A program made the position numbers and the translations under genes. From assembly GCA_003167415.1 (NCBI GenBank), contig PMTF01000015.1, forward strand, positions 56,006 through 120,005: a stretch of DNA of 64,000 nt. Direction: 5' to 3'. Numbering within the stretch: the first letter of the stretch is position 1; each line of letters opens with the position of its first letter. The DNA is from Acidimicrobiaceae bacterium. GTDB taxonomy: Bacteria > Actinomycetota > Acidimicrobiia > Acidimicrobiales > RAAP-2. Under the pieces are notes generated by a model. It made no database searches and had not been told where the DNA came from. It saw only the letters and a program-made list of their open reading frames with translations. Below are positions 1-64,000 of the stretch, piece by piece.

Positions 1-84
1 CAGGAAGCCAGGAAGCCAGGAAGACAGGAAGCCAGGAAGCCAGGAAGTCAGGAAGCCAGGAAGTCAGGAAGCCAGGAAGCCAGG
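1..84. repeat. 8-bp tandem repeat (CAGGAAGN)
   Basis: Ten consecutive units of CAGGAAGC, with a few last-base variants (A or T), run from base 1 to 80, plus a partial eleventh unit. The array starts at the window edge, so its true length is unknown. It is followed at 91-106 by four GTGA tetramers. It lies about 120 bp upstream of the helicase start and does not look like CRISPR, because it has no spacers. Confidence 0.95.
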
Positions 85-90
85 CATGGA

Positions 91-106
91 GTGAGTGAGT
101 GAGTGA
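91..106. repeat. (GTGA)4 tandem repeat
   Basis: Four perfect GTGA units directly follow the 8-bp array. Slippage here could change spacing upstream of the helicase gene at 205. No function can be assigned from sequence. Confidence 0.85.
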
Positions 107-204
107 GGAAGGGCATGCGAAACGTCGAGGTGGAAGGAGCGGGGATGGAGACGTCTAAATCAGTCAAGGTCGAATGGGAAGCGGTCGGCATGGGAGGGTG
201 TTTA

Positions 205-2124
205 ATGACCCTGAATGAACAACAGATTGCTTTTGTTGAGCACGACCCCACCTTGAGTGCGAGGGTCCTTGCTGGCCCAGGCACTGGAAAGAGTTTCACT
301 GCGGTACAGTTCCTCGAGCGGCTCGCCGTGGAGAATCCCGGTTTTCGAGTACGAATGCTTACATTCACGAGAGCAGCGACAGCAGAGTTCGCGACCAAGA
401 TGGACGACGCCGATCTATCGGGTCTCGGAATCGTCCGACCTGCGACTGTCCATTCTTTCGCGTTGAGTACTCTCCTTCGTATCGGTAGCTCAACGCTGCC
501 AATGCCACTCCGAATCCCCGGCAAATGGGAGACGGAGGAGTTGATTCGTCCACACCTTTCACGACGCCTTAAAGCCGATGGCTACCAACGCGCTACTCCG
601 ACAATTGTTAGAAGAATTGAAGAAGAGATGTCGGCGGGTTGGCAATCGCTCGATCCTCTTGATGAGTTATACACCGACATCGACCCGGTCCTTGGAGCAG
701 CGTACGTGGGACTTTGGAAACAGCATCGACGTCGTTTCGGATATGTCCTTCTTGCGGAACTGCCGTACGCAGCGGGACTCGCGCTCGAAGACCATGGAAC
801 CGAGAGCATCGAACTCGACCTGCTTCTCGTCGACGAGTATCAAGATCTCAACATGGCGGATATCAAGATGATCCGCCTCATTCACGAGGGCGGCGTCGCC
901 GTCATCTCTCTCGGCGACGACGACCAATCAATTTACGGGAACCGCTTGGCCGCCCCCGAAGGCATCCTTCGCTTCCCCGAGGAGTTCAACACTGAGCTCG
1001 ATTATCCCCTAACTGAAAGTCGGCGATGTGGGAAGTCGATTCTCGAAGCGGCCCGCGCGGTCATCGAGGCACAACCAGGTCGATTCACCAAACCACCGCT
1101 CGTACCTATGGCGGGAGCGCCGGACGGAACTTACGCCTATCTTCGTTTTCCGAGCGCCTTTGCTGAGTTGGAAGGCGTGGCGAGCATCATCGCAAGTCGT
1201 GTTGGTGCGGGAGTCGACCCTAAGGACATCGCCGTCATTACGCGTTCAAGGGCAAAGGACTGGGCGGATTGGTTGAAGTCGCACCTCGATGTTCACGGCG
1301 TCTCGCTTGCATGGACTGGATGGGTCGAAGACGTTCTTGAGGAACATGAGGTGCGGCGCTCGCTAGCTCGGGCGCACATCCGGCTCGAAAGCAACGACTC
1401 GCTCGCGTGGTGGACTCTTCTGCACATTTCGAACGGCATCGGTGTCACGTTCATCGATTACGTCTACGACAGAGTTGCCGCCAACGAGACATTCGGTGCC
1501 GCGCTGCTTCGACTGTTCGGTGACGAGTTTCCAGATTTGGCTTATGGACGCACGCGGATCCAAAGACTTATCACCGAGACGCTTGAAGCAGTGGACGATA
1601 TGGACCCGTCCGCCGCCGAACTCGACGAACGCGGTTGGGGAGGATGGCTCCTCGAGCGTATGGACCGGTCTTCGATAAGCGAAGACGCAGCACGACTGTT
1701 CGAGATGGTCGGTCGGGCCGTCTCTGCTGACGAAGGCCTCGCGGGTTTTCTGAGTCAGCTCGAACCCGTAGGGAAAGATTTAGCGGCCGCCGAGGGAAGC
1801 GGTGTTCGTGTCATGACGATGTACTCGTCCAAAGGCCTGACCGTAAACACTGCCCTGGTCCTGGCCGTTGAAGAAGGAATCGTACCTTTTGACCGCCCGG
1901 GTTGTGATGAAGCGGAAGAGCGACGACTTCTCTACGTTGCGATGACTCGCGCCACCGAGATGTGTGTGCTCACGTACGCTCAGCGTCGCATAGGACCCAG
2001 CGCCCGCATCGGATCGACCAATGTCGGCACGCGAAACAGGTCGCCGTTCCTCTCGGGCTTGCCGGGAACAGCGGGCGACGCGCAACATGGTCCCACTTGG
2101 GTAGCACGGCTTCTAGCTGAGTGA
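205..2124 (+). CDS. UvrD/PcrA-type superfamily 1 DNA helicase
   Basis: ATP-dependent DNA helicase of 639 aa. The ATG at 205 has GGGAGGG about 7 nt upstream; an open frame extends back to 103 but has no better start. The SF1 motifs appear in order: Q motif (LNEQQIAF), Walker A (AGPGTGKS, residues 23-30), motif Ia (LTFTRAATAEF), motif II (VDEYQD, about 209), motif III (GDDDQSIYG), motif V (YSSKGLTVNTALV) and motif VI (LLYVAMTRA). That order is typical of UvrD/Rep/PcrA enzymes. The 2A/2B regions are short for a housekeeping UvrD of about 700-750 aa, so this is probably an accessory, element-borne or defence-associated copy rather than the main repair helicase. It stands alone, with a broken hydrolase gene downstream. 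Confidence 0.9.
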   Translation: MTLNEQQIAFVEHDPTLSARVLAGPGTGKSFTAVQFLERLAVENPGFRVRMLTFTRAATAEFATKMDDADLSGLGIVRPATVHSFALSTLLRIGSSTLPMPLRIPGKWETEELIRPHLSRRLKADGYQRATPTIVRRIEEEMSAGWQSLDPLDELYTDIDPVLGAAYVGLWKQHRRRFGYVLLAELPYAAGLALEDHGTESIELDLLLVDEYQDLNMADIKMIRLIHEGGVAVISLGDDDQSIYGNRLAAPEGILRFPEEFNTELDYPLTESRRCGKSILEAARAVIEAQPGRFTKPPLVPMAGAPDGTYAYLRFPSAFAELEGVASIIASRVGAGVDPKDIAVITRSRAKDWADWLKSHLDVHGVSLAWTGWVEDVLEEHEVRRSLARAHIRLESNDSLAWWTLLHISNGIGVTFIDYVYDRVAANETFGAALLRLFGDEFPDLAYGRTRIQRLITETLEAVDDMDPSAAELDERGWGGWLLERMDRSSISEDAARLFEMVGRAVSADEGLAGFLSQLEPVGKDLAAAEGSGVRVMTMYSSKGLTVNTALVLAVEEGIVPFDRPGCDEAEERRLLYVAMTRATEMCVLTYAQRRIGPSARIGSTNVGTRNRSPFLSGLPGTAGDAQHGPTWVARLLAE

Positions 2125-2155
2125 CACTGCGCATGAATTCGGTACATTAAGCGAG

Positions 2156-3201
2156 ATGAGCGAGAACCAAGTTGCTCTCGATCGGATTGTGGCGCAGTGT
2201 CCGGATCGGTGGACGCGGGACGCAGTCGACCTCGAGGCGTACCTTGCCTCCGCGGTTTCCGATACGAGCCACCGTGAGGTCGTTGGCCCGCTCCTTGCAA
2301 GCGCCGGCGCGAGCGGAGACGTTTGGGTGTGCGGAGAAGAGGTCGCCAGATGGGGCGATGCCGACGCACCAGAGATGGCGTTCAGTGTTACCAAGTCGGT
2401 GGTGTCCGTGATTGCGGGCTTGGCCTTTGACGATGGTTTACTGCTGCCAGATCAGCCCGTTCAGGAAGTAGTGGACATAGCCGAGTTCGAAGGCCATGGG
2501 CGAGATTGAATCACGTGGCGGCACTTACTGCAGCAGACGAGCCAGTGGGAGGGTGAGCTTTGGGGTAAACCGACCGCTGTTGATGTGCAGAGCTTTCGCG
2601 AGGGCACCGAAGTACACGGGACTCCACCCGGCGAAGGCTGGGCGTACAACGACGTTCGAATGAACCTCCTTACGTATGCCCTCACGTTGTTGTTTCGACG
2701 CTCTCTGCTCGACGTGTTGCGCGAACGTGTGATGGAGCCGATGCGTGCTCTCGATGGTTGGTCCTGGCACGGCTATCGGACCAGCGTCATCCAATTGGAT
2801 AACCATCCGATTGAGGTCGTTTCGGGCCGGCGCACTGGGGCGGCGGTCTGCCTATTTCCGCGAGAAACCTAGATTTGATCGGGCAGCTCTTTCTTGACCG
2901 AGGAGTCCACGCTGGACGCCGTCTGCTCAGCGCGGAATGGGTGGAACTGTCGTGGGCACCTTGTCTGGTCAAACCGAAATACGGTTACCTGTGGTGGCTC
3001 AACGACGACGAGATTCCATGGCCGAGTGCACCGAGCACTGGACGCGCTGCGCGCGGTAACAGCGGACGGCACTTGCTGTGGGTCGACCCCGCTCGGGAAC
3101 TCGTGCTTGCGTCGCATTGGACCGAGGACCCACTGAACCTCATCTGTGACGTGTCGAAGGCAGTGGGTGTACCAAATGCGCAAAGAAAACAGGTTCCCTA
3201 G
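2156..3201 (+). pseudogene. beta-lactamase-family serine hydrolase, broken
   Basis: Remnant of a class C beta-lactamase-like serine hydrolase. The first part has the nucleophile motif SVTK (SxxK) followed by a helix ending GLAFDDGLLLPDQP. An in-frame TGA at 2507-2509 splits HGRD from ITWRHLLQQTSQWEGELWG, which is normally continuous in this family. The same frame then carries the YND motif (YxN). A frameshift near 2820-2830 moves the reading into the frame encoding HWGGGLPISARNLDLIGQLFL and the C-terminal KPKYGYLWW block. With one nonsense and one frameshift lesion it is very unlikely to make an active enzyme. The start ATG at 2156 is kept, and a -10-like TACATT lies just before it. Confidence 0.85.
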
Positions 3202-3344
3202 ATTCCAGTACCGATCAGCACAAGACCGCCGACAACTGCAGCCGCCGTATGAACTTCCTTCCAGCCCTTTACCTTTGCACCGGCCGTCAAGCCGCCCAAA
3301 ATTGAGCAGAGTCCGGCCACAATGGCCCAGTCCTTTTTGTTCAT
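3198..3344 (-). CDS. small two-helix membrane protein (48 aa)
   Basis: Short ORF on the minus strand with a strong ribosome binding site (AGGAGGAACC directly before ATG). It begins MNKKDWAIVAGLCSILGG and ends VVGGLVLIGTGI. Two hydrophobic stretches (about residues 6-22 and 33-48) are separated by a short basic segment (KVKGWKE), consistent with a small membrane hairpin. Its stop overlaps the 3' end of the broken hydrolase gene on the other strand. I do not recognise a family. The RBS and hydrophobic pattern are the support for a real gene. Confidence 0.6.
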   Translation of the reverse strand: MNKKDWAIVAGLCSILGGLTAGAKVKGWKEVHTAAAVVGGLVLIGTGI

Positions 3345-3563
3345 GGTTCCTCCTTTCGATCACCAAAAGGCTAAGGGCGCCAGTTCGGCTATTACAAGGC
3401 AGATTCGGATAGGTTTCTGACATGCGACTGAATACCTGCTCGACCAGGGCTTTTGAGGTGTCACACCCCCTCGTCAAACTTGGTACATGAAGACAACGAT
3501 TGCCAGCCTCCTTGGCACACGGCTGGAAGGTCGTCTCAGTTACGAGATGGTCAGGGCGTAGGG

Positions 3564-4172
3564 TCATAAATTGAACTGCTCTTGAGACCACGACCTGAGC
3601 CAAGTCAACCGGCATAGGGCGTCCTGGTAAAGCCCCACTCGACCGGCACAAGTGGCCCACTCAGGCTCGGGTTCCGATAAATCAGGTGACATCCTGTAAC
3701 GGTTTCCCATTTGTGTACCGAGGATTTCATCCACGCTTGATGCTGATGTCTCAAGCCAAGTAATCAATTGGTTTGAAAATTCAACGGAACGAAGAGTCAA
3801 GTCTCGAATAGTGGCTGGGTTAGTCGCAACACGAGATTCCTGTGTCATGCGTCCCCAGCCCTCGAACAGCCTCTTTCCCCCTCTGAAAAGTGGCTCGATC
3901 GCGTTCAACTTATCGTCATCGGGTAACTGCGCATTGTGAGGCCACCATCTCATCGCTACTGCCAGAGCCAAGTAAACGCCCCCTGCACCCACCACCATGA
4001 AAACGACGATCGCGACAAAATGAAAGTCAATCATGCCGCGTGTCCTCGGGTGCCATCCCCCGAACAGGAGCGCAAGAGCGATTGAGTACGCGGCCATAAC
4101 GCTCCACGCCAGCCCGAAATGCCCTCGTTCGTCCTTGACTTGGAGCTTCTGACGCTCGCTATGCCAATCCAT
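3564..4172 (-). CDS. hypothetical membrane protein, 202 aa
   Basis: Unrecognised protein with two predicted N-terminal membrane helices (about residues 22-40 and 52-72), after a basic, charged N-terminus, and a soluble C-terminal portion of about 130 residues. The soluble part contains Trp- and Arg-rich segments (KRLFEGWGRM, ITWLETSASSVDEILG). It starts 9 nt after the stop of a 41-aa acidic ORF on the same strand, so the two are probably one transcript. The RBS is weak, which fits translational coupling to that ORF. It could be a membrane-anchored sensor or element-encoded accessory protein. No catalytic motif is visible. Confidence 0.6.
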   Translation of the reverse strand: MDWHSERQKLQVKDERGHFGLAWSVMAAYSIALALLFGGWHPRTRGMIDFHFVAIVVFMVVGAGGVYLALAVAMRWWPHNAQLPDDDKLNAIEPLFRGGKRLFEGWGRMTQESRVATNPATIRDLTLRSVEFSNQLITWLETSASSVDEILGTQMGNRYRMSPDLSEPEPEWATCAGRVGLYQDALCRLTWLRSWSQEQFNL

Positions 4173-4181
4173 GAGGGAAGG

Positions 4182-4307
4182 CTAGGACCCGTCCTCTGGG
4201 TCGTCCGTTTCGCAGTCCTCGTCCTCGGTCCCAGCCCCGTCCAGAATCGCCTGTTCTGGCTCCATGTCCAGGCCGACCGGTTTGTCGGGGTCGCAGTCCT
4301 TTGCCAT
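4182..4307 (-). CDS. small acidic protein (41 aa)
   Basis: Minus-strand ORF starting MAKDCDPDKPVGLDMEPE and ending in an acidic tail (EDEDCETDDPEDGS). GGAGAAT precedes the ATG. It lies immediately upstream of the 202-aa membrane protein in what looks like a two-gene transcript. The strongly acidic composition recalls DNA-mimic or binding peptides, but nothing more specific can be said. Confidence 0.45.
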   Translation of the reverse strand: MAKDCDPDKPVGLDMEPEQAILDGAGTEDEDCETDDPEDGS

Positions 4308-4448
4308 ATTCTCCGGCCTAGTGAGGGGTAGGTTTCGGGCTGTGGCGTCTTTTTTTCGCACACATCACCCAGAAGGTCGTACGAACACTTGTTCGATAAG
4401 ATGGGATTGCCTGACGCCGTCTGTCCAGAGGGTAGGAGGAACAATGTT

Positions 4449-4622
4449 ATGGCTAAGAACACTCGCGAGGGCTTCCGCCGAGGCGAAGTGAGCCGTCGCA
4501 GCCAACTGCCGAATTCACTCACGGATGGGTACACCAAGCGCAACACTGACACCGGACGCTTCGTCGAGGGCAAAGAAAGTCCCAAGCCCTTCAAAGGTGT
4601 GCGCAAAGAGATCGGTAAGTAG
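4449..4622 (+). CDS. small basic protein, MAKNT-x-GxRRG type (57 aa)
   Basis: The protein begins MAKNTREGFRRGEVSRRSQ and ends PFKGVRKEIGK. AGGAGG lies at 4435-4440, with the ATG 9 nt further on. An out-of-frame ATG at 4444 is closer to the RBS but gives only a 15-codon ORF. The layout (N-terminal NTxxGxRxG, central TKRNTDTGRF, C-terminal PFKGVR) matches, from memory, a family of very short conserved proteins of unknown role found in many bacteria. Its stop (4620-4622) abuts the GTG of the next gene at 4624, so the pair is probably coupled. Confidence 0.7.
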   Translation: MAKNTREGFRRGEVSRRSQLPNSLTDGYTKRNTDTGRFVEGKESPKPFKGVRKEIGK

Positions 4623-4623
4623 G

Positions 4624-5067
4624 GTGACTTCTTCGCATTTCGCGTCGACCGGTAGTGCGCCAGACCAAGACGACTCTGAAGCGCCCACGAGCGAAGAAGT
4701 GCAGACAGCTTTTGCGGCCGCGGGCTTGAGCGTTTCCGTTGAAGAGCGAGGTCTGTCGCTCACGGTTTCGGCTGACGGTGAAATGCTCATCGGAATTTTT
4801 GTGGGAGTTCAGTTGCCTGAGTTCGCACGCCTAATGGTTGATGATGCTTACGTAGGAATCAAGAGTGTTCTGCAACGCTTCCGTCGTCGCGGAGCAGTTC
4901 GTTACATCATCTATGCCGGTGAGTCAGGCGTAGATGCCCGTATCGATTTGGATCTTCCGCCGGAGGCATACATGAAACTGCAAAGCAAACTTCCAAATGC
5001 ACCATCGGGCCGAATCATCTTCAACCGTGAGGTCGGCCGTTGGCAAGACTCACGGCAGGTGAACTGA
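4624..5067 (+). CDS. hypothetical protein, 147 aa
   Basis: An open frame exists back to 4525, but it overlaps the upstream gene completely. The GTG at 4624, one nucleotide after that gene's stop, is the more economical start. The protein opens with an acidic, Ser-rich segment, followed by a mixed alpha/beta region (GLSLTVSADGEMLIGIFVGV, VRYIIYAGESGVDARIDLDL). No family is recognised. It lies in a short same-strand run with the MAKNT-type gene and the 5120 ORF, upstream of the methyltransferase genes. Confidence 0.6.
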   Translation: MTSSHFASTGSAPDQDDSEAPTSEEVQTAFAAAGLSVSVEERGLSLTVSADGEMLIGIFVGVQLPEFARLMVDDAYVGIKSVLQRFRRRGAVRYIIYAGESGVDARIDLDLPPEAYMKLQSKLPNAPSGRIIFNREVGRWQDSRQVN

Positions 5068-5119
5068 ACCGTGTCAACACAGAAATCGAATTCGTCATTT
5101 CGCGAAGGACGTCACTAAC

Positions 5120-5491
5120 TTGCCGCGTGATACGGGTGCTGCGGGCGGCGAATGGACCTCGGCCCGGGTACAGGTAGAACAGAACCGCGTACACATGGAT
5201 GACGCGGATATTGCCGCGGTATTAGTAATCCTCGAAGAGCTAGGAGTCGAAGCCGCTGCCACCGAGCAAATAACGCTGCTCAAGGCACAGTGGTGGGTTT
5301 TGACGCTGCACTGGATTGGTGATGACCTGCCGCACCTGGGATTCGATTCAATACTGACGCTTTTGGGCCAGCGAGTGTGGCAACACTACAAAGCGATTGG
5401 GAAGACTCCGCCTACCAGGATCGATGTTCATGGCGCGGATGATGGGATTATTTCCTCGTCGGGCATTCAAAGTGAAGAGCCGGACTCCTGA
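5120..5491 (+). CDS. hypothetical protein, 123 aa
   Basis: Unrecognised protein, rich in Trp and hydrophobic residues in its middle (LKAQWWVLTLHWIGDD), predicted mostly helical. The start is uncertain. The TTG at 5120 has GAAGGA about 10 nt upstream, while an internal ATG at 5195 would give a shorter protein beginning MDDADIAAVLVILEE. It is the third gene of a same-strand group before the restriction-modification candidates. There is no membrane or catalytic signature. Confidence 0.5.
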   Translation: MPRDTGAAGGEWTSARVQVEQNRVHMDDADIAAVLVILEELGVEAAATEQITLLKAQWWVLTLHWIGDDLPHLGFDSILTLLGQRVWQHYKAIGKTPPTRIDVHGADDGIISSSGIQSEEPDS

Positions 5492-5683
5492 CTCGCCGAC
5501 TGACCTGGTTTTCAGGGAACCTCGAAGTCACCGGAATCGATCGGGCGATGTTTTTCGAGCGCACCTGATGGCACGGCTGGCACCGCGCCAACAGTAGAAC
5601 TTGAGCGGGTACGTTCCCACTCGACGCTTGTTGTACCGATGTCCAAATGTATGAGAGCCGAGCGATAGAACTGGAGGGTGCGA

Positions 5684-7357
5684 ATGTTGAGTGAACGTGT
5701 TCAGGTGTTCTCTGGCGACACAGCGGAACTGCGTAAAAGTCGCGGAGCATTCTTCACTCCGGAACTCGTGTGCGACTTCATCGCCGAGTGGGCTATTCGT
5801 GGGCCTAACGACCGCGTTCTTGAGCCGTCGTGTGGTGAGGCTGCTTTTATGTTGGGGGCGGCCGAAAAACTCGCATCGCTTGGTGCACTGCCCGGCCAAA
5901 TGCGCATCTCTGGGTCGGAGATCCACCAGGGCAGTGCCTGGACGGCGCGTGCGCTTCTCGCAAACAAAGGCGTCGCCGCCGACATTGAAGTTGGCGACTT
6001 TCTCGCGACCGACCCGGTTCCGCGCTACGACGCCGTTATCGGAAACCCGCCCTACGTCCGGTTCCACGATTTCTCTGGCCACGCTCGTAGCGTCGCTCGC
6101 GAGGCTGCATTGCGCCAGGGCGTGCACCTGTCCAAACTCGCAAGCTCTTGGGCAGCATTCGTTGTCCACTCATCGGCGTATCTCACCGATGACGGTCGGC
6201 TCGGCCTGGTCCTGCCTGCCGAGTTGCTTGCCGCGAATTACGCCAGCACCGTGCGCCGCTTTCTCTTGGGGCGCTTCAAGCGGGTGCGCCTCATTACCTT
6301 CGAGGAGCCGGTGTTCCCTGGAGTAATGACCGAGGCCGTCCTGTTGCTTTGTGAAGGTCGCGGTCAGACCGACCACTTTGAAGTTTTCCAGCTTCGTTCG
6401 GTCGAAGAACTCGCTGACCTTCCTGTCTCCAGTTCCTTTCGACCTGCCAATGCCACCCAGAAATGGACGGGCGCTCTCGTGCGTGGCGACGGTGCACAAT
6501 TAACGCTTGATCGCCTCGAGTCATCGGCAGCATTCGGCCAATTACGTGAATGGGGACGAGTGGCGCTCGGTGCCGTGACTGGTAACAACGGCTACTTCCT
6601 TTTAGCCCCGCAGCGCGCCGCCGAACTCGGTCTTGAGAAAGACGAGCTCGTGCGTACCTCGCCTGCCGGTAGTCGTCACCTTCGTTCCATTTGCTTCACG
6701 TCGTCAGCCCTCGTCTCCCTAGGCCGGCAAGGTTCGGGCACGTTGATGTTCCGTCCTGGCGACAAACTCTCGCGGGCTGCGCACAAGTACATCTCCATAG
6801 GCGAAAAGGTGGGCGTTCAGGAGGCCTACAAGTGCCGAGTCCGGTCTCCGTGGTGGCGCGTTCCTTTGGTCACCGTTCCGGACCTCTTTATTACCTGCAT
6901 GAACGCAGACACCCCACGCCTCGCGGTGAACGAGGCGAAGGCACGGCACCTCAACTCCGTGCATGGTCTCTATCTCACTGAGGAAAACCAGCCACTGCGT
7001 CACGCATTGGCCGTCGCCAGCCTCAACAGCGCCACGCTGCTCGGTGCCGAACTTGTCGGGCGTGCCTACGGCGGCGGCATTTTGAAGTTGGAGCCGGGTG
7101 AGGCCATGAATCTTCCGCTTCCATCTCCCAAGCTCGTTGCCAAGCACGCCGACGAACTCGTCGCAATGACTTCGCGCCTCCGTGAGTTGCTCGCATCGGG
7201 TCAACTGCTCGACGCGGTGAGTGCAGTGGACTCGGTGCTCCTTCGTCGCACTCGAGTCATCAAAGCGTCCGAACTTGCAGACATCCGCATCGCTCGTGAG
7301 CACCTCGCGATGCGACGGTCATCACGTAGCGGATCGAATCCGAAACTGAAAGCATGA
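5684..7357 (+). CDS. N6-adenine DNA methyltransferase (type II-like)
   Basis: Transfers a methyl group from S-adenosylmethionine to adenine in DNA. The 557-aa protein carries the N-terminal RGAFFTPELVCDFIAEW signature, SAM-binding motif I (LEPSCGEAAF, about residue 45) and the catalytic motif IV NPPYVRF (about residue 120). This order (motif I before IV) is that of gamma-class enzymes such as the Eco57I/TaqI methyltransferases. The C-terminal half should be the target-recognition domain. The ATG at 5684 follows GGAGGG at the right distance. The stop overlaps the next ATG (ATGA at 7354-7357), which implies tight coupling with the downstream gene, the likely endonuclease. Confidence 0.88.
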   Translation: MLSERVQVFSGDTAELRKSRGAFFTPELVCDFIAEWAIRGPNDRVLEPSCGEAAFMLGAAEKLASLGALPGQMRISGSEIHQGSAWTARALLANKGVAADIEVGDFLATDPVPRYDAVIGNPPYVRFHDFSGHARSVAREAALRQGVHLSKLASSWAAFVVHSSAYLTDDGRLGLVLPAELLAANYASTVRRFLLGRFKRVRLITFEEPVFPGVMTEAVLLLCEGRGQTDHFEVFQLRSVEELADLPVSSSFRPANATQKWTGALVRGDGAQLTLDRLESSAAFGQLREWGRVALGAVTGNNGYFLLAPQRAAELGLEKDELVRTSPAGSRHLRSICFTSSALVSLGRQGSGTLMFRPGDKLSRAAHKYISIGEKVGVQEAYKCRVRSPWWRVPLVTVPDLFITCMNADTPRLAVNEAKARHLNSVHGLYLTEENQPLRHALAVASLNSATLLGAELVGRAYGGGILKLEPGEAMNLPLPSPKLVAKHADELVAMTSRLRELLASGQLLDAVSAVDSVLLRRTRVIKASELADIRIAREHLAMRRSSRSGSNPKLKA

Positions 7358-8181
7358 AGCAACCGGGAAAAGCTCTCAAGACGGGCCCAGCGTGCCAGCC
7401 ATTCCGAGACCATCTGGCGGCCGTACGGGCGCTGTCTCAGCCACCAACAACATGGAGACAGGTAGAAAGCGGGTTCCTCGAGGCAATGTCGCTCTTTGAT
7501 GCCGAGGTGATGGCGGGACGAGCCAGCGAAGGCGAACGTCAAAACGGGAAGGGTGACTACTTCAACGACCTTGTCGCATTCCTTCTCGAGAACGCGTCCG
7601 GTCAAATGGTCTCGACTCGACGAGGAGTCTCCGGCCTGATCTTTCCGAACCACAATCTTGACGTGACGTATCCCAACTCAGGCATTGCCGAACTTCTCGT
7701 TGAGGCGAAGATGCTCGGCACGCCGAAGCACCCGGGCAGTGGCCAGGCCGATCCGCACGGGCGACATGGTTCAGCCGACTTACTCAAGAGGGGCAAGGAG
7801 TTGGGTTTCAAGGCCATCGACCTCAAGGCGGGGTTCAGCAAGGTGCGTCAGGAGGTCGGCGAAGTGGGCCAGTCCGGGCCAGCCGGTGACCTTGAAACGT
7901 GGAGCCACGCGAGCAAGCCGAAGACGTACTTCTTGATGGCCGTTCGAGTCGTTAATGAGGCTGATTACAGGTCGGTGATCGAGACCTCCGCGAACATGAA
8001 GAAGATCCTCGATGGCGTAGGGCTCTTTGCGTACACGAATGACCACTTGGACAGTTCACCCAAGCACTACGTGGAGGCCAAATACAAGGGAACCACCCTC
8101 AACACGGGTCTGTCTCTGCCTGACGTTCTGCACCAGATCTCCAACGTTCTGGCCGGCTTCAAGACTCCCCCGACGCCGTAG
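7354..8181 (+). CDS. putative restriction endonuclease partner of the methyltransferase
   Basis: 275-aa soluble protein translationally coupled (4-bp overlap) to the adenine methyltransferase. I do not recognise the family. A PD-(D/E)XK-like arrangement is visible: Asp in NLDVTYPN (about residue 102), then ELLVEAKML with Glu and Lys two apart (about 116 and 118) on a predicted beta-strand. The position next to a type II-like methyltransferase, the size and the candidate active site all suggest the cognate nuclease. The assignment is inference. No specificity can be predicted. Confidence 0.6.
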   Translation: MKQPGKALKTGPACQPFRDHLAAVRALSQPPTTWRQVESGFLEAMSLFDAEVMAGRASEGERQNGKGDYFNDLVAFLLENASGQMVSTRRGVSGLIFPNHNLDVTYPNSGIAELLVEAKMLGTPKHPGSGQADPHGRHGSADLLKRGKELGFKAIDLKAGFSKVRQEVGEVGQSGPAGDLETWSHASKPKTYFLMAVRVVNEADYRSVIETSANMKKILDGVGLFAYTNDHLDSSPKHYVEAKYKGTTLNTGLSLPDVLHQISNVLAGFKTPPTP

Positions 8182-8733
8182 AACTAGCGTCTACCGAGTT
8201 CAAGCCGAATCAACTCCAATTCATCTAAATCGACTTGATCACATGATGACCTTGAAGCGGCAGAAATCTCTTCTCGAATCGTCACGGGAGCTCTTCGGCG
8301 CAGACTGATGAGGACTGAAACTGCGTCGTCGCCGGGCCAATCACGAACGAGCCTCTTTACACGCCGCAACGCCGAGCACGTAAGATTCGAAACCTTCGCG
8401 ATCGGCAATTCGCTTGGCAGGCTGAGGCAAGTTAGTGACTTGCAACGCCGGCGTATCTAATTTTTGCAGATAATCCAAAATTGTGCTTCGGAAACTGAGC
8501 GTTGCCGGGACCGTTGCAGTACGTGCGGGGCAAAGAGAATTTCAAGTGATCGAGGTCGCGTCAGTCGCAATCTGGTCGGGCAAAGTGCGGACGTCATATC
8601 CGGCGGGATCGACGCGCCACCGGGGAAGTTGCGACTTAGTCGGTACCAACGCCCTAGGTCTAATTTCGCTTCCTCTATTGCCGGAGCCTTGCGACGCTCG
8701 CGCCACGGTGCGATTCCGTGAGCGCGTTGCGGA
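8182..8733. other. intergenic, no firm gene
   Basis: 550 bp between the candidate endonuclease and the conjugation operon. A GTG-started frame at 8483-8749 (88 aa, Arg-rich) overlaps the start of the NlpC/P60 gene, and a TTG-started minus frame covers 8184-8408. Neither has a good RBS or a recognisable sequence, so I do not call them. The region presumably holds the promoter of the conjugation operon. Confidence 0.5.
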
Positions 8734-9408
8734 ATGGTCAGCGACGTGAAAAACATTGCGATTCTGGTAATAGCTTCGTCTCTCGGTTTTGCTACGGCAC
8801 TATTCGGGCTCGTCATTCTGACGAGCAGCATTGGCGGTACAACGCAGGTCGTAGCCTGCCTGCTCGCGAACCAGGACGCCTCATCCATGACCGATTCGAC
8901 GAGTACGACTACCACTACTGCGCCGACTTCGAATTCGAATTGCGGCGCGTCGGCCTCAGCGACGTTGCCCAGTTCGCCCGTTGTCGACAACGGGCTGCCA
9001 ACCAACTACGCGATCCCCAACGACGCCACGGCCGCTGAAACGGTGGCGATCACCTACGCCCTCGCGCAGCTCGGGAAGCCCTACCTCTGGGGCGGCGTTG
9101 GGCCCAACGCCTTCGACTGCTCAGGGCTCACCATGATGGCCTGGATCCGGGCCGGCGTGACGTTGTTGCACTACACCGGCGACCAAATCAATGAGGGCAC
9201 ACGCGATTCTTCGTACGCCGACATTTCGCCAGGCGATTTGGTGCTCGTACCGGGTAGTGACGGGACCGTTGCGAACCCCGGCCACGTGGGCCTCTACATC
9301 GGCGAAGGTCTCGTCGAGTCGGCGGTCGACGTGCAGTTCGGGGTCATCGTGCAGCCCTATTCGTACTTCGTCAGCGGTGGCCTCTCGGGAATTCGTCACG
9401 TGGGCTAG
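8734..9408 (+). CDS. NlpC/P60 peptidoglycan hydrolase of the conjugation operon
   Basis: Predicted murein endopeptidase that would open the wall for the transfer channel. It has an N-terminal membrane helix (IAILVIASSLGFATALFGLVIL), a Ser/Thr-rich linker, then the NlpC/P60 domain: GKPYLWGGVGPNAFDCSGL with catalytic Cys about 129, and NPGHVGLYIG with His about 184. Length 224 aa. It opens the same-strand run of transfer genes and plays the part that VirB1-like lytic enzymes play in other type IV systems. The ATG at 8734 is used; a GTG four codons later is also possible. Confidence 0.88.
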   Translation: MVSDVKNIAILVIASSLGFATALFGLVILTSSIGGTTQVVACLLANQDASSMTDSTSTTTTTAPTSNSNCGASASATLPSSPVVDNGLPTNYAIPNDATAAETVAITYALAQLGKPYLWGGVGPNAFDCSGLTMMAWIRAGVTLLHYTGDQINEGTRDSSYADISPGDLVLVPGSDGTVANPGHVGLYIGEGLVESAVDVQFGVIVQPYSYFVSGGLSGIRHVG

Positions 9409-9462
9409 TCGCTGTACGCGAGTCGTGTGGGTAGCGGTACGTCAACCAACCAAGGAGAAGTA

Positions 9463-9771
9463 ATGACTCAAATCAGTGCAGTCCAGCTCGTGGCGAGCGG
9501 CGTTAACGTCACGCCGAACACCACGGCGATACCAGGCCTAAGTACATTGTCAACACTCGTGGGATCACTCATGGCCTTTGGGCTGGTGCTCTCGCTGGCC
9601 GGGTTCGTCGGCTGCGCGATCGTGATGGCGATCGGACACCACAGCGCCAATCCGCAGTGGTCGACTCGCGGCAAGATGGGCCTGTTGGTCTGTCTCGTGG
9701 CGGCCTTGCTCATTGGCGGCTCGGACCTACTGATCAATACGTTCTACAACCTCGGATCGAGTCTCAGCTGA
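9463..9771 (+). CDS. small conjugative membrane protein (DUF6112-like)
   Basis: 102-aa protein starting MTQISAVQLVASGVNVTPN, with two hydrophobic segments (about 28-52 and 69-90) separated by a short loop containing GHHSANPQWSTRGK. AAGGAG precedes the ATG. Size, topology and place in the operon resemble the DUF6112-type small proteins of actinobacterial integrative conjugative elements, and by analogy VirB2/TrbC pilin-like subunits. Its TGA overlaps the next ATG by one base. Confidence 0.7.
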   Translation: MTQISAVQLVASGVNVTPNTTAIPGLSTLSTLVGSLMAFGLVLSLAGFVGCAIVMAIGHHSANPQWSTRGKMGLLVCLVAALLIGGSDLLINTFYNLGSSLS

Positions 9772-10562
9772 TGGGTGGCTGGTCATCAGTGCGTGCGAAG
9801 CTGCTCCTCACCGCTCCGTTGTTGCTCGTATTGATCGTCGTTGTGCTGATGGCCTTGCGACCGTCGTCGGAGGCTCCGGTCGGGCGAATGAGTCAGCTCG
9901 GCTCGGCAAAGGTCGACACTGCGTTGCCCTCGTATCGTCCGCTTCGCGTCATGCCCCCGCAAACCGCAATCCAGCAAACCGTGGATCAACGCTTCGCGCA
10001 AGAATGGCGCAGTGAGAGTGCGTCGACGGCGGCGATGCTTCCCGAAGCCGCCACGTCTGTGTCCTTTCCGCCAATCGCCGCGTCCGATGTGCAAGCTCCG
10101 TCGACCTACGCGCTGGCCTTCACCCAAGAATTGCTCGACATCGACTTTGCCACGTCAACGAGAGAGGAACTGCTCGCCTGGGCGAGTTACAACAACGCTC
10201 CGAACAGCATTGTTGCCATCCCCGCTCTAATCAATCTGAAGGTCCTTCCGGCGTCTCTCACGATTCGCCCGACGCCCCTCCCGCCATTGACGCAGTGGAG
10301 AGGATTGGCGACGGCGCGAACTACGTGGCGCGTCAGCGGACTCGTCACTTCCGTCAGTCCCATCTGGACGCAATTACTCGCAACCGGTTGGCTGCCGGTT
10401 GATCCGCTAATGGCGATGTACGACGTCTCGGGGACTCTCACGGTTACAACGCCGGGAGAGGCTCCAGTCGTTCAGTCGATGTTCTTCGTTCTCACTCTCG
10501 GGGGCGCGTCGCGGCACGCCGGATACGGCGCTATGGCCTTGAACGACTGGACCGTGAACTAA
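9771..10562 (+). CDS. conjugation operon protein with N-terminal membrane anchor
   Basis: 263-aa protein, one N-terminal membrane helix (LLLTAPLLLVLIVVVLMAL) and a long extracytoplasmic part rich in Pro/Ser/Thr and Trp, ending in a beta-rich region. It starts at the ATG overlapping the previous stop (TGATG), so an open frame back to 9657 is not used. It is a likely structural part of the transfer channel, with topology like VirB8/TcpC. The sequence itself is not recognised. Confidence 0.65.
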   Translation: MGGWSSVRAKLLLTAPLLLVLIVVVLMALRPSSEAPVGRMSQLGSAKVDTALPSYRPLRVMPPQTAIQQTVDQRFAQEWRSESASTAAMLPEAATSVSFPPIAASDVQAPSTYALAFTQELLDIDFATSTREELLAWASYNNAPNSIVAIPALINLKVLPASLTIRPTPLPPLTQWRGLATARTTWRVSGLVTSVSPIWTQLLATGWLPVDPLMAMYDVSGTLTVTTPGEAPVVQSMFFVLTLGGASRHAGYGAMALNDWTVN

Positions 10563-12017
10563 GTGTGCACCAAGATCAACCCCATCTGCGACGTCGTTGA
10601 CATTATTGGCCACGTGGGCAGCAGTGTCGCGTCGTCAGTCTTCAGCGGCGTCGCGTCGGCCTTTGGCAATACGGCCGACTCCGCGATCAATTGGCTTTGG
10701 CAACAGTTGTCCTCGTCGACGACGGTCTCTCTCGGCGGCGCCAACTTCGAGTTGGATCTCGGCATCGTGGTGTCGATCGCCGTGGTGCTCTGTCTCGGTT
10801 TGTTCATCATTCAGATGGCGGTCTCCGCGCTGCGCCGTGACGCCGGCGGCGTCGGTCGTGCGCTCCGGGGGCTCGTCATTGCGACAGTCGGTTGTGCGAT
10901 TACGTTGGCGAGTCTTAACGTATTACTCGCTGGCGTGGATCAGCTTTGCGTCGGCATCGTGAAGGTCGCGACGGGCGGTACCATCGCAACGCTCGGCACG
11001 AAGATCATCGGCGGCGCCTTGTTCACGGTCACCTTCGCCAGCCCGGCCACCGTTCTGATCTTGTCCTTGTTCGCGATCGTCGCGGTCGCTATCGTCTGGT
11101 TTTCACTTGTCATTCGAAAAATGCTGATCATCATTACCGCGGTCTTCGCGCCGATTGCCTTCGCCGGGGGCATGGCTGATCTCTCGCGGGGCTGGGTACG
11201 CAAGTGGCTCGAAGCCATGTTGGCGCTGGTCTTTTCTAAACTCATCCTGATCATCATTTTCGTGATCGGACTCGGAGTGCTCGGCGGCATGGGTTCCGCG
11301 ACCGGGGGATCGGCACTGACTTCGATCACCGGAGAGATCACCGGACTCCTGATCTTGCTGGTCGCGGGATTCTCGCCGTGGATGGCGCTCCGACTGGTGC
11401 ACTTCACCGGCGATCACATGGCGACGATGGGCCAGTCTGCGTCACACGCCAGCGCCGGCGCTTCGACCGTGGTGGGCGCTCCCCAGAAAGCCGCGCAAAT
11501 GAAGTACTCGGCGATGACGCTCGGGGGACACCGCTCGGGTTCAGGAGCACCGCCGCCCGGTTCCGGACTCGGTCCGATTGGCGGTGATGTCACGACGTCC
11601 GCGAGAGCGGGGACGTCCGCGGCCGGTGCGGCCAGCGTTGTCGGTGGCGGCGTTGTTGCTGGCGCGGCGAAGGCCGGCGACGGAGCGCGAAGAGTCGCCA
11701 CCGGCGCGATAAGAAATGGAGTCGCGTCGGGCGCGACGGTTGGTGAGACAACTGGTAGGGGCGCGAGGGGAGCACCTGTTGTGCCGAGCGCTGCTGGTCC
11801 GTCTCGCACCCGGCAAGACCCGACACCGAGTTCACCTGGCAGTTCAATTACTCCTGCGACCCCCAGCCCGCAGAGTCGCAATTTCGATGCTCCCGTTTCT
11901 CCCGCGTCAATTAGTCAGGCACCGCCGCCGCCTGTGCCACCCCGTGCGGTGGTAGATCCCCCATCTCAAACACCACCGCCGTTCCCCGTCGCGCCGCCCG
12001 AGCAACCAAGGGAATAG
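10563..12017 (+). CDS. polytopic VirB6/TrbL-like conjugal transfer membrane protein
   Basis: 484-aa protein with about six to seven hydrophobic segments in residues 60-300, then a long low-complexity tail rich in Gly, Ala, Pro and Thr. This pattern (multi-spanning core plus disordered cytoplasmic tail) is that of the TrbL/VirB6-type inner-membrane channel proteins in actinobacterial conjugative elements. The GTG at 10563 immediately follows the preceding TAA. Short repeats in the tail, such as PPPPVPP, suggest protein interaction sites. Confidence 0.75.
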   Translation: MCTKINPICDVVDIIGHVGSSVASSVFSGVASAFGNTADSAINWLWQQLSSSTTVSLGGANFELDLGIVVSIAVVLCLGLFIIQMAVSALRRDAGGVGRALRGLVIATVGCAITLASLNVLLAGVDQLCVGIVKVATGGTIATLGTKIIGGALFTVTFASPATVLILSLFAIVAVAIVWFSLVIRKMLIIITAVFAPIAFAGGMADLSRGWVRKWLEAMLALVFSKLILIIIFVIGLGVLGGMGSATGGSALTSITGEITGLLILLVAGFSPWMALRLVHFTGDHMATMGQSASHASAGASTVVGAPQKAAQMKYSAMTLGGHRSGSGAPPPGSGLGPIGGDVTTSARAGTSAAGAASVVGGGVVAGAAKAGDGARRVATGAIRNGVASGATVGETTGRGARGAPVVPSAAGPSRTRQDPTPSSPGSSITPATPSPQSRNFDAPVSPASISQAPPPPVPPRAVVDPPSQTPPPFPVAPPEQPRE

Positions 12018-12020
12018 TTC

Positions 12021-13463
12021 GTGACTACGATCTCAGGTCCCTCGACGGTACGATTCGCCCGACGTCCGACACGCGGAATAATGCTCGGCTTTTCGGCCCT
12101 ACGCTGTGGCGCCATCGGCCTTTCGTTCGTGACGATGCTGGTCGGCCTCCTTGTCGGTGGCGGGTTCGGTCTCCTCGTCACGGGTCCGCTCTGGATGTTG
12201 TTCGTAGCCAGTGCCTTCGTCACGCGCAAGGGCGAGCCAGTCGTCGAATGGTTGCCCTTCCTACTGCACTGGTCGATCCGCGTCTCGGCGAAGCAGACCG
12301 AGTACCGGATGCGCGTGACGTCGCCACGTCCGGCGGGCACGATGGCCCTACCGGGTGACGCGGCACCGCTGCGCTTCTTCAACGATCCCGACACCAGAAC
12401 GTGTCTGGTCCACGACCCCCATCGTCAAACGCTCTCGGCGATTCTCGCGGTGTCGCACTCGGCCTACGTGTTACTCGCGCCGAGCGATCAAGTACAACGC
12501 GTGTCGGCGTGGGGGCGTGTGCTTGCGTCCCTCGCCCAAACGGGGACGTGCGCGGTGTTACAGATCCTCGAGTCAACAATTCCCGACCCTGGTACGAAGG
12601 TCGCTCAGTGGTTCGAGGAGCACGCCACGCACGCGGCCGACTGGTCCAACGAGCAGTACCGGACCCTGCTCGCGCAGTCATCCTTCGGCTCATCAACGCA
12701 TCGCACGACACTCACGCTCACTCTCGACATGAAGAGAGCCGCGTCGGCCATTCGCGCGGCCGGGCGCGGAGTGAAGGGTGCCGCCCACGTGCTGAGCGTT
12801 GACATGACCGTCCTCGAACAGGGGCTTCGCGCCGCCGGCCTGCGCGTGGACGCCTGGCTCAGCGAAGCCGAGATCGCGACGCTCATTCGCCAGGCCTACG
12901 ATCCCGCGAGCGAACTGGGAGTTGAGCATCCCGGGGCGAGACTCCGTTCGGCCGGACCAGTCGCCGTCTCGGAGCACTGGTCGTATCTTCGACACGATTC
13001 GGGGTACTCGAGTGTGCTCTGGATAAGCGAGTGGCCGCGAATCGAGGTCGCAGCGCATTTCCTGCACGCGCTCGTCTTCGCGCCCGATATTCGCAAATCT
13101 CTGTCGCTGGTTGCCCGGCCGATTGGCACAGCCGAGGCGCTGCGGGCCCTGCGAAAGGAGAAAACCGAAGCGATTACCGACGCCGGTCACAAGGCCAAGG
13201 TGGGCCAGATTCAAGACCTCTCCGACGTCCAGGAGTACCAGGATTTGCTGCAACGCGAGCAGGCCCTCATCGCTGGCCACGCCGACGTTGAGTTCAGTGG
13301 CTTCGTCACGGTCACCTCGAGCAGCGAAGAGGGATTGACGCAAGCCGTCGCGCTGATTGAACGCGCTGCCGGGCAGTCGGGCTGCGAAACCCGTGTGCTC
13401 TACGGACGCCAGTCGCAGAGCTTCGTGGTCGCGGCGCTGCCGCTCGGGCGCAGCGTCTTTTAA
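12021..13463 (+). CDS. SCO6880-type conjugation protein
   Basis: 480-aa protein with two N-terminal membrane helices (LRCGAIGLSFVTMLVGLLVGG and a following one, PrgI-like topology) and a large soluble domain. The soluble part resembles the nucleotide-binding-free N-terminal part of VirB4-type proteins, including a stretch of the kind HALVFAPDIRKSLSLVARPIG seen in SCO6880 homologues of Streptomyces and other actinobacterial elements. It therefore probably works with the separate VirB4-like ATPase encoded at 14663. The GTG at 12021 is preceded by AAGGGA. Confidence 0.72.
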   Translation: MTTISGPSTVRFARRPTRGIMLGFSALRCGAIGLSFVTMLVGLLVGGGFGLLVTGPLWMLFVASAFVTRKGEPVVEWLPFLLHWSIRVSAKQTEYRMRVTSPRPAGTMALPGDAAPLRFFNDPDTRTCLVHDPHRQTLSAILAVSHSAYVLLAPSDQVQRVSAWGRVLASLAQTGTCAVLQILESTIPDPGTKVAQWFEEHATHAADWSNEQYRTLLAQSSFGSSTHRTTLTLTLDMKRAASAIRAAGRGVKGAAHVLSVDMTVLEQGLRAAGLRVDAWLSEAEIATLIRQAYDPASELGVEHPGARLRSAGPVAVSEHWSYLRHDSGYSSVLWISEWPRIEVAAHFLHALVFAPDIRKSLSLVARPIGTAEALRALRKEKTEAITDAGHKAKVGQIQDLSDVQEYQDLLQREQALIAGHADVEFSGFVTVTSSSEEGLTQAVALIERAAGQSGCETRVLYGRQSQSFVVAALPLGRSVF

Positions 13464-13533
13464 AGAGAGGTTTATTCAATTGTCACGCCGTAGAGACAGC
13501 CCCACACCGCACAACGAAATCAAGGATCTCGAG

Positions 13534-14409
13534 ATGGCGATGTCGAAGCCGCGCCTCGCGCGAGTGCCGGGGTCCCATCACGTCGTCGTGGTCGGCCCGA
13601 AAGGGGGCACGGGTAAGACCACGGCGGCAGCGTTGCTCGCTCTCTATTTCGCCGAACTTCGAGGGGAGATCGTGAGCGTGCTCGACGCGACCACGCAGCT
13701 CGGGACCATGCGTCGTCGCGTGGTGTCCTCAGAGGAAGCTTCGACGCGACCCTTTCGAGAACTCTGCTCCCGAGCTCTTGATGGTGACGTGCTGCCCGAG
13801 TGGTCCGCGCTCGCGCCCTACGTCGACGTGATGAATGGCCTGCGGGTGCTTCGAAGTCTGAGCAGTCCCGCGGACCAGGACTGTCTTACACCAGCCGAGT
13901 TTGCCGCCGGCGTCGCGCTGCTACGACACGCCGGTGACATCGTTATCTCCGACGTGGGCGCTAAGGCCAACGGCCCAGTCGCCGTCGCGGCGCTCGAGAG
14001 CGCGAGCACGTTGGTCCTCGCGACAGAGTTCGCCTACGACGCGCTGGAGCTGACCATTGAGATGGTGAGCGCGCTCGCCGGTCAGCCCCTCAGTTATCGG
14101 CCCGACCCCGACGACTGGTCCGCCGTGGCCGACGGTAGGTTCGCCCCGTTGGTCGCGGGGTCCGTGGTCGTCGTCGCACCCGGTCGTCAAAGTAGCGGCG
14201 CCACGGTTCGTCGCGACGTCAATCTAAGGGCGATGACCGAGTGGCTTCGTGTCGTGTGCGGTGGCGTCGTCATGGTCGACCACGACGATCACCTCGACCT
14301 GGGCGATCGGATCGTGCTCGCAGAGCTGCAACTCGACACGGCAGTTGCGTATCTGCGCGCCGCTGCGGTGATCGCCTCGAGATTCCCACTGACGGTCGTG
14401 AACGAGTGA
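13534..14409 (+). CDS. ParA/MinD-like ATPase of the conjugation operon
   Basis: 291-aa P-loop ATPase with the deviant Walker A KGGTGKTTAAALL preceded by the strand HVVVVGPK, as in ParA/MinD/CpaE proteins. The Walker B region IVISDVGAKANG has Asp but departs from the usual IDTPP. AAGGA lies 7 nt before the ATG at 13534; an upstream TTG at 13480 would add 18 residues. It may position the transfer complex or help maintain the element. The stop overlaps the next GTG. Confidence 0.75.
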   Translation: MAMSKPRLARVPGSHHVVVVGPKGGTGKTTAAALLALYFAELRGEIVSVLDATTQLGTMRRRVVSSEEASTRPFRELCSRALDGDVLPEWSALAPYVDVMNGLRVLRSLSSPADQDCLTPAEFAAGVALLRHAGDIVISDVGAKANGPVAVAALESASTLVLATEFAYDALELTIEMVSALAGQPLSYRPDPDDWSAVADGRFAPLVAGSVVVVAPGRQSSGATVRRDVNLRAMTEWLRVVCGGVVMVDHDDHLDLGDRIVLAELQLDTAVAYLRAAAVIASRFPLTVVNE

Positions 14410-14666
14410 TTCCTGAACTACCGGTTCGACGCGTTGCACCACAACGTGGAGCCCCGTGGGTCCGTCGCGCGGCTTATTCGTATTCGTCGACAAGACCGAA
14501 GCGAACAACCGTCGTGGAACTGGTAGTTGTGGGCATCGTTGATCTGGTGTTGATTTTGGCGATGTTTAATCCGGGAATCGTGCAAAGCATCTTCACGTCA
14601 ATGCCGATGACGGTTACCGAGCTAAGCGCGACGGTCACGATGGCGACGAGTTGGGGTGGAGCGTGA
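14406..14666 (+). CDS. small single-span membrane protein (86 aa)
   Basis: It starts at a GTG overlapping the ATPase stop (GTGA) and ends overlapping the VirB4-like start, so it is fully integrated in the operon. The basic N-terminus (about 35 residues, Arg-rich) is followed by one membrane segment (VVELVVVGIVDLVLILAMF) and a short Thr/Met-rich tail. This is a probable transfer-complex subunit. No family is recognised. Confidence 0.65.
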   Translation: MIPELPVRRVAPQRGAPWVRRAAYSYSSTRPKRTTVVELVVVGIVDLVLILAMFNPGIVQSIFTSMPMTVTELSATVTMATSWGGA

Positions 14667-16381
14667 CGAGCCAAGAAGGACAACCCGTCGCCGTGCCGGC
14701 GAGGATTCAACTGCCGCCGTATCCGCCATTCGTCAACGCACGAACGCGAAATTCCGTGACGCCGTTGGTGGTCTCGCGCGAAAACCCTGATGGATTCGGA
14801 GTACCTACGTCCCGTAGGAGGGAAATTGAGCCCACAGCGGCGATCCTGGACGGAGGGAATTCCCTCGGTGCCACGTTGTACAGCGCTTTGAACACTCCGC
14901 GACGGGTTCGACGGGGGATGGCGCGCGCGGCGGCGCAGATTTCCGGGGCGGATCGGGTAGCAGCGCACGAGCAACTGAGGGAGGCCAAACGTCAACTTCA
15001 ACTCGAGGCTAAAGCAGCTGCGTATCTGCCGAGGAATGGCGAACTCGGGGAGCGTGCGCTGCGTACGTATCGAAGGTTGAAGGTTGAACCACACCGAGCG
15101 ACGAGCGAGGTCTTAGCCGGCGCGTACCCCTTTCTCGCCGAGAGCGGTCTCGGGAGTGAAGGCGTCTTGATCGGTCAAGACGCGTGGAGTGGCGCGGGCT
15201 TCGTCTACGACCCGTGGGTTCTCTACCGATTGGGTATTCTCACTAATCCGAACTGTCTGCTCGCGGGCGTCGTGGGTCGTGGTAAGAGCACGCTCGCCAA
15301 GTCGATCGCGACCCGTTCCATCGCTTTCGGAAGAAAGTGTTACGTGCCCGGCGACCCCAAGGGGGAATGGACGGCCGTCAGTCGCAGTGTCGGCGGCCAA
15401 GCGATTGCCTTGGGCGACGGCGTCGCGGCGCGACTCAATCCCCTCGACGAAGGTCCGCGTCCCGCGTACCTGACGAATCCCGACGGCGATCAGGTCACGC
15501 TGTCGGACGCGGCGTGGGCGCAGATGGTGCGACAGCGTCGCCGCGAACTGTTGCGATCGATCACCGAGACGACGCTCGCTCGACTGATGGGACCGGTGGA
15601 GTCCACGGCGCTCTACGCGGCGCTCGACGAGGCGGTGGCAACGAATTCCGTCGCGACGTTGCCGCAGGTGGTATCAGCGATGTTCGATCCACCCGGCGAC
15701 GTGATCGGTTCAAATCGCGCACAGTTGCTGGATGACGGTCGTGACGTTGCGCACGCGCTCAATCGCCTCGTCGGTGGTGACCTGGGAGGACTGTTTGACG
15801 GACCTTCCACTGTGCACTTTGACGCGACTCTCCCCATGGTGAGTCTCGACCTCAGCCGTATACAAGGTTCGGACGCCAAGATCGGACTTGTGATGACGTG
15901 CGCGAGTTCGTGGATGGAGGCCGCACTACAAGACCCCGCCGGCGGGCAGCGCTGGGTGATCTACGACGAAGCGTGGCGCGTGCTGAAGCAACCGGCGCTG
16001 CTCGCGCGCATGCAGAGCCAGTGGAAACTCAGTCGGGCCCTTGGGATTGCCAACCTGATGGTGATCCATCGACTGAGCGATCTCGACGCCGTGGGCGAAA
16101 GAGACTCCGAGTCGCGCAACCTCGCCTTGGGCCTGTTGGCGGACTGCTCCACCAAGATCATCTACGCGCAAGAGTCAGGCGAAGACGCGAAGACCGGCGC
16201 GGTGCTGGGTTTGTCCTCGACCGAGATCGACCAGCTCGCGAGTCTGGCGCGAGGCGAAGGGCTCTGGCGCGTGGGCGAGCGATCCTTCGTCGTGCGTCAC
16301 GTCTGCACGCCAGGGGAGTTGGCCTTGTTTGACACAAATCAGCGGATGGTGGCGAACCCCCGTGGGTTCAGCAATTCGTGA
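14663..16381 (+). CDS. VirB4-like conjugal transfer ATPase
   Basis: 572-aa ATPase energising the type IV transfer machinery. It has Walker A GVVGRGKSTLAKS (about residue 204), Walker B WVIYDEAWRVL (about 430), and a C-terminal VIHRLSDLDAVGERDSESRNLALGLL segment like the VirB4/TraC motor domain. The N-terminal part is charged and helical, with no membrane segment. The GTG at 14663 overlaps the upstream stop. It is downstream of the SCO6880-type protein, the usual pairing in actinobacterial elements. Confidence 0.85.
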   Translation: MTSQEGQPVAVPARIQLPPYPPFVNARTRNSVTPLVVSRENPDGFGVPTSRRREIEPTAAILDGGNSLGATLYSALNTPRRVRRGMARAAAQISGADRVAAHEQLREAKRQLQLEAKAAAYLPRNGELGERALRTYRRLKVEPHRATSEVLAGAYPFLAESGLGSEGVLIGQDAWSGAGFVYDPWVLYRLGILTNPNCLLAGVVGRGKSTLAKSIATRSIAFGRKCYVPGDPKGEWTAVSRSVGGQAIALGDGVAARLNPLDEGPRPAYLTNPDGDQVTLSDAAWAQMVRQRRRELLRSITETTLARLMGPVESTALYAALDEAVATNSVATLPQVVSAMFDPPGDVIGSNRAQLLDDGRDVAHALNRLVGGDLGGLFDGPSTVHFDATLPMVSLDLSRIQGSDAKIGLVMTCASSWMEAALQDPAGGQRWVIYDEAWRVLKQPALLARMQSQWKLSRALGIANLMVIHRLSDLDAVGERDSESRNLALGLLADCSTKIIYAQESGEDAKTGAVLGLSSTEIDQLASLARGEGLWRVGERSFVVRHVCTPGELALFDTNQRMVANPRGFSNS

Positions 16382-18141
16382 ACGCGCGACGCGACGACGC
16401 GTGGTTGTTCCTGGTGGCGGGTATCTTCGCGCTCTTTCTGGTGCTCGCGGCGGGAGGACTACTAAGTGCGCTCCTCGCCGGCCACGGACTGCCGACGCAT
16501 CACGTCGCAGGCGCGATCACCGCCTTCGGGCACGCTCGCGATCCCTCACTTGCGTGGAAGGTGCCCGTCGGCCCCGCCTGGCTGTACTGGAGCGTCACCG
16601 CGGTGGTGCTGGGCGTGGCCGCAGTCGCCACCATCGTTGGTGCGCGTTACCTGGGGACCGACGCGCGAACGAAGTCCGACGACCCGACGCGGGTGGTGGG
16701 CCTCGCCGATCGTCACGAGGTGTTGCTGGCGGCGGGAGCCAAGCACCTGCTCGCGCGTGGTCTCGTCCTTCGACCGTCGATTCAGAAACCGAAGGCGAAT
16801 GATCTCGGACTCTTTCTCGGGCGGAGTCGGAACGTGGAGTGTTTCGCGAGTGTCGAGGACTCGATGGTGATCCTCGGTCCTCCGCGCAGTGGCAAGGGGT
16901 ACAACCTCGTCATCCCCTTCATCCTCGACGCCCCGGGCGCGGTCGTGACGACGAGTACGCGACCAGACAATCTGGCCGTGACGATGAAGGCGCGGATGAA
17001 ACTGGGTCCTGTCGGTGTCTTCGATCCGCAGGGCCTCGCCAAAGGCGTGGCCGGGGGACTGCGTTGGTCGCCCATTCGAGGTTGCGAGCACCCCGAGACG
17101 GCGATGCAGCGCGCCGGGGCGCTCTGCGCGGGCGCTGCCGGCCACGTCACCGACGGGAACTTCTGGCAGCAACAGACCGAAGTCGTAGTGCGCTGTCTCT
17201 TGCAGGCGGCCGCCGTCGACGGGCGCGGTGTTACCGATCTCTACCGCTGGAGCTTGTCGCCCGACGAGGCGAAAGAAGCCGTCGAGATCCTGCGGGCTTC
17301 CATACTGGCTACGCCGCTCTGGGCGAGGGCCCTCGGAGGCGTCGTCGGGCTCGAACCGCGCCAACGGGCCAACATCTGGTCGGTCGTGAGTTCGGTGTTC
17401 TCGCCGTTCGCCAGTCCGCAAGTTATCGAGCAGCTCACGCCAGCGCTTGGCGCGGTGTTTCACCCTGAGCAGTTTCTAAAAGAGAATGGCACGCTCTACC
17501 TGCTCGGAACGAGTTCGGGCGCCCTCGCGACCGCGAACATCGTCTCTGCGCTTATTGAGGACGTCGTCGAAACTGCGCGCCAGCTCGCGAGTCGCTCGCC
17601 GGGCGCGCGGCTGGATCCACCCGTCGCGCTGATTCTCGACGAGGCGGCGAACTACCCCCTGCCCTCGTTGGGTTCCCTAATGAGCGAGGGTGGGGGCACC
17701 GGCATCACGACAATCGCGGTCTTGCAATCCTTGGCGCAGGCCCGTGATCGCTGGGGTCACGAGCAGGCCCAGGCGATCTGGGATTCGGCCACTTCGAAGA
17801 TAATCCTCGGTGGTTCGAGTAACGCGAACGATCTACGCGACTTGACACAACTCATTGGTGAACGCGAGAATCCGGAAGTTTCGACGACGCGTCAAGCGGG
17901 AGGCGGAAGAAACGTGACCGAATCGACGCGTCAACGAACCATCCTGGATCCGAGCGACATCCGACTCATCAAAATCGGTCACGGACTGTTGATGCTGCGT
18001 GCGGCGAGGCCGATCATGTTGACCCTACGACCGTGGACGCAGCGAGCGGACTCCGATGAACTCCGGCGTCAACGCGTCCTCGTGGAGGAGTCGTTGCGCA
18101 CCGCAGCGAGAGGCTCCCTTTCGCCGTTCTCAGCGACGTGA
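16378..18141 (+). CDS. TraG/VirD4-type coupling protein
   Basis: 587-aa coupling ATPase that would deliver DNA-protein substrates to the channel. Two N-terminal membrane helices (about 10-32 and 60-85) precede Walker A GPPRSGKGYN (about residue 166) and Walker B VALILDEAANYP (about 417). The TraM-recognition/AAD-type C-terminal domain contains ITTIAVLQSLAQARDRWG. Start GTG overlaps the VirB4-like stop; its stop overlaps the DUF4913 start. A coupling protein is evidence for conjugation of DNA rather than protein secretion only. Confidence 0.9.
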   Translation: MNARRDDAWLFLVAGIFALFLVLAAGGLLSALLAGHGLPTHHVAGAITAFGHARDPSLAWKVPVGPAWLYWSVTAVVLGVAAVATIVGARYLGTDARTKSDDPTRVVGLADRHEVLLAAGAKHLLARGLVLRPSIQKPKANDLGLFLGRSRNVECFASVEDSMVILGPPRSGKGYNLVIPFILDAPGAVVTTSTRPDNLAVTMKARMKLGPVGVFDPQGLAKGVAGGLRWSPIRGCEHPETAMQRAGALCAGAAGHVTDGNFWQQQTEVVVRCLLQAAAVDGRGVTDLYRWSLSPDEAKEAVEILRASILATPLWARALGGVVGLEPRQRANIWSVVSSVFSPFASPQVIEQLTPALGAVFHPEQFLKENGTLYLLGTSSGALATANIVSALIEDVVETARQLASRSPGARLDPPVALILDEAANYPLPSLGSLMSEGGGTGITTIAVLQSLAQARDRWGHEQAQAIWDSATSKIILGGSSNANDLRDLTQLIGERENPEVSTTRQAGGGRNVTESTRQRTILDPSDIRLIKIGHGLLMLRAARPIMLTLRPWTQRADSDELRRQRVLVEESLRTAARGSLSPFSAT

Positions 18142-18638
18142 GCGCCGAGAGCCAGTCACGCGACGCCGTGCGCCGCGCCCTCGACCCGCGATCGAAGCCG
18201 ACGCCAAGCGAGGATGTAAAGTCTGATCCGCCACTTCATTGGCCGACCATTACGCCCCTCGCGGCCGAGCGAGAGTGGCCCGAACTCCGTCGTTGGGTCG
18301 ACGAGTTGCGCGACCGCTACCCGGGCGTCGATAGCTATGTGGTGCCGGCCTGTTGGTACGAACACGAGTCGCTCGTTGCGGCGTTGCAGGCATTGAAGGA
18401 CCACGAGCGTGTTGCCTACGCGACGACCTCGCCGGCGTCCGCGGGCACCGACTGGCACCGCGCGTTTCGTGACCTCGCGGCGTTGCTGCGCCAGTTCACG
18501 GCCGACCTGCGCTGTGGCCACGGTCCCGAGTACGTCGATCGCACAACCTTCGACGATTTCGTTGTGGAAGATAGTGCTCGCCGACGTCGTCGAGCCGCGA
18601 CCGTTGCGTTGGGTCACTCGGAAACAATGACCGGGTGA
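18138..18638 (+). CDS. DUF4913-family protein
   Basis: 166-aa soluble protein with the pattern of DUF4913: LRRWVDELRDRYPGVDSYVVPACWYEH, LVAALQALKDHERVAYATTSP, then TDWHRAFRDLAALLRQFTADL. The function is unknown, but it is common just downstream of TraG in actinobacterial integrative elements. The C-terminal coding region contains a 25-bp stretch (18597-18621) that recurs exactly at 41277-41301 in a decayed copy of the same gene. GTG start overlaps the coupling protein stop. Confidence 0.78.
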   Translation: MSAESQSRDAVRRALDPRSKPTPSEDVKSDPPLHWPTITPLAAEREWPELRRWVDELRDRYPGVDSYVVPACWYEHESLVAALQALKDHERVAYATTSPASAGTDWHRAFRDLAALLRQFTADLRCGHGPEYVDRTTFDDFVVEDSARRRRRAATVALGHSETMTG

Positions 18639-18653
18639 TCGATGGAGACACAC

Positions 18654-19745
18654 ATGGCTCGCGATTACGCGGAACTACTCGAATCGCTCAGCGAGGGGAT
18701 CGCCGCACTCACCACGAGTGAACGTTGGACGCAGTACCTCGACGTGCAGAGTCGTTTTCCTCGCTACAGCACGAACAACGTGCTGCTCATTCAGGCGCAG
18801 AAGCCCGACGCCACGCGCGTGGCGGGTTACCGAGCCTGGCAGGCGTTGGGCCATCAGGTACTCGCCAAAGAGTCGGCACTTCGCGTATTCGCCCCTATGA
18901 AGTACCAAAAGCCTGACGCGGCGAAAGATGATGTTGCGACGGAGATTCGTGGCTTCAAATTGGTTCCCGTCTTCGACGTCAGCCAAACGACGGGTCCGGC
19001 CCTACCCGATATTGTGAGCAAGCTTGACGGTCGTGCGCCCGAAGGCGTCTTCGCAAAGTTGACCGCGTTCGCCGAGAGTCTTGGCTTTTCGGTGGAGCGC
19101 CCGTCGTCGCTAGAATCCGGCGCCAACGGTGATACCGACCACCGAGAGGGCCGCATCCGCGTTGCACAAAACAACGCGGATGCGCAGCAGGTGAAGACCC
19201 TGGCCCACGAGATCGGCCACGCCCTCCTGCACGATCCCGAGGGAGTAGCGACGCGAGACATGGCGCGGAGTCTCAAAGAACTCGAAGCGGAGTCCGTCGC
19301 CTACGTCACGTGCCGAGCGCTCGGAATGGAGACGGGAGAGTATTCCTTCGGCTACGTCGTCGGTTGGTCCGGTGGCGGCGAGGACGCCCTGAAGGGCATC
19401 AAAGCGTCGACGGGTCGAATTCAACGGGCCGTCGCCGCCGTCCTGAAGACCTTCGAGGCGGAGGAACCCGTCGTGGAGGCGGTGAACGTGCTGAGTGCGG
19501 GCGTCTCCAGAGAGCAATGGCGTGACGTCGAGGTCGTCGTCGACGCGGGCGCGCAGTGGCGAGGCTATCCACGTGAGCTGGCGCGCCTCTACGACGTAGC
19601 CGACGCGTCCGAAGGTCGCGTCAGAGTGATCCCCGTGGAACTGCCGACGCGTGACGCGCCCCTCAGTACGTATGAGCCATCCGTTGCGGGTGGGTTCGAC
19701 GAAGTCGAGGCGCCGATTGACGCGTACTACGAGCTCGAGATCTGA
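18654..19745 (+). CDS. ArdC-like antirestriction/zincin protein
   Basis: 363-aa protein. The N-terminal 100 residues have the ArdC-like single-strand DNA binding pattern (FPRYSTNNVLLIQAQKPDATRV, GYRAWQALGH). A zinc-dependent peptidase motif HEIGHALLHD follows at about residue 184, with a downstream ELEAESVAYVTC segment giving the third ligand. Proteins of this build protect incoming DNA or plasmids from restriction in other elements. The ATG at 18654 has GGAG 6 nt upstream and is preferred to 18642. The C-terminal ~100 residues are family-specific and unrecognised. Confidence 0.8.
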   Translation: MARDYAELLESLSEGIAALTTSERWTQYLDVQSRFPRYSTNNVLLIQAQKPDATRVAGYRAWQALGHQVLAKESALRVFAPMKYQKPDAAKDDVATEIRGFKLVPVFDVSQTTGPALPDIVSKLDGRAPEGVFAKLTAFAESLGFSVERPSSLESGANGDTDHREGRIRVAQNNADAQQVKTLAHEIGHALLHDPEGVATRDMARSLKELEAESVAYVTCRALGMETGEYSFGYVVGWSGGGEDALKGIKASTGRIQRAVAAVLKTFEAEEPVVEAVNVLSAGVSREQWRDVEVVVDAGAQWRGYPRELARLYDVADASEGRVRVIPVELPTRDAPLSTYEPSVAGGFDEVEAPIDAYYELEI

Positions 19746-19753
19746 GGAGAGAA

Positions 19754-19972
19754 GTGACCAAACGAATCTCATTGGTCGTTACCTACGACACGGAGACCGA
19801 CAAGTCGACGGTCGATCTCGACGCGTCGACAATTCTCTTCAATGAAGGACCTTGCTGGGACGTCGAAGAGGAGCGATGGTTCGAAGAGCCCGCACTCGTC
19901 GGCGAATTGACGAGACGTCTGAATGCTCAACTTGCTTCCGCCGGGCGGTCCGCAACATCCGACCTGGCATAG
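19754..19972 (+). CDS. small hypothetical protein, 72 aa
   Basis: Begins (GTG) with TKRISLVVTYDTETDKSTVDL and is acidic in the middle (CWDVEEERWFEEPALVGEL). GGAGAGAAG precedes the GTG. It lies in the transfer operon between the ArdC-like gene and the next hypothetical. Family unknown. Confidence 0.6.
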   Translation: MTKRISLVVTYDTETDKSTVDLDASTILFNEGPCWDVEEERWFEEPALVGELTRRLNAQLASAGRSATSDLA

Positions 19973-19974
19973 AG

Positions 19975-20595
19975 GTGCCAGTGCAGACGAAGTTCATCGA
20001 ATTGGCGCTGAACATCATCGATCCCGACGGCGCGTGGGACCCTGAGGAAACCCTCGAGTTCGGCGATGCCGCGGGGGTCTATCTCAGTGAGTATCCAATC
20101 ACTCACTGGGAGATTGAGGGTGCCTTCATGCTCGTGGCGCAGTTCGTGCACGACTGGGCGCTGGGCGAGGTTCATGTCGAAGACGGCACGTCACTTGGTG
20201 TCGATCAATTCGATCATCGCATTGCTCTTCAGCCAGTGCCTACGGGGATCGCATCCAAACTCGAACGCCCGCCGGGTGTTGTTGAATCCGTGATCGATGA
20301 GATGGAGAGTGAGGATTGGCTGCTGCGTACGTCACTCGAAACGGTGGATCCGCTGTCGGGGACAACTCTTCGGATGATGTTCGGCGACTACGCGCGAGTG
20401 CCGACACTGGCGCTCTTCGTGGGGGAGGACGAGGATCCCATTCTCATTGATTGCTCCGCGCTCGAAATTGCAATAGAGCAGTGGCGCGAGACCGTCAACA
20501 ACTCCAGAGAACCAGCTCTCTCCTTCAGGTCGAATTCCGATAACGAGCTCGAAGTATTTGAATTCGATATTGATAATGGCCCTGAATTCGAATAA
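19975..20595 (+). CDS. acidic hypothetical protein, 206 aa
   Basis: Starts at GTG 19975, two bases after the preceding stop; a second GTG lies two codons on. The product is strongly acidic, with long Glu/Asp-rich helices and a C-terminal FEFDIDNGPEFE tail, and has no membrane or catalytic motif. Acidic accessory proteins in conjugative elements can be DNA mimics (anti-restriction), but this is only a suggestion from composition. Translation is in the same direction as, and very close to, its neighbours. Confidence 0.6.
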   Translation: MPVQTKFIELALNIIDPDGAWDPEETLEFGDAAGVYLSEYPITHWEIEGAFMLVAQFVHDWALGEVHVEDGTSLGVDQFDHRIALQPVPTGIASKLERPPGVVESVIDEMESEDWLLRTSLETVDPLSGTTLRMMFGDYARVPTLALFVGEDEDPILIDCSALEIAIEQWRETVNNSREPALSFRSNSDNELEVFEFDIDNGPEFE

Positions 20596-20630
20596 GTGAC
20601 GTAAGAAATGGCGAGCGAGAGGAATCTGAG

Positions 20631-20765
20631 ATGACGGTGAGTGATTCACGCGAAGCAAAAGTGAGTCGCTTCGAAGACGCCGTCGACGACTTCATGAGTG
20701 AACTGTCACCGTTACGACCCGACCGCTTTCTTTTCGAGCAACTTATGGTTGGTGATGAGCGATGA
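20631..20765 (+). CDS. very small hypothetical protein, 44 aa
   Basis: ATG at 20631 follows AGAGGA by 8 nt. The product begins MTVSDSREAKVSRFEDAVDD and ends RFLFEQLMVGDER. The stop overlaps the ATG of the excisionase-like gene (ATGA at 20762-20765), which strongly supports a coupled real gene. Acidic, helical; function unknown. Confidence 0.65.
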   Translation: MTVSDSREAKVSRFEDAVDDFMSELSPLRPDRFLFEQLMVGDER

Positions 20766-20971
20766 GCGGGTCTAACGATGGCGAACAGGTCGCCATCGAT
20801 CTCATTTCGATACCGAATGCTGCGATTCGAATCGGTTTGTCAGCCGAGACTGTCTACCGTCTCGCGCGGGCAGGCCAGTTCGAGCCAGCCATTCGAGTTG
20901 GCGCCAGATGGTTGGTCAGTGTTCCGCGTCTCGAAAGGTTCCTTCACGGCGACGCAAAAGTCGCGTCTTGA
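20762..20971 (+). CDS. excisionase-like helix-turn-helix protein
   Basis: 69-aa DNA-binding protein of the MerR-like/excisionase fold: ISIPNAAIRIGLSAETVYRLARAGQFEPAIRVGARWLVSVPRLERFL is the typical HTH_17 pattern. Such proteins act as recombination directionality factors or regulators in integrative elements. It is the last gene of the conjugation operon. No integrase lies next to it, so its partner is either outside the window or lost. Confidence 0.82.
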   Translation: MSGSNDGEQVAIDLISIPNAAIRIGLSAETVYRLARAGQFEPAIRVGARWLVSVPRLERFLHGDAKVAS

Positions 20972-21257
20972 GCCTCGACATTTGGTGTGCATTCTTCGCC
21001 GCCGCCGCCATAGCGGTCGTCAGTCGCGCCAGCCCCCAACGGTGCCTCCTAACGTGATCCACATCCGTGCTGCCACCTTGAAAGGGTGGAGGTTCTCTGG
21101 AACTAGAAGGAGGGAAAGGACTGATCAAGTGGTATTTCTAGTCGCCAGTTCTTGGCATTCCTTAGTCTCGGGCACTCCGCGGGCATCAAGGGTTGTCTGG
21201 GCGCTCGGCCGCGAAGAAATTGGGACTCACTTTGACCGTGCGGGCAATAGTTAGTTG

Positions 21258-21860
21258 ATGGGCGCCACAGGGAGTGAATCGACAGACAGCGACGATATTG
21301 CAGCGTCGTTGGTGGATTCTCAACGTTTCGCGGCGGTGGTTGATCGTCACTTTGGTGAAATATTCCGCTATCTAGCCCGGCGAGTGGGCAGAGAGAATGC
21401 TGAAGACCTCGTCGCCGAGACGTTCATTGTTGCTTTTAGCGCGCGGAATCGCTACGACCCGTCTCGCGCGAATGCCCTTCCGTGGCTCTACGGGATTGCT
21501 ACCAATCTCATTCGACGCCACCGTCGTACCGAGGTCCGAATGCTGATGGCCTATGCCACAGCGGCGTCACTGCTCGACCCTGGCGATGACAGTTCAGAGG
21601 GGCTCGTAGCCCGTCTCGATCACGCGGCTTCGCTGGCCCGAGTCGCATCGGCGTTCGCCGACCTCGACGCTGACCAACGCGATGCCCTCTACCTCGTTGC
21701 GATTGTGGGACTGGGGTATGCGGAGGCATCCGAAGCCCTCGACATCCCAGTTGGCACCGTGCATTCCAGGGTGGCCCGGGCCCGGACGAATCTTCGGGAC
21801 CTGGCGACCTACAGCGGGCAAGAAGGTAATGAAGATTCAATTGCGGCGAGAGAGAGTTAG
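21258..21860 (+). CDS. ECF-type RNA polymerase sigma factor
   Basis: 200-aa sigma-70 family factor. Region 2 (FAAVVDRHFGEIFRYLARRVGRENAEDLVAETF) and region 4 (LDADQRDALYLVAIVGLGYAEASEALDIPVGTVHSRVARAR) are both clear; region 3 is missing, as usual for ECF factors. ATG at 21258 is used; TTG at 21255 is also in frame. The next gene, 11 nt downstream, encodes a membrane-anchored protein likely to be its regulator. Confidence 0.9.
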   Translation: MGATGSESTDSDDIAASLVDSQRFAAVVDRHFGEIFRYLARRVGRENAEDLVAETFIVAFSARNRYDPSRANALPWLYGIATNLIRRHRRTEVRMLMAYATAASLLDPGDDSSEGLVARLDHAASLARVASAFADLDADQRDALYLVAIVGLGYAEASEALDIPVGTVHSRVARARTNLRDLATYSGQEGNEDSIAARES

Positions 21861-21871
21861 GGACAGGGACC

Positions 21872-23323
21872 ATGGTTGATGAACTACAACTACTGCGTGA
21901 AGTATTCAAGAGCGAGGAAGAACCCAGCGCCGGCGCATTGGAATTGATGCATGGGCGACTCGCTATCGCCATTGAGACCGAGGAAAGGCTCAGCGGCAAA
22001 GCTTCTCATCGAGTTCGTACGGCTCTTGGATCGCGGCGAGGGATGGTGAGTGCCATGGCCGCCGCCGCCGCACTGATTGTTGGATTGGTGGTCTCTTTGA
22101 ATGGATCCGGTACTCAATCAGTAGCTTCGGCCAGTCCCTTTCGATTGGCGTCACTCGTCACCGTGCAACCGTTTACGGCGAGTCCCGAGAGCGTTCAGTT
22201 TGCCAATCACGTCACGTGCCCTACCCCAACCGACTGCTATCTCGTAGCTCGATTCATGGCCATCCCGGCGGCATCTGCCGGCAACAATGTTTATTCGTCC
22301 ACGAACGGCGGCAGTACGTGGCAAGAAGTCGCACTCCCTTCGGGAATCTACGTGGAGACAACTCTGTCGTGCACGTCAAGCGTCCACTGTTCCGCTGGCG
22401 GAAGTCAGTACGAGGGACTTGACGCCCTGGACAAACCGATACTGAACCCAGTATTCCTAAGTACGTCGAACGGAGGCGAGAGTTGGACCGTGCAGCCTTT
22501 TCCGACTCCACAACTCGGTCAGTTTCAACTTTGGGGGAACGCTGGCGTGACGCAACTGAGTTGCCCGTCCAGTGAAACGTGCGAGGCCCTTCTCGTGGCT
22601 AATTTTGGTGGACCGGGATACAGCACCGCCGTCGACAACGTTTTTATGCGAACGGACAATGGTGGCCAGAGTTGGTCAACCACGATACTTCCCGGTCAAC
22701 CCACCCCCACAACCGGTGGCGGGCTCATGAACTCGCCTTCGAACAATGGGTTGAGTTGTCCTTCGACACAAGTTTGTGTCGCTTCTGCGGTTTTTTCTCT
22801 GAAGAGCCCTACGAACTCGATCGTGTGGAGAACTGATGACGGCGGAGCGACGTGGTTGGTGGGTTCGTTACCCGACGGTCTTACGTCCGCTGGTCCGCTT
22901 TCGTGTCCGGACAGTCTGCACTGTTGGATTGTGGCGGGAACTTTATCTCAGGGATTTGCTAGCAATCAATTGCTTGAAAGCACTGACGGGGGGGCGAGCT
23001 GGAACGTCCGTTCACCTCAAGGACCATCTGGAACGACGATTTGGGGATCCGTCAGCTGTCCAACTGACAACAACTGTTGGCTAGCGGGTGAAGTCACCAG
23101 GGCCAATCGGGAGAGCGTCGTCTACGCATCGAACGACGGTGGCCAAACGTGGACCAACGTGCTACTCCCAACGGCGGTGGGTGCAGAGTCCGCACCACTG
23201 AAGGGGATCGGTGAGATCGATTGCAATACGAGTTTGATGTGCGTCGTGTTGGGCATTCCGGCAGGAGTTTCTGAAAACGGCGTCAATGAAGCCATCCTCA
23301 CCAATGCTGCCCCTGCCTCGTAA
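21872..23323 (+). CDS. membrane-anchored Asp-box beta-propeller protein, probable sigma regulator
   Basis: 483-aa protein. The cytoplasmic N-terminus (MVDELQLLREVFKSEEEPS) resembles short anti-sigma-type domains that follow ECF genes in actinobacteria. One membrane helix (about 53-75) leads to an extracellular part with about six Asp-box motifs: SxNGGSTW, SNGGESW, DNGGQSW, DDGGATW, TDGGASW, NDGGQTW. Each blade also has a Cys pair spaced 5-7 residues apart. This predicts a six- or seven-bladed BNR propeller. I infer it senses an external ligand and controls the sigma factor. The stop is at 23323. Confidence 0.7.
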   Translation: MVDELQLLREVFKSEEEPSAGALELMHGRLAIAIETEERLSGKASHRVRTALGSRRGMVSAMAAAAALIVGLVVSLNGSGTQSVASASPFRLASLVTVQPFTASPESVQFANHVTCPTPTDCYLVARFMAIPAASAGNNVYSSTNGGSTWQEVALPSGIYVETTLSCTSSVHCSAGGSQYEGLDALDKPILNPVFLSTSNGGESWTVQPFPTPQLGQFQLWGNAGVTQLSCPSSETCEALLVANFGGPGYSTAVDNVFMRTDNGGQSWSTTILPGQPTPTTGGGLMNSPSNNGLSCPSTQVCVASAVFSLKSPTNSIVWRTDDGGATWLVGSLPDGLTSAGPLSCPDSLHCWIVAGTLSQGFASNQLLESTDGGASWNVRSPQGPSGTTIWGSVSCPTDNNCWLAGEVTRANRESVVYASNDGGQTWTNVLLPTAVGAESAPLKGIGEIDCNTSLMCVVLGIPAGVSENGVNEAILTNAAPAS

Positions 23324-23496
23324 AGGGGAGATCTGGAACTTGGGACTGCTGCATGTTTAGTTGACAAATCCTCCGGAATGCCCAGTCCAAATCAAACTTT
23401 CATGCCACCAATACGTGGATCGTTCTTCGTCGCTTCACAGATCCTCGTGCAGACGCCAATGAATTCGAGACCATCCGAAAGAACGGACGGACGTCG

Positions 23497-25356
23497 GTGA
23501 GCGTCCGAGTCGTTCGACCACTCGCTGCGACTTCGTCGTCGGTGGACGTGCTCGCCCCGATTGAAAGATCCCGCATTGCGACATCTGGACAAGCCACTCG
23601 ATCGCCCCGCCGGTTCAATGAGCGTCCCCGTCGACATCGCTACGGACTCGCCGTCGCCGGCGTTGTCTATCTCGCTCTTTCGCTCTGTCTGTGGAGTCGG
23701 GTCTGGGTAACCGGTGATCCCGCGAACATGACGACGTGCGCCTGTAGCGATCCCGCGCAGCAGTTGTGGTGGCTGGCGTGGTTTCCTCAGGCACTCCTTC
23801 ACGGCCACAATCCGTTCTACTCTGACGCGCTGTTCGCCCGATTTGGCGGCATCAGCGCGATGTCCAACACGAGTTGGATGTTGCCGGCGTTGGTGTTGTC
23901 ACCCATCACATTGCTCTTTGGACCCATCGCATCGTCGAACGTGGCCGGCTTGTTGGCCCCGGTCGTGTCGGGAGTGGCGGCGTTTGCGATGGCCGCTCGA
24001 TTCGTTCAGAGCTTCTGGGCTCGAACTGTGGCCGGCGCCGTCTTCGCGTTCTCGCCCTTTGTCGTCGCTACCGTCGTCCTCGGACATCTCAACTTCACCT
24101 TGGTCGCGTACATTCCGCTCGCGTTGCTCGTGGGCGACCGACTCGTCCGCGGCGAGATCAAACCCGTTGGCGCCGGGTTGCTTCTCGGATTACTCACGGC
24201 GGCCGAGTTCTTCGTCGGCGTCGAGGTCATCGTGTTCACCGTTGTTCTGGCCGGCGCACTGCTGCTCGCGGCCGTGCTGCTACGGCGCAGCGCGCTCGTT
24301 GCAGCGCTACCGGGTCTGTTGATCGCTGGCGCGACCGGACTTGGTGTCTGTGCAGTCACCCTGGGGTACCCGATCTGGGTCACGCTCTTTGGACGAGCTC
24401 ACGTCATGGGGCCGTACTGGTCGGGCGCACGATCGGCCACCCCGTACTGGCTGAAGGTACTGCGACATCTCGACGCGATGGTGATACCCGGCCCCCACGT
24501 GTTCTCGCCGTCTCCGGTACTGACCGGCACTGGCTACGCCGGTCCGCGCGGACCCGGAATGGACTACGTGGGTCTGGGCATCGTGATCGCGTTAGTGCTC
24601 TGTGCCCCCGTCGTCCGGCGGCGGAGTCTGTACGCCATCTTGGCCGTGGCCGCGGTGCTCTGCACCTTGCTGGAGTCGGTACCTCTGGGCCTATGGCACG
24701 CCATTCCCGTCGCGGGCTCTGCGACGCCGGCGCGCTTCGCGTTGGTCGTCGCGCTTTTGCTGGGTCTCATGCTAGCGCTGGTCATAGACGGATGGGTGAG
24801 GCCTGCGCGGCCCTGGGCTCGTCGACTATGTCGCCGCTTCGGACGACGGGCCGGCTACGCCACGGGCGCCCTCGCCGTTCTTGTCGCGCTCGCGCCGATT
24901 GCCGCTACGTACTCGCCTCCCTTTGTAGTCCAAGCCGCGTCCATCCCGCGCTGGTTCACGGATGCCTCTTCAATGGCAACGAGTGGGACGCCGCTCCTCA
25001 TCCTGCCCTTCGGGCGGGACCGTGGTGAGTCCATGGCCTGGGAGGCCGAGACGGGGATCCACTCGCAACTTGTCTGGGCTTATGGCTTCGTTCTCGGACG
25101 CAACAACGTCGACGAGTACCGATCATCGCTTCGCGTCACCGATTTCCTGCAGAGTGTGACGGCATCAGATACCGCATTCACACTCGCGCAGAGCCGCCGT
25201 GTTGATACGATTCTCGCGCGATGGTCGCCGCTTGAAGTGGTCCTCGTGATGTCGCAGACACCGCCCGCGACGGCGGCCAGCTTTCGCCGGATTCTCGGGC
25301 CACCGACGAGCGCCAAGGACGGCGCTGAGATCTGGATGGTCGACGGGACAACGTGA
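23497..25356 (+). CDS. polytopic membrane protein, GT-C glycosyltransferase-like
   Basis: 619-aa protein with about ten membrane helices between residues 50 and 480, and a C-terminal soluble portion (about 490-619). The early luminal loop contains GDPANMTTCACSDPAQQLWWLAWF and HGHNPFY. An acidic first loop after helix 1 (GDP) followed by a WLAWFP segment is typical of lipid-linked-sugar-using GT-C/DUF2029-like proteins. Substrate cannot be predicted. GTG at 23497 is used. It follows the sigma/propeller pair and might be a target gene, but no promoter evidence is visible. Confidence 0.6.
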   Translation: MSVRVVRPLAATSSSVDVLAPIERSRIATSGQATRSPRRFNERPRRHRYGLAVAGVVYLALSLCLWSRVWVTGDPANMTTCACSDPAQQLWWLAWFPQALLHGHNPFYSDALFARFGGISAMSNTSWMLPALVLSPITLLFGPIASSNVAGLLAPVVSGVAAFAMAARFVQSFWARTVAGAVFAFSPFVVATVVLGHLNFTLVAYIPLALLVGDRLVRGEIKPVGAGLLLGLLTAAEFFVGVEVIVFTVVLAGALLLAAVLLRRSALVAALPGLLIAGATGLGVCAVTLGYPIWVTLFGRAHVMGPYWSGARSATPYWLKVLRHLDAMVIPGPHVFSPSPVLTGTGYAGPRGPGMDYVGLGIVIALVLCAPVVRRRSLYAILAVAAVLCTLLESVPLGLWHAIPVAGSATPARFALVVALLLGLMLALVIDGWVRPARPWARRLCRRFGRRAGYATGALAVLVALAPIAATYSPPFVVQAASIPRWFTDASSMATSGTPLLILPFGRDRGESMAWEAETGIHSQLVWAYGFVLGRNNVDEYRSSLRVTDFLQSVTASDTAFTLAQSRRVDTILARWSPLEVVLVMSQTPPATAASFRRILGPPTSAKDGAEIWMVDGTT

Positions 25357-25371
25357 TTACGGATATTTTGA

Positions 25372-25538
25372 CCCACAAAATGCTCCACAAATCGCGTCGC
25401 GTGCCGTTTTCTCACGTCGTCTCGCGTTGTCATTGTTCCTCGTCAAGTGCCATGTCGTCGTATCGCGTTGTCTGGTGAAAAGCGATTTAACACTTTCACA
25501 CGGCTGAAGTCGCAGGTTCGAGTCCTGCAGCGCCCACT
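25372..25538 (+). repeat. 167-bp direct repeat, copy A; attachment-site remnant with tRNA-Val(CAC) 3' half
   Basis: The right-hand 47 bp fold as the 3' half of tRNA-Val from the anticodon loop (TTCACAC, anticodon CAC) through anticodon-stem 3' strand, variable loop, T-arm (GCAGGTTCGAGTCCTGC) and acceptor 3' strand (AGCGCCC-A). No 5' half precedes it; the bases there are unrelated. Copy B at 27897 has the same length and about 87% identity by eye. Such 3' tRNA duplications mark the far end of elements inserted by tyrosine integrases. Confidence 0.8.
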
Positions 25539-25811
25539 GCAGCGCCCACGGATTGTTATTACAAATGTATGAGGCTGAAATCATGGAAAAGACGGGATAG
25601 GGACACTTACGGCATCCTGATGCGTTGAGTGAGCGAGCCGCCGTCATTGCCCACGTCGCTCGTCAACTCGGGGGTGTTCCTGAGTCACTGCGAATCCATG
25701 CATGACCGTTGCATGTCATGCATGATGCAATCTGATTCTGCTGGAGAGGAAGAAATTTGATTTTCCACGCCCGTGGCCCGAAGAAAAGCGGTCGCGACCT
25801 CGTCAATTTGG
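25539..25811. other. intergenic, no gene seen
   Basis: About 270 bp between attachment-site copy A and the DUF6338-like gene. A second short GCAGCGCCCA repeat follows the tRNA end directly at 25539-25549. I see no convincing ORF or hairpin. Confidence 0.5.
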
Positions 25812-26495
25812 CTAGGGCTCGTTCAGGTAGCCGTAAAATATGGAGAGACTCACTACTGAGGTCGAAGGAATAATGAACACTTGTGGAAGAATGTAATTCC
25901 AGCAACGGCTTTCATCTCTCTCATAGATGGGAGCAGTCAAACTGAGTTCGCGGTCCGCCCAATCATGATCCGGAGTGAAGTCAGCAACGTAGCCCTGTAT
26001 AAATCGGCCGCTCGTCAATTCGACCTGAACGAAGACGTCTCGCGATCTCTTATCTGAGGATGGCGGAGGGATCGCGAGTGGTTCTCGGTCAGATAGGTGA
26101 CGGCGCCAGGCAGAGTCCGTCGAGAGTCGTCGTGGTCCGAAAAGCTTCTCGCCCCAAAAATGATCCCACATCCATACAAAGGAGATGGCCAACATAGCTT
26201 CTGCAAAAAGGCATGTGTAAGGAATGGCTATCGGCAGTGCTGGCGGATATTTTCCAGTCGTTAGCCACAGTTGCAAATCGTTGTACCAGGTCTGATGAAC
26301 GGCGAAAAGAAGAATGCAAACGACAACGATCGACACTCCACTCGACAAAAGTGAAGAGAAGACAACTCGATTTGCTTCGCTGAAAGCAGACTCATCACGT
26401 TTTGGCCGACGATTTAAGAGAAGACTCTCCAGAACAAAGCCGGGGACGATGAGTACGAGGAAGGTAAGACCGGCGCCAATCCCAGTGGGAACCAT
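25812..26495 (-). CDS. DUF6338-like membrane protein
   Basis: 227-aa protein with three N-terminal membrane helices (about 5-28, 45-70, 85-112) and a soluble C-terminal part (FVQVELTSGRFIQGYVADFTPDHDWADRELSLTAPIYER). The last region looks like a small beta-barrel. The membrane portion plus this tail matches my memory of DUF6338 proteins, often encoded in defence or mobile islands. It sits within the short islet between the two tRNA-Val repeats and is followed on the same strand by nothing; the 67-aa gene is upstream. Confidence 0.6.
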   Translation of the reverse strand: MVPTGIGAGLTFLVLIVPGFVLESLLLNRRPKRDESAFSEANRVVFSSLLSSGVSIVVVCILLFAVHQTWYNDLQLWLTTGKYPPALPIAIPYTCLFAEAMLAISFVWMWDHFWGEKLFGPRRLSTDSAWRRHLSDREPLAIPPPSSDKRSRDVFVQVELTSGRFIQGYVADFTPDHDWADRELSLTAPIYERDESRCWNYILPQVFIIPSTSVVSLSIFYGYLNEP

Positions 26496-26515
26496 AAGTT
26501 AAGTCGGGAAATTGA

Positions 26516-26719
26516 TTAGTCTTCAGCGCCCGCAGAATTACTGCTCTGAGGTGGTTGCGGAACTTCTCCAGGGCCAACGACTCCAAGCAGTGCCTGCATG
26601 TCTGCTGCGGACTGCCTGGGAGGAGTCGGAACCTGGTTCGTTTGTTGACGCTTTTCAATGAAGTCTTGATTCGCCCCATCCTTGGTCTCGACCATTTTCT
26701 GCGTTTCCTTCTCAGCCAT
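26516..26719 (-). CDS. small hydrophilic hypothetical protein, 67 aa
   Basis: Starts MAEKETQKMVETKDGANQDF after a good AGGAGG (10 nt spacing). It is rich in Gln, Pro, Ser and Ala, and probably disordered at the C-terminus. Its stop lies 20 bp upstream of the DUF6338-like gene on the same strand, so the two are likely co-transcribed. Divergent from hicA. Confidence 0.55.
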   Translation of the reverse strand: MAEKETQKMVETKDGANQDFIEKRQQTNQVPTPPRQSAADMQALLGVVGPGEVPQPPQSSNSAGAED

Positions 26720-26803
26720 GTGGGTACAACCTCCTATATGTGAAGTGTATGGCCAAGTGGCTGACGCGAAGATAGTGCTTCTCGAGGCACCAAATTACGT
26801 AGG

Positions 26804-26825
26804 TCAGTCTACCATGATAGACTGA
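26804..26825. promoter_or_regulatory. perfect inverted repeat, probable HicAB operator
   Basis: TCAGTCTA and TAGACTGA form a perfect 8-bp inverted repeat with a 6-bp spacer (CCATGA), ending 4 bp before the hicA start. Toxin-antitoxin operons are normally autorepressed at such sites, and the HicB-like product carries a helix-turn-helix. Confidence 0.75.
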
Positions 26826-26829
26826 TAAA

Positions 26830-27033
26830 GTGAAGGTACGAGATCTGAGGGGAATACTTCAGCGCGCGGGATGTGTTGAAGTTCGTCAATCTGGTTCGCA
26901 TCTGATCGTCCGGTGTGGAACTTGCCAGAGCGTCGTCCCCATTCATGGGGGAGACGTGCCAAAGGGATTACTCCGATCGATTGGTCGAGATCTCGCGCCT
27001 TGCCTAGGAGAGGAATGGTTACGAAATGACTAA
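26830..27033 (+). CDS. hicA: HicA-type toxin (mRNA interferase)
   Basis: 67-aa double-stranded-RNA-binding-fold toxin. It has the N-terminal KVRDLRGILQRAGCVEVRQSGSH with catalytic His about 24, and the VVPIHGGDVPKGLLRSIGRDL pattern typical of HicA. The start is GTG at 26830, and its end overlaps the hicB start by 8 bp. HicA cleaves mRNA until neutralised by HicB. The extra Cys residues (CGTC) are unusual for the family. Confidence 0.85.
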   Translation: MKVRDLRGILQRAGCVEVRQSGSHLIVRCGTCQSVVPIHGGDVPKGLLRSIGRDLAPCLGEEWLRND

Positions 27034-27607
27034 AACACAGTTGATGACAACCCGTTATCACGCAAACTTCGAACTCGACGAGTCCGGAGTATGGATCGCC
27101 CAGATTGAAGAGATTCCCCAGGTTCACACCTTCGGTCGCACTCTCGGTAAGGCACGTGAGTATCTGGTTGATGCTCTCGCGGTATGGCTTGATCTACCAA
27201 TTGACGATGTGAAGGACTCAATCGATTTTCACCCGGTGAAGTTGCCTGCCGGCGTGCAAAACATCGTGTACGAAGCGACGGCCGCGCGAGCGATGGCGGA
27301 TGCGGCAACCGAGGCTGTAAGTGAACTGACGTCGGCGGCGGCGTTGGCTCTAACGAGAGATGCGCGACTGTCGCTTCGCGACGCGGCGGAACTTCTCGGT
27401 GTGTCCCACCAGAGAGTGCAGCAGCTCGTGACCCAAGGAAAAGTCGAGAACATTCCCGTCACTGGTAGCGGGATTCAGGGCGTCGCCCAAGACATCGCTC
27501 GAAACCTCAAGGAGTTTCTGCCGGGCGGATCTAAAGAGAACCTCGGAGCGTTGGCGATTGGCGTGACAGTGGGATTCACGATTGCCTGGGCCCAGTCTCA
27601 GGAATAG
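27026..27607 (+). CDS. hicB: HicB-type antitoxin with HTH and hydrophobic C-terminal end
   Basis: 193-aa partner of HicA. The N-terminal HicB fold (YHANFELDESGVWIAQIEEIPQVHTFGRTLGKAREYLVDAL) is followed by a linker and a helix-turn-helix (LSLRDAAELLGVSHQRVQQLV). A further ~50 residues end in a hydrophobic helix (LGALAIGVTVGFTIAWA). Ordinary HicB proteins stop near 110-145 aa, so the C-terminal extension is unusual. The gene overlaps hicA, which supports coupled translation. Confidence 0.82.
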   Translation: MTKTQLMTTRYHANFELDESGVWIAQIEEIPQVHTFGRTLGKAREYLVDALAVWLDLPIDDVKDSIDFHPVKLPAGVQNIVYEATAARAMADAATEAVSELTSAAALALTRDARLSLRDAAELLGVSHQRVQQLVTQGKVENIPVTGSGIQGVAQDIARNLKEFLPGGSKENLGALAIGVTVGFTIAWAQSQE

Positions 27608-27659
27608 GTAGCAGTCGTTCGAATTTCATCGTTTCATTGATTTCCGAAAGAAGGACAGC

Positions 27660-27770
27660 GTGGGTATTTTTGCAACTAAAAGTTTTACGGCATCAACATC
27701 AAAGAAGGGCATCAAAATAACGCCTAAGAAAAGAGCAGCGTCGAGAAAGACGTCGAAGAGAGTTCGTTAG
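27660..27770 (+). CDS. small Lys/Arg-rich peptide (36 aa)
   Basis: GTG at 27660 follows AAGGA by 4 nt. The peptide is highly basic (KKGIKITPKKRAASRKTSKRVR), like a nucleic-acid-binding histone H1-type tail. It lies 52 bp after hicB, possibly in the same transcript. No homologue is recognised, and small ORFs of this composition can arise by chance. Confidence 0.4.
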   Translation: MGIFATKSFTASTSKKGIKITPKKRAASRKTSKRVR

Positions 27771-27896
27771 CCAATGGATTCGTTATGCCAGAAAACGAGT
27801 GATGCGGGCCCCTGGCGATATGGGTCTCTGGTTGGGTTGTTAGGTTTGGGCGGCTTTCAGCGCCAGTTCAGCTGTTGACGGGCGGCATCATCTTGC

Positions 27897-28063
27897 CCCA
27901 CAAAATGCTCCACAAATCGCGTCGCGTGCCGTCTTCTCACGTCGTCTGGCGTTGTGAATGTTCCTCGTCAAGTGGTATGTCGTCGTGTCGCGTCGTCTGG
28001 TGAAACGGGTCTGAACACTTTCACACGGCTGAGGTCAAAAGATCAAGTCCGGCAGCGCCTACT
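27897..28063 (+). repeat. 167-bp direct repeat, copy B; degenerate tRNA-Val(CAC) attachment-site remnant
   Basis: Aligned end to end with copy A (25372-25538) with no gap and roughly 21 mismatches. The tRNA portion is more decayed (AAAAGATCAAGTCCGGC in the T-arm) than the element-derived left part. It is therefore the older or less constrained copy. The two copies flank the 2.4-kb islet with the DUF6338-like and HicAB genes. Confidence 0.8.
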
Positions 28064-28622
28064 AAATTTTGCACGAGAGGAGTGTTCTCTACGCACCTGT
28101 TCGCATTGACGGGTCCACGGGTCACGGCCACGGGATGGAGGGCCCTGGGTGAACTCTTAACCTTCGGATTCCCAGTCAATCGCATCGTTCAGATATGGCC
28201 ATGACTGATGGACACCCGACAGGGCGAAACTGGATTATTACCTTCCGGAAGAAGTTATGACCGTGCTACTTGCCCGCTACGATTGCAGCGCACCTCTCGC
28301 AAAGTTCGCTGTTGGGGAGTATCCCAAGAACTTTGTGGTTGTTGGCGATTATCTTTATCGCATAATCACATTCGCTTTGATTGTGATGAACCAATTTGTC
28401 ACCATCTTCATCGCTAGACGTATGAAATTCGGCAACCAATCCCATTGGGATGCTCCTTTTGTAGGCCAGAAACTCGACCCTACAACCGTTGGACCATTCG
28501 TGCTCGGGGGTGGCTCACGAAGAACTGGCGTTTCGCTTATTTGAGCACGATCAGAGTTGCGGCGTGGTAACCGAGCGTCGTATCCAAGAGTGGTGTGCGG
28601 AAGTTTCGGGTGTTTTCGAACT
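28064..28622. other. intergenic, no firm gene
   Basis: 560 bp after attachment-site copy B. A frame at 28257-28544 (95 aa, one hydrophobic segment) is open but has a poor RBS, and its C-terminal third is low quality. I see nothing else. Probably decayed DNA. Confidence 0.45.
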
Positions 28623-28957
28623 GGTTCTGCCACCCGTGAGCGGGATGAGCCTCCAGTCGGACGGTGTCGGCGACGAAAGCGTTAGTGGTACGTTCACCAA
28701 TCCCTACCAAGCGCCCATTCCCTCCGACGCCAACATCTACGTGGTCTATATCGGTCCACAGGGGAACGTTGTTGGTGGAGCATCAGAAACCGCCGACAGC
28801 AGTCGAGCCTGGTCACTCCGTCGCCTTCGGGTTCAGCGATTTGAGCAGTTGGATCAGCGCATTCTTTGTCCAATCATCTTCCGTGTCGACTGTTCAGTCG
28901 TCAGTCGATCCCTGCGCCAGTTTCTCTTCGTGTCCGGCTCAAGTGCCTGCATCTGGA
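28623..28957 (+). pseudogene. fragment of a secreted FxLYD-like domain protein, frameshifted
   Basis: Two frames together read SGTFTNPYQAPIPSDANIY, then VVYIGPQGNVVGGASET, then (other frame) AVEPGHSVAFGFSDLSSW. This is the beta-sandwich pattern of FxLYD/extracellular 'GxVTNP' domains in actinobacterial lipoproteins. The shift is near 28800. There is no start codon or signal peptide, so it is a relic. Confidence 0.6.
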
Positions 28958-29144
28958 TAGCGGCTCTCGACTCGTACACAGATCCGGTCGGCTCCCTGAC
29001 ACTCAACCGCCCCACCGTTCCAGTCGCCAGTCGGAGGTGTGGACGTCGGCTCCCTGAATTAGAACAGGAAAGTAGGGCCCAAATATCACTCACTACGCGT
29101 TCCACTTCGAAATCCCGGCTCAATCTCAGCAAGTAACTGTGCTA

Positions 29145-29158
29145 ATGTACTAGTACAT
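29145..29158. promoter_or_regulatory. 14-bp perfect palindrome over the GntR start
   Basis: ATGTACTAGTACAT is self-complementary and covers the first two bases of the gntR start codon. GntR/YtrA-type regulators bind such symmetric sites, and this one would block both initiation and transcription of the gntR-ABC operon. Autoregulation is inferred from position. Confidence 0.75.
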
Positions 29159-29564
29159 GGCACATCATCCTTCTCTCACGTTTCGACTCGACTCTCAAAG
29201 CGGTCTAGCGCCCTATCGACAACTCGTGGACCAGGTTCGTCTCGCCGTACGCACCGGTCTTTTGCGAGACGGCGACCAGCTCCCCTCGGTGCGTGAAGTC
29301 GTCACTCAGATCACGATCAATCCCAACACGGTGCATCGGGCCTACCGGGAACTCGAGCATCAGGGGATCGTCGAGGGTCGCGCGGGTCTCGGGACCTTCA
29401 TCACTTTGCACTTGAGTGTTGCGCCCGACGCTGCAGACCATGGGACTTTCGAGCAAGCGCTTCATGACCTGGTCATCAACGCTCGCCGAGCGGGGTTGGA
29501 CGAGGAGACCATTCGCGAACTCATGCGAACTGCGCTACGTCATGACGGCAACGTGCGCTCGTGA
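29157..29564 (+). CDS. GntR-family regulator, YtrA type
   Basis: 135-aa transcription factor. The winged helix-turn-helix is complete: LVDQVRLAVRTGLLRDGDQLPSVREVVTQITINPNTVHRAYRELEHQGIVEGRAGLGTF. A short C-terminal helical tail follows instead of a ligand domain, as in YtrA regulators. It heads an operon with an ABC transporter (GTGA overlap with the ATPase), the usual genetic company of YtrA proteins, and probably represses it. Confidence 0.88.
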   Translation: MAHHPSLTFRLDSQSGLAPYRQLVDQVRLAVRTGLLRDGDQLPSVREVVTQITINPNTVHRAYRELEHQGIVEGRAGLGTFITLHLSVAPDAADHGTFEQALHDLVINARRAGLDEETIRELMRTALRHDGNVRS

Positions 29565-30475
29565 TCGAAGAAACATCAGTACTCGAAGCGGTAAACCTTG
29601 GCAAACGCTACCGGCGCACTTGGGGACTACAGGACTGCACCCTCACGATTCCCAAAGGGAGAGTGGCCGCTCTCGTTGGTCCGAACGGATCGGGAAAGTC
29701 GACGCTGCTCCGAATGGCGGCGGGTTTGCAAGAACCGAGCGCCGGAACGTTGCGAGTCCTCGGGCAGTCCCCGTCGCCAGGAACCAACGATCTGCGCGAA
29801 CGAGTCGGCTACCTGGATCAGGACCGTCCGCTCTATAAGAGTTTCCGCGTCGCTGAGATGTTGCGCTTCGGCGAAATGAACAATCCGACGTGGAGCATGG
29901 ACGTCGCGAAGAACCATCTCGCACTCCTCGACATTCCCTTGCGGTCGCGCGTGAACAATCTCTCGGGTGGTCAGCAAGCGCAAGTGGCCCTCACGCTTTG
30001 CCTGGCGAAGCAGCCGGAGCTCCTGCTCCTCGACGAGCCCGCCGCCGCGCTTGATCCGGTAGCGCGCGAGGACCTGCTCCGTCTACTCATGCGCCAAGTC
30101 GCCGACAGCGGATCGAGCGTGGTGCTTTCGACGCACGCGCTAAGCGACGTGGCGGCAATCTGCGACTACGTCGTCGTGCTGGCTCACGCTCGCGTGGTCT
30201 TATCGAACGACACGGAGTACATAGTGGAGACTCACCGAATTCTCTCGATTGTCGACGACAGTGATCTTGTGCCACCACCGGGTGTGACGATCATCAACGA
30301 ACAGCGCAGCGCCCGGGGCCGATCGCTCCTCGTACGGGTGGAACTTCCCTTCAATGACGATCGTTGGCGCGTCGATCGACCGACCTTGGAGGAGATTGTC
30401 ATGGCCTACCTGCGAGAAGGTTCGCCCCATCGTGATGGTCGCCACGTCGGCGAAATCGAAAGCGGTGCGCGCTGA
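29561..30475 (+). CDS. ABC transporter ATP-binding protein
   Basis: 304-aa ATPase with Walker A GPNGSGKST (about residue 40), signature LSGGQQAQV, Walker B LLLLDEPAAALDP and the H-loop STHALSD. A 70-residue C-terminal extension (after VVLAHARVVL) is like that of drug or bacteriocin exporters. It starts at GTG overlapping gntR and ends overlapping the permease ATG, so all three are one transcript. Export of a toxic compound or membrane-stress response are likely roles. Confidence 0.9.
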   Translation: MIEETSVLEAVNLGKRYRRTWGLQDCTLTIPKGRVAALVGPNGSGKSTLLRMAAGLQEPSAGTLRVLGQSPSPGTNDLRERVGYLDQDRPLYKSFRVAEMLRFGEMNNPTWSMDVAKNHLALLDIPLRSRVNNLSGGQQAQVALTLCLAKQPELLLLDEPAAALDPVAREDLLRLLMRQVADSGSSVVLSTHALSDVAAICDYVVVLAHARVVLSNDTEYIVETHRILSIVDDSDLVPPPGVTIINEQRSARGRSLLVRVELPFNDDRWRVDRPTLEEIVMAYLREGSPHRDGRHVGEIESGAR

Positions 30476-31503
30476 TGTGGGTCGTGTGGCGCCAACAGCG
30501 CTCCATCGTGATTGCGTTTGCCCTACTCGCCGTTGTCGTATCGGTGTGGGCGCTGATCATGGGCCTGCACGAGCAGTCGCTGTGGCGCGAGTACTTATCC
30601 ACACCCTGTAAAGGCGAGGTCGGCGGGTTGACCACTAGCGACGCCAAATTTTGTGAGCATGTGCAGTTCTCCCTCTACAACAGCGGGAAGTTGAACGAGG
30701 TGGTCATCGGCTTTGGCATGACATTCGCCCCACTCTTCGGACTGATCCTCGGCGTTAACGCCGTGGCGCACGAGATCGAGCAAAAGACGAATCGTCTGGC
30801 TTGGACGCAGTCGGGCTCTCGCACTCGATGGCTCATGAACAAGTACTTCATGAGTATCGCGTCACTGGTAGTCATCCTTGTGCCGTTGTGCTGGCTGCTC
30901 TCGTGGTGGGTCGGCGCGACGCACGTCGCTCCTCGAATCATGCCCAAGGTCTTCGCGATGTCGGGTTTCATCGAAGTCGCCTGCGGAATCTTCTGCTTCG
31001 TTCTGGCCGTCGTCGTCGGGCTCTTCGTTCGTCGACCCGGCTGGTCCCTCGCGGCCGCCGCCGTCCTCTTCGCGGCGATCTTCTTGGGCTTCTACTCGTC
31101 CGGGGTCCTCCTCAATCTCGGGTCACCCTCAGTCGCCGTGTTACAGGGCAATGGAGTGGAAGTGGGCTCGTCAAGTGGATTTATCGTGCGAGGTGGAGCT
31201 CCCGCAAATTCGTGGCCTATCTCGGAGGGGTTTGTACCGAAGATAGAAAAAGGCATTCCGAGCACCTCCGTCTTGAACCGATCGGCGAGCCATGTGTATC
31301 GGTGTGCGGATGCGATGAAGGATGGCAAACCAGAGCACTCCGAAACCTATTGCCTCAAGCACTTAGGTCTCATTGACGTTCAGTGGTACATACCGAACAG
31401 TCAATATTGGGCACTTCAGTCCTTCGAAGGAGGCTTTTATCTCATTGCGGCGCTGCTGCTGGCCGCCCTCTCCCTCTTCGCGGTACGTAGAGCGAAGGCG
31501 TGA
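30475..31503 (+). CDS. ABC transporter permease
   Basis: 342-aa membrane partner of the ATPase. It has six membrane helices, the first near the N-terminus (SIVIAFALLAVVVSVWALIMGL), and a large extracytoplasmic loop between helices 1 and 2 (about 30-70) and another of about 100 residues before the last helix. ABC-2-like topology. It starts at the ATG overlapping the ATPase stop. An internal motif EIEQKTNRLAWTQSGSRTRWL lies on the cytoplasmic side before helix 3. Confidence 0.82.
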   Translation: MWVVWRQQRSIVIAFALLAVVVSVWALIMGLHEQSLWREYLSTPCKGEVGGLTTSDAKFCEHVQFSLYNSGKLNEVVIGFGMTFAPLFGLILGVNAVAHEIEQKTNRLAWTQSGSRTRWLMNKYFMSIASLVVILVPLCWLLSWWVGATHVAPRIMPKVFAMSGFIEVACGIFCFVLAVVVGLFVRRPGWSLAAAAVLFAAIFLGFYSSGVLLNLGSPSVAVLQGNGVEVGSSSGFIVRGGAPANSWPISEGFVPKIEKGIPSTSVLNRSASHVYRCADAMKDGKPEHSETYCLKHLGLIDVQWYIPNSQYWALQSFEGGFYLIAALLLAALSLFAVRRAKA

Positions 31504-31911
31504 TTGCACTCGAGCTAGGTCTGATACGTACGACAAAAGTCGATGGCGAGTCTCGCTCTTTCAAGGTAACTCGGGGGGTTCGGACAAACGCTGAAACGTT
31601 CCCGCGGTGATTCTCTATCCGTCCTTCGAAGGGGAAGTGTCTCGATTTAACCGTTGTGCCAAATGACGCGAGTCATGTCGTCTAGACGCGAGTGTCTTGT
31701 ACCAGACCCAATGGGACGTCGGGCCCCTGAGTGGCGCGACGGCCGCTTGAATCCCGATGATCTCAAAAGTGCGACCGATTCTGAGTTGTAATTTGCCACT
31801 TTTGTGTTACAAATCGCGCACTTCCGAGAGTCCAATACTCAAATTTTTGGTCAAGGAGAGATAAAATTACTTCTATTGAGAGTCAATCAGTCGTTAAAGA
31901 AAGGCCAAACG
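31504..31911. other. intergenic, no gene seen
   Basis: About 400 bp. AT content rises toward 31780-31900. I see no RNA gene or convincing ORF; it should contain the promoter for the small gene at 31912. Confidence 0.5.
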
Positions 31912-32163
31912 GTGAGCACGATCAAATTTGATCCAGATGCCATACGCCGTCTTGGGCAGCAAATCGCCATCCAGGTCGCACCTGCAGCTCAGCAATCTGT
32001 GGAAGGAATCGGCCAACGACGATCTGGAAAGTCCGTTGAGAGAATCATGAGCGAATTACGCTCTGAACTGGCAACCTCAAATGTCCTTATGAGCGATCAA
32101 GAGTTGAGGAGGGTTGCAGCATCTATTGTTTCTGGTCAACGAGTTACAGTCCGTGGGTCCTAG
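31912..32163 (+). CDS. hypothetical protein, 83 aa
   Basis: GTG at 31912 follows AAAGG by 8 nt and is preferred to upstream starts at 31804. The product (STIKFDPDAIRRLGQQIAIQ...) is helical, without Cys or Trp, and has no recognised domain. It stands alone, with about 90 bp to the pentapeptide-repeat gene. Confidence 0.5.
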   Translation: MSTIKFDPDAIRRLGQQIAIQVAPAAQQSVEGIGQRRSGKSVERIMSELRSELATSNVLMSDQELRRVAASIVSGQRVTVRGS

Positions 32164-32256
32164 CTGACTCGATGGCGAATCAATCTTTCGACGTCAAGCG
32201 CGAGTGCTTAACACTTCTATTAGCTCGTCACGTCGCGGAAGAGTAGACCTCCTGTT

Positions 32257-32526
32257 GTGACTGAGATTCCCGCAGACAAGAATCATGAAGGCGCCGACTT
32301 AACTGGCGCAATCTTTAGTGATCGGGACCTCTCTGGGGTGAATTTTTGGCATGCACATCTTCAGGGGGCGGACTTTACCCGTTCAAATCTTTCCGAGGTG
32401 TCTATGGCTGGCGCGAATCTCACCAACGCTAATTTTACCGAAGCAAATCTGGTCTATACGAACTTCCAACGTCCTGGGGTTCTGGATTGTCGATCGAATA
32501 TGCCGAAAGGTTTCCCGAATGTCTAA
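32257..32526 (+). CDS. pentapeptide-repeat protein, truncated by a junction
   Basis: 89 aa from GTG 32257. About twelve A(D/N)Lxx units can be followed (ADLTGAIFSDRDLSGVNFWHA onward), ending with the NLVYTNFQ unit. This right-handed beta-helix fold occurs in fluoroquinolone-protection (Qnr/MfpA) and many other proteins, but the role here cannot be named. The repeat stops at about 32468, where the sequence becomes proline iminopeptidase in another frame. The last 19 residues are therefore out-of-frame read-through. Confidence 0.65.
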   Translation: MTEIPADKNHEGADLTGAIFSDRDLSGVNFWHAHLQGADFTRSNLSEVSMAGANLTNANFTEANLVYTNFQRPGVLDCRSNMPKGFPNV

Positions 32527-33086
32527 TGGGGCTTGTCGTGGCGTCGGTTTGGTTTATGAGCCGTTCAGAAATCGATTGGCTATACCGAGGAGGCGTCGGA
32601 CAACTTTTCCCAGAGGAGTGGGAAGAATTCAGGAACGGCGTTCTTCCCCAAGAACGAACGGCAGACATCGTGGCCGACTACGCGAGCATGATTGCAAGCC
32701 CAGAGGCTTCCGTTAGAGCGCGAGCGGCAATGCATTGGACGTCGTGGGAAGACGCTGTGCTTTCGCTTGAACCAAACGGTAAGCCCACTCCCTACAGTGA
32801 CAAACCAACCGATGCGCTCGTGGCCTTCGTTCGTATCTGTTCTAGGTTTGCACTTCACAGCGCGTGGCGAGAGGACGGTTCGCTCGTTCGTAATGCGCAG
32901 TCGCTCAAGGCCGTACCTGGTTCCATAATCCACGGACGTCTGGATTTGAGTTGTCCGCTAAAAAATGCCTGGGATCGCGCCCGAGCCTGGCCAAATGCCA
33001 ATTTAGTAATCGTCGATGACGCTGGACACAAGGGCAGTCCGAATATGAATCAGGCGCTCCGAGACGCGTTTGCCCTACTTCCATAG
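32470..33086 (+). pseudogene. pip: 5'-truncated proline iminopeptidase (alpha/beta hydrolase)
   Basis: Homology to proline iminopeptidase begins exactly at the nucleophile elbow (SWGSGLSIEYAERFPE) and continues with LMGLVVASVWFMSRSEIDW, the Asp region (GRLDLSCPL) and the catalytic His (DDAGHKG). The N-terminal ~110 residues, including the oxyanion loop and start, are missing. The coding sequence is joined in a different frame to the pentapeptide repeats. An internal TTG at 32487 gives an open frame of 199 aa, but the product would lack an intact core. Confidence 0.8.
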
Positions 33087-33165
33087 ACCGAAGTCGTTAT
33101 CTCTCCTAGTTGCGCTCTTAGAATTACGTTTGTCGCGCATTCTGTTGCATGCGGTTCGAACGTAG

Positions 33166-33987
33166 TTAACCCATCCTGAGGCGGTAACAGTTTTCCTGGC
33201 CGTGTACCGTGAATCCAGCTTTCACCAAAATGCGACCTGACGTCATGGGTCGCCCACGCGTCAATGCAATCGTCGCGCCAAGATTGCGGGCCTGACGCAA
33301 TCGTGAGGAGAGCACGGCTTGGTAACAGCCACGTAATCGAGAATCTGGCAAGGTAACCGCCCCGTACAATCTCCCGACTTCGCCGGCGATGCTGCAACAG
33401 CCAGTCGACACTGGCTCGTCGTCAATGAAGGCCACGAACTGAAAGCCTGTGGACGTTTCGAGATCGTGCAGCGCCTCAGTTAGACGATGACCAATCGCTT
33501 CCTCGTCTGACGGTGCCCTACCCCAACCCTCAGCCTCAACGAGGATCGCGGCTCGCAGTGATCGCTCGTCACGGACCAGTTCGACCCTCATGCCTTCGGG
33601 CACAACACTCTTGGCAACGTTGTCACTTAGTTCAAGGGCCAAGACCTGATACGAGTCGCTCACAACTCCTCCACGGGCAAGGAGATACTGCTCCGTGTCG
33701 AGAGGGCGAGTGGTACTTGTCACCCACCAATGGAATGCTTCGAGTTCCCATCCGCGAATCTCCGATGCAATCTCGTCGAACACAATGTCAAGTGATCGGG
33801 ACGCATTTGACCACACAACTTGCGCCGCCGGTAGCGTCGGTGAAATCAGTCGCTCCGGATAACGAAGAATTCTGTATTCCGCTGTGCGTACTTCAAGAAA
33901 ATCATCCGGTAGGGGAGTCTCGTCAAGAGTCGCGAGAGCTCCTAGCGTCCGCTCGGTGCTCCAGTTGCTCAACTCAGCGTCTCCCAC
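33166..33987 (-). CDS. GNAT-family N-acetyltransferase, two-domain
   Basis: 273-aa protein. The C-terminal half has the GNAT fold: FVAFIDDEPVSTGCCSI (beta strands), YGAVTLPDSRLRGCYQAVLSSRLRQARNLG (motif A, acetyl-CoA loop, with RxxGxxQ/A variant) and ATIALTRGRPMTSGRILVKAGF. The N-terminal ~140 residues resemble a degenerate second acyltransferase domain. Substrate unknown; such enzymes can inactivate antibiotics or modify proteins. It is convergent with the broken iminopeptidase gene. Confidence 0.75.
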   Translation of the reverse strand: MGDAELSNWSTERTLGALATLDETPLPDDFLEVRTAEYRILRYPERLISPTLPAAQVVWSNASRSLDIVFDEIASEIRGWELEAFHWWVTSTTRPLDTEQYLLARGGVVSDSYQVLALELSDNVAKSVVPEGMRVELVRDERSLRAAILVEAEGWGRAPSDEEAIGHRLTEALHDLETSTGFQFVAFIDDEPVSTGCCSIAGEVGRLYGAVTLPDSRLRGCYQAVLSSRLRQARNLGATIALTRGRPMTSGRILVKAGFTVHGQENCYRLRMG

Positions 33988-34044
33988 GTGCCCGTCACCT
34001 CCAAGTTCTATTTTAAAGTTGGCCGACGTCGCAACGACCTTAAA

Positions 34045-34651
34045 TTACCAATCCTGAGTCGAAGTCTCAGTGGGGAGCGATGCGGGCCAATCAACGGGAA
34101 ACTTGTGTGCGACACGCTTATGGCGATCTTGGAGTTCCTTGCGTGCCCTATGTGGAATACGGTCAGCGAAGACGAGTCCGTTCAAGTGGTCGGTCTCGTG
34201 CTGGAAACAACGAGCAAGTGTTCCGGTACCGACTATTTCAATGTCATCGCCATACTGGTCTTTTCCACGGCAAATCGCGTAATCGGAACGCCTTGTCGCG
34301 ACAAAGGCGCCAGGAAGCGAGAGACATCCTTCGTCTAACTCAACGAAACGCCGAACCCTTCGTTCCGCAAAGGTGACGGTCGGGTTACACACGAGACCAA
34401 CTCGCCGTTGCCATTCGGCATCTTGACAGTCGAAAACGAATACAGCGAGATCAACGCCCAACCTGGGTAGCTGCGAGACCCGCTCCGTAGGCATGGCCGG
34501 ACCCCGATTCCTAAGCCACTAACTCTGCGAGCAATGTTTGTAAGGACGTGTCGAACTCAGTCACCTGACGCGTGCGCGCGTGCATCACGGGCTCACCCCA
34601 TCTCACGATAGGCAACACCCTGCCAATGCGAACCAATTCTTCAATTGGCAT
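34045..34651 (-). pseudogene. def: peptide deformylase, broken
   Basis: The ATG at 34651 (after AGGTGGG) opens a frame reading MPIEELVRIGRVLPIVRWGE and QVTEFDTSLQTLLAELVA, then a TAG. The same frame continues with motif 1 (GAGLAATQVG), then a one-base shift leads into the frame with motif 2 (EGCLSLPG) and motif 3 (HETDHLNG). All three zinc-site motifs are therefore present, but in two frames with a nonsense codon. An internal frame of 149 aa (34045-34494) could be translated, but lacks motif 1. Confidence 0.85.
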
Positions 34652-34810
34652 TTCCCACCTCACCGTACGATTGTCTTGTTGGGATTGAGAAAGACCCTAA
34701 TGCGATGACGGAGAATCTTTCCTTAGTCAATCCCACTTTATTTGAAGGTTCAATTACCTGGTAGTTGGCTGGCTCGTCGCAAGCCGAAGCTGGTTCAGCG
34801 CCATGACAGG

Positions 34811-35527
34811 ATGCAATACGCCATCCAAATCAAACAGCGTCCTAGTATCGTTCCAAGCATGGGAAGGATTACCTCGGGCGATGCTCGACTTTCTCGAGAG
34901 GAAATAATCTCTATTCCTCTTCGATCTGCTGCACGTCTCGTTGGCGTGTCTGAGCAACGACTGCTGAATTGGTCGAGAATCCATCTCCTAAGTCCTCACG
35001 TTCGAAGACAAATCAGTGAGAGAAATACTGTGCGGCTTTATAGTTTCTCCGACGTACTTTCTTTGCTCGTCGTACGCGAGCTTCTTAATCAGAAACTGAC
35101 AACTCCACAAATAAACAGAGTGATCAAGTTTCTTCAAGACGAGGGTCACGAGCGGCCATTGTCAACATTCAAATTCGCGGTGCTGGGAAACGAGATTTTC
35201 TTCCAATATCCTGACGGTCTATGGCAAGGGTCAAAAAGAGCGTCCCAAATTGTCATTCACCAAGTACTTGACCTACGACCACTTCGTGAAGAGATCTACC
35301 AGTCAATTGAAAATCCTCGATCTGCCGACGCACAGGGGAAACTTGAACGCCGGCGAAAGGTCCAGGGATCTAAACGGGTATTCGAAGATACGAGAGTTCC
35401 TGTCGACGCAGTGATTCGATATATCAACAATGGGACTCCAGAGTCCACGATTCTTAAGGTTTTCCCGAGTCTTTCGAAAGCTGATATCCGACTTGCCAAA
35501 GCCGAGGCGAAACTAGCCGCGGTCTAG
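34811..35527 (+). CDS. MerR-type HTH plus DUF433 protein, antitoxin candidate
   Basis: 238 aa if started at ATG 34811; the frame is open to TTG 34742, and a later ATG at 34859 is possible. The N-terminal half is a MerR-like winged HTH (SIPLRSAARLVGVSEQRLLNWSR, YSFSDVLSLLVVRELL). The C-terminal 55 residues form a DUF433 domain (FEDTRVPVDAVIRYINNGTPESTILKVFPSLSKADIRLA). DUF433 proteins commonly pair with DUF5615 PIN-like toxins, as here: the next gene begins 9 bp downstream. Confidence 0.78.
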   Translation: MQYAIQIKQRPSIVPSMGRITSGDARLSREEIISIPLRSAARLVGVSEQRLLNWSRIHLLSPHVRRQISERNTVRLYSFSDVLSLLVVRELLNQKLTTPQINRVIKFLQDEGHERPLSTFKFAVLGNEIFFQYPDGLWQGSKRASQIVIHQVLDLRPLREEIYQSIENPRSADAQGKLERRRKVQGSKRVFEDTRVPVDAVIRYINNGTPESTILKVFPSLSKADIRLAKAEAKLAAV

Positions 35528-35536
35528 GGCGGTCCC

Positions 35537-35893
35537 TTGAGGTTCGTTCTTGACGAAGACTGCGATGTGGGTCTTGTGCGTATTTTTGCGAAGGCTCATC
35601 ATCAGTGCTGGTCAATAAGAGACGCTGGCTTAACCCGCGCCGGAGACGATGAAGTTGCGGTCTATGCGGATGACAAGGGTGCGGTATTGATTTCGCACGA
35701 TCAAGAGTTGTTTGACCGAAGACGTGAACGAGACTTCGGGCATCATATTTACCTCAAGTGCTTGGAGTATGACGCCCGCAAGGTGGTCCGTGTGCATCTA
35801 GATGAAATCGTTCGGCTGCTCGATGGAACGCAAACACGCATCTTGAAGGTCACCACATCATCGGTAACCGTCGTGCCGCCTCGACGACTGTAA
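35537..35893 (+). CDS. DUF5615 PIN-like toxin candidate
   Basis: 118-aa protein starting (TTG) MRFVLDEDCDVGLVRIF, with the acidic PIN-type residues LDED at strand 1, GDDEVAVYA, and SHDQELFD. This is the pattern of DUF5615 (COG4634, VapC-related). Expected role: ribonuclease toxin neutralised by the upstream DUF433 protein. The 9-bp spacing and same strand support a two-gene TA operon. Confidence 0.8.
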   Translation: MRFVLDEDCDVGLVRIFAKAHHQCWSIRDAGLTRAGDDEVAVYADDKGAVLISHDQELFDRRRERDFGHHIYLKCLEYDARKVVRVHLDEIVRLLDGTQTRILKVTTSSVTVVPPRRL

Positions 35894-36023
35894 TTCACGG
35901 CAAGATATTTGGGAAGCAAGCTGAAGACCGGACACGTTGACAACCTCCGGTGCAGGGTTGCAATATTGTTGAGTCGGTTTATCGCTAACAGTTTGCACCG
36001 AGAGAAGATGCGAAACTTTGGGA

Positions 36024-36629
36024 ATGTCGAGTGAATCTGACGGAGTTCTGACGTATCGGAAAGTTCCCTTTGAATGGACTACGGGGCAGGCGATAGTCGA
36101 AAGAGTTCCAAGGGCGGGAATCTCTTGGATTACATCCGACATAGACGCGCGCTTCGTTGACGTCGTCGCAAAATGCCTGGCAACTTCGCTCGACACTTCA
36201 GACAAAGCGGCGGTTCGATCGATGGGTCCAACCACCGCTGCCCGAACTCTTTTGGAATCAGCGCCCAAATGGCAGGTCAGCCGAGAGGTCGATTGGTGGC
36301 GCTTACTTTTTTACCTGGGCGTACCCGTTGGGTTCGTCCTGCCCATCACATTCGACGTAATGGAACAATCTGGTGTACTACAGGGCTCAATTTTTCACAC
36401 GGGCGTGATTCCTGACGCACGCGGAAAAGGATTCGGTCGGCTCCTGCTTAGGGAATCCGTACGGATCCTTGTCGATGGCGGCGTTCAACGTATCTACTGT
36501 GATACTGACGAGACGAATGTGCCAATGATTCACTTGTTTGAGTCGGAAGGTTGGGGGCGGTTGCCGATCCGCGAAGTGCCACTGCCCTTTGGTTTCACAC
36601 CGGGAGATATGAAGAAGATCAAGAGTTAG
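36024..36629 (+). CDS. GNAT-family N-acetyltransferase
   Basis: 201-aa acetyltransferase. The C-terminal fold has IFHTGVIPDARGKGFGRLLLRESV (motif A with acetyl-CoA loop RGKGFG) and IYCDTDETNVPMIHLFESEGW (motif B, N-P-type helix). The N-terminal ~80 residues are additional. ATG at 36024 is preferred to TTG 36018. It is flanked by a toxin gene and a methyltransferase. Substrate cannot be assigned. Confidence 0.8.
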   Translation: MSSESDGVLTYRKVPFEWTTGQAIVERVPRAGISWITSDIDARFVDVVAKCLATSLDTSDKAAVRSMGPTTAARTLLESAPKWQVSREVDWWRLLFYLGVPVGFVLPITFDVMEQSGVLQGSIFHTGVIPDARGKGFGRLLLRESVRILVDGGVQRIYCDTDETNVPMIHLFESEGWGRLPIREVPLPFGFTPGDMKKIKS

Positions 36630-36736
36630 CCGGGGTGCGTTTCAAATTGATTCGGCACAATTAACCACCAGCGCAAGGTTGCTGAACAGTTGCGATGGGC
36701 CTCCGACTTCAGCGAATGTCCTTGTGCGAGAGTCGT

Positions 36737-37564
36737 ATGATGGAGTTCGACCCGCAGGCATTCCAGGGCACTGCTGAGTATTACGCGATAGGACGTCCGC
36801 CGTACTCCGATCAATTGGTCGACATCATGAGCCGCGAATTATCGCTGAACGGTACGGGTCAGCTTCTCGACGTGGGTTGCGGACCCGGTGTCTTGGAGTT
36901 GGAGCTTGCCAGGCTGGTCCGCCAGACGGTTGCGCTCGATCCCGAAGCTGGCATGTTGCGAGAGGGACAGCGACGCTGCCTACGGGCAGGAGTTGAGAAT
37001 GTTCGCTGGATTCAAGGAGCGGCGGAAGATATCCCCACGCTGGGTGTAGGGCCGTGTCGGGTGGTCACGTTCGGCCAGTCGTTTCATCGTGTTCGTCAGT
37101 TGGAAGTCGCCGAGTCCGTCTACGACCTCCTTGAGCCGGGTGGTTCGCTGGTCCTGATCTCGAACGAAGTCGACGGCCGGCCGCTTCCAGACGGCCCGGG
37201 CTATCCGGATATTCCACGCGCTGCGGTAAGGGAACTCATCGTCGCTTATCTCGGTGAGGGTACGCGCCAATATCTCGGGCCATGGCTGCAGGGCTTGGCG
37301 ACGAAATTTGAAAACACGCTGATGCAGACTCGATTCGGTGGCTCGCGCACCATCTACGCACCTGGGCGTTCAGACTTGATTAGTGATGTCGATACCGTCG
37401 TGGCCAACTACTATTCGATGTCCTATTCGGCCCCGCGTCTCTTTGGAGATCGCCGAGTTGAGTTCGAAGACGATTTACGCCGTCTTCTCTGCGAGCATTC
37501 ACCTACTGGTCTCTTTTGGGACTGGCCGGGCGATACAGAACTCGTCATAGCGACGAAGCCCTGA
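36737..37564 (+). CDS. class I SAM-dependent methyltransferase
   Basis: 275 aa from ATG 36737 (a longer frame to 36695 exists). The Rossmann motif I is LLDVGCGPGVLELELARL, motif II is VALDPEAGMLREGQRRC, and GAAEDIP and VVTFGQSFHRV follow, as in the Methyltransf_11/UbiE group. Probably methylates a small molecule. It forms, with the two acetyltransferases, a cargo group that looks like tailoring or resistance enzymes. Confidence 0.85.
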   Translation: MMEFDPQAFQGTAEYYAIGRPPYSDQLVDIMSRELSLNGTGQLLDVGCGPGVLELELARLVRQTVALDPEAGMLREGQRRCLRAGVENVRWIQGAAEDIPTLGVGPCRVVTFGQSFHRVRQLEVAESVYDLLEPGGSLVLISNEVDGRPLPDGPGYPDIPRAAVRELIVAYLGEGTRQYLGPWLQGLATKFENTLMQTRFGGSRTIYAPGRSDLISDVDTVVANYYSMSYSAPRLFGDRRVEFEDDLRRLLCEHSPTGLFWDWPGDTELVIATKP

Positions 37565-37870
37565 AATAGGTGGCGTCCTGTGCTCTGAGCGAGCCGTCCA
37601 ATCAAAGAATCCTCCAATACGTGTTGGCAGAACTGTTGCTTCGGGTCTCTGACCTGACTCGTCACGGCCTGTTGCTGACGACTCCTCATCCTCTTGCACG
37701 ACGTTCAATGTAAGCAACCGAGCTAGCAATCCCAAAAAACAAAGAGACTCTTCGGGAAAAGTCAGCGGACGAGAACGGCCCACCGCGCCTTAAACCGGGT
37801 ACTGGAAAAAAAAGCAAAGTCGAAGTCACGAAAATCTGTGAGCCAATCCCAAGAGGGTGATTGAACACCA
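37565..37870. other. intergenic, no gene seen
   Basis: 306 bp between the methyltransferase and the convergent GntR gene. I see no hairpin terminator or ORF that I would support. Confidence 0.5.
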
Positions 37871-38218
37871 TTAACCGTGAACTTGGATCAGGGCGACAAC
37901 TTCATCTCGTCGATATCCCTGTGTCCGAGCAAAGTCAAGTAATTCTTCGATGCGCATTAGCACTGCGCCGCGCTGAGGAGTACCTACGACTCTTACACCG
38001 CGACCACGTGTGAAGTCGAGTAACCCTTCGTCACGGAGAATGTGTAAAGCGCGAATCACGGTGTTCTTGTTTACGCCAAGTACGGTCGCCAGGTCTACTG
38101 CCGGGGGAAGACGTTCGCCCTGAGCAGCCTCGCCGTCAGCGATGGCTCGACGAATCTCTGCGGCCACTTGATCGTGAAGCGTGACCGGTTCCTTCTTGTT
38201 GACCTTTGATATTTGCAT
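37871..38218 (-). CDS. GntR-family regulator, YtrA-like
   Basis: 115 aa from the ATG at 38218; the frame is open further to 38272, but that would overlap the divergent gene's upstream region. The winged HTH is complete (LHDQVAAEIRRAIADGEAAQGERLPPAVDLATVLGVNKNTVIRALHILRDEGLLDFTRGRGVRV), with a short helical tail. It is divergent from the DUF4232-like gene, with 47 bp between starts. A near-palindrome lies in the gap, so it probably controls both. Confidence 0.85.
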   Translation of the reverse strand: MQISKVNKKEPVTLHDQVAAEIRRAIADGEAAQGERLPPAVDLATVLGVNKNTVIRALHILRDEGLLDFTRGRGVRVVGTPQRGAVLMRIEELLDFARTQGYRRDEVVALIQVHG

Positions 38219-38221
38219 AGA

Positions 38222-38236
38222 ACTACTCTGAATAGT
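38222..38236. promoter_or_regulatory. imperfect palindrome between divergent GntR and DUF4232-like genes
   Basis: ACTACTCTGAATAGT matches its own reverse complement at 12 of 15 positions (ACTAyTC-N-GArTAGT). Lying between two divergent starts and 4 bp from the gntR start, it is a likely operator for the GntR protein. Confidence 0.6.
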
Positions 38237-38265
38237 ATCATCAGAAACGCCAGAGAGGAAACGCG

Positions 38266-38970
38266 ATGACAATCATTTCAACCGAGCAAACCGAATCCGC
38301 TGAGGGCACAAATCCCTCGGAGCTGTTGATCAAGGAGGCTCGTGAGGCTTCAAGACGGCGTCGTCTGGGCTGGCTCACTGTCTTCATTGTCGCCGCCCTT
38401 GTGGCTTTATTGATTGTCGCGCTAGTTGTCGGAATCTCGAAGCCGACGCAGCAAATCGGGAGTGGGAACAAAAACCCGAAGGGAAGTGCCCAAGCCATCT
38501 TGCCGTGCGCCGCAACTGCAGTATCGATTTCAAACGGACCATATGTGGGAGGCGCCCAGGAAGAAGATGCTCACTCGCTCACGATCACGAATACGAGTTC
38601 GAACGCATGTCTCATGAGCGGTTTTCCACGACTGGTTGTGTATGGACCCACGGGCAGGATCATCCGATTTTCTCTGGTGCATCATGCGACCGGCGGATAC
38701 GCAATGACCTCGAAGCCGCCGAAGCCGTTTGCGCTAGCTCCACATAAATCGGCGTACGTGTTCTTCGCGCAAACTGCCTGCATGGTTGGAGCCGAGACGA
38801 CAACGTCCAAAGTCGCCCTCATCTTGCCGAAGGCGTTGCACCCGTCGAAGGCTTTGACTTTGCTCAATCCAATCGCGCATTGCATCGGACAAAGTGCCAG
38901 TTATGCCAACCCGATAGCGATCTCTCCGATTGAGCCCACTGTGCGTGCGACCGAGGATTATCACTCGTAG
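38266..38970 (+). CDS. membrane-anchored DUF4232-like protein
   Basis: 234 aa: short cytoplasmic N-terminus, one membrane helix (LGWLTVFIVAALVALLIVALVVGI, about residues 40-65), then an extracellular domain with four Cys (PCAATAVSIS, NACLMSGFPRL, TACMVGAE, AHCIGQ). The region from ITNTSSNACLMSGFPRLVVYGPTGRII matches the DUF4232 pattern of secreted mycobacterial and other actinobacterial proteins. The function is unknown. It is probably regulated by the divergent GntR protein. Confidence 0.7.
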   Translation: MTIISTEQTESAEGTNPSELLIKEAREASRRRRLGWLTVFIVAALVALLIVALVVGISKPTQQIGSGNKNPKGSAQAILPCAATAVSISNGPYVGGAQEEDAHSLTITNTSSNACLMSGFPRLVVYGPTGRIIRFSLVHHATGGYAMTSKPPKPFALAPHKSAYVFFAQTACMVGAETTTSKVALILPKALHPSKALTLLNPIAHCIGQSASYANPIAISPIEPTVRATEDYHS

Positions 38971-39196
38971 ATACGACGAGTTGCCTCGTCGAGTCTGTGC
39001 AGGTCGACAATCTGCCTGTGGATTGCCAAATCGGCGAGTGCAGTAGCCAGGAACTGATCACGAAATTCCGTCAGCAACGGCGTCAGGAACGCCAAAAAAT
39101 TTGAGCACTCACCGGCAAATCTCAGTGGACAAAAAGTGCTACGGTTTGGCGAGATTTGGACGGCATAAAGAAGTGCTGAACAGGAAATATGGGCAT

Positions 39197-39239
39197 GACC
39201 CGCAAGGGGTCGCAGGTTCAAGTCCTGTACGGCCCACCA
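39197..39239 (+). other. tRNA 3' fragment (attachment-site remnant), class II-like
   Basis: The sequence ends with a good T-arm (GCAGGTTCAAGTCCTGT), acceptor 3' strand (ACGGCCC), A73 and an encoded CCA. Before it, GACCC-GCAAG-GGGTC folds as a hairpin like the long variable arm of tRNA-Leu or tRNA-Ser (A73 favours Leu). No 5' half exists upstream, so this is a partial copy and not a working tRNA gene. It resembles the 3' duplications made by tRNA-targeting integrases. Confidence 0.7.
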
Positions 39240-39246
39240 TTCAAAG

Positions 39247-39266
39247 CCTTGCAATTGCAAGGTTTT
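39247..39266 (+). terminator. tRNA-type terminator after the fragment
   Basis: CCTTGCAATTGCAAGG is a perfect 16-bp palindrome, followed by TTTT, 7 bp after the encoded CCA. It looks like the original transcription terminator of the tRNA whose 3' end is duplicated here. Confidence 0.65.
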
Positions 39267-39350
39267 CACTCCTTACCGCCCACCGTCCGAAGGTAGACCG
39301 ACCGTTGTGTAAGCAACCATGTCAGCAGCGGCGGTAACTAGCGGCGGTAA

Positions 39351-39482
39351 CTAGCGGCGCACAAACGCGGAAACGGAGAAGGTTCCATCTATCGTCGCGA
39401 GGTCGATGGGCGATGGATTGGCTCGATCGTGGTGGGTTCACCTCAACGGGTCGGCGTCGGTACTCCATTGACAGTCGAATGA
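39351..39482 (+). pseudogene. tyrosine integrase relic (N-terminal piece)
   Basis: The frame reads KRGNGEGSIYRREVDGRWIGSIVVG, the typical N-terminal DNA-binding start of phage and element tyrosine integrases, then stops at 39480-39482. No start codon or catalytic part is present. The nearby tRNA 3' fragment fits the idea that an element once inserted here and decayed. GGTAACTAGCGGC is duplicated just upstream. Confidence 0.7.
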
Positions 39483-39570
39483 AGATATCTCGTCCAGCGA
39501 TGACACGGAAGGGCCGATTTTTCGATATTCCGTTGAGTTCTATTCGCGGTTAATCGTCTCTGCGCAGTCC

Positions 39571-40002
39571 TTACGATCGATCCTCTAGAGTCAGGCGCAC
39601 GGCGTCGTCGACCGTTGCGAACGGCGGTGGCACAGTGCTCGTCGTCGCTGCCAATCTTGCGAGCTCTTCGTAAAACGTGTCGGGCAGCGCCGTACCGTTC
39701 GGTTTCGATGCTCCGGTGAGAACAATGACTCTTCGCTCCCGCCGCTGCCACTTGAGATAGAGCCGATAGAGGGTCTGGTCGTGGCGGTCTCTCGCCTCGT
39801 GCAGGTCTGCGCAAATCCCACTCATGGGGTCGTGGGAAGTGGTGTCCCGCCACTGATCAGGTCCGGTGCTGCGAACTGCATCTAGGATCGCAAGAAGTTG
39901 TCGCCGGACGTTGACTGGTTGATCTTGGAGAAACGCGAGCGCTGGAATGGTGCGCTCGCTTCCCTTCGTTACGACGAGCCATTCCACAGTCCATCGCGCC
40001 AT
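39571..40002 (-). CDS. HigB/RelE-like toxin (Gp49-type)
   Basis: 143 aa. The pattern LQDQPVNVRRQLLAILDAVRSTGP ... LHEARDRHDQTLYRLYLKWQRRERRVIVLTGASKPN matches the HigB/Gp49-like RelE superfamily (core LxExR, YR, then strand VxLxGxxKxx). The extra 35 C-terminal residues are unusual. It is divergent from an XRE-family gene, with a shared 72-bp control region holding a perfect palindrome. Confidence 0.7.
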   Translation of the reverse strand: MARWTVEWLVVTKGSERTIPALAFLQDQPVNVRRQLLAILDAVRSTGPDQWRDTTSHDPMSGICADLHEARDRHDQTLYRLYLKWQRRERRVIVLTGASKPNGTALPDTFYEELARLAATTSTVPPPFATVDDAVRLTLEDRS

Positions 40003-40036
40003 GGGATTACCGCACTGTCATTGATGAATTGAGACT

Positions 40037-40056
40037 GTGTTGCATATATGCAACAC
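40037..40056. promoter_or_regulatory. 20-bp perfect palindrome, probable TA operator
   Basis: GTGTTGCATATATGCAACAC is fully self-complementary. It lies between the divergent HigB-like and XRE genes, 18 bp before the XRE start, and overlaps the likely promoters for both. Confidence 0.8.
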
Positions 40057-40074
40057 ATCGCCTAGACTGAAGCC

Positions 40075-40545
40075 ATGACTGAGAACACTGCACACTCAAC
40101 TATTGAAGCCTTTCTTATTGGCGATGGTGGGCGCGAAGCGCACGCTCAGAACGTTCGATCACTACTTGCTCGTAATGCACTTCTTGTACTACTCGAAACG
40201 TCGCGGGTGGCTGAAGGCATCACCAAAATCGATCTGGCGAAACGGGCCGGTCTCGACGCATCTAGCGTTCGCCGTCTCCTTACGTCAAAGACGGCGAACC
40301 CAACAACAGATAACGCCTTTCGTCTGATGGCGGCGATGGGTATCACGCTCGAGGCTACACTACCAACGGGGAAGCGAGTCTCGTTGGTTGAAGGGCGCCG
40401 TGGCGCTGCAGCGACCAGGCGCAGTGCTGCCAAGAAGGTTGCGGTCAAAACGGCCACCCAAAAGAAGACGGTTACCTGCAAGCAGTGTGCTGCCAAGAAG
40501 GTTTCCGGTAAAAGAGCCGTCGCAAAGAAGAAGGTGGCTGTCTAG
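40075..40545 (+). CDS. XRE-family HTH protein with histone H1-like tail
   Basis: 156 aa. The HTH (ITKIDLAKRAGLDASSVRRLLTSKTANPTTDNAFRLMAAMG) is like those of HigA-type antitoxins. From about residue 105 the sequence becomes Ala/Lys-rich (AATRRSAAKKVAVKTATQKKTVTCKQCAAKKVSGKRAVAKKKVAV), a repeat of AAKK units like a histone H1 tail, with one CxxC. The -10-like TAGACT lies just upstream of the ATG. It is presumably the antitoxin of the divergent toxin. Confidence 0.78.
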   Translation: MTENTAHSTIEAFLIGDGGREAHAQNVRSLLARNALLVLLETSRVAEGITKIDLAKRAGLDASSVRRLLTSKTANPTTDNAFRLMAAMGITLEATLPTGKRVSLVEGRRGAAATRRSAAKKVAVKTATQKKTVTCKQCAAKKVSGKRAVAKKKVAV

Positions 40546-40783
40546 GTCGAATCTTTGGTATTGCGCTCTTACCATCCGCAGAAATTGTGCATGCCGATGG
40601 TTCGCTTCCTCTGCGAGTCGTAAACGTCCAGCACAGCATCCGATCGAACTTGGACGGACAGAGAGTTCAATGCAATGACAGATGGAACGAGTTCGATAAT
40701 GGTTGGGTCCGCCAAGAGATTTGCGACTGTATATCATTCCAGGTCTACAGTGCTCCTGCCATCTGATCAATCCGTAGCGAAAA
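40546..40783. other. intergenic, no gene seen
   Basis: About 240 bp after the XRE gene; no convincing ORF or structure. Confidence 0.5.
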
Positions 40784-41338
40784 TTGAGAGTAGATGACGT
40801 GGACGCGCTGCTTAGAGCCTTTCCGAATTACTCGCTCCCAGAACCCCCGGATGACGCGGATGACGACGAACCTGACACCACGGTTGCCGACTGGCAGTTG
40901 TAAGACGAGGGTAGTCTCGCGGATATAGGTGAACTTGAAAATCAAGCGATTTACAACAAGATTCGAGGGCTCGTTACCGAATGGCCAGAAGTGTGTCCGG
41001 AGCCGTCGGAATTGCTGGCGCAAACGCTGGGCGAGGCGATGGCGCAAATTGACACCTTGCAGAGAATGATCGCTGATGAGATTGACGACCAGCACTTGAA
41101 CGGAGCGCCTTATTCATCACTCATCCCGAGAGAACCGTTCCGCTTTTTCGGTACATGTCTGCGCTACTTTGTCAATTCACGGGCGACCTTCGCTGAAACA
41201 ACGGTCCTAATTGCGCCCGACGCAAACAATTTCTCACCCCGTGGCGAGAGACATTGCTCGACAACGTTGGAGAACTGCGACCGTTGCGTTGGGTCACTCG
41301 GGATAACAACTGTTGAGTGCGGATCATCGCGCCGATGA
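40784..41338 (+). pseudogene. decayed conjugation gene(s), DUF4913-related
   Basis: The frame from 40784 (VDALLRAFPNYSLPEPPDDADDD...) is interrupted by TAA at 40901-40903 and continues with EPSELLAQTLGEAMAQIDTLQ. Toward the 3' end another frame reads ALLCQFTGDLR, then a stop, and a second reads ARDIARQRWRTATVALGHSG. Both match the C-terminal end of the intact DUF4913 gene at 18138. 25 bp (41277-41301) are identical to 18597-18621. So this is the remnant of a second, related element. Confidence 0.7.
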
Positions 41339-41402
41339 AGCGTCGAAAGGACGAAGCTCCACAAGATGAGGTGGCCCACCGCTAGTGCTTCGAGGAAGAA
41401 TG

Positions 41403-41528
41403 AATGAGAACGAATTGACCACAGCGCGAGGTGCCACGACACAGCTCGAGGGTCGGTCAATCCAACTCGCAAACCGCGCCACGATAAGCCTTGCCGAATC
41501 CGCGGGGATTCTCGGCACAGCCGTCTGA
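41403..41528 (+). other. possible excisionase fragment
   Basis: Short ORF MNENELTTARGATTQLEGRS ... ISLAESAGILGTAV resembles the first helix-turn of an excisionase (compare MISLGDAAQMLGIHRTTAW in the gene that follows) but is truncated. Possibly a partial duplication. Confidence 0.35.
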
Positions 41529-41565
41529 GGTCGCACCCAGCGTCGGAGTAGAAGTCGGAGAATCC

Positions 41566-41871
41566 GTGAAACAGGTAACGAAGAACAGATCAGCGGCAAA
41601 GAACACGGTTACGGATGTCCGCGACGATGAGAAGCCCAACATCAACAACGAGTCTTTGATGATCAGTCTTGGTGATGCGGCGCAGATGCTAGGAATCCAC
41701 CGTACGACTGCCTGGGCGATACATGACCGCGGCGACTTTCCGGTGCCGGTGATCAAGGTCGGCGGTCATTGGCGTGTCGTGCGCGCGCATCTCCATCACT
41801 TCATTAACACCGGAGAAAGGGTGACGCTGCCGTTCAATCCGATCTCTGATTCAACGTTTACTGCGCGCTGA
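41566..41871 (+). CDS. excisionase-like HTH protein
   Basis: 101 aa from GTG 41566, which follows GGAGAA. The HTH (LMISLGDAAQMLGIHRTTAWAIHDRGDFPVPVIKVGGHWRVVRAHLHHFI) is an HTH_17/excisionase pattern. Its stop overlaps the integrase 3' end on the other strand by 21 bp. A convergent xis-int arrangement is common; it may be the directionality factor of the tRNA-Lys element. Confidence 0.75.
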   Translation: MKQVTKNRSAAKNTVTDVRDDEKPNINNESLMISLGDAAQMLGIHRTTAWAIHDRGDFPVPVIKVGGHWRVVRAHLHHFINTGERVTLPFNPISDSTFTAR

Positions 41872-43059
41872 ATTCTTCTTGGAAGGCTGGTGCTTCTTCG
41901 CACTCGTCTTCTTGTCGGGCGCTGATGTCGCCACACTCACTCGGTCATCCATAAAGCCAGCGGCTTCCTGGTCGCTCGCCTTAACGAAGTGTGAGTACAC
42001 CGACAAGGTAGTCGCCGGATTTGCGTGACCAAGTCGCCCAGACACGGTGCGTACTGGCAGTCCTCCAGCCATCATTTCCGTCGCTGCGAAGTGACGAAGG
42101 TCGTGAAGACGCATGTTGTGGTATCCGAGCTCGCGCTTTATCTCTGCGAACTTGTGAGTCACGTTGCCCGGAGTCCACGGCTTATGGCCATCAGGTTCGT
42201 GGGAAAACATGTAACTGTCTCCCCGCACGCTCTCGCCGACCAACGCGGCGCGTTCCTCAGCGTTTCGACGCTGGGCTTCGAATACCTCCATCGTTGACTT
42301 TCCGAGCGCGATGCTGCGACTCGCGTGAGTCTTCGTGTCCTTCCTGCGCAACCCTCCGGGCACTTCGATGATGGAGTTTTCGATCGTCAGGGTTGCATTC
42401 TTGAAATCGAGATTGTCCCAGTAGAGCGCGCATATCTCACCCCTGCGGGCACCGGTGGTTGCGGCCACGCGGATGAAATTGCCGAATTGCTCATCGCGTT
42501 CATAGGCCGCGCGCAAGAGCTGGCTCACTTCATCTGGGTCGGGGGGAGTGAGGTCAGCCTTCTCCTGGCGTGGCGGCGTCGCGTTGATAGCGGGGTTGTT
42601 GGCAATCCAACCCCAAAGCACCGCCTGGCGCATTGACCGGCGAATGATTGCGTGGATCTGACGGACAGTCGAGTGGGAGAGTTCGAATCTGTCGACGAGC
42701 CCGTCGTAGAGGTTGTCAAGGTCGATCGATTGGATGCTGCTCACTTGGCGGTTTCCAAGAGCGGGGTAGACCCGGTTCTCCAGAAGGTTCCTATACGTCC
42801 GCTGGGTGGTCGGACTCTGGTTGCGTTTATTCATATTGAGCCAGCGCTCGGTGAGATCTCGAAAGGTCGCCGATGAGGTCGCGAGGAGTCTTCCCGCGTC
42901 TGCCTCGGCGATCATGGCGTTAAGCACCTTCTGGGCTTCTCGCTTAGTTCCCTTTACGTTTTTGCTGAGCCGTCTGAGTTCGCCGGTAACGGGGTCTCGT
43001 CCGATCGCGTACCTGACCTGCCAGACGCCGGGGTATTTCTCTCGAATGCTTCCACTCAT
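41851..43059 (-). CDS. tyrosine recombinase/integrase
   Basis: 402 aa, complete. The N-terminal arm-binding segment (IREKYPGVWQVRYAIGRDPVTGE) and SAM-like core-binding domain precede the catalytic domain: Arg I in ATTGARRGEICALYW (about 207), HxxR in LHDLRHFAATEMMAGG (about 316), and Tyr in SVYSHF (about 354). It reads away from the tRNA-Lys 3' end 110 bp upstream, a normal int-att arrangement, so tRNA-Lys is its likely attachment site. Confidence 0.92.
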   Translation of the reverse strand: MSGSIREKYPGVWQVRYAIGRDPVTGELRRLSKNVKGTKREAQKVLNAMIAEADAGRLLATSSATFRDLTERWLNMNKRNQSPTTQRTYRNLLENRVYPALGNRQVSSIQSIDLDNLYDGLVDRFELSHSTVRQIHAIIRRSMRQAVLWGWIANNPAINATPPRQEKADLTPPDPDEVSQLLRAAYERDEQFGNFIRVAATTGARRGEICALYWDNLDFKNATLTIENSIIEVPGGLRRKDTKTHASRSIALGKSTMEVFEAQRRNAEERAALVGESVRGDSYMFSHEPDGHKPWTPGNVTHKFAEIKRELGYHNMRLHDLRHFAATEMMAGGLPVRTVSGRLGHANPATTLSVYSHFVKASDQEAAGFMDDRVSVATSAPDKKTSAKKHQPSKKNSARSKR

Positions 43060-43169
43060 TGGATTTTCAACGTATCACCAAAGCGGAGCAGATGGGCCTA
43101 AAATGGGCCTGTTGGCGGTTCCTTGAATCACTTGAACTTTAAAAAACTATTTCTTATCAGGGACTTCTC
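43060..43169. other. attachment region next to tRNA-Lys
   Basis: Sequence between the integrase start and the tRNA 3' end, the expected arm-site and att region. An AAAAAACTATTT tract lies in the middle. No copy of the tRNA-Lys 3' end was found elsewhere in the window by eye, so the other end of the element is not visible. Confidence 0.5.
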
Positions 43170-43245
43170 TGGTGCGCCGGCCGGGACTTGAACCCGGAAC
43201 CTGTTGATTAAGAGTCAAATGCTCTGCCAATTGAGCTACCGGCGC
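43170..43245 (-). tRNA. tRNA-Lys (anticodon CTT)
   Basis: 76 nt with encoded CCA. Acceptor GCGCCGG/CCGGCGC, D-arm GCTC...GAGC, anticodon loop CTCTTAA (CTT), T-arm CCGGG-TTCAAGT-CCCGG. It forms the right boundary of the mobile DNA. Confidence 0.95.
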
Positions 43246-43280
43246 GAGACGAGTCTAACCAAACACCGGCGCCCAATGAA

Positions 43281-44705
43281 TTAGTTGTGTTGGATGGCCT
43301 TCACTTCGAGAAACTCTTCGAAGCCGTACAGTCCGCGCTCGCGTCCGAAGCCCGACTGCTTGTAACCGCCGAACGGGGCGAGCGGGTTGAAGGCCCCGCC
43401 GTTGATCGCCAGTTGACCAGTGCGAATCTTGCGCGCCACCTCGAAGGCCTTCTCGTCGGTAGCGGCCCACACGCCGCCGGCCAATCCGTACGTGGAGTCG
43501 TTCGCGATGGCGATGGCCTCTTCTTCGGTGTCGTAGGGAATGATCGACAGTACGGGACCGAAGATCTCCTCTTGGGCAATCGTCATGTCGGTGTGGACGT
43601 CGGAGAATATGGTCGGCTGCACGTAGAAGCCCTTCTCCAGTCCTTCCGGGGGAGTGGTGCCGCCGGTGATCAGACGCGCTCCCTCGTCGATGCCCTTGTT
43701 GATGTAGTCGCGCACGCGCTGTTGTTGGGCGGCACTGACCAACGGGCCGAGCAGACTCGCTCCGGTGATGGGATCGGACGGCGCGAAGCCCGCCGAGGTC
43801 GCGACGGCCACGTCTTCGACTTCGGCCAACTTCGATCGAGGCACCACCATGCGCGTCAGCGCCGAACACGTCTGACCGGAATTGAGGTAGCACTGGAAGA
43901 TTCCGTCGGCCACCGCAGCCGGTATGTCGGCGTCTTCGAGGATCACGTTGGCCGACTTCCCGCCCAGTTCCAGCGACACGCGCTTCACCATCTCGCTGGC
44001 CAGTTGCATGACGCGCTTGCCAGCTCGCGTCGAGCCGGTGAAGGAGACCATGTCGGTCTTCGGGTGCGCCACGATCGCCTCGCCGACGACGGGGCCGAGG
44101 CCGGTGATGAGATTGAAGACGCCCTTGGGCAGCCCGACCTCGTCGATGATGTCAGCGAGGATGAAGGCGTTGATGGGCGCGACCTCGCTCGGCTTCAGCA
44201 CGACCGTGCATCCAGCCGCCAACGCCGCAGCCACCTTGAGCGAGATTTGGTACAGCGGGTAGTTCCAGGGCGTGATCGCGGCCACGACCCCCACCGGCTC
44301 GTGCACGTACGTCGAGTTGCCGGACTCCTCTTCCCATTCGAACTCGGCGGCGCGCGTGGCGTTCTCGGCGAAGGCCATGGTCGGCAGTCCGACCTGGATG
44401 CCCTTGGAGAGCATCAGCGGCATGCCGACTTCATTCGCGATGATCAGCGCTAGTTCGTCGTCACGCTCGGACAACTTCTCCGAGATGCGCATCAGGAACT
44501 CGCCTCGTTCCTTCGGGCTGGTGTTCGACCACCCGGTGAAGGCGGCCGCGGCCGCCTCGACGGCGCTATTGGCCTCGTCGACCGTGCCGGTCGGTACGGT
44601 CGCAAAGAGTTCGCCGGTTCCCGAGGTGGTCACTTCCAAGGTCTCGGGTGAACTGGCCTTCACCCATTCGCCATTGATGTAAAACGAGTCACGAACGATT
44701 GTCAT
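43281..44705 (-). CDS. aldehyde dehydrogenase (NAD(P)+-dependent)
   Basis: 474 aa from the ATG at 44705, which has GGAG 9 nt upstream. Oxidises an aldehyde to the acid. Conserved parts: NPSEVAP-type [34 protein letters not shown], the catalytic Glu in [10 protein letters not shown], the catalytic Cys in [12 protein letters not shown], and [11 protein letters not shown] and [14 protein letters not shown] at the end. It is typical in length. It belongs to the broad-specificity group of actinobacterial ALDHs; the substrate is unknown. It is transcribed away from the tRNA-His. Confidence 0.92.
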
Positions 44706-44784
44706 TGGTCTCTCCAGTCGAACCTCGGATGAGGCTGCCAAGGCGAAATCTACTCGTCAGTCTTCGATCGCGCGACATGAAAAA

Positions 44785-44825
44785 AACACCCGACTCCGAC
44801 CGATGCACCGGGGGAGTCGGGTGTT
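44785..44825 (-). terminator. rho-independent terminator of tRNA-His
   Basis: A 13-bp stem (AACACCCGACTCC / GGAGTCGGGTGTT) with a 15-nt loop, followed on the minus strand by a run of T (plus-strand A7). Confidence 0.85.
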
Positions 44826-44828
44826 GCG

Positions 44829-44905
44829 TGGGGTGAGCGACGGGGGTCGAACCCGCGGCCTCCAGGACCACAACCTGGCGCTCTAACCAACTGAGCTACG
44901 CCCAC
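44829..44905 (-). tRNA. tRNA-His (anticodon GTG)
   Basis: Acceptor GTGGGCG/CGCTCAC, anticodon loop TTGTGGT (GTG), discriminator C, encoded CCA, and an extra G at position -1 (44906), which is diagnostic for tRNA-His. Confidence 0.95.
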
Positions 44906-44981
44906 CAAGTGGAACCAGTATTGCACAGGGCTCTTCACGTGAGCCAAGAATCCGTCGGTGGTTCAGTACGCTTAGCCGTAC

Positions 44982-45055
44982 GCCCCTGTAGCTCAACTGG
45001 ATAGAGCAGACGGTTTCTACCCGTCAGGTTGCGGGTTCGACTCCTGCCGGGGGCA
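44982..45055 (+). tRNA. tRNA-Arg (anticodon TCT)
   Basis: 74 nt without encoded CCA. Acceptor GCCCCTG/CGGGGGC, anticodon stem GACGG/CCGTC with loop TTTCTAC (TCT), and T-arm GCGGG-TTCGACT-CCTGC. Divergent from tRNA-His. Confidence 0.95.
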
Positions 45056-45084
45056 CCGTTGTCTTGGACCCAATGTCTCGCTAC

Positions 45085-45130
45085 ACAACAATGCCCGCGT
45101 GTCACGTAAATGACACGCGGGCATTGTTGT
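45085..45130. terminator. bidirectional terminator between tRNA-Arg and the subtilase-like gene
   Basis: A 20-bp perfect stem (from ACAACAATGCCCG) with a 6-nt loop CGTAAA. T-rich/A-rich flanks on both sides suit termination of both the tRNA and the converging protease gene. Confidence 0.85.
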
Positions 45131-45137
45131 ATCGGCG

Positions 45138-48100
45138 TTAGTGCGAAACGGTGTAACTGTAGGGAATCGCGGCGAGCTGGTCGGAGTCCGGCAGACCGAC
45201 GTAATTACTGCCGAGCGTGTAGTCGTCGACGTAGAGGGTTCCTTGGACCCTGCCCCCCCGAGTGCTGGACACGTTGACGGTCACCGGAATGGTGATCGAT
45301 GCCCCAGGGGCCAAGTACGCGGGTGAGAAGAAGCCGGAAAGTCCGTTGAAGGCTGACCACATGTCACCCGTGGACGACGTCATCGTCGGGTCGAAGGTCT
45401 GGGTAACGGCGTTCAGGTTCGCGCTCGCAGTGACCGCCGGCGCCCCCGTGGCCGGGTACGGTCCGATTTCATCGGGGTTGAGTAGCCACAACCCCGGACT
45501 GACTTCGGGTTCGTTCAGCGTCACGTTGGCGCTGTCCCCATTAATCGATCCCGTGGTCGACCACCGGCTGTTCACTCCCGGTGAGATATCGGGGTCGCCC
45601 GGGAAGTACTCGAGGTCGAACGTCACCGGTGCCGAGCCCGTAATGCTCGCTTGGAGCTGACTCGTCTCCGAAGGCACGAAGTAGTACGGGAAGGGGTTTG
45701 CATTGGTCAGAAGGGGTAGGGGAAGCGTCATGTTCGTAGCCGGCACAAAGGGATTCTGATCCGGCAGGCTGATCGTCTCGTTCTGGTTCAACCGGGGGTC
45801 GACGAAGATCGCCTCGGGCGCGCTACCGGTATTGGTGACGTTGACGTCGAAGGTCTGCGTGCTGCCCGTTTCGAACCTGGCGTGATTGGGAAGGTTGCTG
45901 GTTACCTTCACCTGGTTGAACTGGATCGTGCCCGTGAACGGCTCGCTGAGTTCGAGTCCGGAAACGGGATTGAGCCAATCGACGATCAGCGACCATTGTC
46001 CGCCCACCGGATTCACCGCGTACAGGTTCGCCGTTAGATCGCCAACGGGGGACCCGGAACTGCCGTCGAGGTTCGTCGAGTAACCAACCGTCTGGCCACT
46101 CGGGTTGACGAGTTCGGCGATGAAGGTGTCGTTGGGGTCACCGGCCAAAGCCACACTCGCGTCGAGGTCGTTCTGTCCCCACGGCACGTGGAAGGCGTAA
46201 GTGTTCGTGGTGGCCGGGGCTCCGCCGCGACCATTGCCGCCCGTGAGCAGGCCGCTGAACGTTCCCCCAGTGTGGTCGGTTGGTACGGTCGTGCGCACCG
46301 TTACCGGCACCGTGGTCGTGCCGTAGGGGCTCGAGACCACGACGGATTGACTGGCGTCACCCGAGATTGAACTCGCGAGCGAGAGGTGCGCGAAGCCAGT
46401 TTGACCGGGTCCGATGGTCAAAGACGACGGGAAGATGTTGCCGCCTGAGACATAGTTGAACGTGTTGGCGCTCCACTGTATTAGTCCGCTGGTGCCGACG
46501 TATATGGGTGGGGTTGAGGTGTCGGCCGCGGTGAAGAACACCGCGGTCCACTTACCCGCTGGCGGATTGGTCACCTCGACCTCGCCGTAGTCACCCAGTC
46601 CCTGAGGGAGCGAGTACGCGGCGTAGGACCCGTTGGGTTCAATGAGCGCGAAATGGAGTAATGAGTTCTGTCCGGTGTACTGGTAGTCGGCGGCGAATTC
46701 AAGTCTCGAGAGACTAGTCGTCGTGGGTACCGTGAAGCTCTGGTCCTCAAAGACCTCGTTCACTCCGCTCCAGATCGGGAACACCCCAGTATTGGAAGGA
46801 CACGCCGTCGTCCCAGCGCCGGGCTGCATGCAGAAGGAGCCTGTCTGAGAAGCGAAGGGTGCGGACGCGAGCGCCCTCGTTGACAGTTTCACCGTGACCG
46901 GGCTGGCCCCGGTGTTGGTCACCTGGACGAACTGGTTGGCGGTGTCGCCCGGATCTTGGACCACGTTGATCTGTCCGGGGTTGATGAGCAGTCCGCCACC
47001 GGACGCGCTGGACGAAGGTGGTCCGCTGTTAAAACCACCACGGATCGACTTGGCCTCTTTCACGGCCGCGAGGACGTTCAAGAGTCCGGCGCCTTGTTCG
47101 GTCGCGGGAGCGCCGATGTCGGTGGCCGTGCTCATGAGGATCTCTTTCACCAAAGCCGGCGTGGGGTCGTTGCCGTTGTGCGTCGAGGCGTAGGCCCCAA
47201 TGACGTCAGCGGCGGCGCCAGCGGTCAGCGGGGACGACTCACTCGTCCCGCCAGTGAACTCAATGGGCGAACCGGCACCGTTCTCGTTGGTGCAGTCATT
47301 GAACATGGCGACGTTTATACTGCAGAGCGCCCAGTTGAGGTCGCCCGGCGCTACGAGGTCGACGGTGTTGCCGGCCTGGGTGTAACCACCCGAGGAGAGG
47401 CTCGAGATATTGTTGTCGACCGTCGCACCAGTCGCGTTGGGGTCGTTTATCCCGCCATAGGTTACTTGGTCGTAGCCGCGGAACGTCGTTGACGCGCCGA
47501 CGCTGATGACATTGGGGTCGGTAGCCGGTGAGCCGATGGTGCTCGTGACTCCCGCGTCACCAGAACTAACGACCACGGTGACGCCCGCCGCGACCGCGGC
47601 GTCGTCGGCCTCACGGGTGACGTCGAGTGCGGTGTCGGGGAAGTTGTTCGAGCCGAAGGACTCGTTGATGACCTTGGCGCCACTCGAAACGGCGAAGTTG
47701 ATCGCTTGGAGGAAACCCGACTCGGTGGTGTCGTTGTTCTCGGAGAATACCTTGAGGGCTTCGACATTGGCACCGGGGGCGACGCCGACGATCTTGATGT
47801 CACAGCTGGTCGGCAGCGGGTGCGCCGTTGACACGAACTGGGAGAGGTCGTACGTCGAGTTACCCTGGGCGGCGATCGAACTGGCGTCAAGGAACGCTTC
47901 ACCGCCGGGCGTGGCGACGGACGATGCGTCGCCGGAGAAGTCGTACTGCGTGACCACGGGCGCGCCGGCGACTCCGTACGCAGCGTTGCGCTGAAAGTCC
48001 GCATTCGTGGGGTCGAGGCCGTCAGCGATGGTTGCGACAGTCACGCCGGTGCCGACATTGTTACCCAACTGCGAAGGCGTGGCATTGATGTTGGTCAGTG

Positions 48101-48599
48101 CCTCGGGATTCAGTTGCGGGTTGGCGGCGGTACCGCAGGAGGGCGGTGTGACTGTGACAGTGTGCGGAGTGATGCTGTGACTCGTCTTGGCGCCGGGGAC
48201 GGACAACACAACCTTCGAGCTGGGAACTGGTCCGGGGATCACAGTATTACGGAGTACCTGAGACACCGCGGGATTGGCGGCCAGTAGGCGCGCTTCGGCT
48301 GGAGACAACTTGGCGATCACCGCATTTATAAGGCTGAGTGAGGAAATGTGCGTGGCCCCGCTCGCCCGTAACGACTTAATGATCGGAGCCTGCTCGATGC
48401 GGACGGCGGCGCGGCGCGCGGCTGAACGCGCGGCGAGCGAACTGTTTTGATCGCGCAGCATGACGATCATCACCCGAGCCGGTCCAGATGACCGCGCAGC
48501 GGCACTGCCTGCCGATCCGTCGACCAGGAAAGCCCCGCAACTCACCACTAATGCCAGGGCGGCGGTGCCGACTCGGCGAGAATGACTCTTTCGCAACAT
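45138..48599 (-). CDS. large secreted subtilase-like (S8/S53) protein
   Basis: 1153-aa secreted protein with a signal peptide (VGTAALALVVSCGAFLVDG) and a propeptide-like region up to about 180. The start is ATG 48599 (GGGGGA at good distance). The peptidase domain keeps Asp in IADGLD (about 193/196), SSGDAG (Asp about 348) and GGTSESSPLTAG (Ser about 453). The His segment of S8 (HGTHVAG) is replaced by GGEAFLDASSIAAQG. Glu and Asp four apart there match sedolisin (S53). The C-terminal ~650 residues are a series of beta domains that probably mediate surface attachment. Confidence 0.8.
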   Translation of the reverse strand: MLRKSHSRRVGTAALALVVSCGAFLVDGSAGSAAARSSGPARVMIVMLRDQNSSLAARSAARRAAVRIEQAPIIKSLRASGATHISSLSLINAVIAKLSPAEARLLAANPAVSQVLRNTVIPGPVPSSKVVLSVPGAKTSHSITPHTVTVTPPSCGTAANPQLNPEALTNINATPSQLGNNVGTGVTVATIADGLDPTNADFQRNAAYGVAGAPVVTQYDFSGDASSVATPGGEAFLDASSIAAQGNSTYDLSQFVSTAHPLPTSCDIKIVGVAPGANVEALKVFSENNDTTESGFLQAINFAVSSGAKVINESFGSNNFPDTALDVTREADDAAVAAGVTVVVSSGDAGVTSTIGSPATDPNVISVGASTTFRGYDQVTYGGINDPNATGATVDNNISSLSSGGYTQAGNTVDLVAPGDLNWALCSINVAMFNDCTNENGAGSPIEFTGGTSESSPLTAGAAADVIGAYASTHNGNDPTPALVKEILMSTATDIGAPATEQGAGLLNVLAAVKEAKSIRGGFNSGPPSSSASGGGLLINPGQINVVQDPGDTANQFVQVTNTGASPVTVKLSTRALASAPFASQTGSFCMQPGAGTTACPSNTGVFPIWSGVNEVFEDQSFTVPTTTSLSRLEFAADYQYTGQNSLLHFALIEPNGSYAAYSLPQGLGDYGEVEVTNPPAGKWTAVFFTAADTSTPPIYVGTSGLIQWSANTFNYVSGGNIFPSSLTIGPGQTGFAHLSLASSISGDASQSVVVSSPYGTTTVPVTVRTTVPTDHTGGTFSGLLTGGNGRGGAPATTNTYAFHVPWGQNDLDASVALAGDPNDTFIAELVNPSGQTVGYSTNLDGSSGSPVGDLTANLYAVNPVGGQWSLIVDWLNPVSGLELSEPFTGTIQFNQVKVTSNLPNHARFETGSTQTFDVNVTNTGSAPEAIFVDPRLNQNETISLPDQNPFVPATNMTLPLPLLTNANPFPYYFVPSETSQLQASITGSAPVTFDLEYFPGDPDISPGVNSRWSTTGSINGDSANVTLNEPEVSPGLWLLNPDEIGPYPATGAPAVTASANLNAVTQTFDPTMTSSTGDMWSAFNGLSGFFSPAYLAPGASITIPVTVNVSSTRGGRVQGTLYVDDYTLGSNYVGLPDSDQLAAIPYSYTVSH

Positions 48600-48850
48600 T
48601 ATGAATCCCCCATTTATCATGTCGGTCATCGATCGGTGATGGCCGCGGCCACTGGTATAGCCCATATCGGGCGCTCGCGCCATCGAGATTGTTGCGAGGC
48701 TCCGTATCTTGCACTGCGTTGAGCAAATCGTAAAGATTGTGCCTATGCGCGGCCGGACATCGGAGGTCCTCGACCCGCCCGGCGCCATAGCGACCCACTA
48801 TTTCCGGTGAAACCCCGCGGCGAGATAACTTCAGGCGGCTCTTGATCGAG

Positions 48851-49267
48851 TTAGGTCAGGGGCAGAAGCGAAGGCGGCGTGTATCTGGTGGAGCAGTGCC
48901 CCGTCGAGCCATCCATCGTCACGCGCACCATTACCTTGACCAATTCGACCTTCGGGACAGCTGAGACCTTTTGGTAGAGCCGCGCTTTACCTGAAGCATT
49001 GGCCCGCGCGCTCGGTCTCATGGACCAGGAGTGAGTGCCCGCTGTTTCGGTTCCCGACACCGCAGCTCCCGGTTTGGTCGACACGTTGATGGTCACGATG
49101 CTGTACGAGTGTGGACGGCTGTCCAGCACGGTTGCGGTGCACGACAGCGCACCCGATGAAGCGCTGGCGGGCGAAATCGTCAATGTGGCCAAACCCACCG
49201 CCGAGACGACGACGGCGCTCAGCATTCGTCCAATCTTTACTACGAGAAGCCGATTCACTTGCCTCAT
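48851..49267 (-). CDS. small secreted protein, 138 aa
   Basis: Starts MRQVNRLLVVKIGRMLSAVV with a clear signal peptide (SAVVVSAVGLATLTISPASA). The mature part has two Cys (LSCTATV and GHCSTRY), probably a disulfide, and is Ser/Thr/Val-rich with predicted beta strands. No family. Between the two large exported proteins on the same strand. Confidence 0.65.
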   Translation of the reverse strand: MRQVNRLLVVKIGRMLSAVVVSAVGLATLTISPASASSGALSCTATVLDSRPHSYSIVTINVSTKPGAAVSGTETAGTHSWSMRPSARANASGKARLYQKVSAVPKVELVKVMVRVTMDGSTGHCSTRYTPPSLLPLT

Positions 49268-49397
49268 AGTGTCGAGAGTAGCGGTAAATGCGGTCCGCCA
49301 GTCTTCAGCCAGAATCTTTGGCGTTTGACCTGATCGCTCTGATGAAGTGCGTAAGGACTCCCGAACTTCAACTGGCAAGGTGTCGTGAATTCTCGGA

Positions 49398-51038
49398 TTA
49401 GAGAGTGCGCGGAATCGACTGGGCGAACGAGAACAAGTTGTCGGCGTCGTATTTGTTCTTGATCGTCACCAACTTGTCAAGGTTCGATCCGTAGTAGGCA
49501 CTCTGCCAATTGGCGAGCGTCGGATCGATGTAGTTCTGGTAGGCACCCGTGGTGGCATCGAAGACGTTGGCACCGAGGAACGCGAGCCACTGAGCGCCCG
49601 CGGCAATCACCGACGGCGACGTTTCACTCGACCACGAGTACGTCGCTTGAATACAAGCGAGCTTGTCGCGATGAACGAACGCCGTCGCGTCGCTGGCCAC
49701 ACGATTGATGGCGCCGCCGTAAGAATCAAAGGCGAGGCCACCGCCAACGGTCGTCGCGTGCGCGTGCAGGTTCTCAACTGCGCTAACAAATGCGGCAGCG
49801 GCCGTGTCGTCTAACGGCGCGTTCACGTAACTCGATTTTGCGGAGTAGGCCTCCCGACTCAATCGACCGGCCGGGTTCTGAGTCGTGAGGTGACACGCCG
49901 CAATCGAAAGGCCGGAACAACCGGCTTCGATCTCCATGGCGCTCAGATAACTGTTCGATCCGCTGAATGAGTACGTCGGTGCGGTACCGATCATCGACTT
50001 CAGCGGTGCCAACACGCTGACGAGTTCATTCGGCGTTCCGCAGTACACGCCGGCGATCTGTGGCAGGAAGCCGTAGGTTCCTTGAGAAAGCAGCTGGCAG
50101 TTCGACCAGAGTTCGTCGGGTGCGGTGCCGATCCAGTTGCCCCACGCGCTCAGCATCGTCGACGCGGCGGCCCAGGGATATTGCAACGTAAATAAGGTCA
50201 CCTGGGGCATGGGGTGAACGTTGAACTCGAATGACGTCGCGACGCCGAAATTGCCGCCGCCACCTCCTTGACACGCCCACAAGAGATCGCTGTTCGTCCT
50301 TTCGTCGGCGGTGACAGTCCTGGCGTCGGCCGTGACGATCGTCACTGAGCGAATGTTGTCGGTGGTGAGACCGTACTTGCGTCCAAAGACGCCGATCCCT
50401 CCGCCGAGGGCGAGTCCGGCGATCCCGACCGACGGACACGATCCGCCCGGCAGCAACTTGTTGGCGTTGCCGATCACGTTGTACACGTCGATCAACTTGG
50501 CGCCGGCTCCGACGCGCGCGATATTGGCCGCCGTGTCAACGCCGATGGACGCCATTCGACTGACGTCGATCACCAGACCGTCGCTGTTCGAATAGCCGCC
50601 GTAACTGTGACCGCCTGATCGAGCAGCGATCGAAACCTCATGCGACGTCGCGAAGTCGATGCATCGCGCCACGTCATCCGGCGTCGCGCAGTAGGCGATC
50701 GCGCGAGGATGGAGATTGACGAATTTTGAGTTATAGAGCAAGCGATCAATGCCGTAGCGGGGATTCGATGGAAGAACCAGGGAACCGGTGAGCGACGCGC
50801 CGAGCTGCGCCCACGCCGCCGCCGTCGCCGGTCCCGACGTGGTGGTCGCCGTGGAGAGTGGCCGCGTGGTCGTCGTCGATGTCGTGGAGTGCCGGTCCTC
50901 TAAATACACGGCCCCGGCGACCGCCGCTCCGGCGATGGCGCCCACACCGAGCGTTCGTCGCAAGAACGAACGACGACTGTGGGAAGAGGACTTCTCGAAG
51001 GAATCGTGTCGAAACGGTGGAGAGTTCGACTCGGTCAT
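49398..51038 (-). CDS. Tat-exported FAD-linked oxidoreductase (BBE-like)
   Basis: 546-aa oxidase of the berberine-bridge/FAD_binding_4 family. The N-terminus has a twin-arginine signal (SRRSFLRRTLG, residues 21-31), a membrane segment and a Thr-rich linker. The FAD domain contains ARSGGHSYGGYS with His144 and GGSCPSVGIAG with Cys201, the two residues that bind FAD covalently in bicovalent members. The C-terminal BBE part ends NLFSFAQSIPRTL. The substrate is probably a sugar, alcohol or aromatic compound. The ATG at 51038 is chosen because the longer frame runs through tRNA-Pro. Confidence 0.88.
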   Translation of the reverse strand: MTESNSPPFRHDSFEKSSSHSRRSFLRRTLGVGAIAGAAVAGAVYLEDRHSTTSTTTTRPLSTATTTSGPATAAAWAQLGASLTGSLVLPSNPRYGIDRLLYNSKFVNLHPRAIAYCATPDDVARCIDFATSHEVSIAARSGGHSYGGYSNSDGLVIDVSRMASIGVDTAANIARVGAGAKLIDVYNVIGNANKLLPGGSCPSVGIAGLALGGGIGVFGRKYGLTTDNIRSVTIVTADARTVTADERTNSDLLWACQGGGGGNFGVATSFEFNVHPMPQVTLFTLQYPWAAASTMLSAWGNWIGTAPDELWSNCQLLSQGTYGFLPQIAGVYCGTPNELVSVLAPLKSMIGTAPTYSFSGSNSYLSAMEIEAGCSGLSIAACHLTTQNPAGRLSREAYSAKSSYVNAPLDDTAAAAFVSAVENLHAHATTVGGGLAFDSYGGAINRVASDATAFVHRDKLACIQATYSWSSETSPSVIAAGAQWLAFLGANVFDATTGAYQNYIDPTLANWQSAYYGSNLDKLVTIKNKYDADNLFSFAQSIPRTL

Positions 51039-51129
51039 GGCATCATTTTGCACCGGCCGCTGGCTGAGTGACGCGATGACGCCGACGGATCGCCGCGCCA
51101 GCGACGTAAGTGATGGAGGAAAAACTGAG

Positions 51130-51204
51130 TCGGGGCGCCGGGATTCGAACCCGGGACCTCCTGGTCCCAAACCAGGCGCGCTAACCAAGCTGCGCTACGC
51201 CCCG
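51130..51204 (-). tRNA. tRNA-Pro (anticodon TGG)
   Basis: 75 nt without CCA. Acceptor CGGGGCG/CGCCCCG, anticodon arm CCTGG-TTTGGGA-CCAGG (TGG), T-arm CCGGG-TTCGAAT-CCCGG. Confidence 0.95.
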
Positions 51205-51276
51205 TGCCCTCCATCGTTACACATCCAATGAATTCCACATCCGCGCGCGGCGCTTCGTAGGCTTACGAGAGGACCA

Positions 51277-52101
51277 ATGGAGGCGGACGTGGCCTACGAA
51301 TGGATCGTCGAAGCCCTGGAGACGACGTGGGCCTCCATTGACCGGCTAGTCCGACCGCAACCGCCCGAGAGTTACGACGCGCCTACGCCGTGCCCCGGCT
51401 GGAGCGTGAAGGACGTCCTCAGTCATCTCGTCGGGTTCGAAAAGATGCTTCACGGCGAACCGGTGCCGCTGCATCACGGCACGTGGCCCGACTACGTGCA
51501 CAACCCGATCGGCGAGTTCAACGAAGCCTTCGTGCAAGCGAATCGCGACCGACCGGGTCTCGAAGTGCTCGACGAACTGCACGTCCAGTGCGTTCGTTCG
51601 ATCGCCGCACTACGCGCACTCGACGACGCCGCGTGGGAGAAGATCGGCTGGAGTCCGGAGGGGGAGCGTCCGTACCATCGGTTCCAAGAGACGCGCGTCG
51701 TCGACAGTTGGATCCACCTGCAGGACATCCGCGACGCCCTCTTGCAACCGGAAGACGACCACGGACCCGGCGAAGAGATCGTCGTGAACCGTTTCGAGTC
51801 GGGACTGCCCTACATCGTCGGCAAGCGTATGAAGGCGCCCGACGGAACGCAGGTGCGAATCAATCTGAGCGGTCGCCTCGCGAGGTCGGTGTTGATCGGT
51901 GTCGTCGACGGACGCGCGCTCGCGCTGAAGGACAGCGCGGAGAAGCCCACGCTCGAGATCAACACCCCGGTGGCCCTCTTCTGGCGACGGGCCGCCGGGC
52001 GCATCAGCGCCGCCGCGTTCCTCGCGGCGTCGGCGACGGAGGTTCGTGAGGATCTCGAAATGGCGCGCTCGTTCGCCGACTCGCTCGTCATCATGATTTA
52101 A
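51277..52101 (+). CDS. mycothiol-dependent maleylpyruvate isomerase-like protein
   Basis: 274 aa. The N-terminal DinB-like four-helix bundle has the PTPCPGWSVKDVLSHLVGFEKML signature with a conserved Trp and His; the second metal-ligand helix contains FQETRVVDSWIHLQDIRDAL (HxxDIRxAL). The C-terminal third is an SCP2-like domain (QVRINLSGRL, LEINTPVALFWRRAAGRI). Members use mycothiol in small-molecule modification. GAGAGGA precedes the ATG. Monocistronic, opposite to tRNA-Pro. Confidence 0.82.
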   Translation: MEADVAYEWIVEALETTWASIDRLVRPQPPESYDAPTPCPGWSVKDVLSHLVGFEKMLHGEPVPLHHGTWPDYVHNPIGEFNEAFVQANRDRPGLEVLDELHVQCVRSIAALRALDDAAWEKIGWSPEGERPYHRFQETRVVDSWIHLQDIRDALLQPEDDHGPGEEIVVNRFESGLPYIVGKRMKAPDGTQVRINLSGRLARSVLIGVVDGRALALKDSAEKPTLEINTPVALFWRRAAGRISAAAFLAASATEVREDLEMARSFADSLVIMI

Positions 52102-52121
52102 AGCATTCGCAGTCGCTCCGT

Positions 52122-52127
52122 TAGGAT
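52122..52127 (+). promoter_or_regulatory. -10-like element of tig
   Basis: TAGGAT ends 10 nt before the tig ATG at 52138. With normal spacing transcription would begin at or just before the start codon, so the mRNA would have little or no leader, and there is no Shine-Dalgarno sequence. Confidence 0.45.
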
Positions 52128-52137
52128 GGTCTCTCCT

Positions 52138-53529
52138 ATGCGCGCCACGACCACCCTCCTAGAGAACAACAAAGTCATGCTCACCGTCGAAATTGACGAC
52201 GCCGAAATGGACGAGGCCATCGACGCCGCCGCCAAGACCCTCGCCAAGCAGGTCACGGTGAAGGGATTTCGCAAGGGCAAGGTTCCCAAAAACGTCCTGA
52301 TCGCCAATATCGGCGGCCCGTCGGTCCTTCGTTCGGAGGCGATTCGCGAGTCCCTACCTGACTTTTACGCCCGCGCCGTCGCGGACTCCCTCATTGACCC
52401 CATTGGTCAGCCCGATATCAACATCACCGCCGGCGAGGACGAGGGTCAATTCACCTTCGAAGCCGAGGTCGAAGTTCGTCCGGAGATCTCCATTCGGGGC
52501 CAACGTGAACTTCGTGTCACCATTCCTTCGCCGGTCGTCACCGACGGCGAGGTCGACGCCCAGATCAACCGGTACCTCGAAACTGACGCCGTACTCAATC
52601 CGGTCGACCGGCCCATCGTGACCGGAGACCTCGTGACCATGGACGTGCACGTCCAACAGATCGCCACCGAGGCCGAGCCACTCGACATGACCGACTTCAT
52701 GTACACCGTGGGGACCGGTTCGATCGCCGAAGGCATTGACGAGCTCATCCTCGGACTCAAAGCGGGCGAGGACCTCAAGATGAACGCGCCAGCCGGCGAG
52801 GGCGTCGTCGCGACCTACGAGTTGAAACTGAAGCAGGTCCAAGAGCGGGTGCTGCCCGAGTTGAGCGACGAATGGGTCGCCGAGAACTCTGAGTGGACGA
52901 GCGCCGAGGAGATGCGCGAGGCGATCCTGGTGCAAATGCGTCGGCGCAAGATCGTCGAGGCGCAGATGTCACAACGCGACGCGGCGATGGTGGCGTTGAG
53001 CGAATTGGTGGCCGAAGAAGCGGCGCCCGAGGTGCTGATCAACGCCGAGACCAACGAACGACTCCACGACCTGGGGGAGCGACTGGCCGCGCAGAAACTC
53101 ACCTTGGAGATGTTCTTGCAGGTGACGAACCAGACACCCGAAGACCTGCTGGCGACATTGCGCCAAGACGCTGTGCGCGCGGTGCGCGTCGACCTCGGAT
53201 TGCGCGCACTGGTCGTCGCCGAGCACCTTGAAGCGACGCCGGAAGAGATCGACCAAGAACTCGAGCGCACCGCCGAGTCGATGGGCGTGTCCGCGGACCT
53301 ACTGCGCGACAATCTTCGCGACTCCGGGCGCGTCGTGAATTTCAGCGCCGAGGTCTCCAAGATGAAGGCGTCGAAGTGGTTGAGCGTGAACGTGGTCTAC
53401 GTGGACCCCGAAGGTGTTGAGATCGACAACGCAATATTGCGCGCCGATCAGTCCATCGAGGACGACGACACAACCTCCGACGCCGATGACGTCGATGAGA
53501 CCGGCGAATCAACGGAGTCCGACGCGTAA
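52138..53529 (+). CDS. tig: trigger factor, ribosome-associated chaperone
   Basis: 463 aa. The N-terminal ribosome-binding domain has the GFRKGKVPKNVL signature (the FRK loop). The middle PPIase domain begins at about 165 (VTDGDLVTMDVHVQQ), and the helical C-terminal domain is long, ending in an acidic tail (DDDTTSDADDVDETGESTES). Folds nascent chains and prolyl bonds. First gene of the proteostasis group with clpP and clpX, a normal bacterial order. The PPIase core is more divergent than in E. coli, as is common in actinobacteria. Confidence 0.95.
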   Translation: MRATTTLLENNKVMLTVEIDDAEMDEAIDAAAKTLAKQVTVKGFRKGKVPKNVLIANIGGPSVLRSEAIRESLPDFYARAVADSLIDPIGQPDINITAGEDEGQFTFEAEVEVRPEISIRGQRELRVTIPSPVVTDGEVDAQINRYLETDAVLNPVDRPIVTGDLVTMDVHVQQIATEAEPLDMTDFMYTVGTGSIAEGIDELILGLKAGEDLKMNAPAGEGVVATYELKLKQVQERVLPELSDEWVAENSEWTSAEEMREAILVQMRRRKIVEAQMSQRDAAMVALSELVAEEAAPEVLINAETNERLHDLGERLAAQKLTLEMFLQVTNQTPEDLLATLRQDAVRAVRVDLGLRALVVAEHLEATPEEIDQELERTAESMGVSADLLRDNLRDSGRVVNFSAEVSKMKASKWLSVNVVYVDPEGVEIDNAILRADQSIEDDDTTSDADDVDETGESTESDA

Positions 53530-53538
53530 GGTAGTCGG

Positions 53539-54147
53539 GTGAACGAATACTTCAAAGCCCAGAATTACCTCGTCCCCACGGTCGTCGAATCGTCGAACCG
53601 GGGCGAGCGAGCCTACGACCTCTACAGCCGACTTCTTCGCGAGCGCATCATCTTTCTGGGTACGCCCATCGACGACACGATCGCCAACCTGATCTGCGCG
53701 CAGATGCTCTTCCTCGAATCCGAAGACCCCGACAAGGACATCAACCTCTACATCAACTCCCCGGGCGGCGACATCACTGGGCTGCTCGCGGTCTACGACA
53801 CGATGAAGTACATCAAGCCGGCCGTCTCGACGTTCTGCTTCGGACAGGCCGCCTCGGCCGCCGCGGTGTTGCTCGGCGCCGGGGCCAAGGGCAAGCGATT
53901 CGCCTTGCCGCACGTGCGCGTGTTGTTGCACCAACCGTGGGGCGGTGTGGGGGGACAGGCGTCGGACATCGAGATTCAAGCTCGTGAAATCTTGCGTATG
54001 AAGGACATGTTGAACGACATGCTGGCCCAGGACACGGGCCAGTCGGTGGAGCGCATCACGAAAGACACCGACCGTGACTTCATCATCAGCGCCGCCGAGG
54101 CCGTGGAATATGGACTCATTGACGAGGTAATTACGGCCCGACCGTAA
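53539..54147 (+). CDS. clpP: ATP-dependent Clp protease proteolytic subunit
   Basis: 202-aa serine peptidase; the triad is complete: Ser106 ([11 protein letters not shown]), His131 ([10 protein letters not shown]) and Asp180. Handle helix and N-terminal loop are present ([21 protein letters not shown]). GTG at 53539, 9 bp after tig stop. Works with ClpX (next gene) as the degradation complex. Only one clpP is seen here; actinobacteria usually have two, so the second is either elsewhere or absent. Confidence 0.96.
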
Positions 54148-54213
54148 GTACCGAAATTTGACACGGCCGCCTCGTAGGATGGTCGCGACGGAGGTTCATG
54201 TCGGAGGAAATCA

Positions 54214-55470
54214 GTGGCGAAGTTTGGTGAAAGCAACGACCTTATTAAGTGCAGCTTCTGCGCGAAGGGTCAAAAACAGGTAAAGAAGCTCATCGCGGGA
54301 CCCAGCGTGTACATCTGCGACGAGTGCATCGACCTGTGCAACGACATCATCGCCGACGAATTTGGGGACCGCCCCGAGTTCGTTCTCGACGATCTCCCGA
54401 CGCCGCGTGAGATCTCGGCCTTCCTCGACGAGTTCGTCATCGGTCAGATAGAGGCGAAGAAGATTCTCGCCGTCGCGGTCTACAACCACTACAAGCGAAT
54501 CCAAACCGGACCACTCCACGACGACGACGTCGAGGTCGCCAAGTCGAACGTGTTGCTCCTCGGCCCCACCGGTTGCGGCAAAACCTTTCTGGCCCAGACG
54601 TTGGCGCGGATGCTCAACGTCCCTTTCGCCATCGCCGACGCCACCGCCTTGACCGAGGCCGGCTACGTCGGTGAGGACGTCGAGAACATCCTCTTGAAGC
54701 TTCTGTCGGCGGCCGACTTCGACGTCAAGCGCGCCGAACGCGGCATCATCTACATCGACGAGATTGACAAGATCGCCCGTAAGGCCGAGAATCCTTCGAT
54801 CACGCGTGACGTGTCCGGAGAAGGGGTACAGCAAGCGCTGTTGAAGATTCTCGAAGGAACCGTCGCCAGCGTGCCACCCCAAGGCGGACGTAAGCATCCG
54901 CACCAAGAGTTCATCACCATCGACACCGCGAACATCCTGTTCGTCGTCGGCGGTGCGTTCGCCGGTCTCGAAGAGATCATCGAACGTCGACTCGGCACGA
55001 AATCGATGGGCTTCAATCAGCCGGTGGAATCCAGGCGCAAGGGTGACATCGAACTGTTCCGTCACGTTCTGCCCGAGGACCTCGTCAAGTTCGGACTCAT
55101 TCCCGAGTTCATCGGACGGCTTCCCATCGTGAGTGCCGTCCAGCAGCTCGACCGCGACATGTTGATTCGAGTGTTGACCGAGCCAAAGAACTCACTGGTC
55201 AAACAGTTCCAACAGGTGCTGGCCATGGACGGAGTCGAACTGATAATCGAAGAGGGTGCACTCGAAGCGATCGCCGACCTCGCCTTAGAGCGCGGCACCG
55301 GAGCGCGCGGACTTCGCTCCATCCTCGAGAACGTATTACTCGAAGCGATGTTCGATGTCCCCGGACGTGACGACGTCGTCAAGTGCGTCGTGACCACCGA
55401 GTCGGTTCGTGACAAGGTCGCCCCCGAATACGAATTGCGAAAGGCGACGCGCACCCGTCGCGCGAGCTAA
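54214..55470 (+). CDS. clpX: ATP-dependent Clp protease ATP-binding subunit ClpX
   Basis: 418-aa AAA+ unfoldase. The C4 zinc-binding domain is at the N-terminus (CSFCAKGQ and CDECIDLC); Walker A GPTGCGKT at about 117; Walker [14 protein letters not shown]; sensor and pore loops ([14 protein letters not shown]) and the IGF-type loop ([12 protein letters not shown]) are all present. GTG start after GGAGGAAATCA. It completes tig-clpP-clpX. Confidence 0.97.
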
Positions 55471-55473
55471 CGC

Positions 55474-56802
55474 GTGCGCTTTCGGACGTACGTCGAAGCG
55501 CTGACCTGGCTGGAGTCGCACGTCGACTACGAACGTGTCGCCCCGAACCGACGAGAGATCCCGACCCTTCAGCCCATCGTGGACACTCTGGCGTTGCTCG
55601 CCGATCCGCAGAGCGACTATCCGACGATTCACGTCACCGGTACGAACGGTAAAGGCTCTACGACGACCCTGATAAGCGCGTTGTTGAGTGCGACCGGACT
55701 GAGGGTGGGAACCTTCACCAGTCCGGACCTGCACGCCGTCAATGAACGAATCGCCGTAAACGGTGAGCCGATTGACGACGAGGAGTTCATTGGGCTTCTC
55801 CAGCGCCTGGCCGACGTCGAGTCGGTGAGTGGAATCGCCCTCACTCGCTTCGAACTCTTGACCGTGGCGGCCTTCCTGCACTTCTCGGACGAGGGCGTCG
55901 ACGTCGCGGTGGTCGAAGTGGGCATGGGCGGCACCTGGGATTCGACGAACGTCATCAACAGCGACGTCGCCGTGCTCACCAACGTCGATCTGGATCACAC
56001 CGCGGTGCTGGGCACGACGATCGGGGAGATCGCGAGCGACAAGGTGGGTATCTTTCGCGCCGACGCGATCGCCGTCGTCGCCACGCCCAACGCCATCGTG
56101 GTCGAGATCGCCCAACATCGGGCCGACGAACTGGGCGCCGCCCTGTGGCTCTTGGGGGACTCGTTCACCCTGGAGCAGAACGAACTGGCGCTCGGCGGCC
56201 GGGCGATCACCGTGCGCACCCCCTTCGCGCGCTACGAGGAGATTCTCGTGTCGCTGCATGGGATCCACCAGGGCGTCAACGCCACCACGGCCATCGCCGC
56301 GGCCGAAGCCTTCCTCGGCCGCGCGCTCGGTGAAGAAATCGTCAGTTCCACGCTGGCCACGGTCCACGTGCCCGGGCGCATGGAGCTCATCTCGCGCAAG
56401 CCCATGATCGTCCTCGACGGTGCACACAATCCGGCCGGCGTCAGGGCGCTCGTCGCCACGCTCGACGGGGCCTTCTACGTCACGGGGGAGCGGCGTTGCG
56501 TGTTGGGCATGCTGAGCGGCCGCGACGTCGATGACATGGTCGAACCGCTGGTCGCCCTCGGCTTCACCGAGTTCCACTGTTGCGCGCCGCACTCTCCGAG
56601 GGCGGTCGCGGCGAGCGTCGTCGCCAACGCGGTTCGCCGTCACGGCGGCGTCGCGTACGAGCACCCGAGTGCCGCCGCGGCGCTGGCGCACGCGCGAGAA
56701 CGTTCGACCGACGAGGACCTGATTGTGGTGGCCGGCAGTCTGTATCTCGTCGCCGAGGTCCGCGGTGAGGTATTGCGCGTGCGCTCTCGTCACTTGACCT
56801 AG
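55474..56802 (+). CDS. folC: dihydrofolate/folylpolyglutamate synthase
   Basis: 442-aa Mur-ligase family enzyme that adds glutamates to folates. The N-terminal P-loop VTGTNGKGSTTTL, then GTFTSPDLHAVNERIAVNG, the DxxxxE metal site (VGMGGTWDSTNVI), and C-terminal VLDGAHNPAGVRAL are present. GTG at 55474 is 3 bp after clpX, so it is probably in the same operon. Confidence 0.94.
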   Translation: MRFRTYVEALTWLESHVDYERVAPNRREIPTLQPIVDTLALLADPQSDYPTIHVTGTNGKGSTTTLISALLSATGLRVGTFTSPDLHAVNERIAVNGEPIDDEEFIGLLQRLADVESVSGIALTRFELLTVAAFLHFSDEGVDVAVVEVGMGGTWDSTNVINSDVAVLTNVDLDHTAVLGTTIGEIASDKVGIFRADAIAVVATPNAIVVEIAQHRADELGAALWLLGDSFTLEQNELALGGRAITVRTPFARYEEILVSLHGIHQGVNATTAIAAAEAFLGRALGEEIVSSTLATVHVPGRMELISRKPMIVLDGAHNPAGVRALVATLDGAFYVTGERRCVLGMLSGRDVDDMVEPLVALGFTEFHCCAPHSPRAVAASVVANAVRRHGGVAYEHPSAAAALAHARERSTDEDLIVVAGSLYLVAEVRGEVLRVRSRHLT

Positions 56803-56808
56803 CGGCTG

Positions 56809-56814
56809 TTAGAT
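56809..56814 (+). promoter_or_regulatory. -10-like element of ndk
   Basis: TTAGAT ends 9 nt before the ndk GTG; no Shine-Dalgarno sequence is visible, which suggests a leaderless message. Confidence 0.4.
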
Positions 56815-56823
56815 TGCTTCGTC

Positions 56824-57234
56824 GTGGATAGAACGCTTTTCATTGTGAAGCCCGACGGTGTGGCGCGCGGTCTCATCGGCGAAATCATCGGCCGCCTCGA
56901 GGACAAGCAACTGTGCATCGTCGCGGCCGAGTTGCGCACCATTGAGCGAGCCACGGCCGAGCGCCATTACGTCGAACACCAGGGTCAGCCCTACTACGAA
57001 AAGCTGGTGGAGTTCATCACGCAGGGTCCGTCACTGGTCCTGGTCGTCGAGGGATCCGAGGACACGTGGCAGGTCGTACGTGGTCTCATGGGAGCGACGA
57101 ATTCGAAGGAGGCCGCACCGGGAACCATTCGCGGTGACCTCGCGATCGGGATGCGAGAGAATCTCGTGCACGGTTCTGACTCGGCGGCGTCGGCGCAACG
57201 CGAGATAGAAATCTTCTTCCCTCATCTGGTCTAA
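56824..57234 (+). CDS. ndk: nucleoside diphosphate kinase
   Basis: 136 aa, full length. It begins DRTLFIVKPDGVARGLIGEI and has the active-site NLVHGSDS with His116, which is phosphorylated in the reaction that equalises NTP pools. GTG start, 21 bp after folC. Confidence 0.96.
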   Translation: MDRTLFIVKPDGVARGLIGEIIGRLEDKQLCIVAAELRTIERATAERHYVEHQGQPYYEKLVEFITQGPSLVLVVEGSEDTWQVVRGLMGATNSKEAAPGTIRGDLAIGMRENLVHGSDSAASAQREIEIFFPHLV

Positions 57235-57317
57235 CGGCGTTTAGTGGCCCCGAGTGGGCCTCGTGTCCTAGCCTTGTAGTCGAAGAGGGCATCGTCGTCA
57301 CTACTTAAAGGGTCTTT

Positions 57318-58349
57318 ATGGTTGATAGTCGTTTCTCGCTTTTGGGCCGTGACATGGCCGTCGACCTCGGGACGGCGAACACGCTGGTCTACGTCCGGGG
57401 CCGTGGCATCGTCTTGAACGAACCATCGGTCGTCGCCGTCGACGTCAAGGACGGCAAGCCGCTGGCCGTCGGCGCCGAGGCCAAGCGCATGATCGGTCGC
57501 ACCCCGAGCAACATCCAGGCCATCCGTCCGCTGAAGGACGGTGTCATCGCGGACTTCGAAATCTGCGAGAAGATGCTGCGCTACTTCATTCACCGTGTCC
57601 ACCAACGACGCTTCGCGAAACCCCGCATGGTCATCTGCGTGCCGTCCGGTATCACCGGCGTCGAGCAGCGCGCCGTCATGGAGGCGGCTGAGTTCGCCGG
57701 CGCGCGCAAGGCCTACATCATCGAAGAGCCGATGGCCGCCGCGATTGGCGCCGGCCTGCCGATTCACGAACCGACCGGCAACATGGTCGTGGACATTGGC
57801 GGTGGCACGACCGAAGTGGCCGTCATCTCCCTCGGCGGCATCGTGACGAGTCAGTCCATTCGCGTGGGCGGTGACGAACTCGACGAGGCGTTGATCGCGT
57901 ACGTGAAGAAAGAGTTCCAGTTGGCGCTCGGTGAGCGCACCGCGGAAGAGATCAAGATTCAACTCGGCTCGGCCTACCCGCTCGAAGAGGAGCTGCGCGC
58001 CGAGATTCGTGGTCGCGACCTCGTGACCGGACTGCCCAAGACGGTCATCATCTCGACCGAACAGATCCGAAAGGCCATGGAAGAGCCGGTGCAGGCCATC
58101 GTCGACGCGGTGAAGGTGACGCTCGACCGCACGCCGCCGGAACTCTCGTCGGACCTCATGGAACAGGGCATCGTCTTGACCGGCGGTGGCGCGTTGCTCG
58201 CGGGCATCGCGGCGCGACTGGAGTACGAGACCAACATGCCCATCATCGTGGCGAACGACCCGCTCAATTGCGTGGCTCTAGGAAGCGGCATGTGCCTTGA
58301 AGAACTCGACGTCTTCGCGCGCATGTTGAAGACCAGTCCTTCGCGCTAA
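57318..58349 (+). CDS. mreB: rod-shape-determining protein, actin-like
   Basis: 343-aa actin homologue. The phosphate-1 motif ([14 protein letters not shown]), phosphate-2 ([18 protein letters not shown]), connect-2 and adenosine ([12 protein letters not shown]) motifs are intact. It directs lateral wall synthesis with MreC, MreD and the PBP2 encoded just downstream. Its presence implies a rod-shaped or elongating cell, which many actinobacteria lacking MreB are not. Confidence 0.96.
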
Positions 58350-58352
58350 CCC

Positions 58353-59171
58353 GTGGCCACCGATAGGACGAGGCGTCGAACGTGGACGATCGGCGCCAGC
58401 GTCTCGGTACTCCTGGTGGTGCTCTATCTCAGCGGCGGGGTGGTGTCAGGGTTGCGCACGGCGGCGAACTTCGTCACCTCACCTTTCAGTTGGACCGTCA
58501 ATGAGATCGCGCGTCCCATCGGTCACATGTTCGCCGGGGCGATCAACTACAGCGACGTGGTCGCACAGAATCAGAAACTGCGCTACGAGTTGGGCAAGGC
58601 CGAACTTCGAGCCAACGAGACCTGGGCGGAGAATCGGCAACTCGGACAACTGAGCACGCAACTTGACGTGCCCTTCGTCGGCTCCCTGACTACGGTCGCG
58701 GCGCAGGTGACGGCGCTCTCGCCCACGAACTTCGCCGCCACGGTCGATATCTCCAAGGGCCGCGACAACGGCGTCATGGTGGGCATGCCGGTCGTGGCCA
58801 ACGGGGGACTGGTCGGCCTCGTCACCGGAACCACCCCGCACGGCGCGACGGTTCGCCTGATCACCGATGTGAATTCGCTCATCGGGGTGACCTTCGGTTC
58901 CGGCAAGACGTCGCTCGTCGTGAGCGGCCAAGGCGTCAATAACGGCCTCGGCGCCACGGCGGTGCCGCTCACGTCATCGGTGAGAGCCGGCACCGTGTTG
59001 TCCACGAACGGACTCGACGGCGGTCTGTATCCTTCCGGCCTGCCGGTGGCCAGCGTCACCAAGGTGACGCTCACCCCCGGCGCGGCCACCTACAACCTGT
59101 CGCTGCATCCTCTGGCTGACCTGCGCAACCTCGTCTACCTCGACGTCGTGCTGTGGGAGCCCTCCACGTGA
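58353..59171 (+). CDS. mreC: cell-shape protein MreC
   Basis: 272 aa: one N-terminal membrane helix (TIGASVSVLLVVLYLSGGVV), a short coiled coil (AQNQKLRYELGKAELRANETWAENRQL) and the periplasmic beta-barrel (VTALSPTNFAATVDISKGRDNGVMVGMPVV). Links MreB to wall enzymes. Stop overlaps the mreD GTG. Confidence 0.93.
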   Translation: MATDRTRRRTWTIGASVSVLLVVLYLSGGVVSGLRTAANFVTSPFSWTVNEIARPIGHMFAGAINYSDVVAQNQKLRYELGKAELRANETWAENRQLGQLSTQLDVPFVGSLTTVAAQVTALSPTNFAATVDISKGRDNGVMVGMPVVANGGLVGLVTGTTPHGATVRLITDVNSLIGVTFGSGKTSLVVSGQGVNNGLGATAVPLTSSVRAGTVLSTNGLDGGLYPSGLPVASVTKVTLTPGAATYNLSLHPLADLRNLVYLDVVLWEPST

Positions 59172-59680
59172 CTCGTGCCCTGATACCGGTCACGGTGGTC
59201 ACGATGTTCATTGTCGGGGTACAGCTCTCGGTCTTTTCGACGTGGCGTTTCGCCGGCGTTGTGTTCATGCTGGTGTGGCTCTGGCCCTTCGCCCTCGGCC
59301 TCGCCGGCTTCACGACGCTCTCCATTTGGGCGGCGTTGGTGGGAGGCGTGTTCTTCGACACTCACGCGACCACCCCGTTCGGACTGACCGCGATGGTCGG
59401 GGTCTTGCTCGCCTACGGGGCGTCGCGACTCGGCAAAGAAGGCGTCGGTGATCTGGACTCCGCGGCCTGGTGGGTCACGCCCATCCTGGCCGCCGGTGCG
59501 GGCGCCACTGCCCCGGTCATCTTCACCATTGGGGGCATCGGCGTCTTGAACTTCTCGCTGTGGCACGGCAGTTTGGTGAATTCGATGGTCGTCAACGCCG
59601 TCGCCTTCTTCGTGTTGGCCCGTCCGGTTTCGCGACTGGCGCGCATGGTTGGACGCTCGGGAGTACGAGCGCGCCGGTGA
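59168..59680 (+). CDS. mreD: cell-shape membrane protein MreD
   Basis: 170 aa with about five membrane helices; start GTG 59168 overlaps mreC stop (GTGA), end overlaps mrdA start. The order mreB-mreC-mreD-PBP2 supports the call, as MreD itself is weakly conserved. Confidence 0.85.
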   Translation: MTRALIPVTVVTMFIVGVQLSVFSTWRFAGVVFMLVWLWPFALGLAGFTTLSIWAALVGGVFFDTHATTPFGLTAMVGVLLAYGASRLGKEGVGDLDSAAWWVTPILAAGAGATAPVIFTIGGIGVLNFSLWHGSLVNSMVVNAVAFFVLARPVSRLARMVGRSGVRARR

Positions 59681-61860
59681 AGGGCTCGTGGCGTGATCGC
59701 CCTTCCGGTTCGCGCTTTTCGCGATTGTGGCGTCCGTGGGTTTCACTGCATCCCTTTCGGGGCCAGGGCCGCTCGATCAATGAGCCCAAACCGGTGGGCA
59801 TTCGCGACCTGGTGGCCGCGCCCGGCGACGTCAAGTTGCGTCCCGAGCGTCGTTGGTACGTGATTGGCGGATTTTTCCTCTTGTTGTTCTTATTGCTCGT
59901 CGCGCGTCTCTACGTGCTTCAGATCAAGGACCACCAGCAGTCCGTCGCTCAGGTCGACGCGCTCTCTCTGCACGTGGCGACGATTCCGGCGTCGCGGGGA
60001 CTGATCCTGGATCGCAACGGTAAACCGTTGGTCAACAATGTGACGACCGTCGAGATCCGACTGTCGCGCGCTGAGGCGACGCTGAATCCGAAGATCGAGG
60101 GCACGCTCGCCTCTCTCACTGGACAAAGCGTCAAGCAAATTGTCGGCGACCTGGCCAACCAGGCCTACAGTCCGTACCAGCCCGCGCCGATTCTGGCCAA
60201 CGCGCCTGCGAACATCGTGGAGTTCATCAAACTGCACGCGTCGGAGTTCCCCGGTGTGTCGGTGCTTGACGTCTCGCGACGTACCTATCCGCTCGGCGGC
60301 AACGTCGGCTCTCAGGTCCTCGGGTACGTGGGACCGATCACGAAGAACGAGATCCAGGCGCACCCCGGCGCCGGTTATCAGACTGACTCGACGATCGGTC
60401 AAACGGGCATCGAGTCGTTCTACGAGCAGTATCTGCGCGGGCTCGACGGAACGAGCACCATAGAAGTCGGCGCCACCGGCAACGTGATCGGGACACTCAA
60501 AACCACCCAGCCCAAAGTCGGCGACTCGGTCGTTTTGAACATCGACGCCGGACTGCAAAGTGCACTCGACGGAATCTTGAAGGCCGACATCCTGCATGAC
60601 CGAACCGTGCCGGACCCGCGTTCGGGATTCCTGCCGGCGGCGATCAACGGTGCCGCGGTGGTCATGGACGTCAACGACGGAGCGGTGCTCGCCATGTCGA
60701 GCTACCCGTCCTACGACCTGTCATCGTTCGTGAACGGTCTCTCGGACGCCCAGTTCCACCACCTGCTCGCGGTCGGGGCCTTCAACAACTACGCGATCCA
60801 GGGTCTCTACACGCCCGGCAGCACCTTCAAGTTGATCACGGCCACCACCGAGATGCAGACCGGCGTGCTTTCGCCGAATGTCTTCATCGACGACACCGGT
60901 CAGTTCAAGGTGCCGGGCTGTCGAACGAACCCAAAAGGCTGTGTCTTCCACGACGACGAGACGACGGGCCTCGGCAGCGTCGACCTAACCTCCGCCCTCA
61001 CCGAGTCGTCGGACTACTACTTCTATAACTTGGGCTATCTCTTCTGGTCCCAGCAGGCCAAGTACGGCCAGACGCCGATCCAGAATGTCGCCCACCAATA
61101 CGGGCTGGACCAGTACACGGACATCGACCTGCCCGATGAAGTCGAAGGACGCGTCGACTCTCCCGAAGTGCGAAAGGAACTCCATGCCGAGGCGCCCAAG
61201 TCGTTTCCCAACGTGAGTTGGTACACGGGCGACAACATCGAAATGGCCTTCGGCCAGGGCACGACCGCGTTGACCCCGATCGCCCTCGCGAACGCCTACG
61301 CCACGTTCGCCAACGGCGGCACCCGCTACGCCCCCGAAGTCGCGGCGGCGATCGTCAACGCGCACGGACAGAGCGTGCTGCGCTACGGCCCTCGCGTCCT
61401 CGGTCACGTCAGTCTGCGGCCGAGCGTGCGCAACCCGATCCTCCAGGGCCTCGAGGGCGTCGTCATGAGTCCCGCGGGCACGGCCTACGCGCCGTTTCAC
61501 GCCAACATCAACTTCTCGCTCTCGGCGTTCCCAATCGCCGGTAAGACCGGTACGGCGAGCAACGGTGGGGTCAGCAAGGAACCCAACTCGTGGTTCGTCG
61601 GTTTCGGGCCAACCACGCACCCGAAGTACGTGGTGCTCTGTGTCATCGAAGAGGGCGGCTACGGCGCCGACGCCGCGGCCCCGGTCGTTGCCCGGACCTT
61701 CAACTATCTCGTCGCCCACCCGATCGGGCCGGTCCGGCTCAAGCGCCAGTTGACCATTCCCACGACCACCACTACCAAGGCGCACTCGACCTCGACCTCG
61801 ACCACGACCTCGACCACGACCACCACGACGGTACCGACCACCACCACGACACATAAATAG
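59677..61860 (+). CDS. mrdA: penicillin-binding protein 2, elongation transpeptidase
   Basis: 727 aa. One membrane helix (WYVIGGFFLLLFLLLVARLYVL, about 68-90), a dimerisation domain, then the transpeptidase: SxxK at TPGSTFKLI, SxN-type ESSDYYFYN, and KTG at IAGKTGTAS. The C-terminal tail is a Thr/Ser run (TTTTKAHSTSTSTTTST) encoded by ACC/TCG/ACG repeats. GTG overlap with mreD. No rodA follows in the window. Confidence 0.95.
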   Translation: MKGSWRDRPSGSRFSRLWRPWVSLHPFRGQGRSINEPKPVGIRDLVAAPGDVKLRPERRWYVIGGFFLLLFLLLVARLYVLQIKDHQQSVAQVDALSLHVATIPASRGLILDRNGKPLVNNVTTVEIRLSRAEATLNPKIEGTLASLTGQSVKQIVGDLANQAYSPYQPAPILANAPANIVEFIKLHASEFPGVSVLDVSRRTYPLGGNVGSQVLGYVGPITKNEIQAHPGAGYQTDSTIGQTGIESFYEQYLRGLDGTSTIEVGATGNVIGTLKTTQPKVGDSVVLNIDAGLQSALDGILKADILHDRTVPDPRSGFLPAAINGAAVVMDVNDGAVLAMSSYPSYDLSSFVNGLSDAQFHHLLAVGAFNNYAIQGLYTPGSTFKLITATTEMQTGVLSPNVFIDDTGQFKVPGCRTNPKGCVFHDDETTGLGSVDLTSALTESSDYYFYNLGYLFWSQQAKYGQTPIQNVAHQYGLDQYTDIDLPDEVEGRVDSPEVRKELHAEAPKSFPNVSWYTGDNIEMAFGQGTTALTPIALANAYATFANGGTRYAPEVAAAIVNAHGQSVLRYGPRVLGHVSLRPSVRNPILQGLEGVVMSPAGTAYAPFHANINFSLSAFPIAGKTGTASNGGVSKEPNSWFVGFGPTTHPKYVVLCVIEEGGYGADAAAPVVARTFNYLVAHPIGPVRLKRQLTIPTTTTTKAHSTSTSTTTSTTTTTTVPTTTTTHK

Positions 61861-62172
61861 GTCAAATCGCTGGTCGGGCCGTCTCGGCGAGTAACCTGAT
61901 GGCGTTGGGCGTTTCTGTGCAAAATGTGCAGTGCGCGAAAAGAACGCAGCAGTTGCGCGGTGCAGTCGCACTCCGTTCCTGCAGGCATTGAGGACTACAC
62001 GTGGTTCACGGCAGTGAAGTGACCTTATTTCTATTTGGGATAACCGCTCTCTTGCTGACTCGTCACGCCACAACTCCCAACACCTACGTCGCCCGAACCC
62101 TTCGGCGCGTATCCACCCCCGTAAGCGCGGCGCACTGCGCCCCCCTACCTAAGAACTCAAGGAGTACCCGTC
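61861..62172. other. leader region upstream of rne
   Basis: About 310 bp without a gene. The upper part contains frames on both strands, but nothing with an RBS. It ends in CAAGGAG before the rne GTG. A long 5' leader of an RNase E/G gene could be an autoregulation site, as in enterobacteria, but no specific structure is identified. Confidence 0.45.
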
Positions 62173-63801
62173 GTGAGCGACGAAACCAACACTCAACCCG
62201 CATCATCGTCTAGCCCTCGGATAGGCGACACTCGACCGGCACCACAGATTGGCGATACCCGACCAGGGTCCGCCGCCACGTCACCAAACGGTCAAACCCC
62301 GGCCCGTCAGGGTCAGGGCCAAGGTCAAGGGGGACAAGGTCAAGGTCAAGGCGGCGGCAATCGACGCCGCCGCGGCGGTCGTGGTCGAGGCGGCCAAGGC
62401 GGCCCGCCTCGCAACCCGAATCATTCCTTCGACTCTCCGGTCGAGGCCTCAGCCCCGGAAGCAGCCGGTGACGAAAGCGCGGCCGGTCGGGGCAAGAACA
62501 AGCGACGTCGCGGTGGGGAACGTCGTACGCGCGCCCAGGGTCGCTACCTCATGTGCGTCCATACCTCGAAAGAGGCCACGCACATCGCGACCCTCGAAGG
62601 TCGCACCATGGTCGAGTACACCGTCGCCAAGGCGGCCGATGAGACCAACCAGATCGACGGCAACATCTACGTCGGACGGATCCAGAACGTCTTACCGGGC
62701 ATGGAATTGGCTTTCGTCGACATCGGCATTCCGAAGAACGCGGTGCTCTATCGCGGCGACATCTCCTTTGATATGGACGACGTCGAAGGCACGTCTTCGA
62801 ACGACAAGCGCATCGAACAGATGATCAAGTCCGGACAGACGATCATCTGTCAGGTCACCAAGAACGCCATCGGCGCCAAGGGCGCGCGCCTCACCCAGGA
62901 GGTCTCGCTACCGGGTCGCTTCGCGGTGCTGGTGCCCAACTCGAGCACCATCGGCATCTCGAAGCGACTGCCCGACGGCGAGCGTCGTCGACTTCGCAAG
63001 ATCATCGACGAAGTGAAGCCCGAGCGCCACGGCATCATCATCCGCACCGCGGCCGAGGGCGTCACCGCCGACGACCTCGCTCGTGACGTGAGTTCGCTGG
63101 TGGAGAAGTGGGCCGCCATCGAGGCCGAGGTCGCGAAATCGAATCAACCGCGCCTCGTCTATCGCGACCTCGACCTCGCTGTTCGCGTACTGCGCGAAGA
63201 GCTCAACGATGACTACCGCGGTGTACTCATTGACGATCAGCTGCTCTACGAGAAGGTTCGCGAGTACGTCCTCGCGGTCAACCCGGAGTTGGCCGACCGC
63301 ATCGAGTACTACGACCGCGCCACCGAAGAACTTCCTCTCTTCGAGCGCTACTTCGTCCACGAACAGCTCCACCGGGCCCTCGATCGCAAGGTCTTCCTGC
63401 CTTCCGGGGGATCGCTGATCATTGAGCGCACCGAGGCCCTCACCGTGGTCGACGTCAACACCGGAAAGAACGTCGGTACTACCAATCTCGAAGAGACCGT
63501 CTTTCGCAACAACCTCGAAGCGGCCGAAGAAGTGGCCCGTCAACTGCGGCTGCGCGACATTGGGGGCATCATCGTGATCGACTTCATCGACATGGAGTCC
63601 AAGGTCAATCGCGAGGCCGTCGCCTCGGCGTTGCGCCAGGCCCTCTCTCGCGATAAGACCCGCACCCAGGTCTTCGACATCTCCGAACTCGGCCTGGTGG
63701 AAATGACGCGAAAGCGCGTCAACGAGGGACTCTTGGAGTCCGTGTCGAAAATCTGTACGGTCTGTGACGGGCGCGGTTTCGTCGTCGAGACCGGTCTGTA
63801 G
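62173..63801 (+). CDS. rne: ribonuclease E/G
   Basis: 542 aa. The N-terminal ~125 residues are disordered and basic, with repeated IGDTRP, GQGQGQGG and [11 protein letters not shown] elements. The S1 domain (GNIYVGRIQNVLPGMELAFVDIG) and the RNase E/G catalytic core follow; VDVNTGKN and the IIVIDFIDMES motifs carry the metal-binding Asp residues, and the Zn-link Cys pair is in CTVCDGRG. It degrades and processes RNA. GTG at 62173 follows AAGGAG. Located just before rplU, a common order. Confidence 0.93.
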   Translation: MSDETNTQPASSSSPRIGDTRPAPQIGDTRPGSAATSPNGQTPARQGQGQGQGGQGQGQGGGNRRRRGGRGRGGQGGPPRNPNHSFDSPVEASAPEAAGDESAAGRGKNKRRRGGERRTRAQGRYLMCVHTSKEATHIATLEGRTMVEYTVAKAADETNQIDGNIYVGRIQNVLPGMELAFVDIGIPKNAVLYRGDISFDMDDVEGTSSNDKRIEQMIKSGQTIICQVTKNAIGAKGARLTQEVSLPGRFAVLVPNSSTIGISKRLPDGERRRLRKIIDEVKPERHGIIIRTAAEGVTADDLARDVSSLVEKWAAIEAEVAKSNQPRLVYRDLDLAVRVLREELNDDYRGVLIDDQLLYEKVREYVLAVNPELADRIEYYDRATEELPLFERYFVHEQLHRALDRKVFLPSGGSLIIERTEALTVVDVNTGKNVGTTNLEETVFRNNLEAAEEVARQLRLRDIGGIIVIDFIDMESKVNREAVASALRQALSRDKTRTQVFDISELGLVEMTRKRVNEGLLESVSKICTVCDGRGFVVETGL

Positions 63802-63826
63802 AGATCGAGCGGATCACTTCATCGGC

Positions 63827-63832
63827 TACTAT
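63827..63832 (+). promoter_or_regulatory. -10-like element of rplU
   Basis: TACTAT ends 9 nt before the rplU ATG; there is no Shine-Dalgarno sequence in the gap, again a leaderless-type arrangement. Confidence 0.5.
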
Positions 63833-63841
63833 TGAATCCCT

Positions 63842-64000
63842 ATGTACGCCGTTATCCGTGTAGGCACATCTCAAGAGCGCGTCACCGAGGGCCAAGTCGT
63901 CCGCGTTGATCTGCGCCCGGAAGAGAATGGTGCCGAAATCCAGTTCGAGCCCGTCTTGTTGGTCGACGGCGACTCCGTCGTGGCCGGACCGGCCCTGAAG
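63842..64000 (+). CDS. rplU: ribosomal protein bL21, 5' part (window edge)
   Basis: The first 53 codons are in the window: MYAVIRVGTSQERVTEGQVV and IQFEPVLLVDGD match bL21. rpmA should follow outside the window. Confidence 0.95.
   Translation, partial: MYAVIRVGTSQERVTEGQVVRVDLRPEENGAEIQFEPVLLVDGDSVVAGPALK

Follow-up and report, generated by a model that had tools for sequence, protein, structure and literature searches.

A probable serine-carboxyl protease with sedolisin-type catalytic residues on a subtilase scaffold in an Acidimicrobiaceae bacterium

Our analysis of a 64,000-nucleotide stretch of an Acidimicrobiaceae contig (hereafter the window) indicates that one of its minus-strand genes likely encodes an active, probably acid-active, secreted serine-carboxyl endopeptidase, which would run a sedolisin mechanism on a subtilase scaffold; its activity, pH optimum, and substrate are what we infer. 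Sedolisins and subtilisins have a common fold and different catalytic triads; sedolisins are sensitive to tyrostatin-type aldehydes and insensitive to pepstatin. The coordinates and strand of the reading frame were confirmed, and its features are as follows.

45138..48599, minus strand: whole gene, 1153 aa; ATG start, with GGGGGA ending 6 bases upstream of the ATG.
48492..48599, minus strand: putative signal peptide, residues 1-36, identified and delimited by eye.
48234..48491, minus strand: probable I9-type propeptide, about residues 37-122, from PF05922 and a predicted beta-alpha-beta-beta-alpha-beta pattern.
47043..48140, minus strand: subtilase-fold catalytic domain, residues 154-519, from PF00082 and an AlphaFold2 model.
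48012..48026, minus strand: ADGLD 192-196, with Ala192 in the S8 Asp32 column, from alignments and column counts.
47886..47900, minus strand: EAFLD 234-238, which holds Asp238 and, at the S8 His position, the proposed general base Glu234, each in 23/23 rows and in a model helix.
47658..47666, minus strand: NES 312-314, with invariant Glu313; counterpart of sedolisin NVS 131-133, from column counts and the accessible part of PMC11593635.
47556..47567, minus strand: SSGD 345-348, with Asp348 at the oxyanion position in 23/23 rows; the same letters as sedolisin SSGD 167-170 in the accessible part of PMC11593635.
47241..47252, minus strand: GGTS 450-453, with the nucleophile Ser453, in 23/23 rows.
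47178..47180, minus strand: His474, the sole invariant His, beyond the far end of the helix starting at Ser453, from rows and model.
45141..47042, minus strand: C-terminal region, residues 520-1153, with weak sub-threshold family matches.

Conservation was counted over 25 rows from 24 genes (the window's gene included), 23 of which cover each catalytic position. Glu234, Asp238, Asp348, and Ser453 were each identical in all 23 covering rows. Glu234 sits at the subtilase His column, Asp238 follows one helical turn later, and Asp348 replaces the subtilase oxyanion Asn in 23/23 rows. The Asp-His-Ser triad of S8 is absent: the His column is Glu throughout (23/23), and the column of subtilisin Asp32 (residue 192) holds Ala in 21 rows, Gly in 1, and Pro in 1, with Asp in none. 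We place Ala192 in this column because VATIADGLD aligns gap-free on the subtilase strand V-A-V-V/I-D-T/S-G-V/I, which puts Asp193 one residue later; column 193 is acidic in 22/23 rows (D 18, E 4, G 1) and hence not invariant. His474 and Glu313 were also invariant in 23/23 rows, though they lie outside the proposed active set.

A sequence-only reading of this gene had picked out the strings GGEAFLDASS, SSGDAG, and GGTSESSP, and all three are present, with E234 and D238 four residues apart, D348 where subtilisins have Asn, and S453. Its proposal that a sedolisin-like Glu/Asp pair takes the place of the catalytic His has the support of the pair's position and invariance and of the predicted helix. 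It had also held that the S8-type Asp of ADGLD is still present, which proved incorrect: that column is Ala192, and Asp193 is out of register and variable. With Ala in the S8 Asp column and Asp193 unconserved, the mixture of S8 and S53 catalytic residues that it described finds no support; the catalytic set is wholly S53-type, and it is the scaffold and propeptide that are S8-type.

The window protein resembles sedolisins (MEROPS S53; sedolisin 1GA6, kumamolisin 1GT9) in E234AFLD238, SSGD348, and TS453, which correspond to sedolisin E80WDLD84, SSGD170, and TS287 in the accessible part of PMC11593635. Further segments given there (IT33-34, NVS131-133, SSGD167-170, and TS286-287) have their counterparts in IA191-192, NES312-314, SSGD345-348, and TS452-453. 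The same part of that source states that in the sedolisin family the acid does not occupy its own segment, and the part of PMC6278154 available to us describes the sedolisin Glu as replacing His, the sedolisin Asp as non-homologous to the subtilisin Asp, and the oxyanion Asp as homologous. In 1GA6, the Ser-Glu and Glu-Asp contacts measure about 2.6-2.7 A (PMC11593635, accessible part). Kumamolisin Glu32 bonds Asp82 (PMC11593635, accessible part); by analogy, and as speculation, Asp/Glu193 might bond as Glu32 does. The window family is also like S53 in that its composition leans that way, and unlike S53 in having an I9-type propeptide rather than Pro-kuma_activ and a profile nearer S8. Compared with S8 subtilases (MEROPS S8; subtilisin BPN', Vpr, and the same-class GTSQAAA-type), it shares PF00082, the I9-type propeptide, and the PDB and fold matches listed, but it has Glu for His, Ala in the Asp32 column, Asp for the oxyanion Asn, and a new Asp238.

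In the mechanism that we propose, the I9-type propeptide would fold and inhibit the catalytic domain until extracellular cleavage removes it. Glu234, standing where subtilases have His, would then deprotonate Ser453; Asp238, a turn further along the helix of Glu234, would fill the role of subtilisin Asp32, and Asp348 would line the oxyanion hole. With a carboxylate as the base instead of an imidazole, the enzyme would be expected to have an acid pH optimum.

As to the scaffold, the isolated domain (residues 154-519) matched PF00082 with E 6.2e-29 (101.6 bits against a cut-off of 21.8), and 6/6 members of our first family alignment were above the cut-off. When the full-length chain was searched, no S8 match from Pfam appeared at E up to 1, perhaps owing to biased composition; given this silence beside the 101.6 bits of the domain, similar proteins may be overlooked in annotation. 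The window propeptide matched PF05922 below its cut-off (E 0.0057, 17.7 bits vs. 21.2). Among 19 members, 10 showed an I9-type propeptide at E up to 1 (PF05922, best 2.3e-8), and none showed Pro-kuma_activ (PF09286) in its propeptide at the same threshold. AlphaFold2 returned a pLDDT of 57.5 and a pTM of 0.57 for propeptide plus domain, and 73.5 and 0.82 for the domain alone; the propeptide of the first model has the beta-alpha-beta-beta-alpha-beta pattern, and in both models a helix begins at Glu234 (helix 234-243, containing Asp238). The domain-alone model aligned end to end with Bacillus subtilisins (267-271 residues, 2.1-2.2 A, Z 34-35), but it supports the fold and not the active-site geometry, because its input alignment consisted mostly of His-type viral subtilases that pull the model towards S8. 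The top Foldseek match of the first model was unprocessed pro-subtilisin E, with a poor overall rmsd of 16.5 A. The best 50 structure matches listed for the domain-alone model were all subtilases, as were the PDB sequence matches listed (including the best 60 of 95 and the best 60 of 71); the lack of an S53 entry among the PDB sequence and fold matches listed carries no weight against S53.

Profile comparisons placed the family nearer to S8. Unanchored hhalign scores were 330 for family-S8, 100 for family-S53, and 117 for S8-S53, and the mean identity of the family was 0.28 to S8 and 0.216 to S53 (27 S8 and 16 S53 sequences, with one mis-split family row). We also built an anchored alignment of 47 S8, 16 S53, and 20 family rows over 274 columns, which left out 13/60 S8 and 10/26 S53 loci that the motif patterns could not cut. 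Modal residues of the family sided with S8 against S53 in 72 of these columns and with S53 against S8 in 22. In only 3/274 columns (E234, D238, and D348) did the family and S53 have the same invariant residue with no S8 row carrying it; as rows were cut by motif, S8 has His/Asn and S53 has Glu/Asp by construction, and the informative part is that there is no other such column.

With regard to acid adaptation, the family had a K+R fraction of 0.030, compared with 0.061 in S8 (10/47 rows of this set are viral; cellular S8 0.057) and 0.014 in S53, a level that the family still exceeds (p 1.2e-5). His accounted for 0.005 of family residues (S8 0.019, S53 0.003) and S+T+N+Q for 0.272 (S8 0.206, S53 0.270); D+E was equal in the family and S8 (0.098 each, p 0.89). 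By these fractions, the composition of the family leans to that of sedolisins.

The repertoire of the genus points the same way. Pro-kuma_activ was found in 18/19 sampled genus genomes vs. 2/12 genomes from other families of the order. PF00082 gave 13 matches in the same 19 genomes, of which 12 have Glu/Asp-type motifs (two of these are the protease family itself) and the 13th is a fragment at a contig edge that lacks the His region; one of the 12 (L059) also holds an HGTH string, and in the alignment it has Glu/Asp at the active site. No His-type subtilase was found in the 19 sampled genus genomes, and in the other families of the order PF00082 had matches in 12/12 sampled genomes. According to the accessible part of PMC6411800, S53 has a strong association with an acidophilic lifestyle and S08 a strong negative one. 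The suggestion in the sequence-only reading that the protease is acid-active thus stands as far as residues, composition, and genus repertoire go, all of them indirect, and acid activity itself would be the expected consequence. Contigs of two relatives are titled palsa, which we take to be acid peat. In the protease's own genome, PF09286 had matches in two other places only. One locus of this genome (L181, G000:C27:1-3900) is a true sedolisin with Pro-kuma_activ; a long insert separates its oxyanion Asp from its Ser region, and the repeats of this insert look by eye like those of a YVTN-type beta-propeller.

How the active site arose is a separate matter from how it works. One origin, to which we give slightly less than even odds, is that the complete sedolisin set (Glu, Asp four residues on, and oxyanion Asp) arose a second time, convergently, from within the His-type subtilases; the sampled members of the genus use sedolisins, and we found no His-type subtilase in them. 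The alternative, which we consider rather unlikely, keeps the same mechanism and makes the family an evolutionary intermediate, as the sequence-only reading had suggested: the family would branch off between S53 and the His-type subtilases as a whole, with a later origin of the His triad on the S8 stem. The family formed one side of a branch in the FastTree, mixture-model, and long-branch-free trees, and S53 did so in the latter two. FastTree kept the sampled S8 apart from the family with support of 0.99 when the three catalytic columns were included and 0.53 when they were removed; a smaller set, which omitted the family row L014, gave 0.64 and 0.63. The same separation was obtained with support of 49 after the removal of long-branch rows; a tree in which S8 was held together was 31 log units better than that of the quick search (p-AU 0.85). 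These results favour an intermediate position. Against it, the quick mixture-model tree without catalytic columns nested the family inside S8 beside the GTSQAAA-type subtilases (support 83, not starred), and in the long-branch-free set a tree holding the family with that type was 9 log units better than the free search (p-AU 0.63). The I9-type propeptide gives no polarity because it is shared with S8. Whether S8 excludes the family therefore depends on method (two alignments and two kinds of model).

The proposal that the protein is a non-peptidase homologue (e.g., a binding protein that keeps the fold), also raised by the sequence-only reading, appears improbable. The classical triad is indeed absent, and the Pfam silence on the full-length chain would fit, but that miss disappears with the isolated domain, the propeptide is kept, and the invariance of the four catalytic positions goes together with purifying selection. 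In the catalytic domain, dN/dS was 0.15 (L004), 0.15 (L005, 96 codons), 0.09, and 0.18 in four pairs, and it was 0.23 over the full length and 0.26 in a C-terminal part; the ratios are rough in 3/6 of these comparisons because dS was above 1. The record of L004 is titled Chloroflexi, which may be a binning error. That the protein is a genuine S53 sedolisin which drifted after losing its large propeptide is, in our view, very unlikely. This would explain the identical catalytic residues and similar composition, in a genus sample where sedolisins are common, but the profile scores and modal columns run to S8, the propeptide is I9-type, and the fold matches span whole subtilisins.

The catalytic domain contains two His only. 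H260 is variable (H 13, L 4, N 2, G 1, and 5 rows without a letter), and H474, invariant in 23/23 rows, sits shortly after the distal end of model helix 452-472, whose opposite end is at the Ser, and is an estimated ~28 A from the Ser along that helix (1.5 A per residue). A normal triad completed by a His elsewhere, the case that the sequence-only reading had named against itself, was rejected, H260 being variable and H474 distant along the model helix. We give almost no credence to an ordinary His-type subtilase misread, with a triad from Asp193 and some His: residue 193 is acidic in nearly every row, but it misses the register by one residue, all 23 rows have Glu in the His column, and the sole invariant His stands at the end of a long helix away from the Ser.

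The serine-carboxyl protease family is patchy and discrete in the genomes sampled. A scan of genome contigs gave 2 loci. Matches were found in 13/172 genomes of the taxonomic family (E up to 1e-25; one of them with seven matching pieces) and in 3/396 genomes of a phylum sample, each count including the genome itself, and in 1/8 genomes from the order of one distant member. In a class sample (296 genomes, our own counted), six matches scored 456-595 bits and the next dropped to 92. Two new loci above this gap carry the Glu/Asp set; of 24 loci under it, 21 have HGTH and a Ser motif and 3 have no pair by pattern, and the nearest non-family sequences in this sample were subtilases. The pSCAT copy of Streptantibioticus cattleyicolor shared 53% identity over the domain. 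Homology extends over the full length: 16/18 aligned frames in 15 loci span 1127-1240 columns (38-64% identity), and the remaining two are pieces of one shorter copy. In the genome with seven pieces, one copy is split over two frames (L034 and L035, G513:C51:61807-62891), which is either a decayed gene or an assembly error. The C-terminal region (residues 520-1153) is conserved across the family loci along with the remainder of the protein; no family matched it above its cut-off, and its sequence is possibly that of Ig-like beta-sandwich modules.

We compared window frames of at least 120 aa between 38 and 60 kb with 15 other family loci (flanks of a few kb, some ending at contig ends), and only the gene and frames overlapping it matched. 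With no neighbour in common, the protease probably acts alone. A phage origin was set aside, as our phage collection gave no match. The gene is flanked by tRNA-His/tRNA-Arg (44829-45057) on one side and tRNA-Pro (51129-51204) on the other, which would be in keeping with its patchy presence. Elsewhere in the window, an ORF on the minus strand (41851-43059) resembles a tyrosine integrase by eye and adjoins tRNA-Lys (43170-43245, minus strand), and a lower-GC stretch from 32 kb lies beside both; together they are perhaps an integrated element.

We found no description of the protease family in the open-access literature. The protein of PMC3159910, labelled 'S8 and S53', is an ordinary His-type subtilase as far as the accessible part of that paper goes. 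The S8 family label conceals the difference in the active site. A CDD model is named Peptidases_S53_like (cd05562); no mention of it was found in the open-access papers searched. If convergence is true, nature has turned a His-based serine protease into a carboxyl-based one while keeping a single scaffold; if the intermediate position is true, the family is a surviving intermediate form between S8 and S53. One scaffold with another active site offers a tractable system for asking how one of these protease families can turn into the other, with few positions to exchange and natural relatives on either side, and the protease may serve as a useful acid-active enzyme on a subtilase scaffold.
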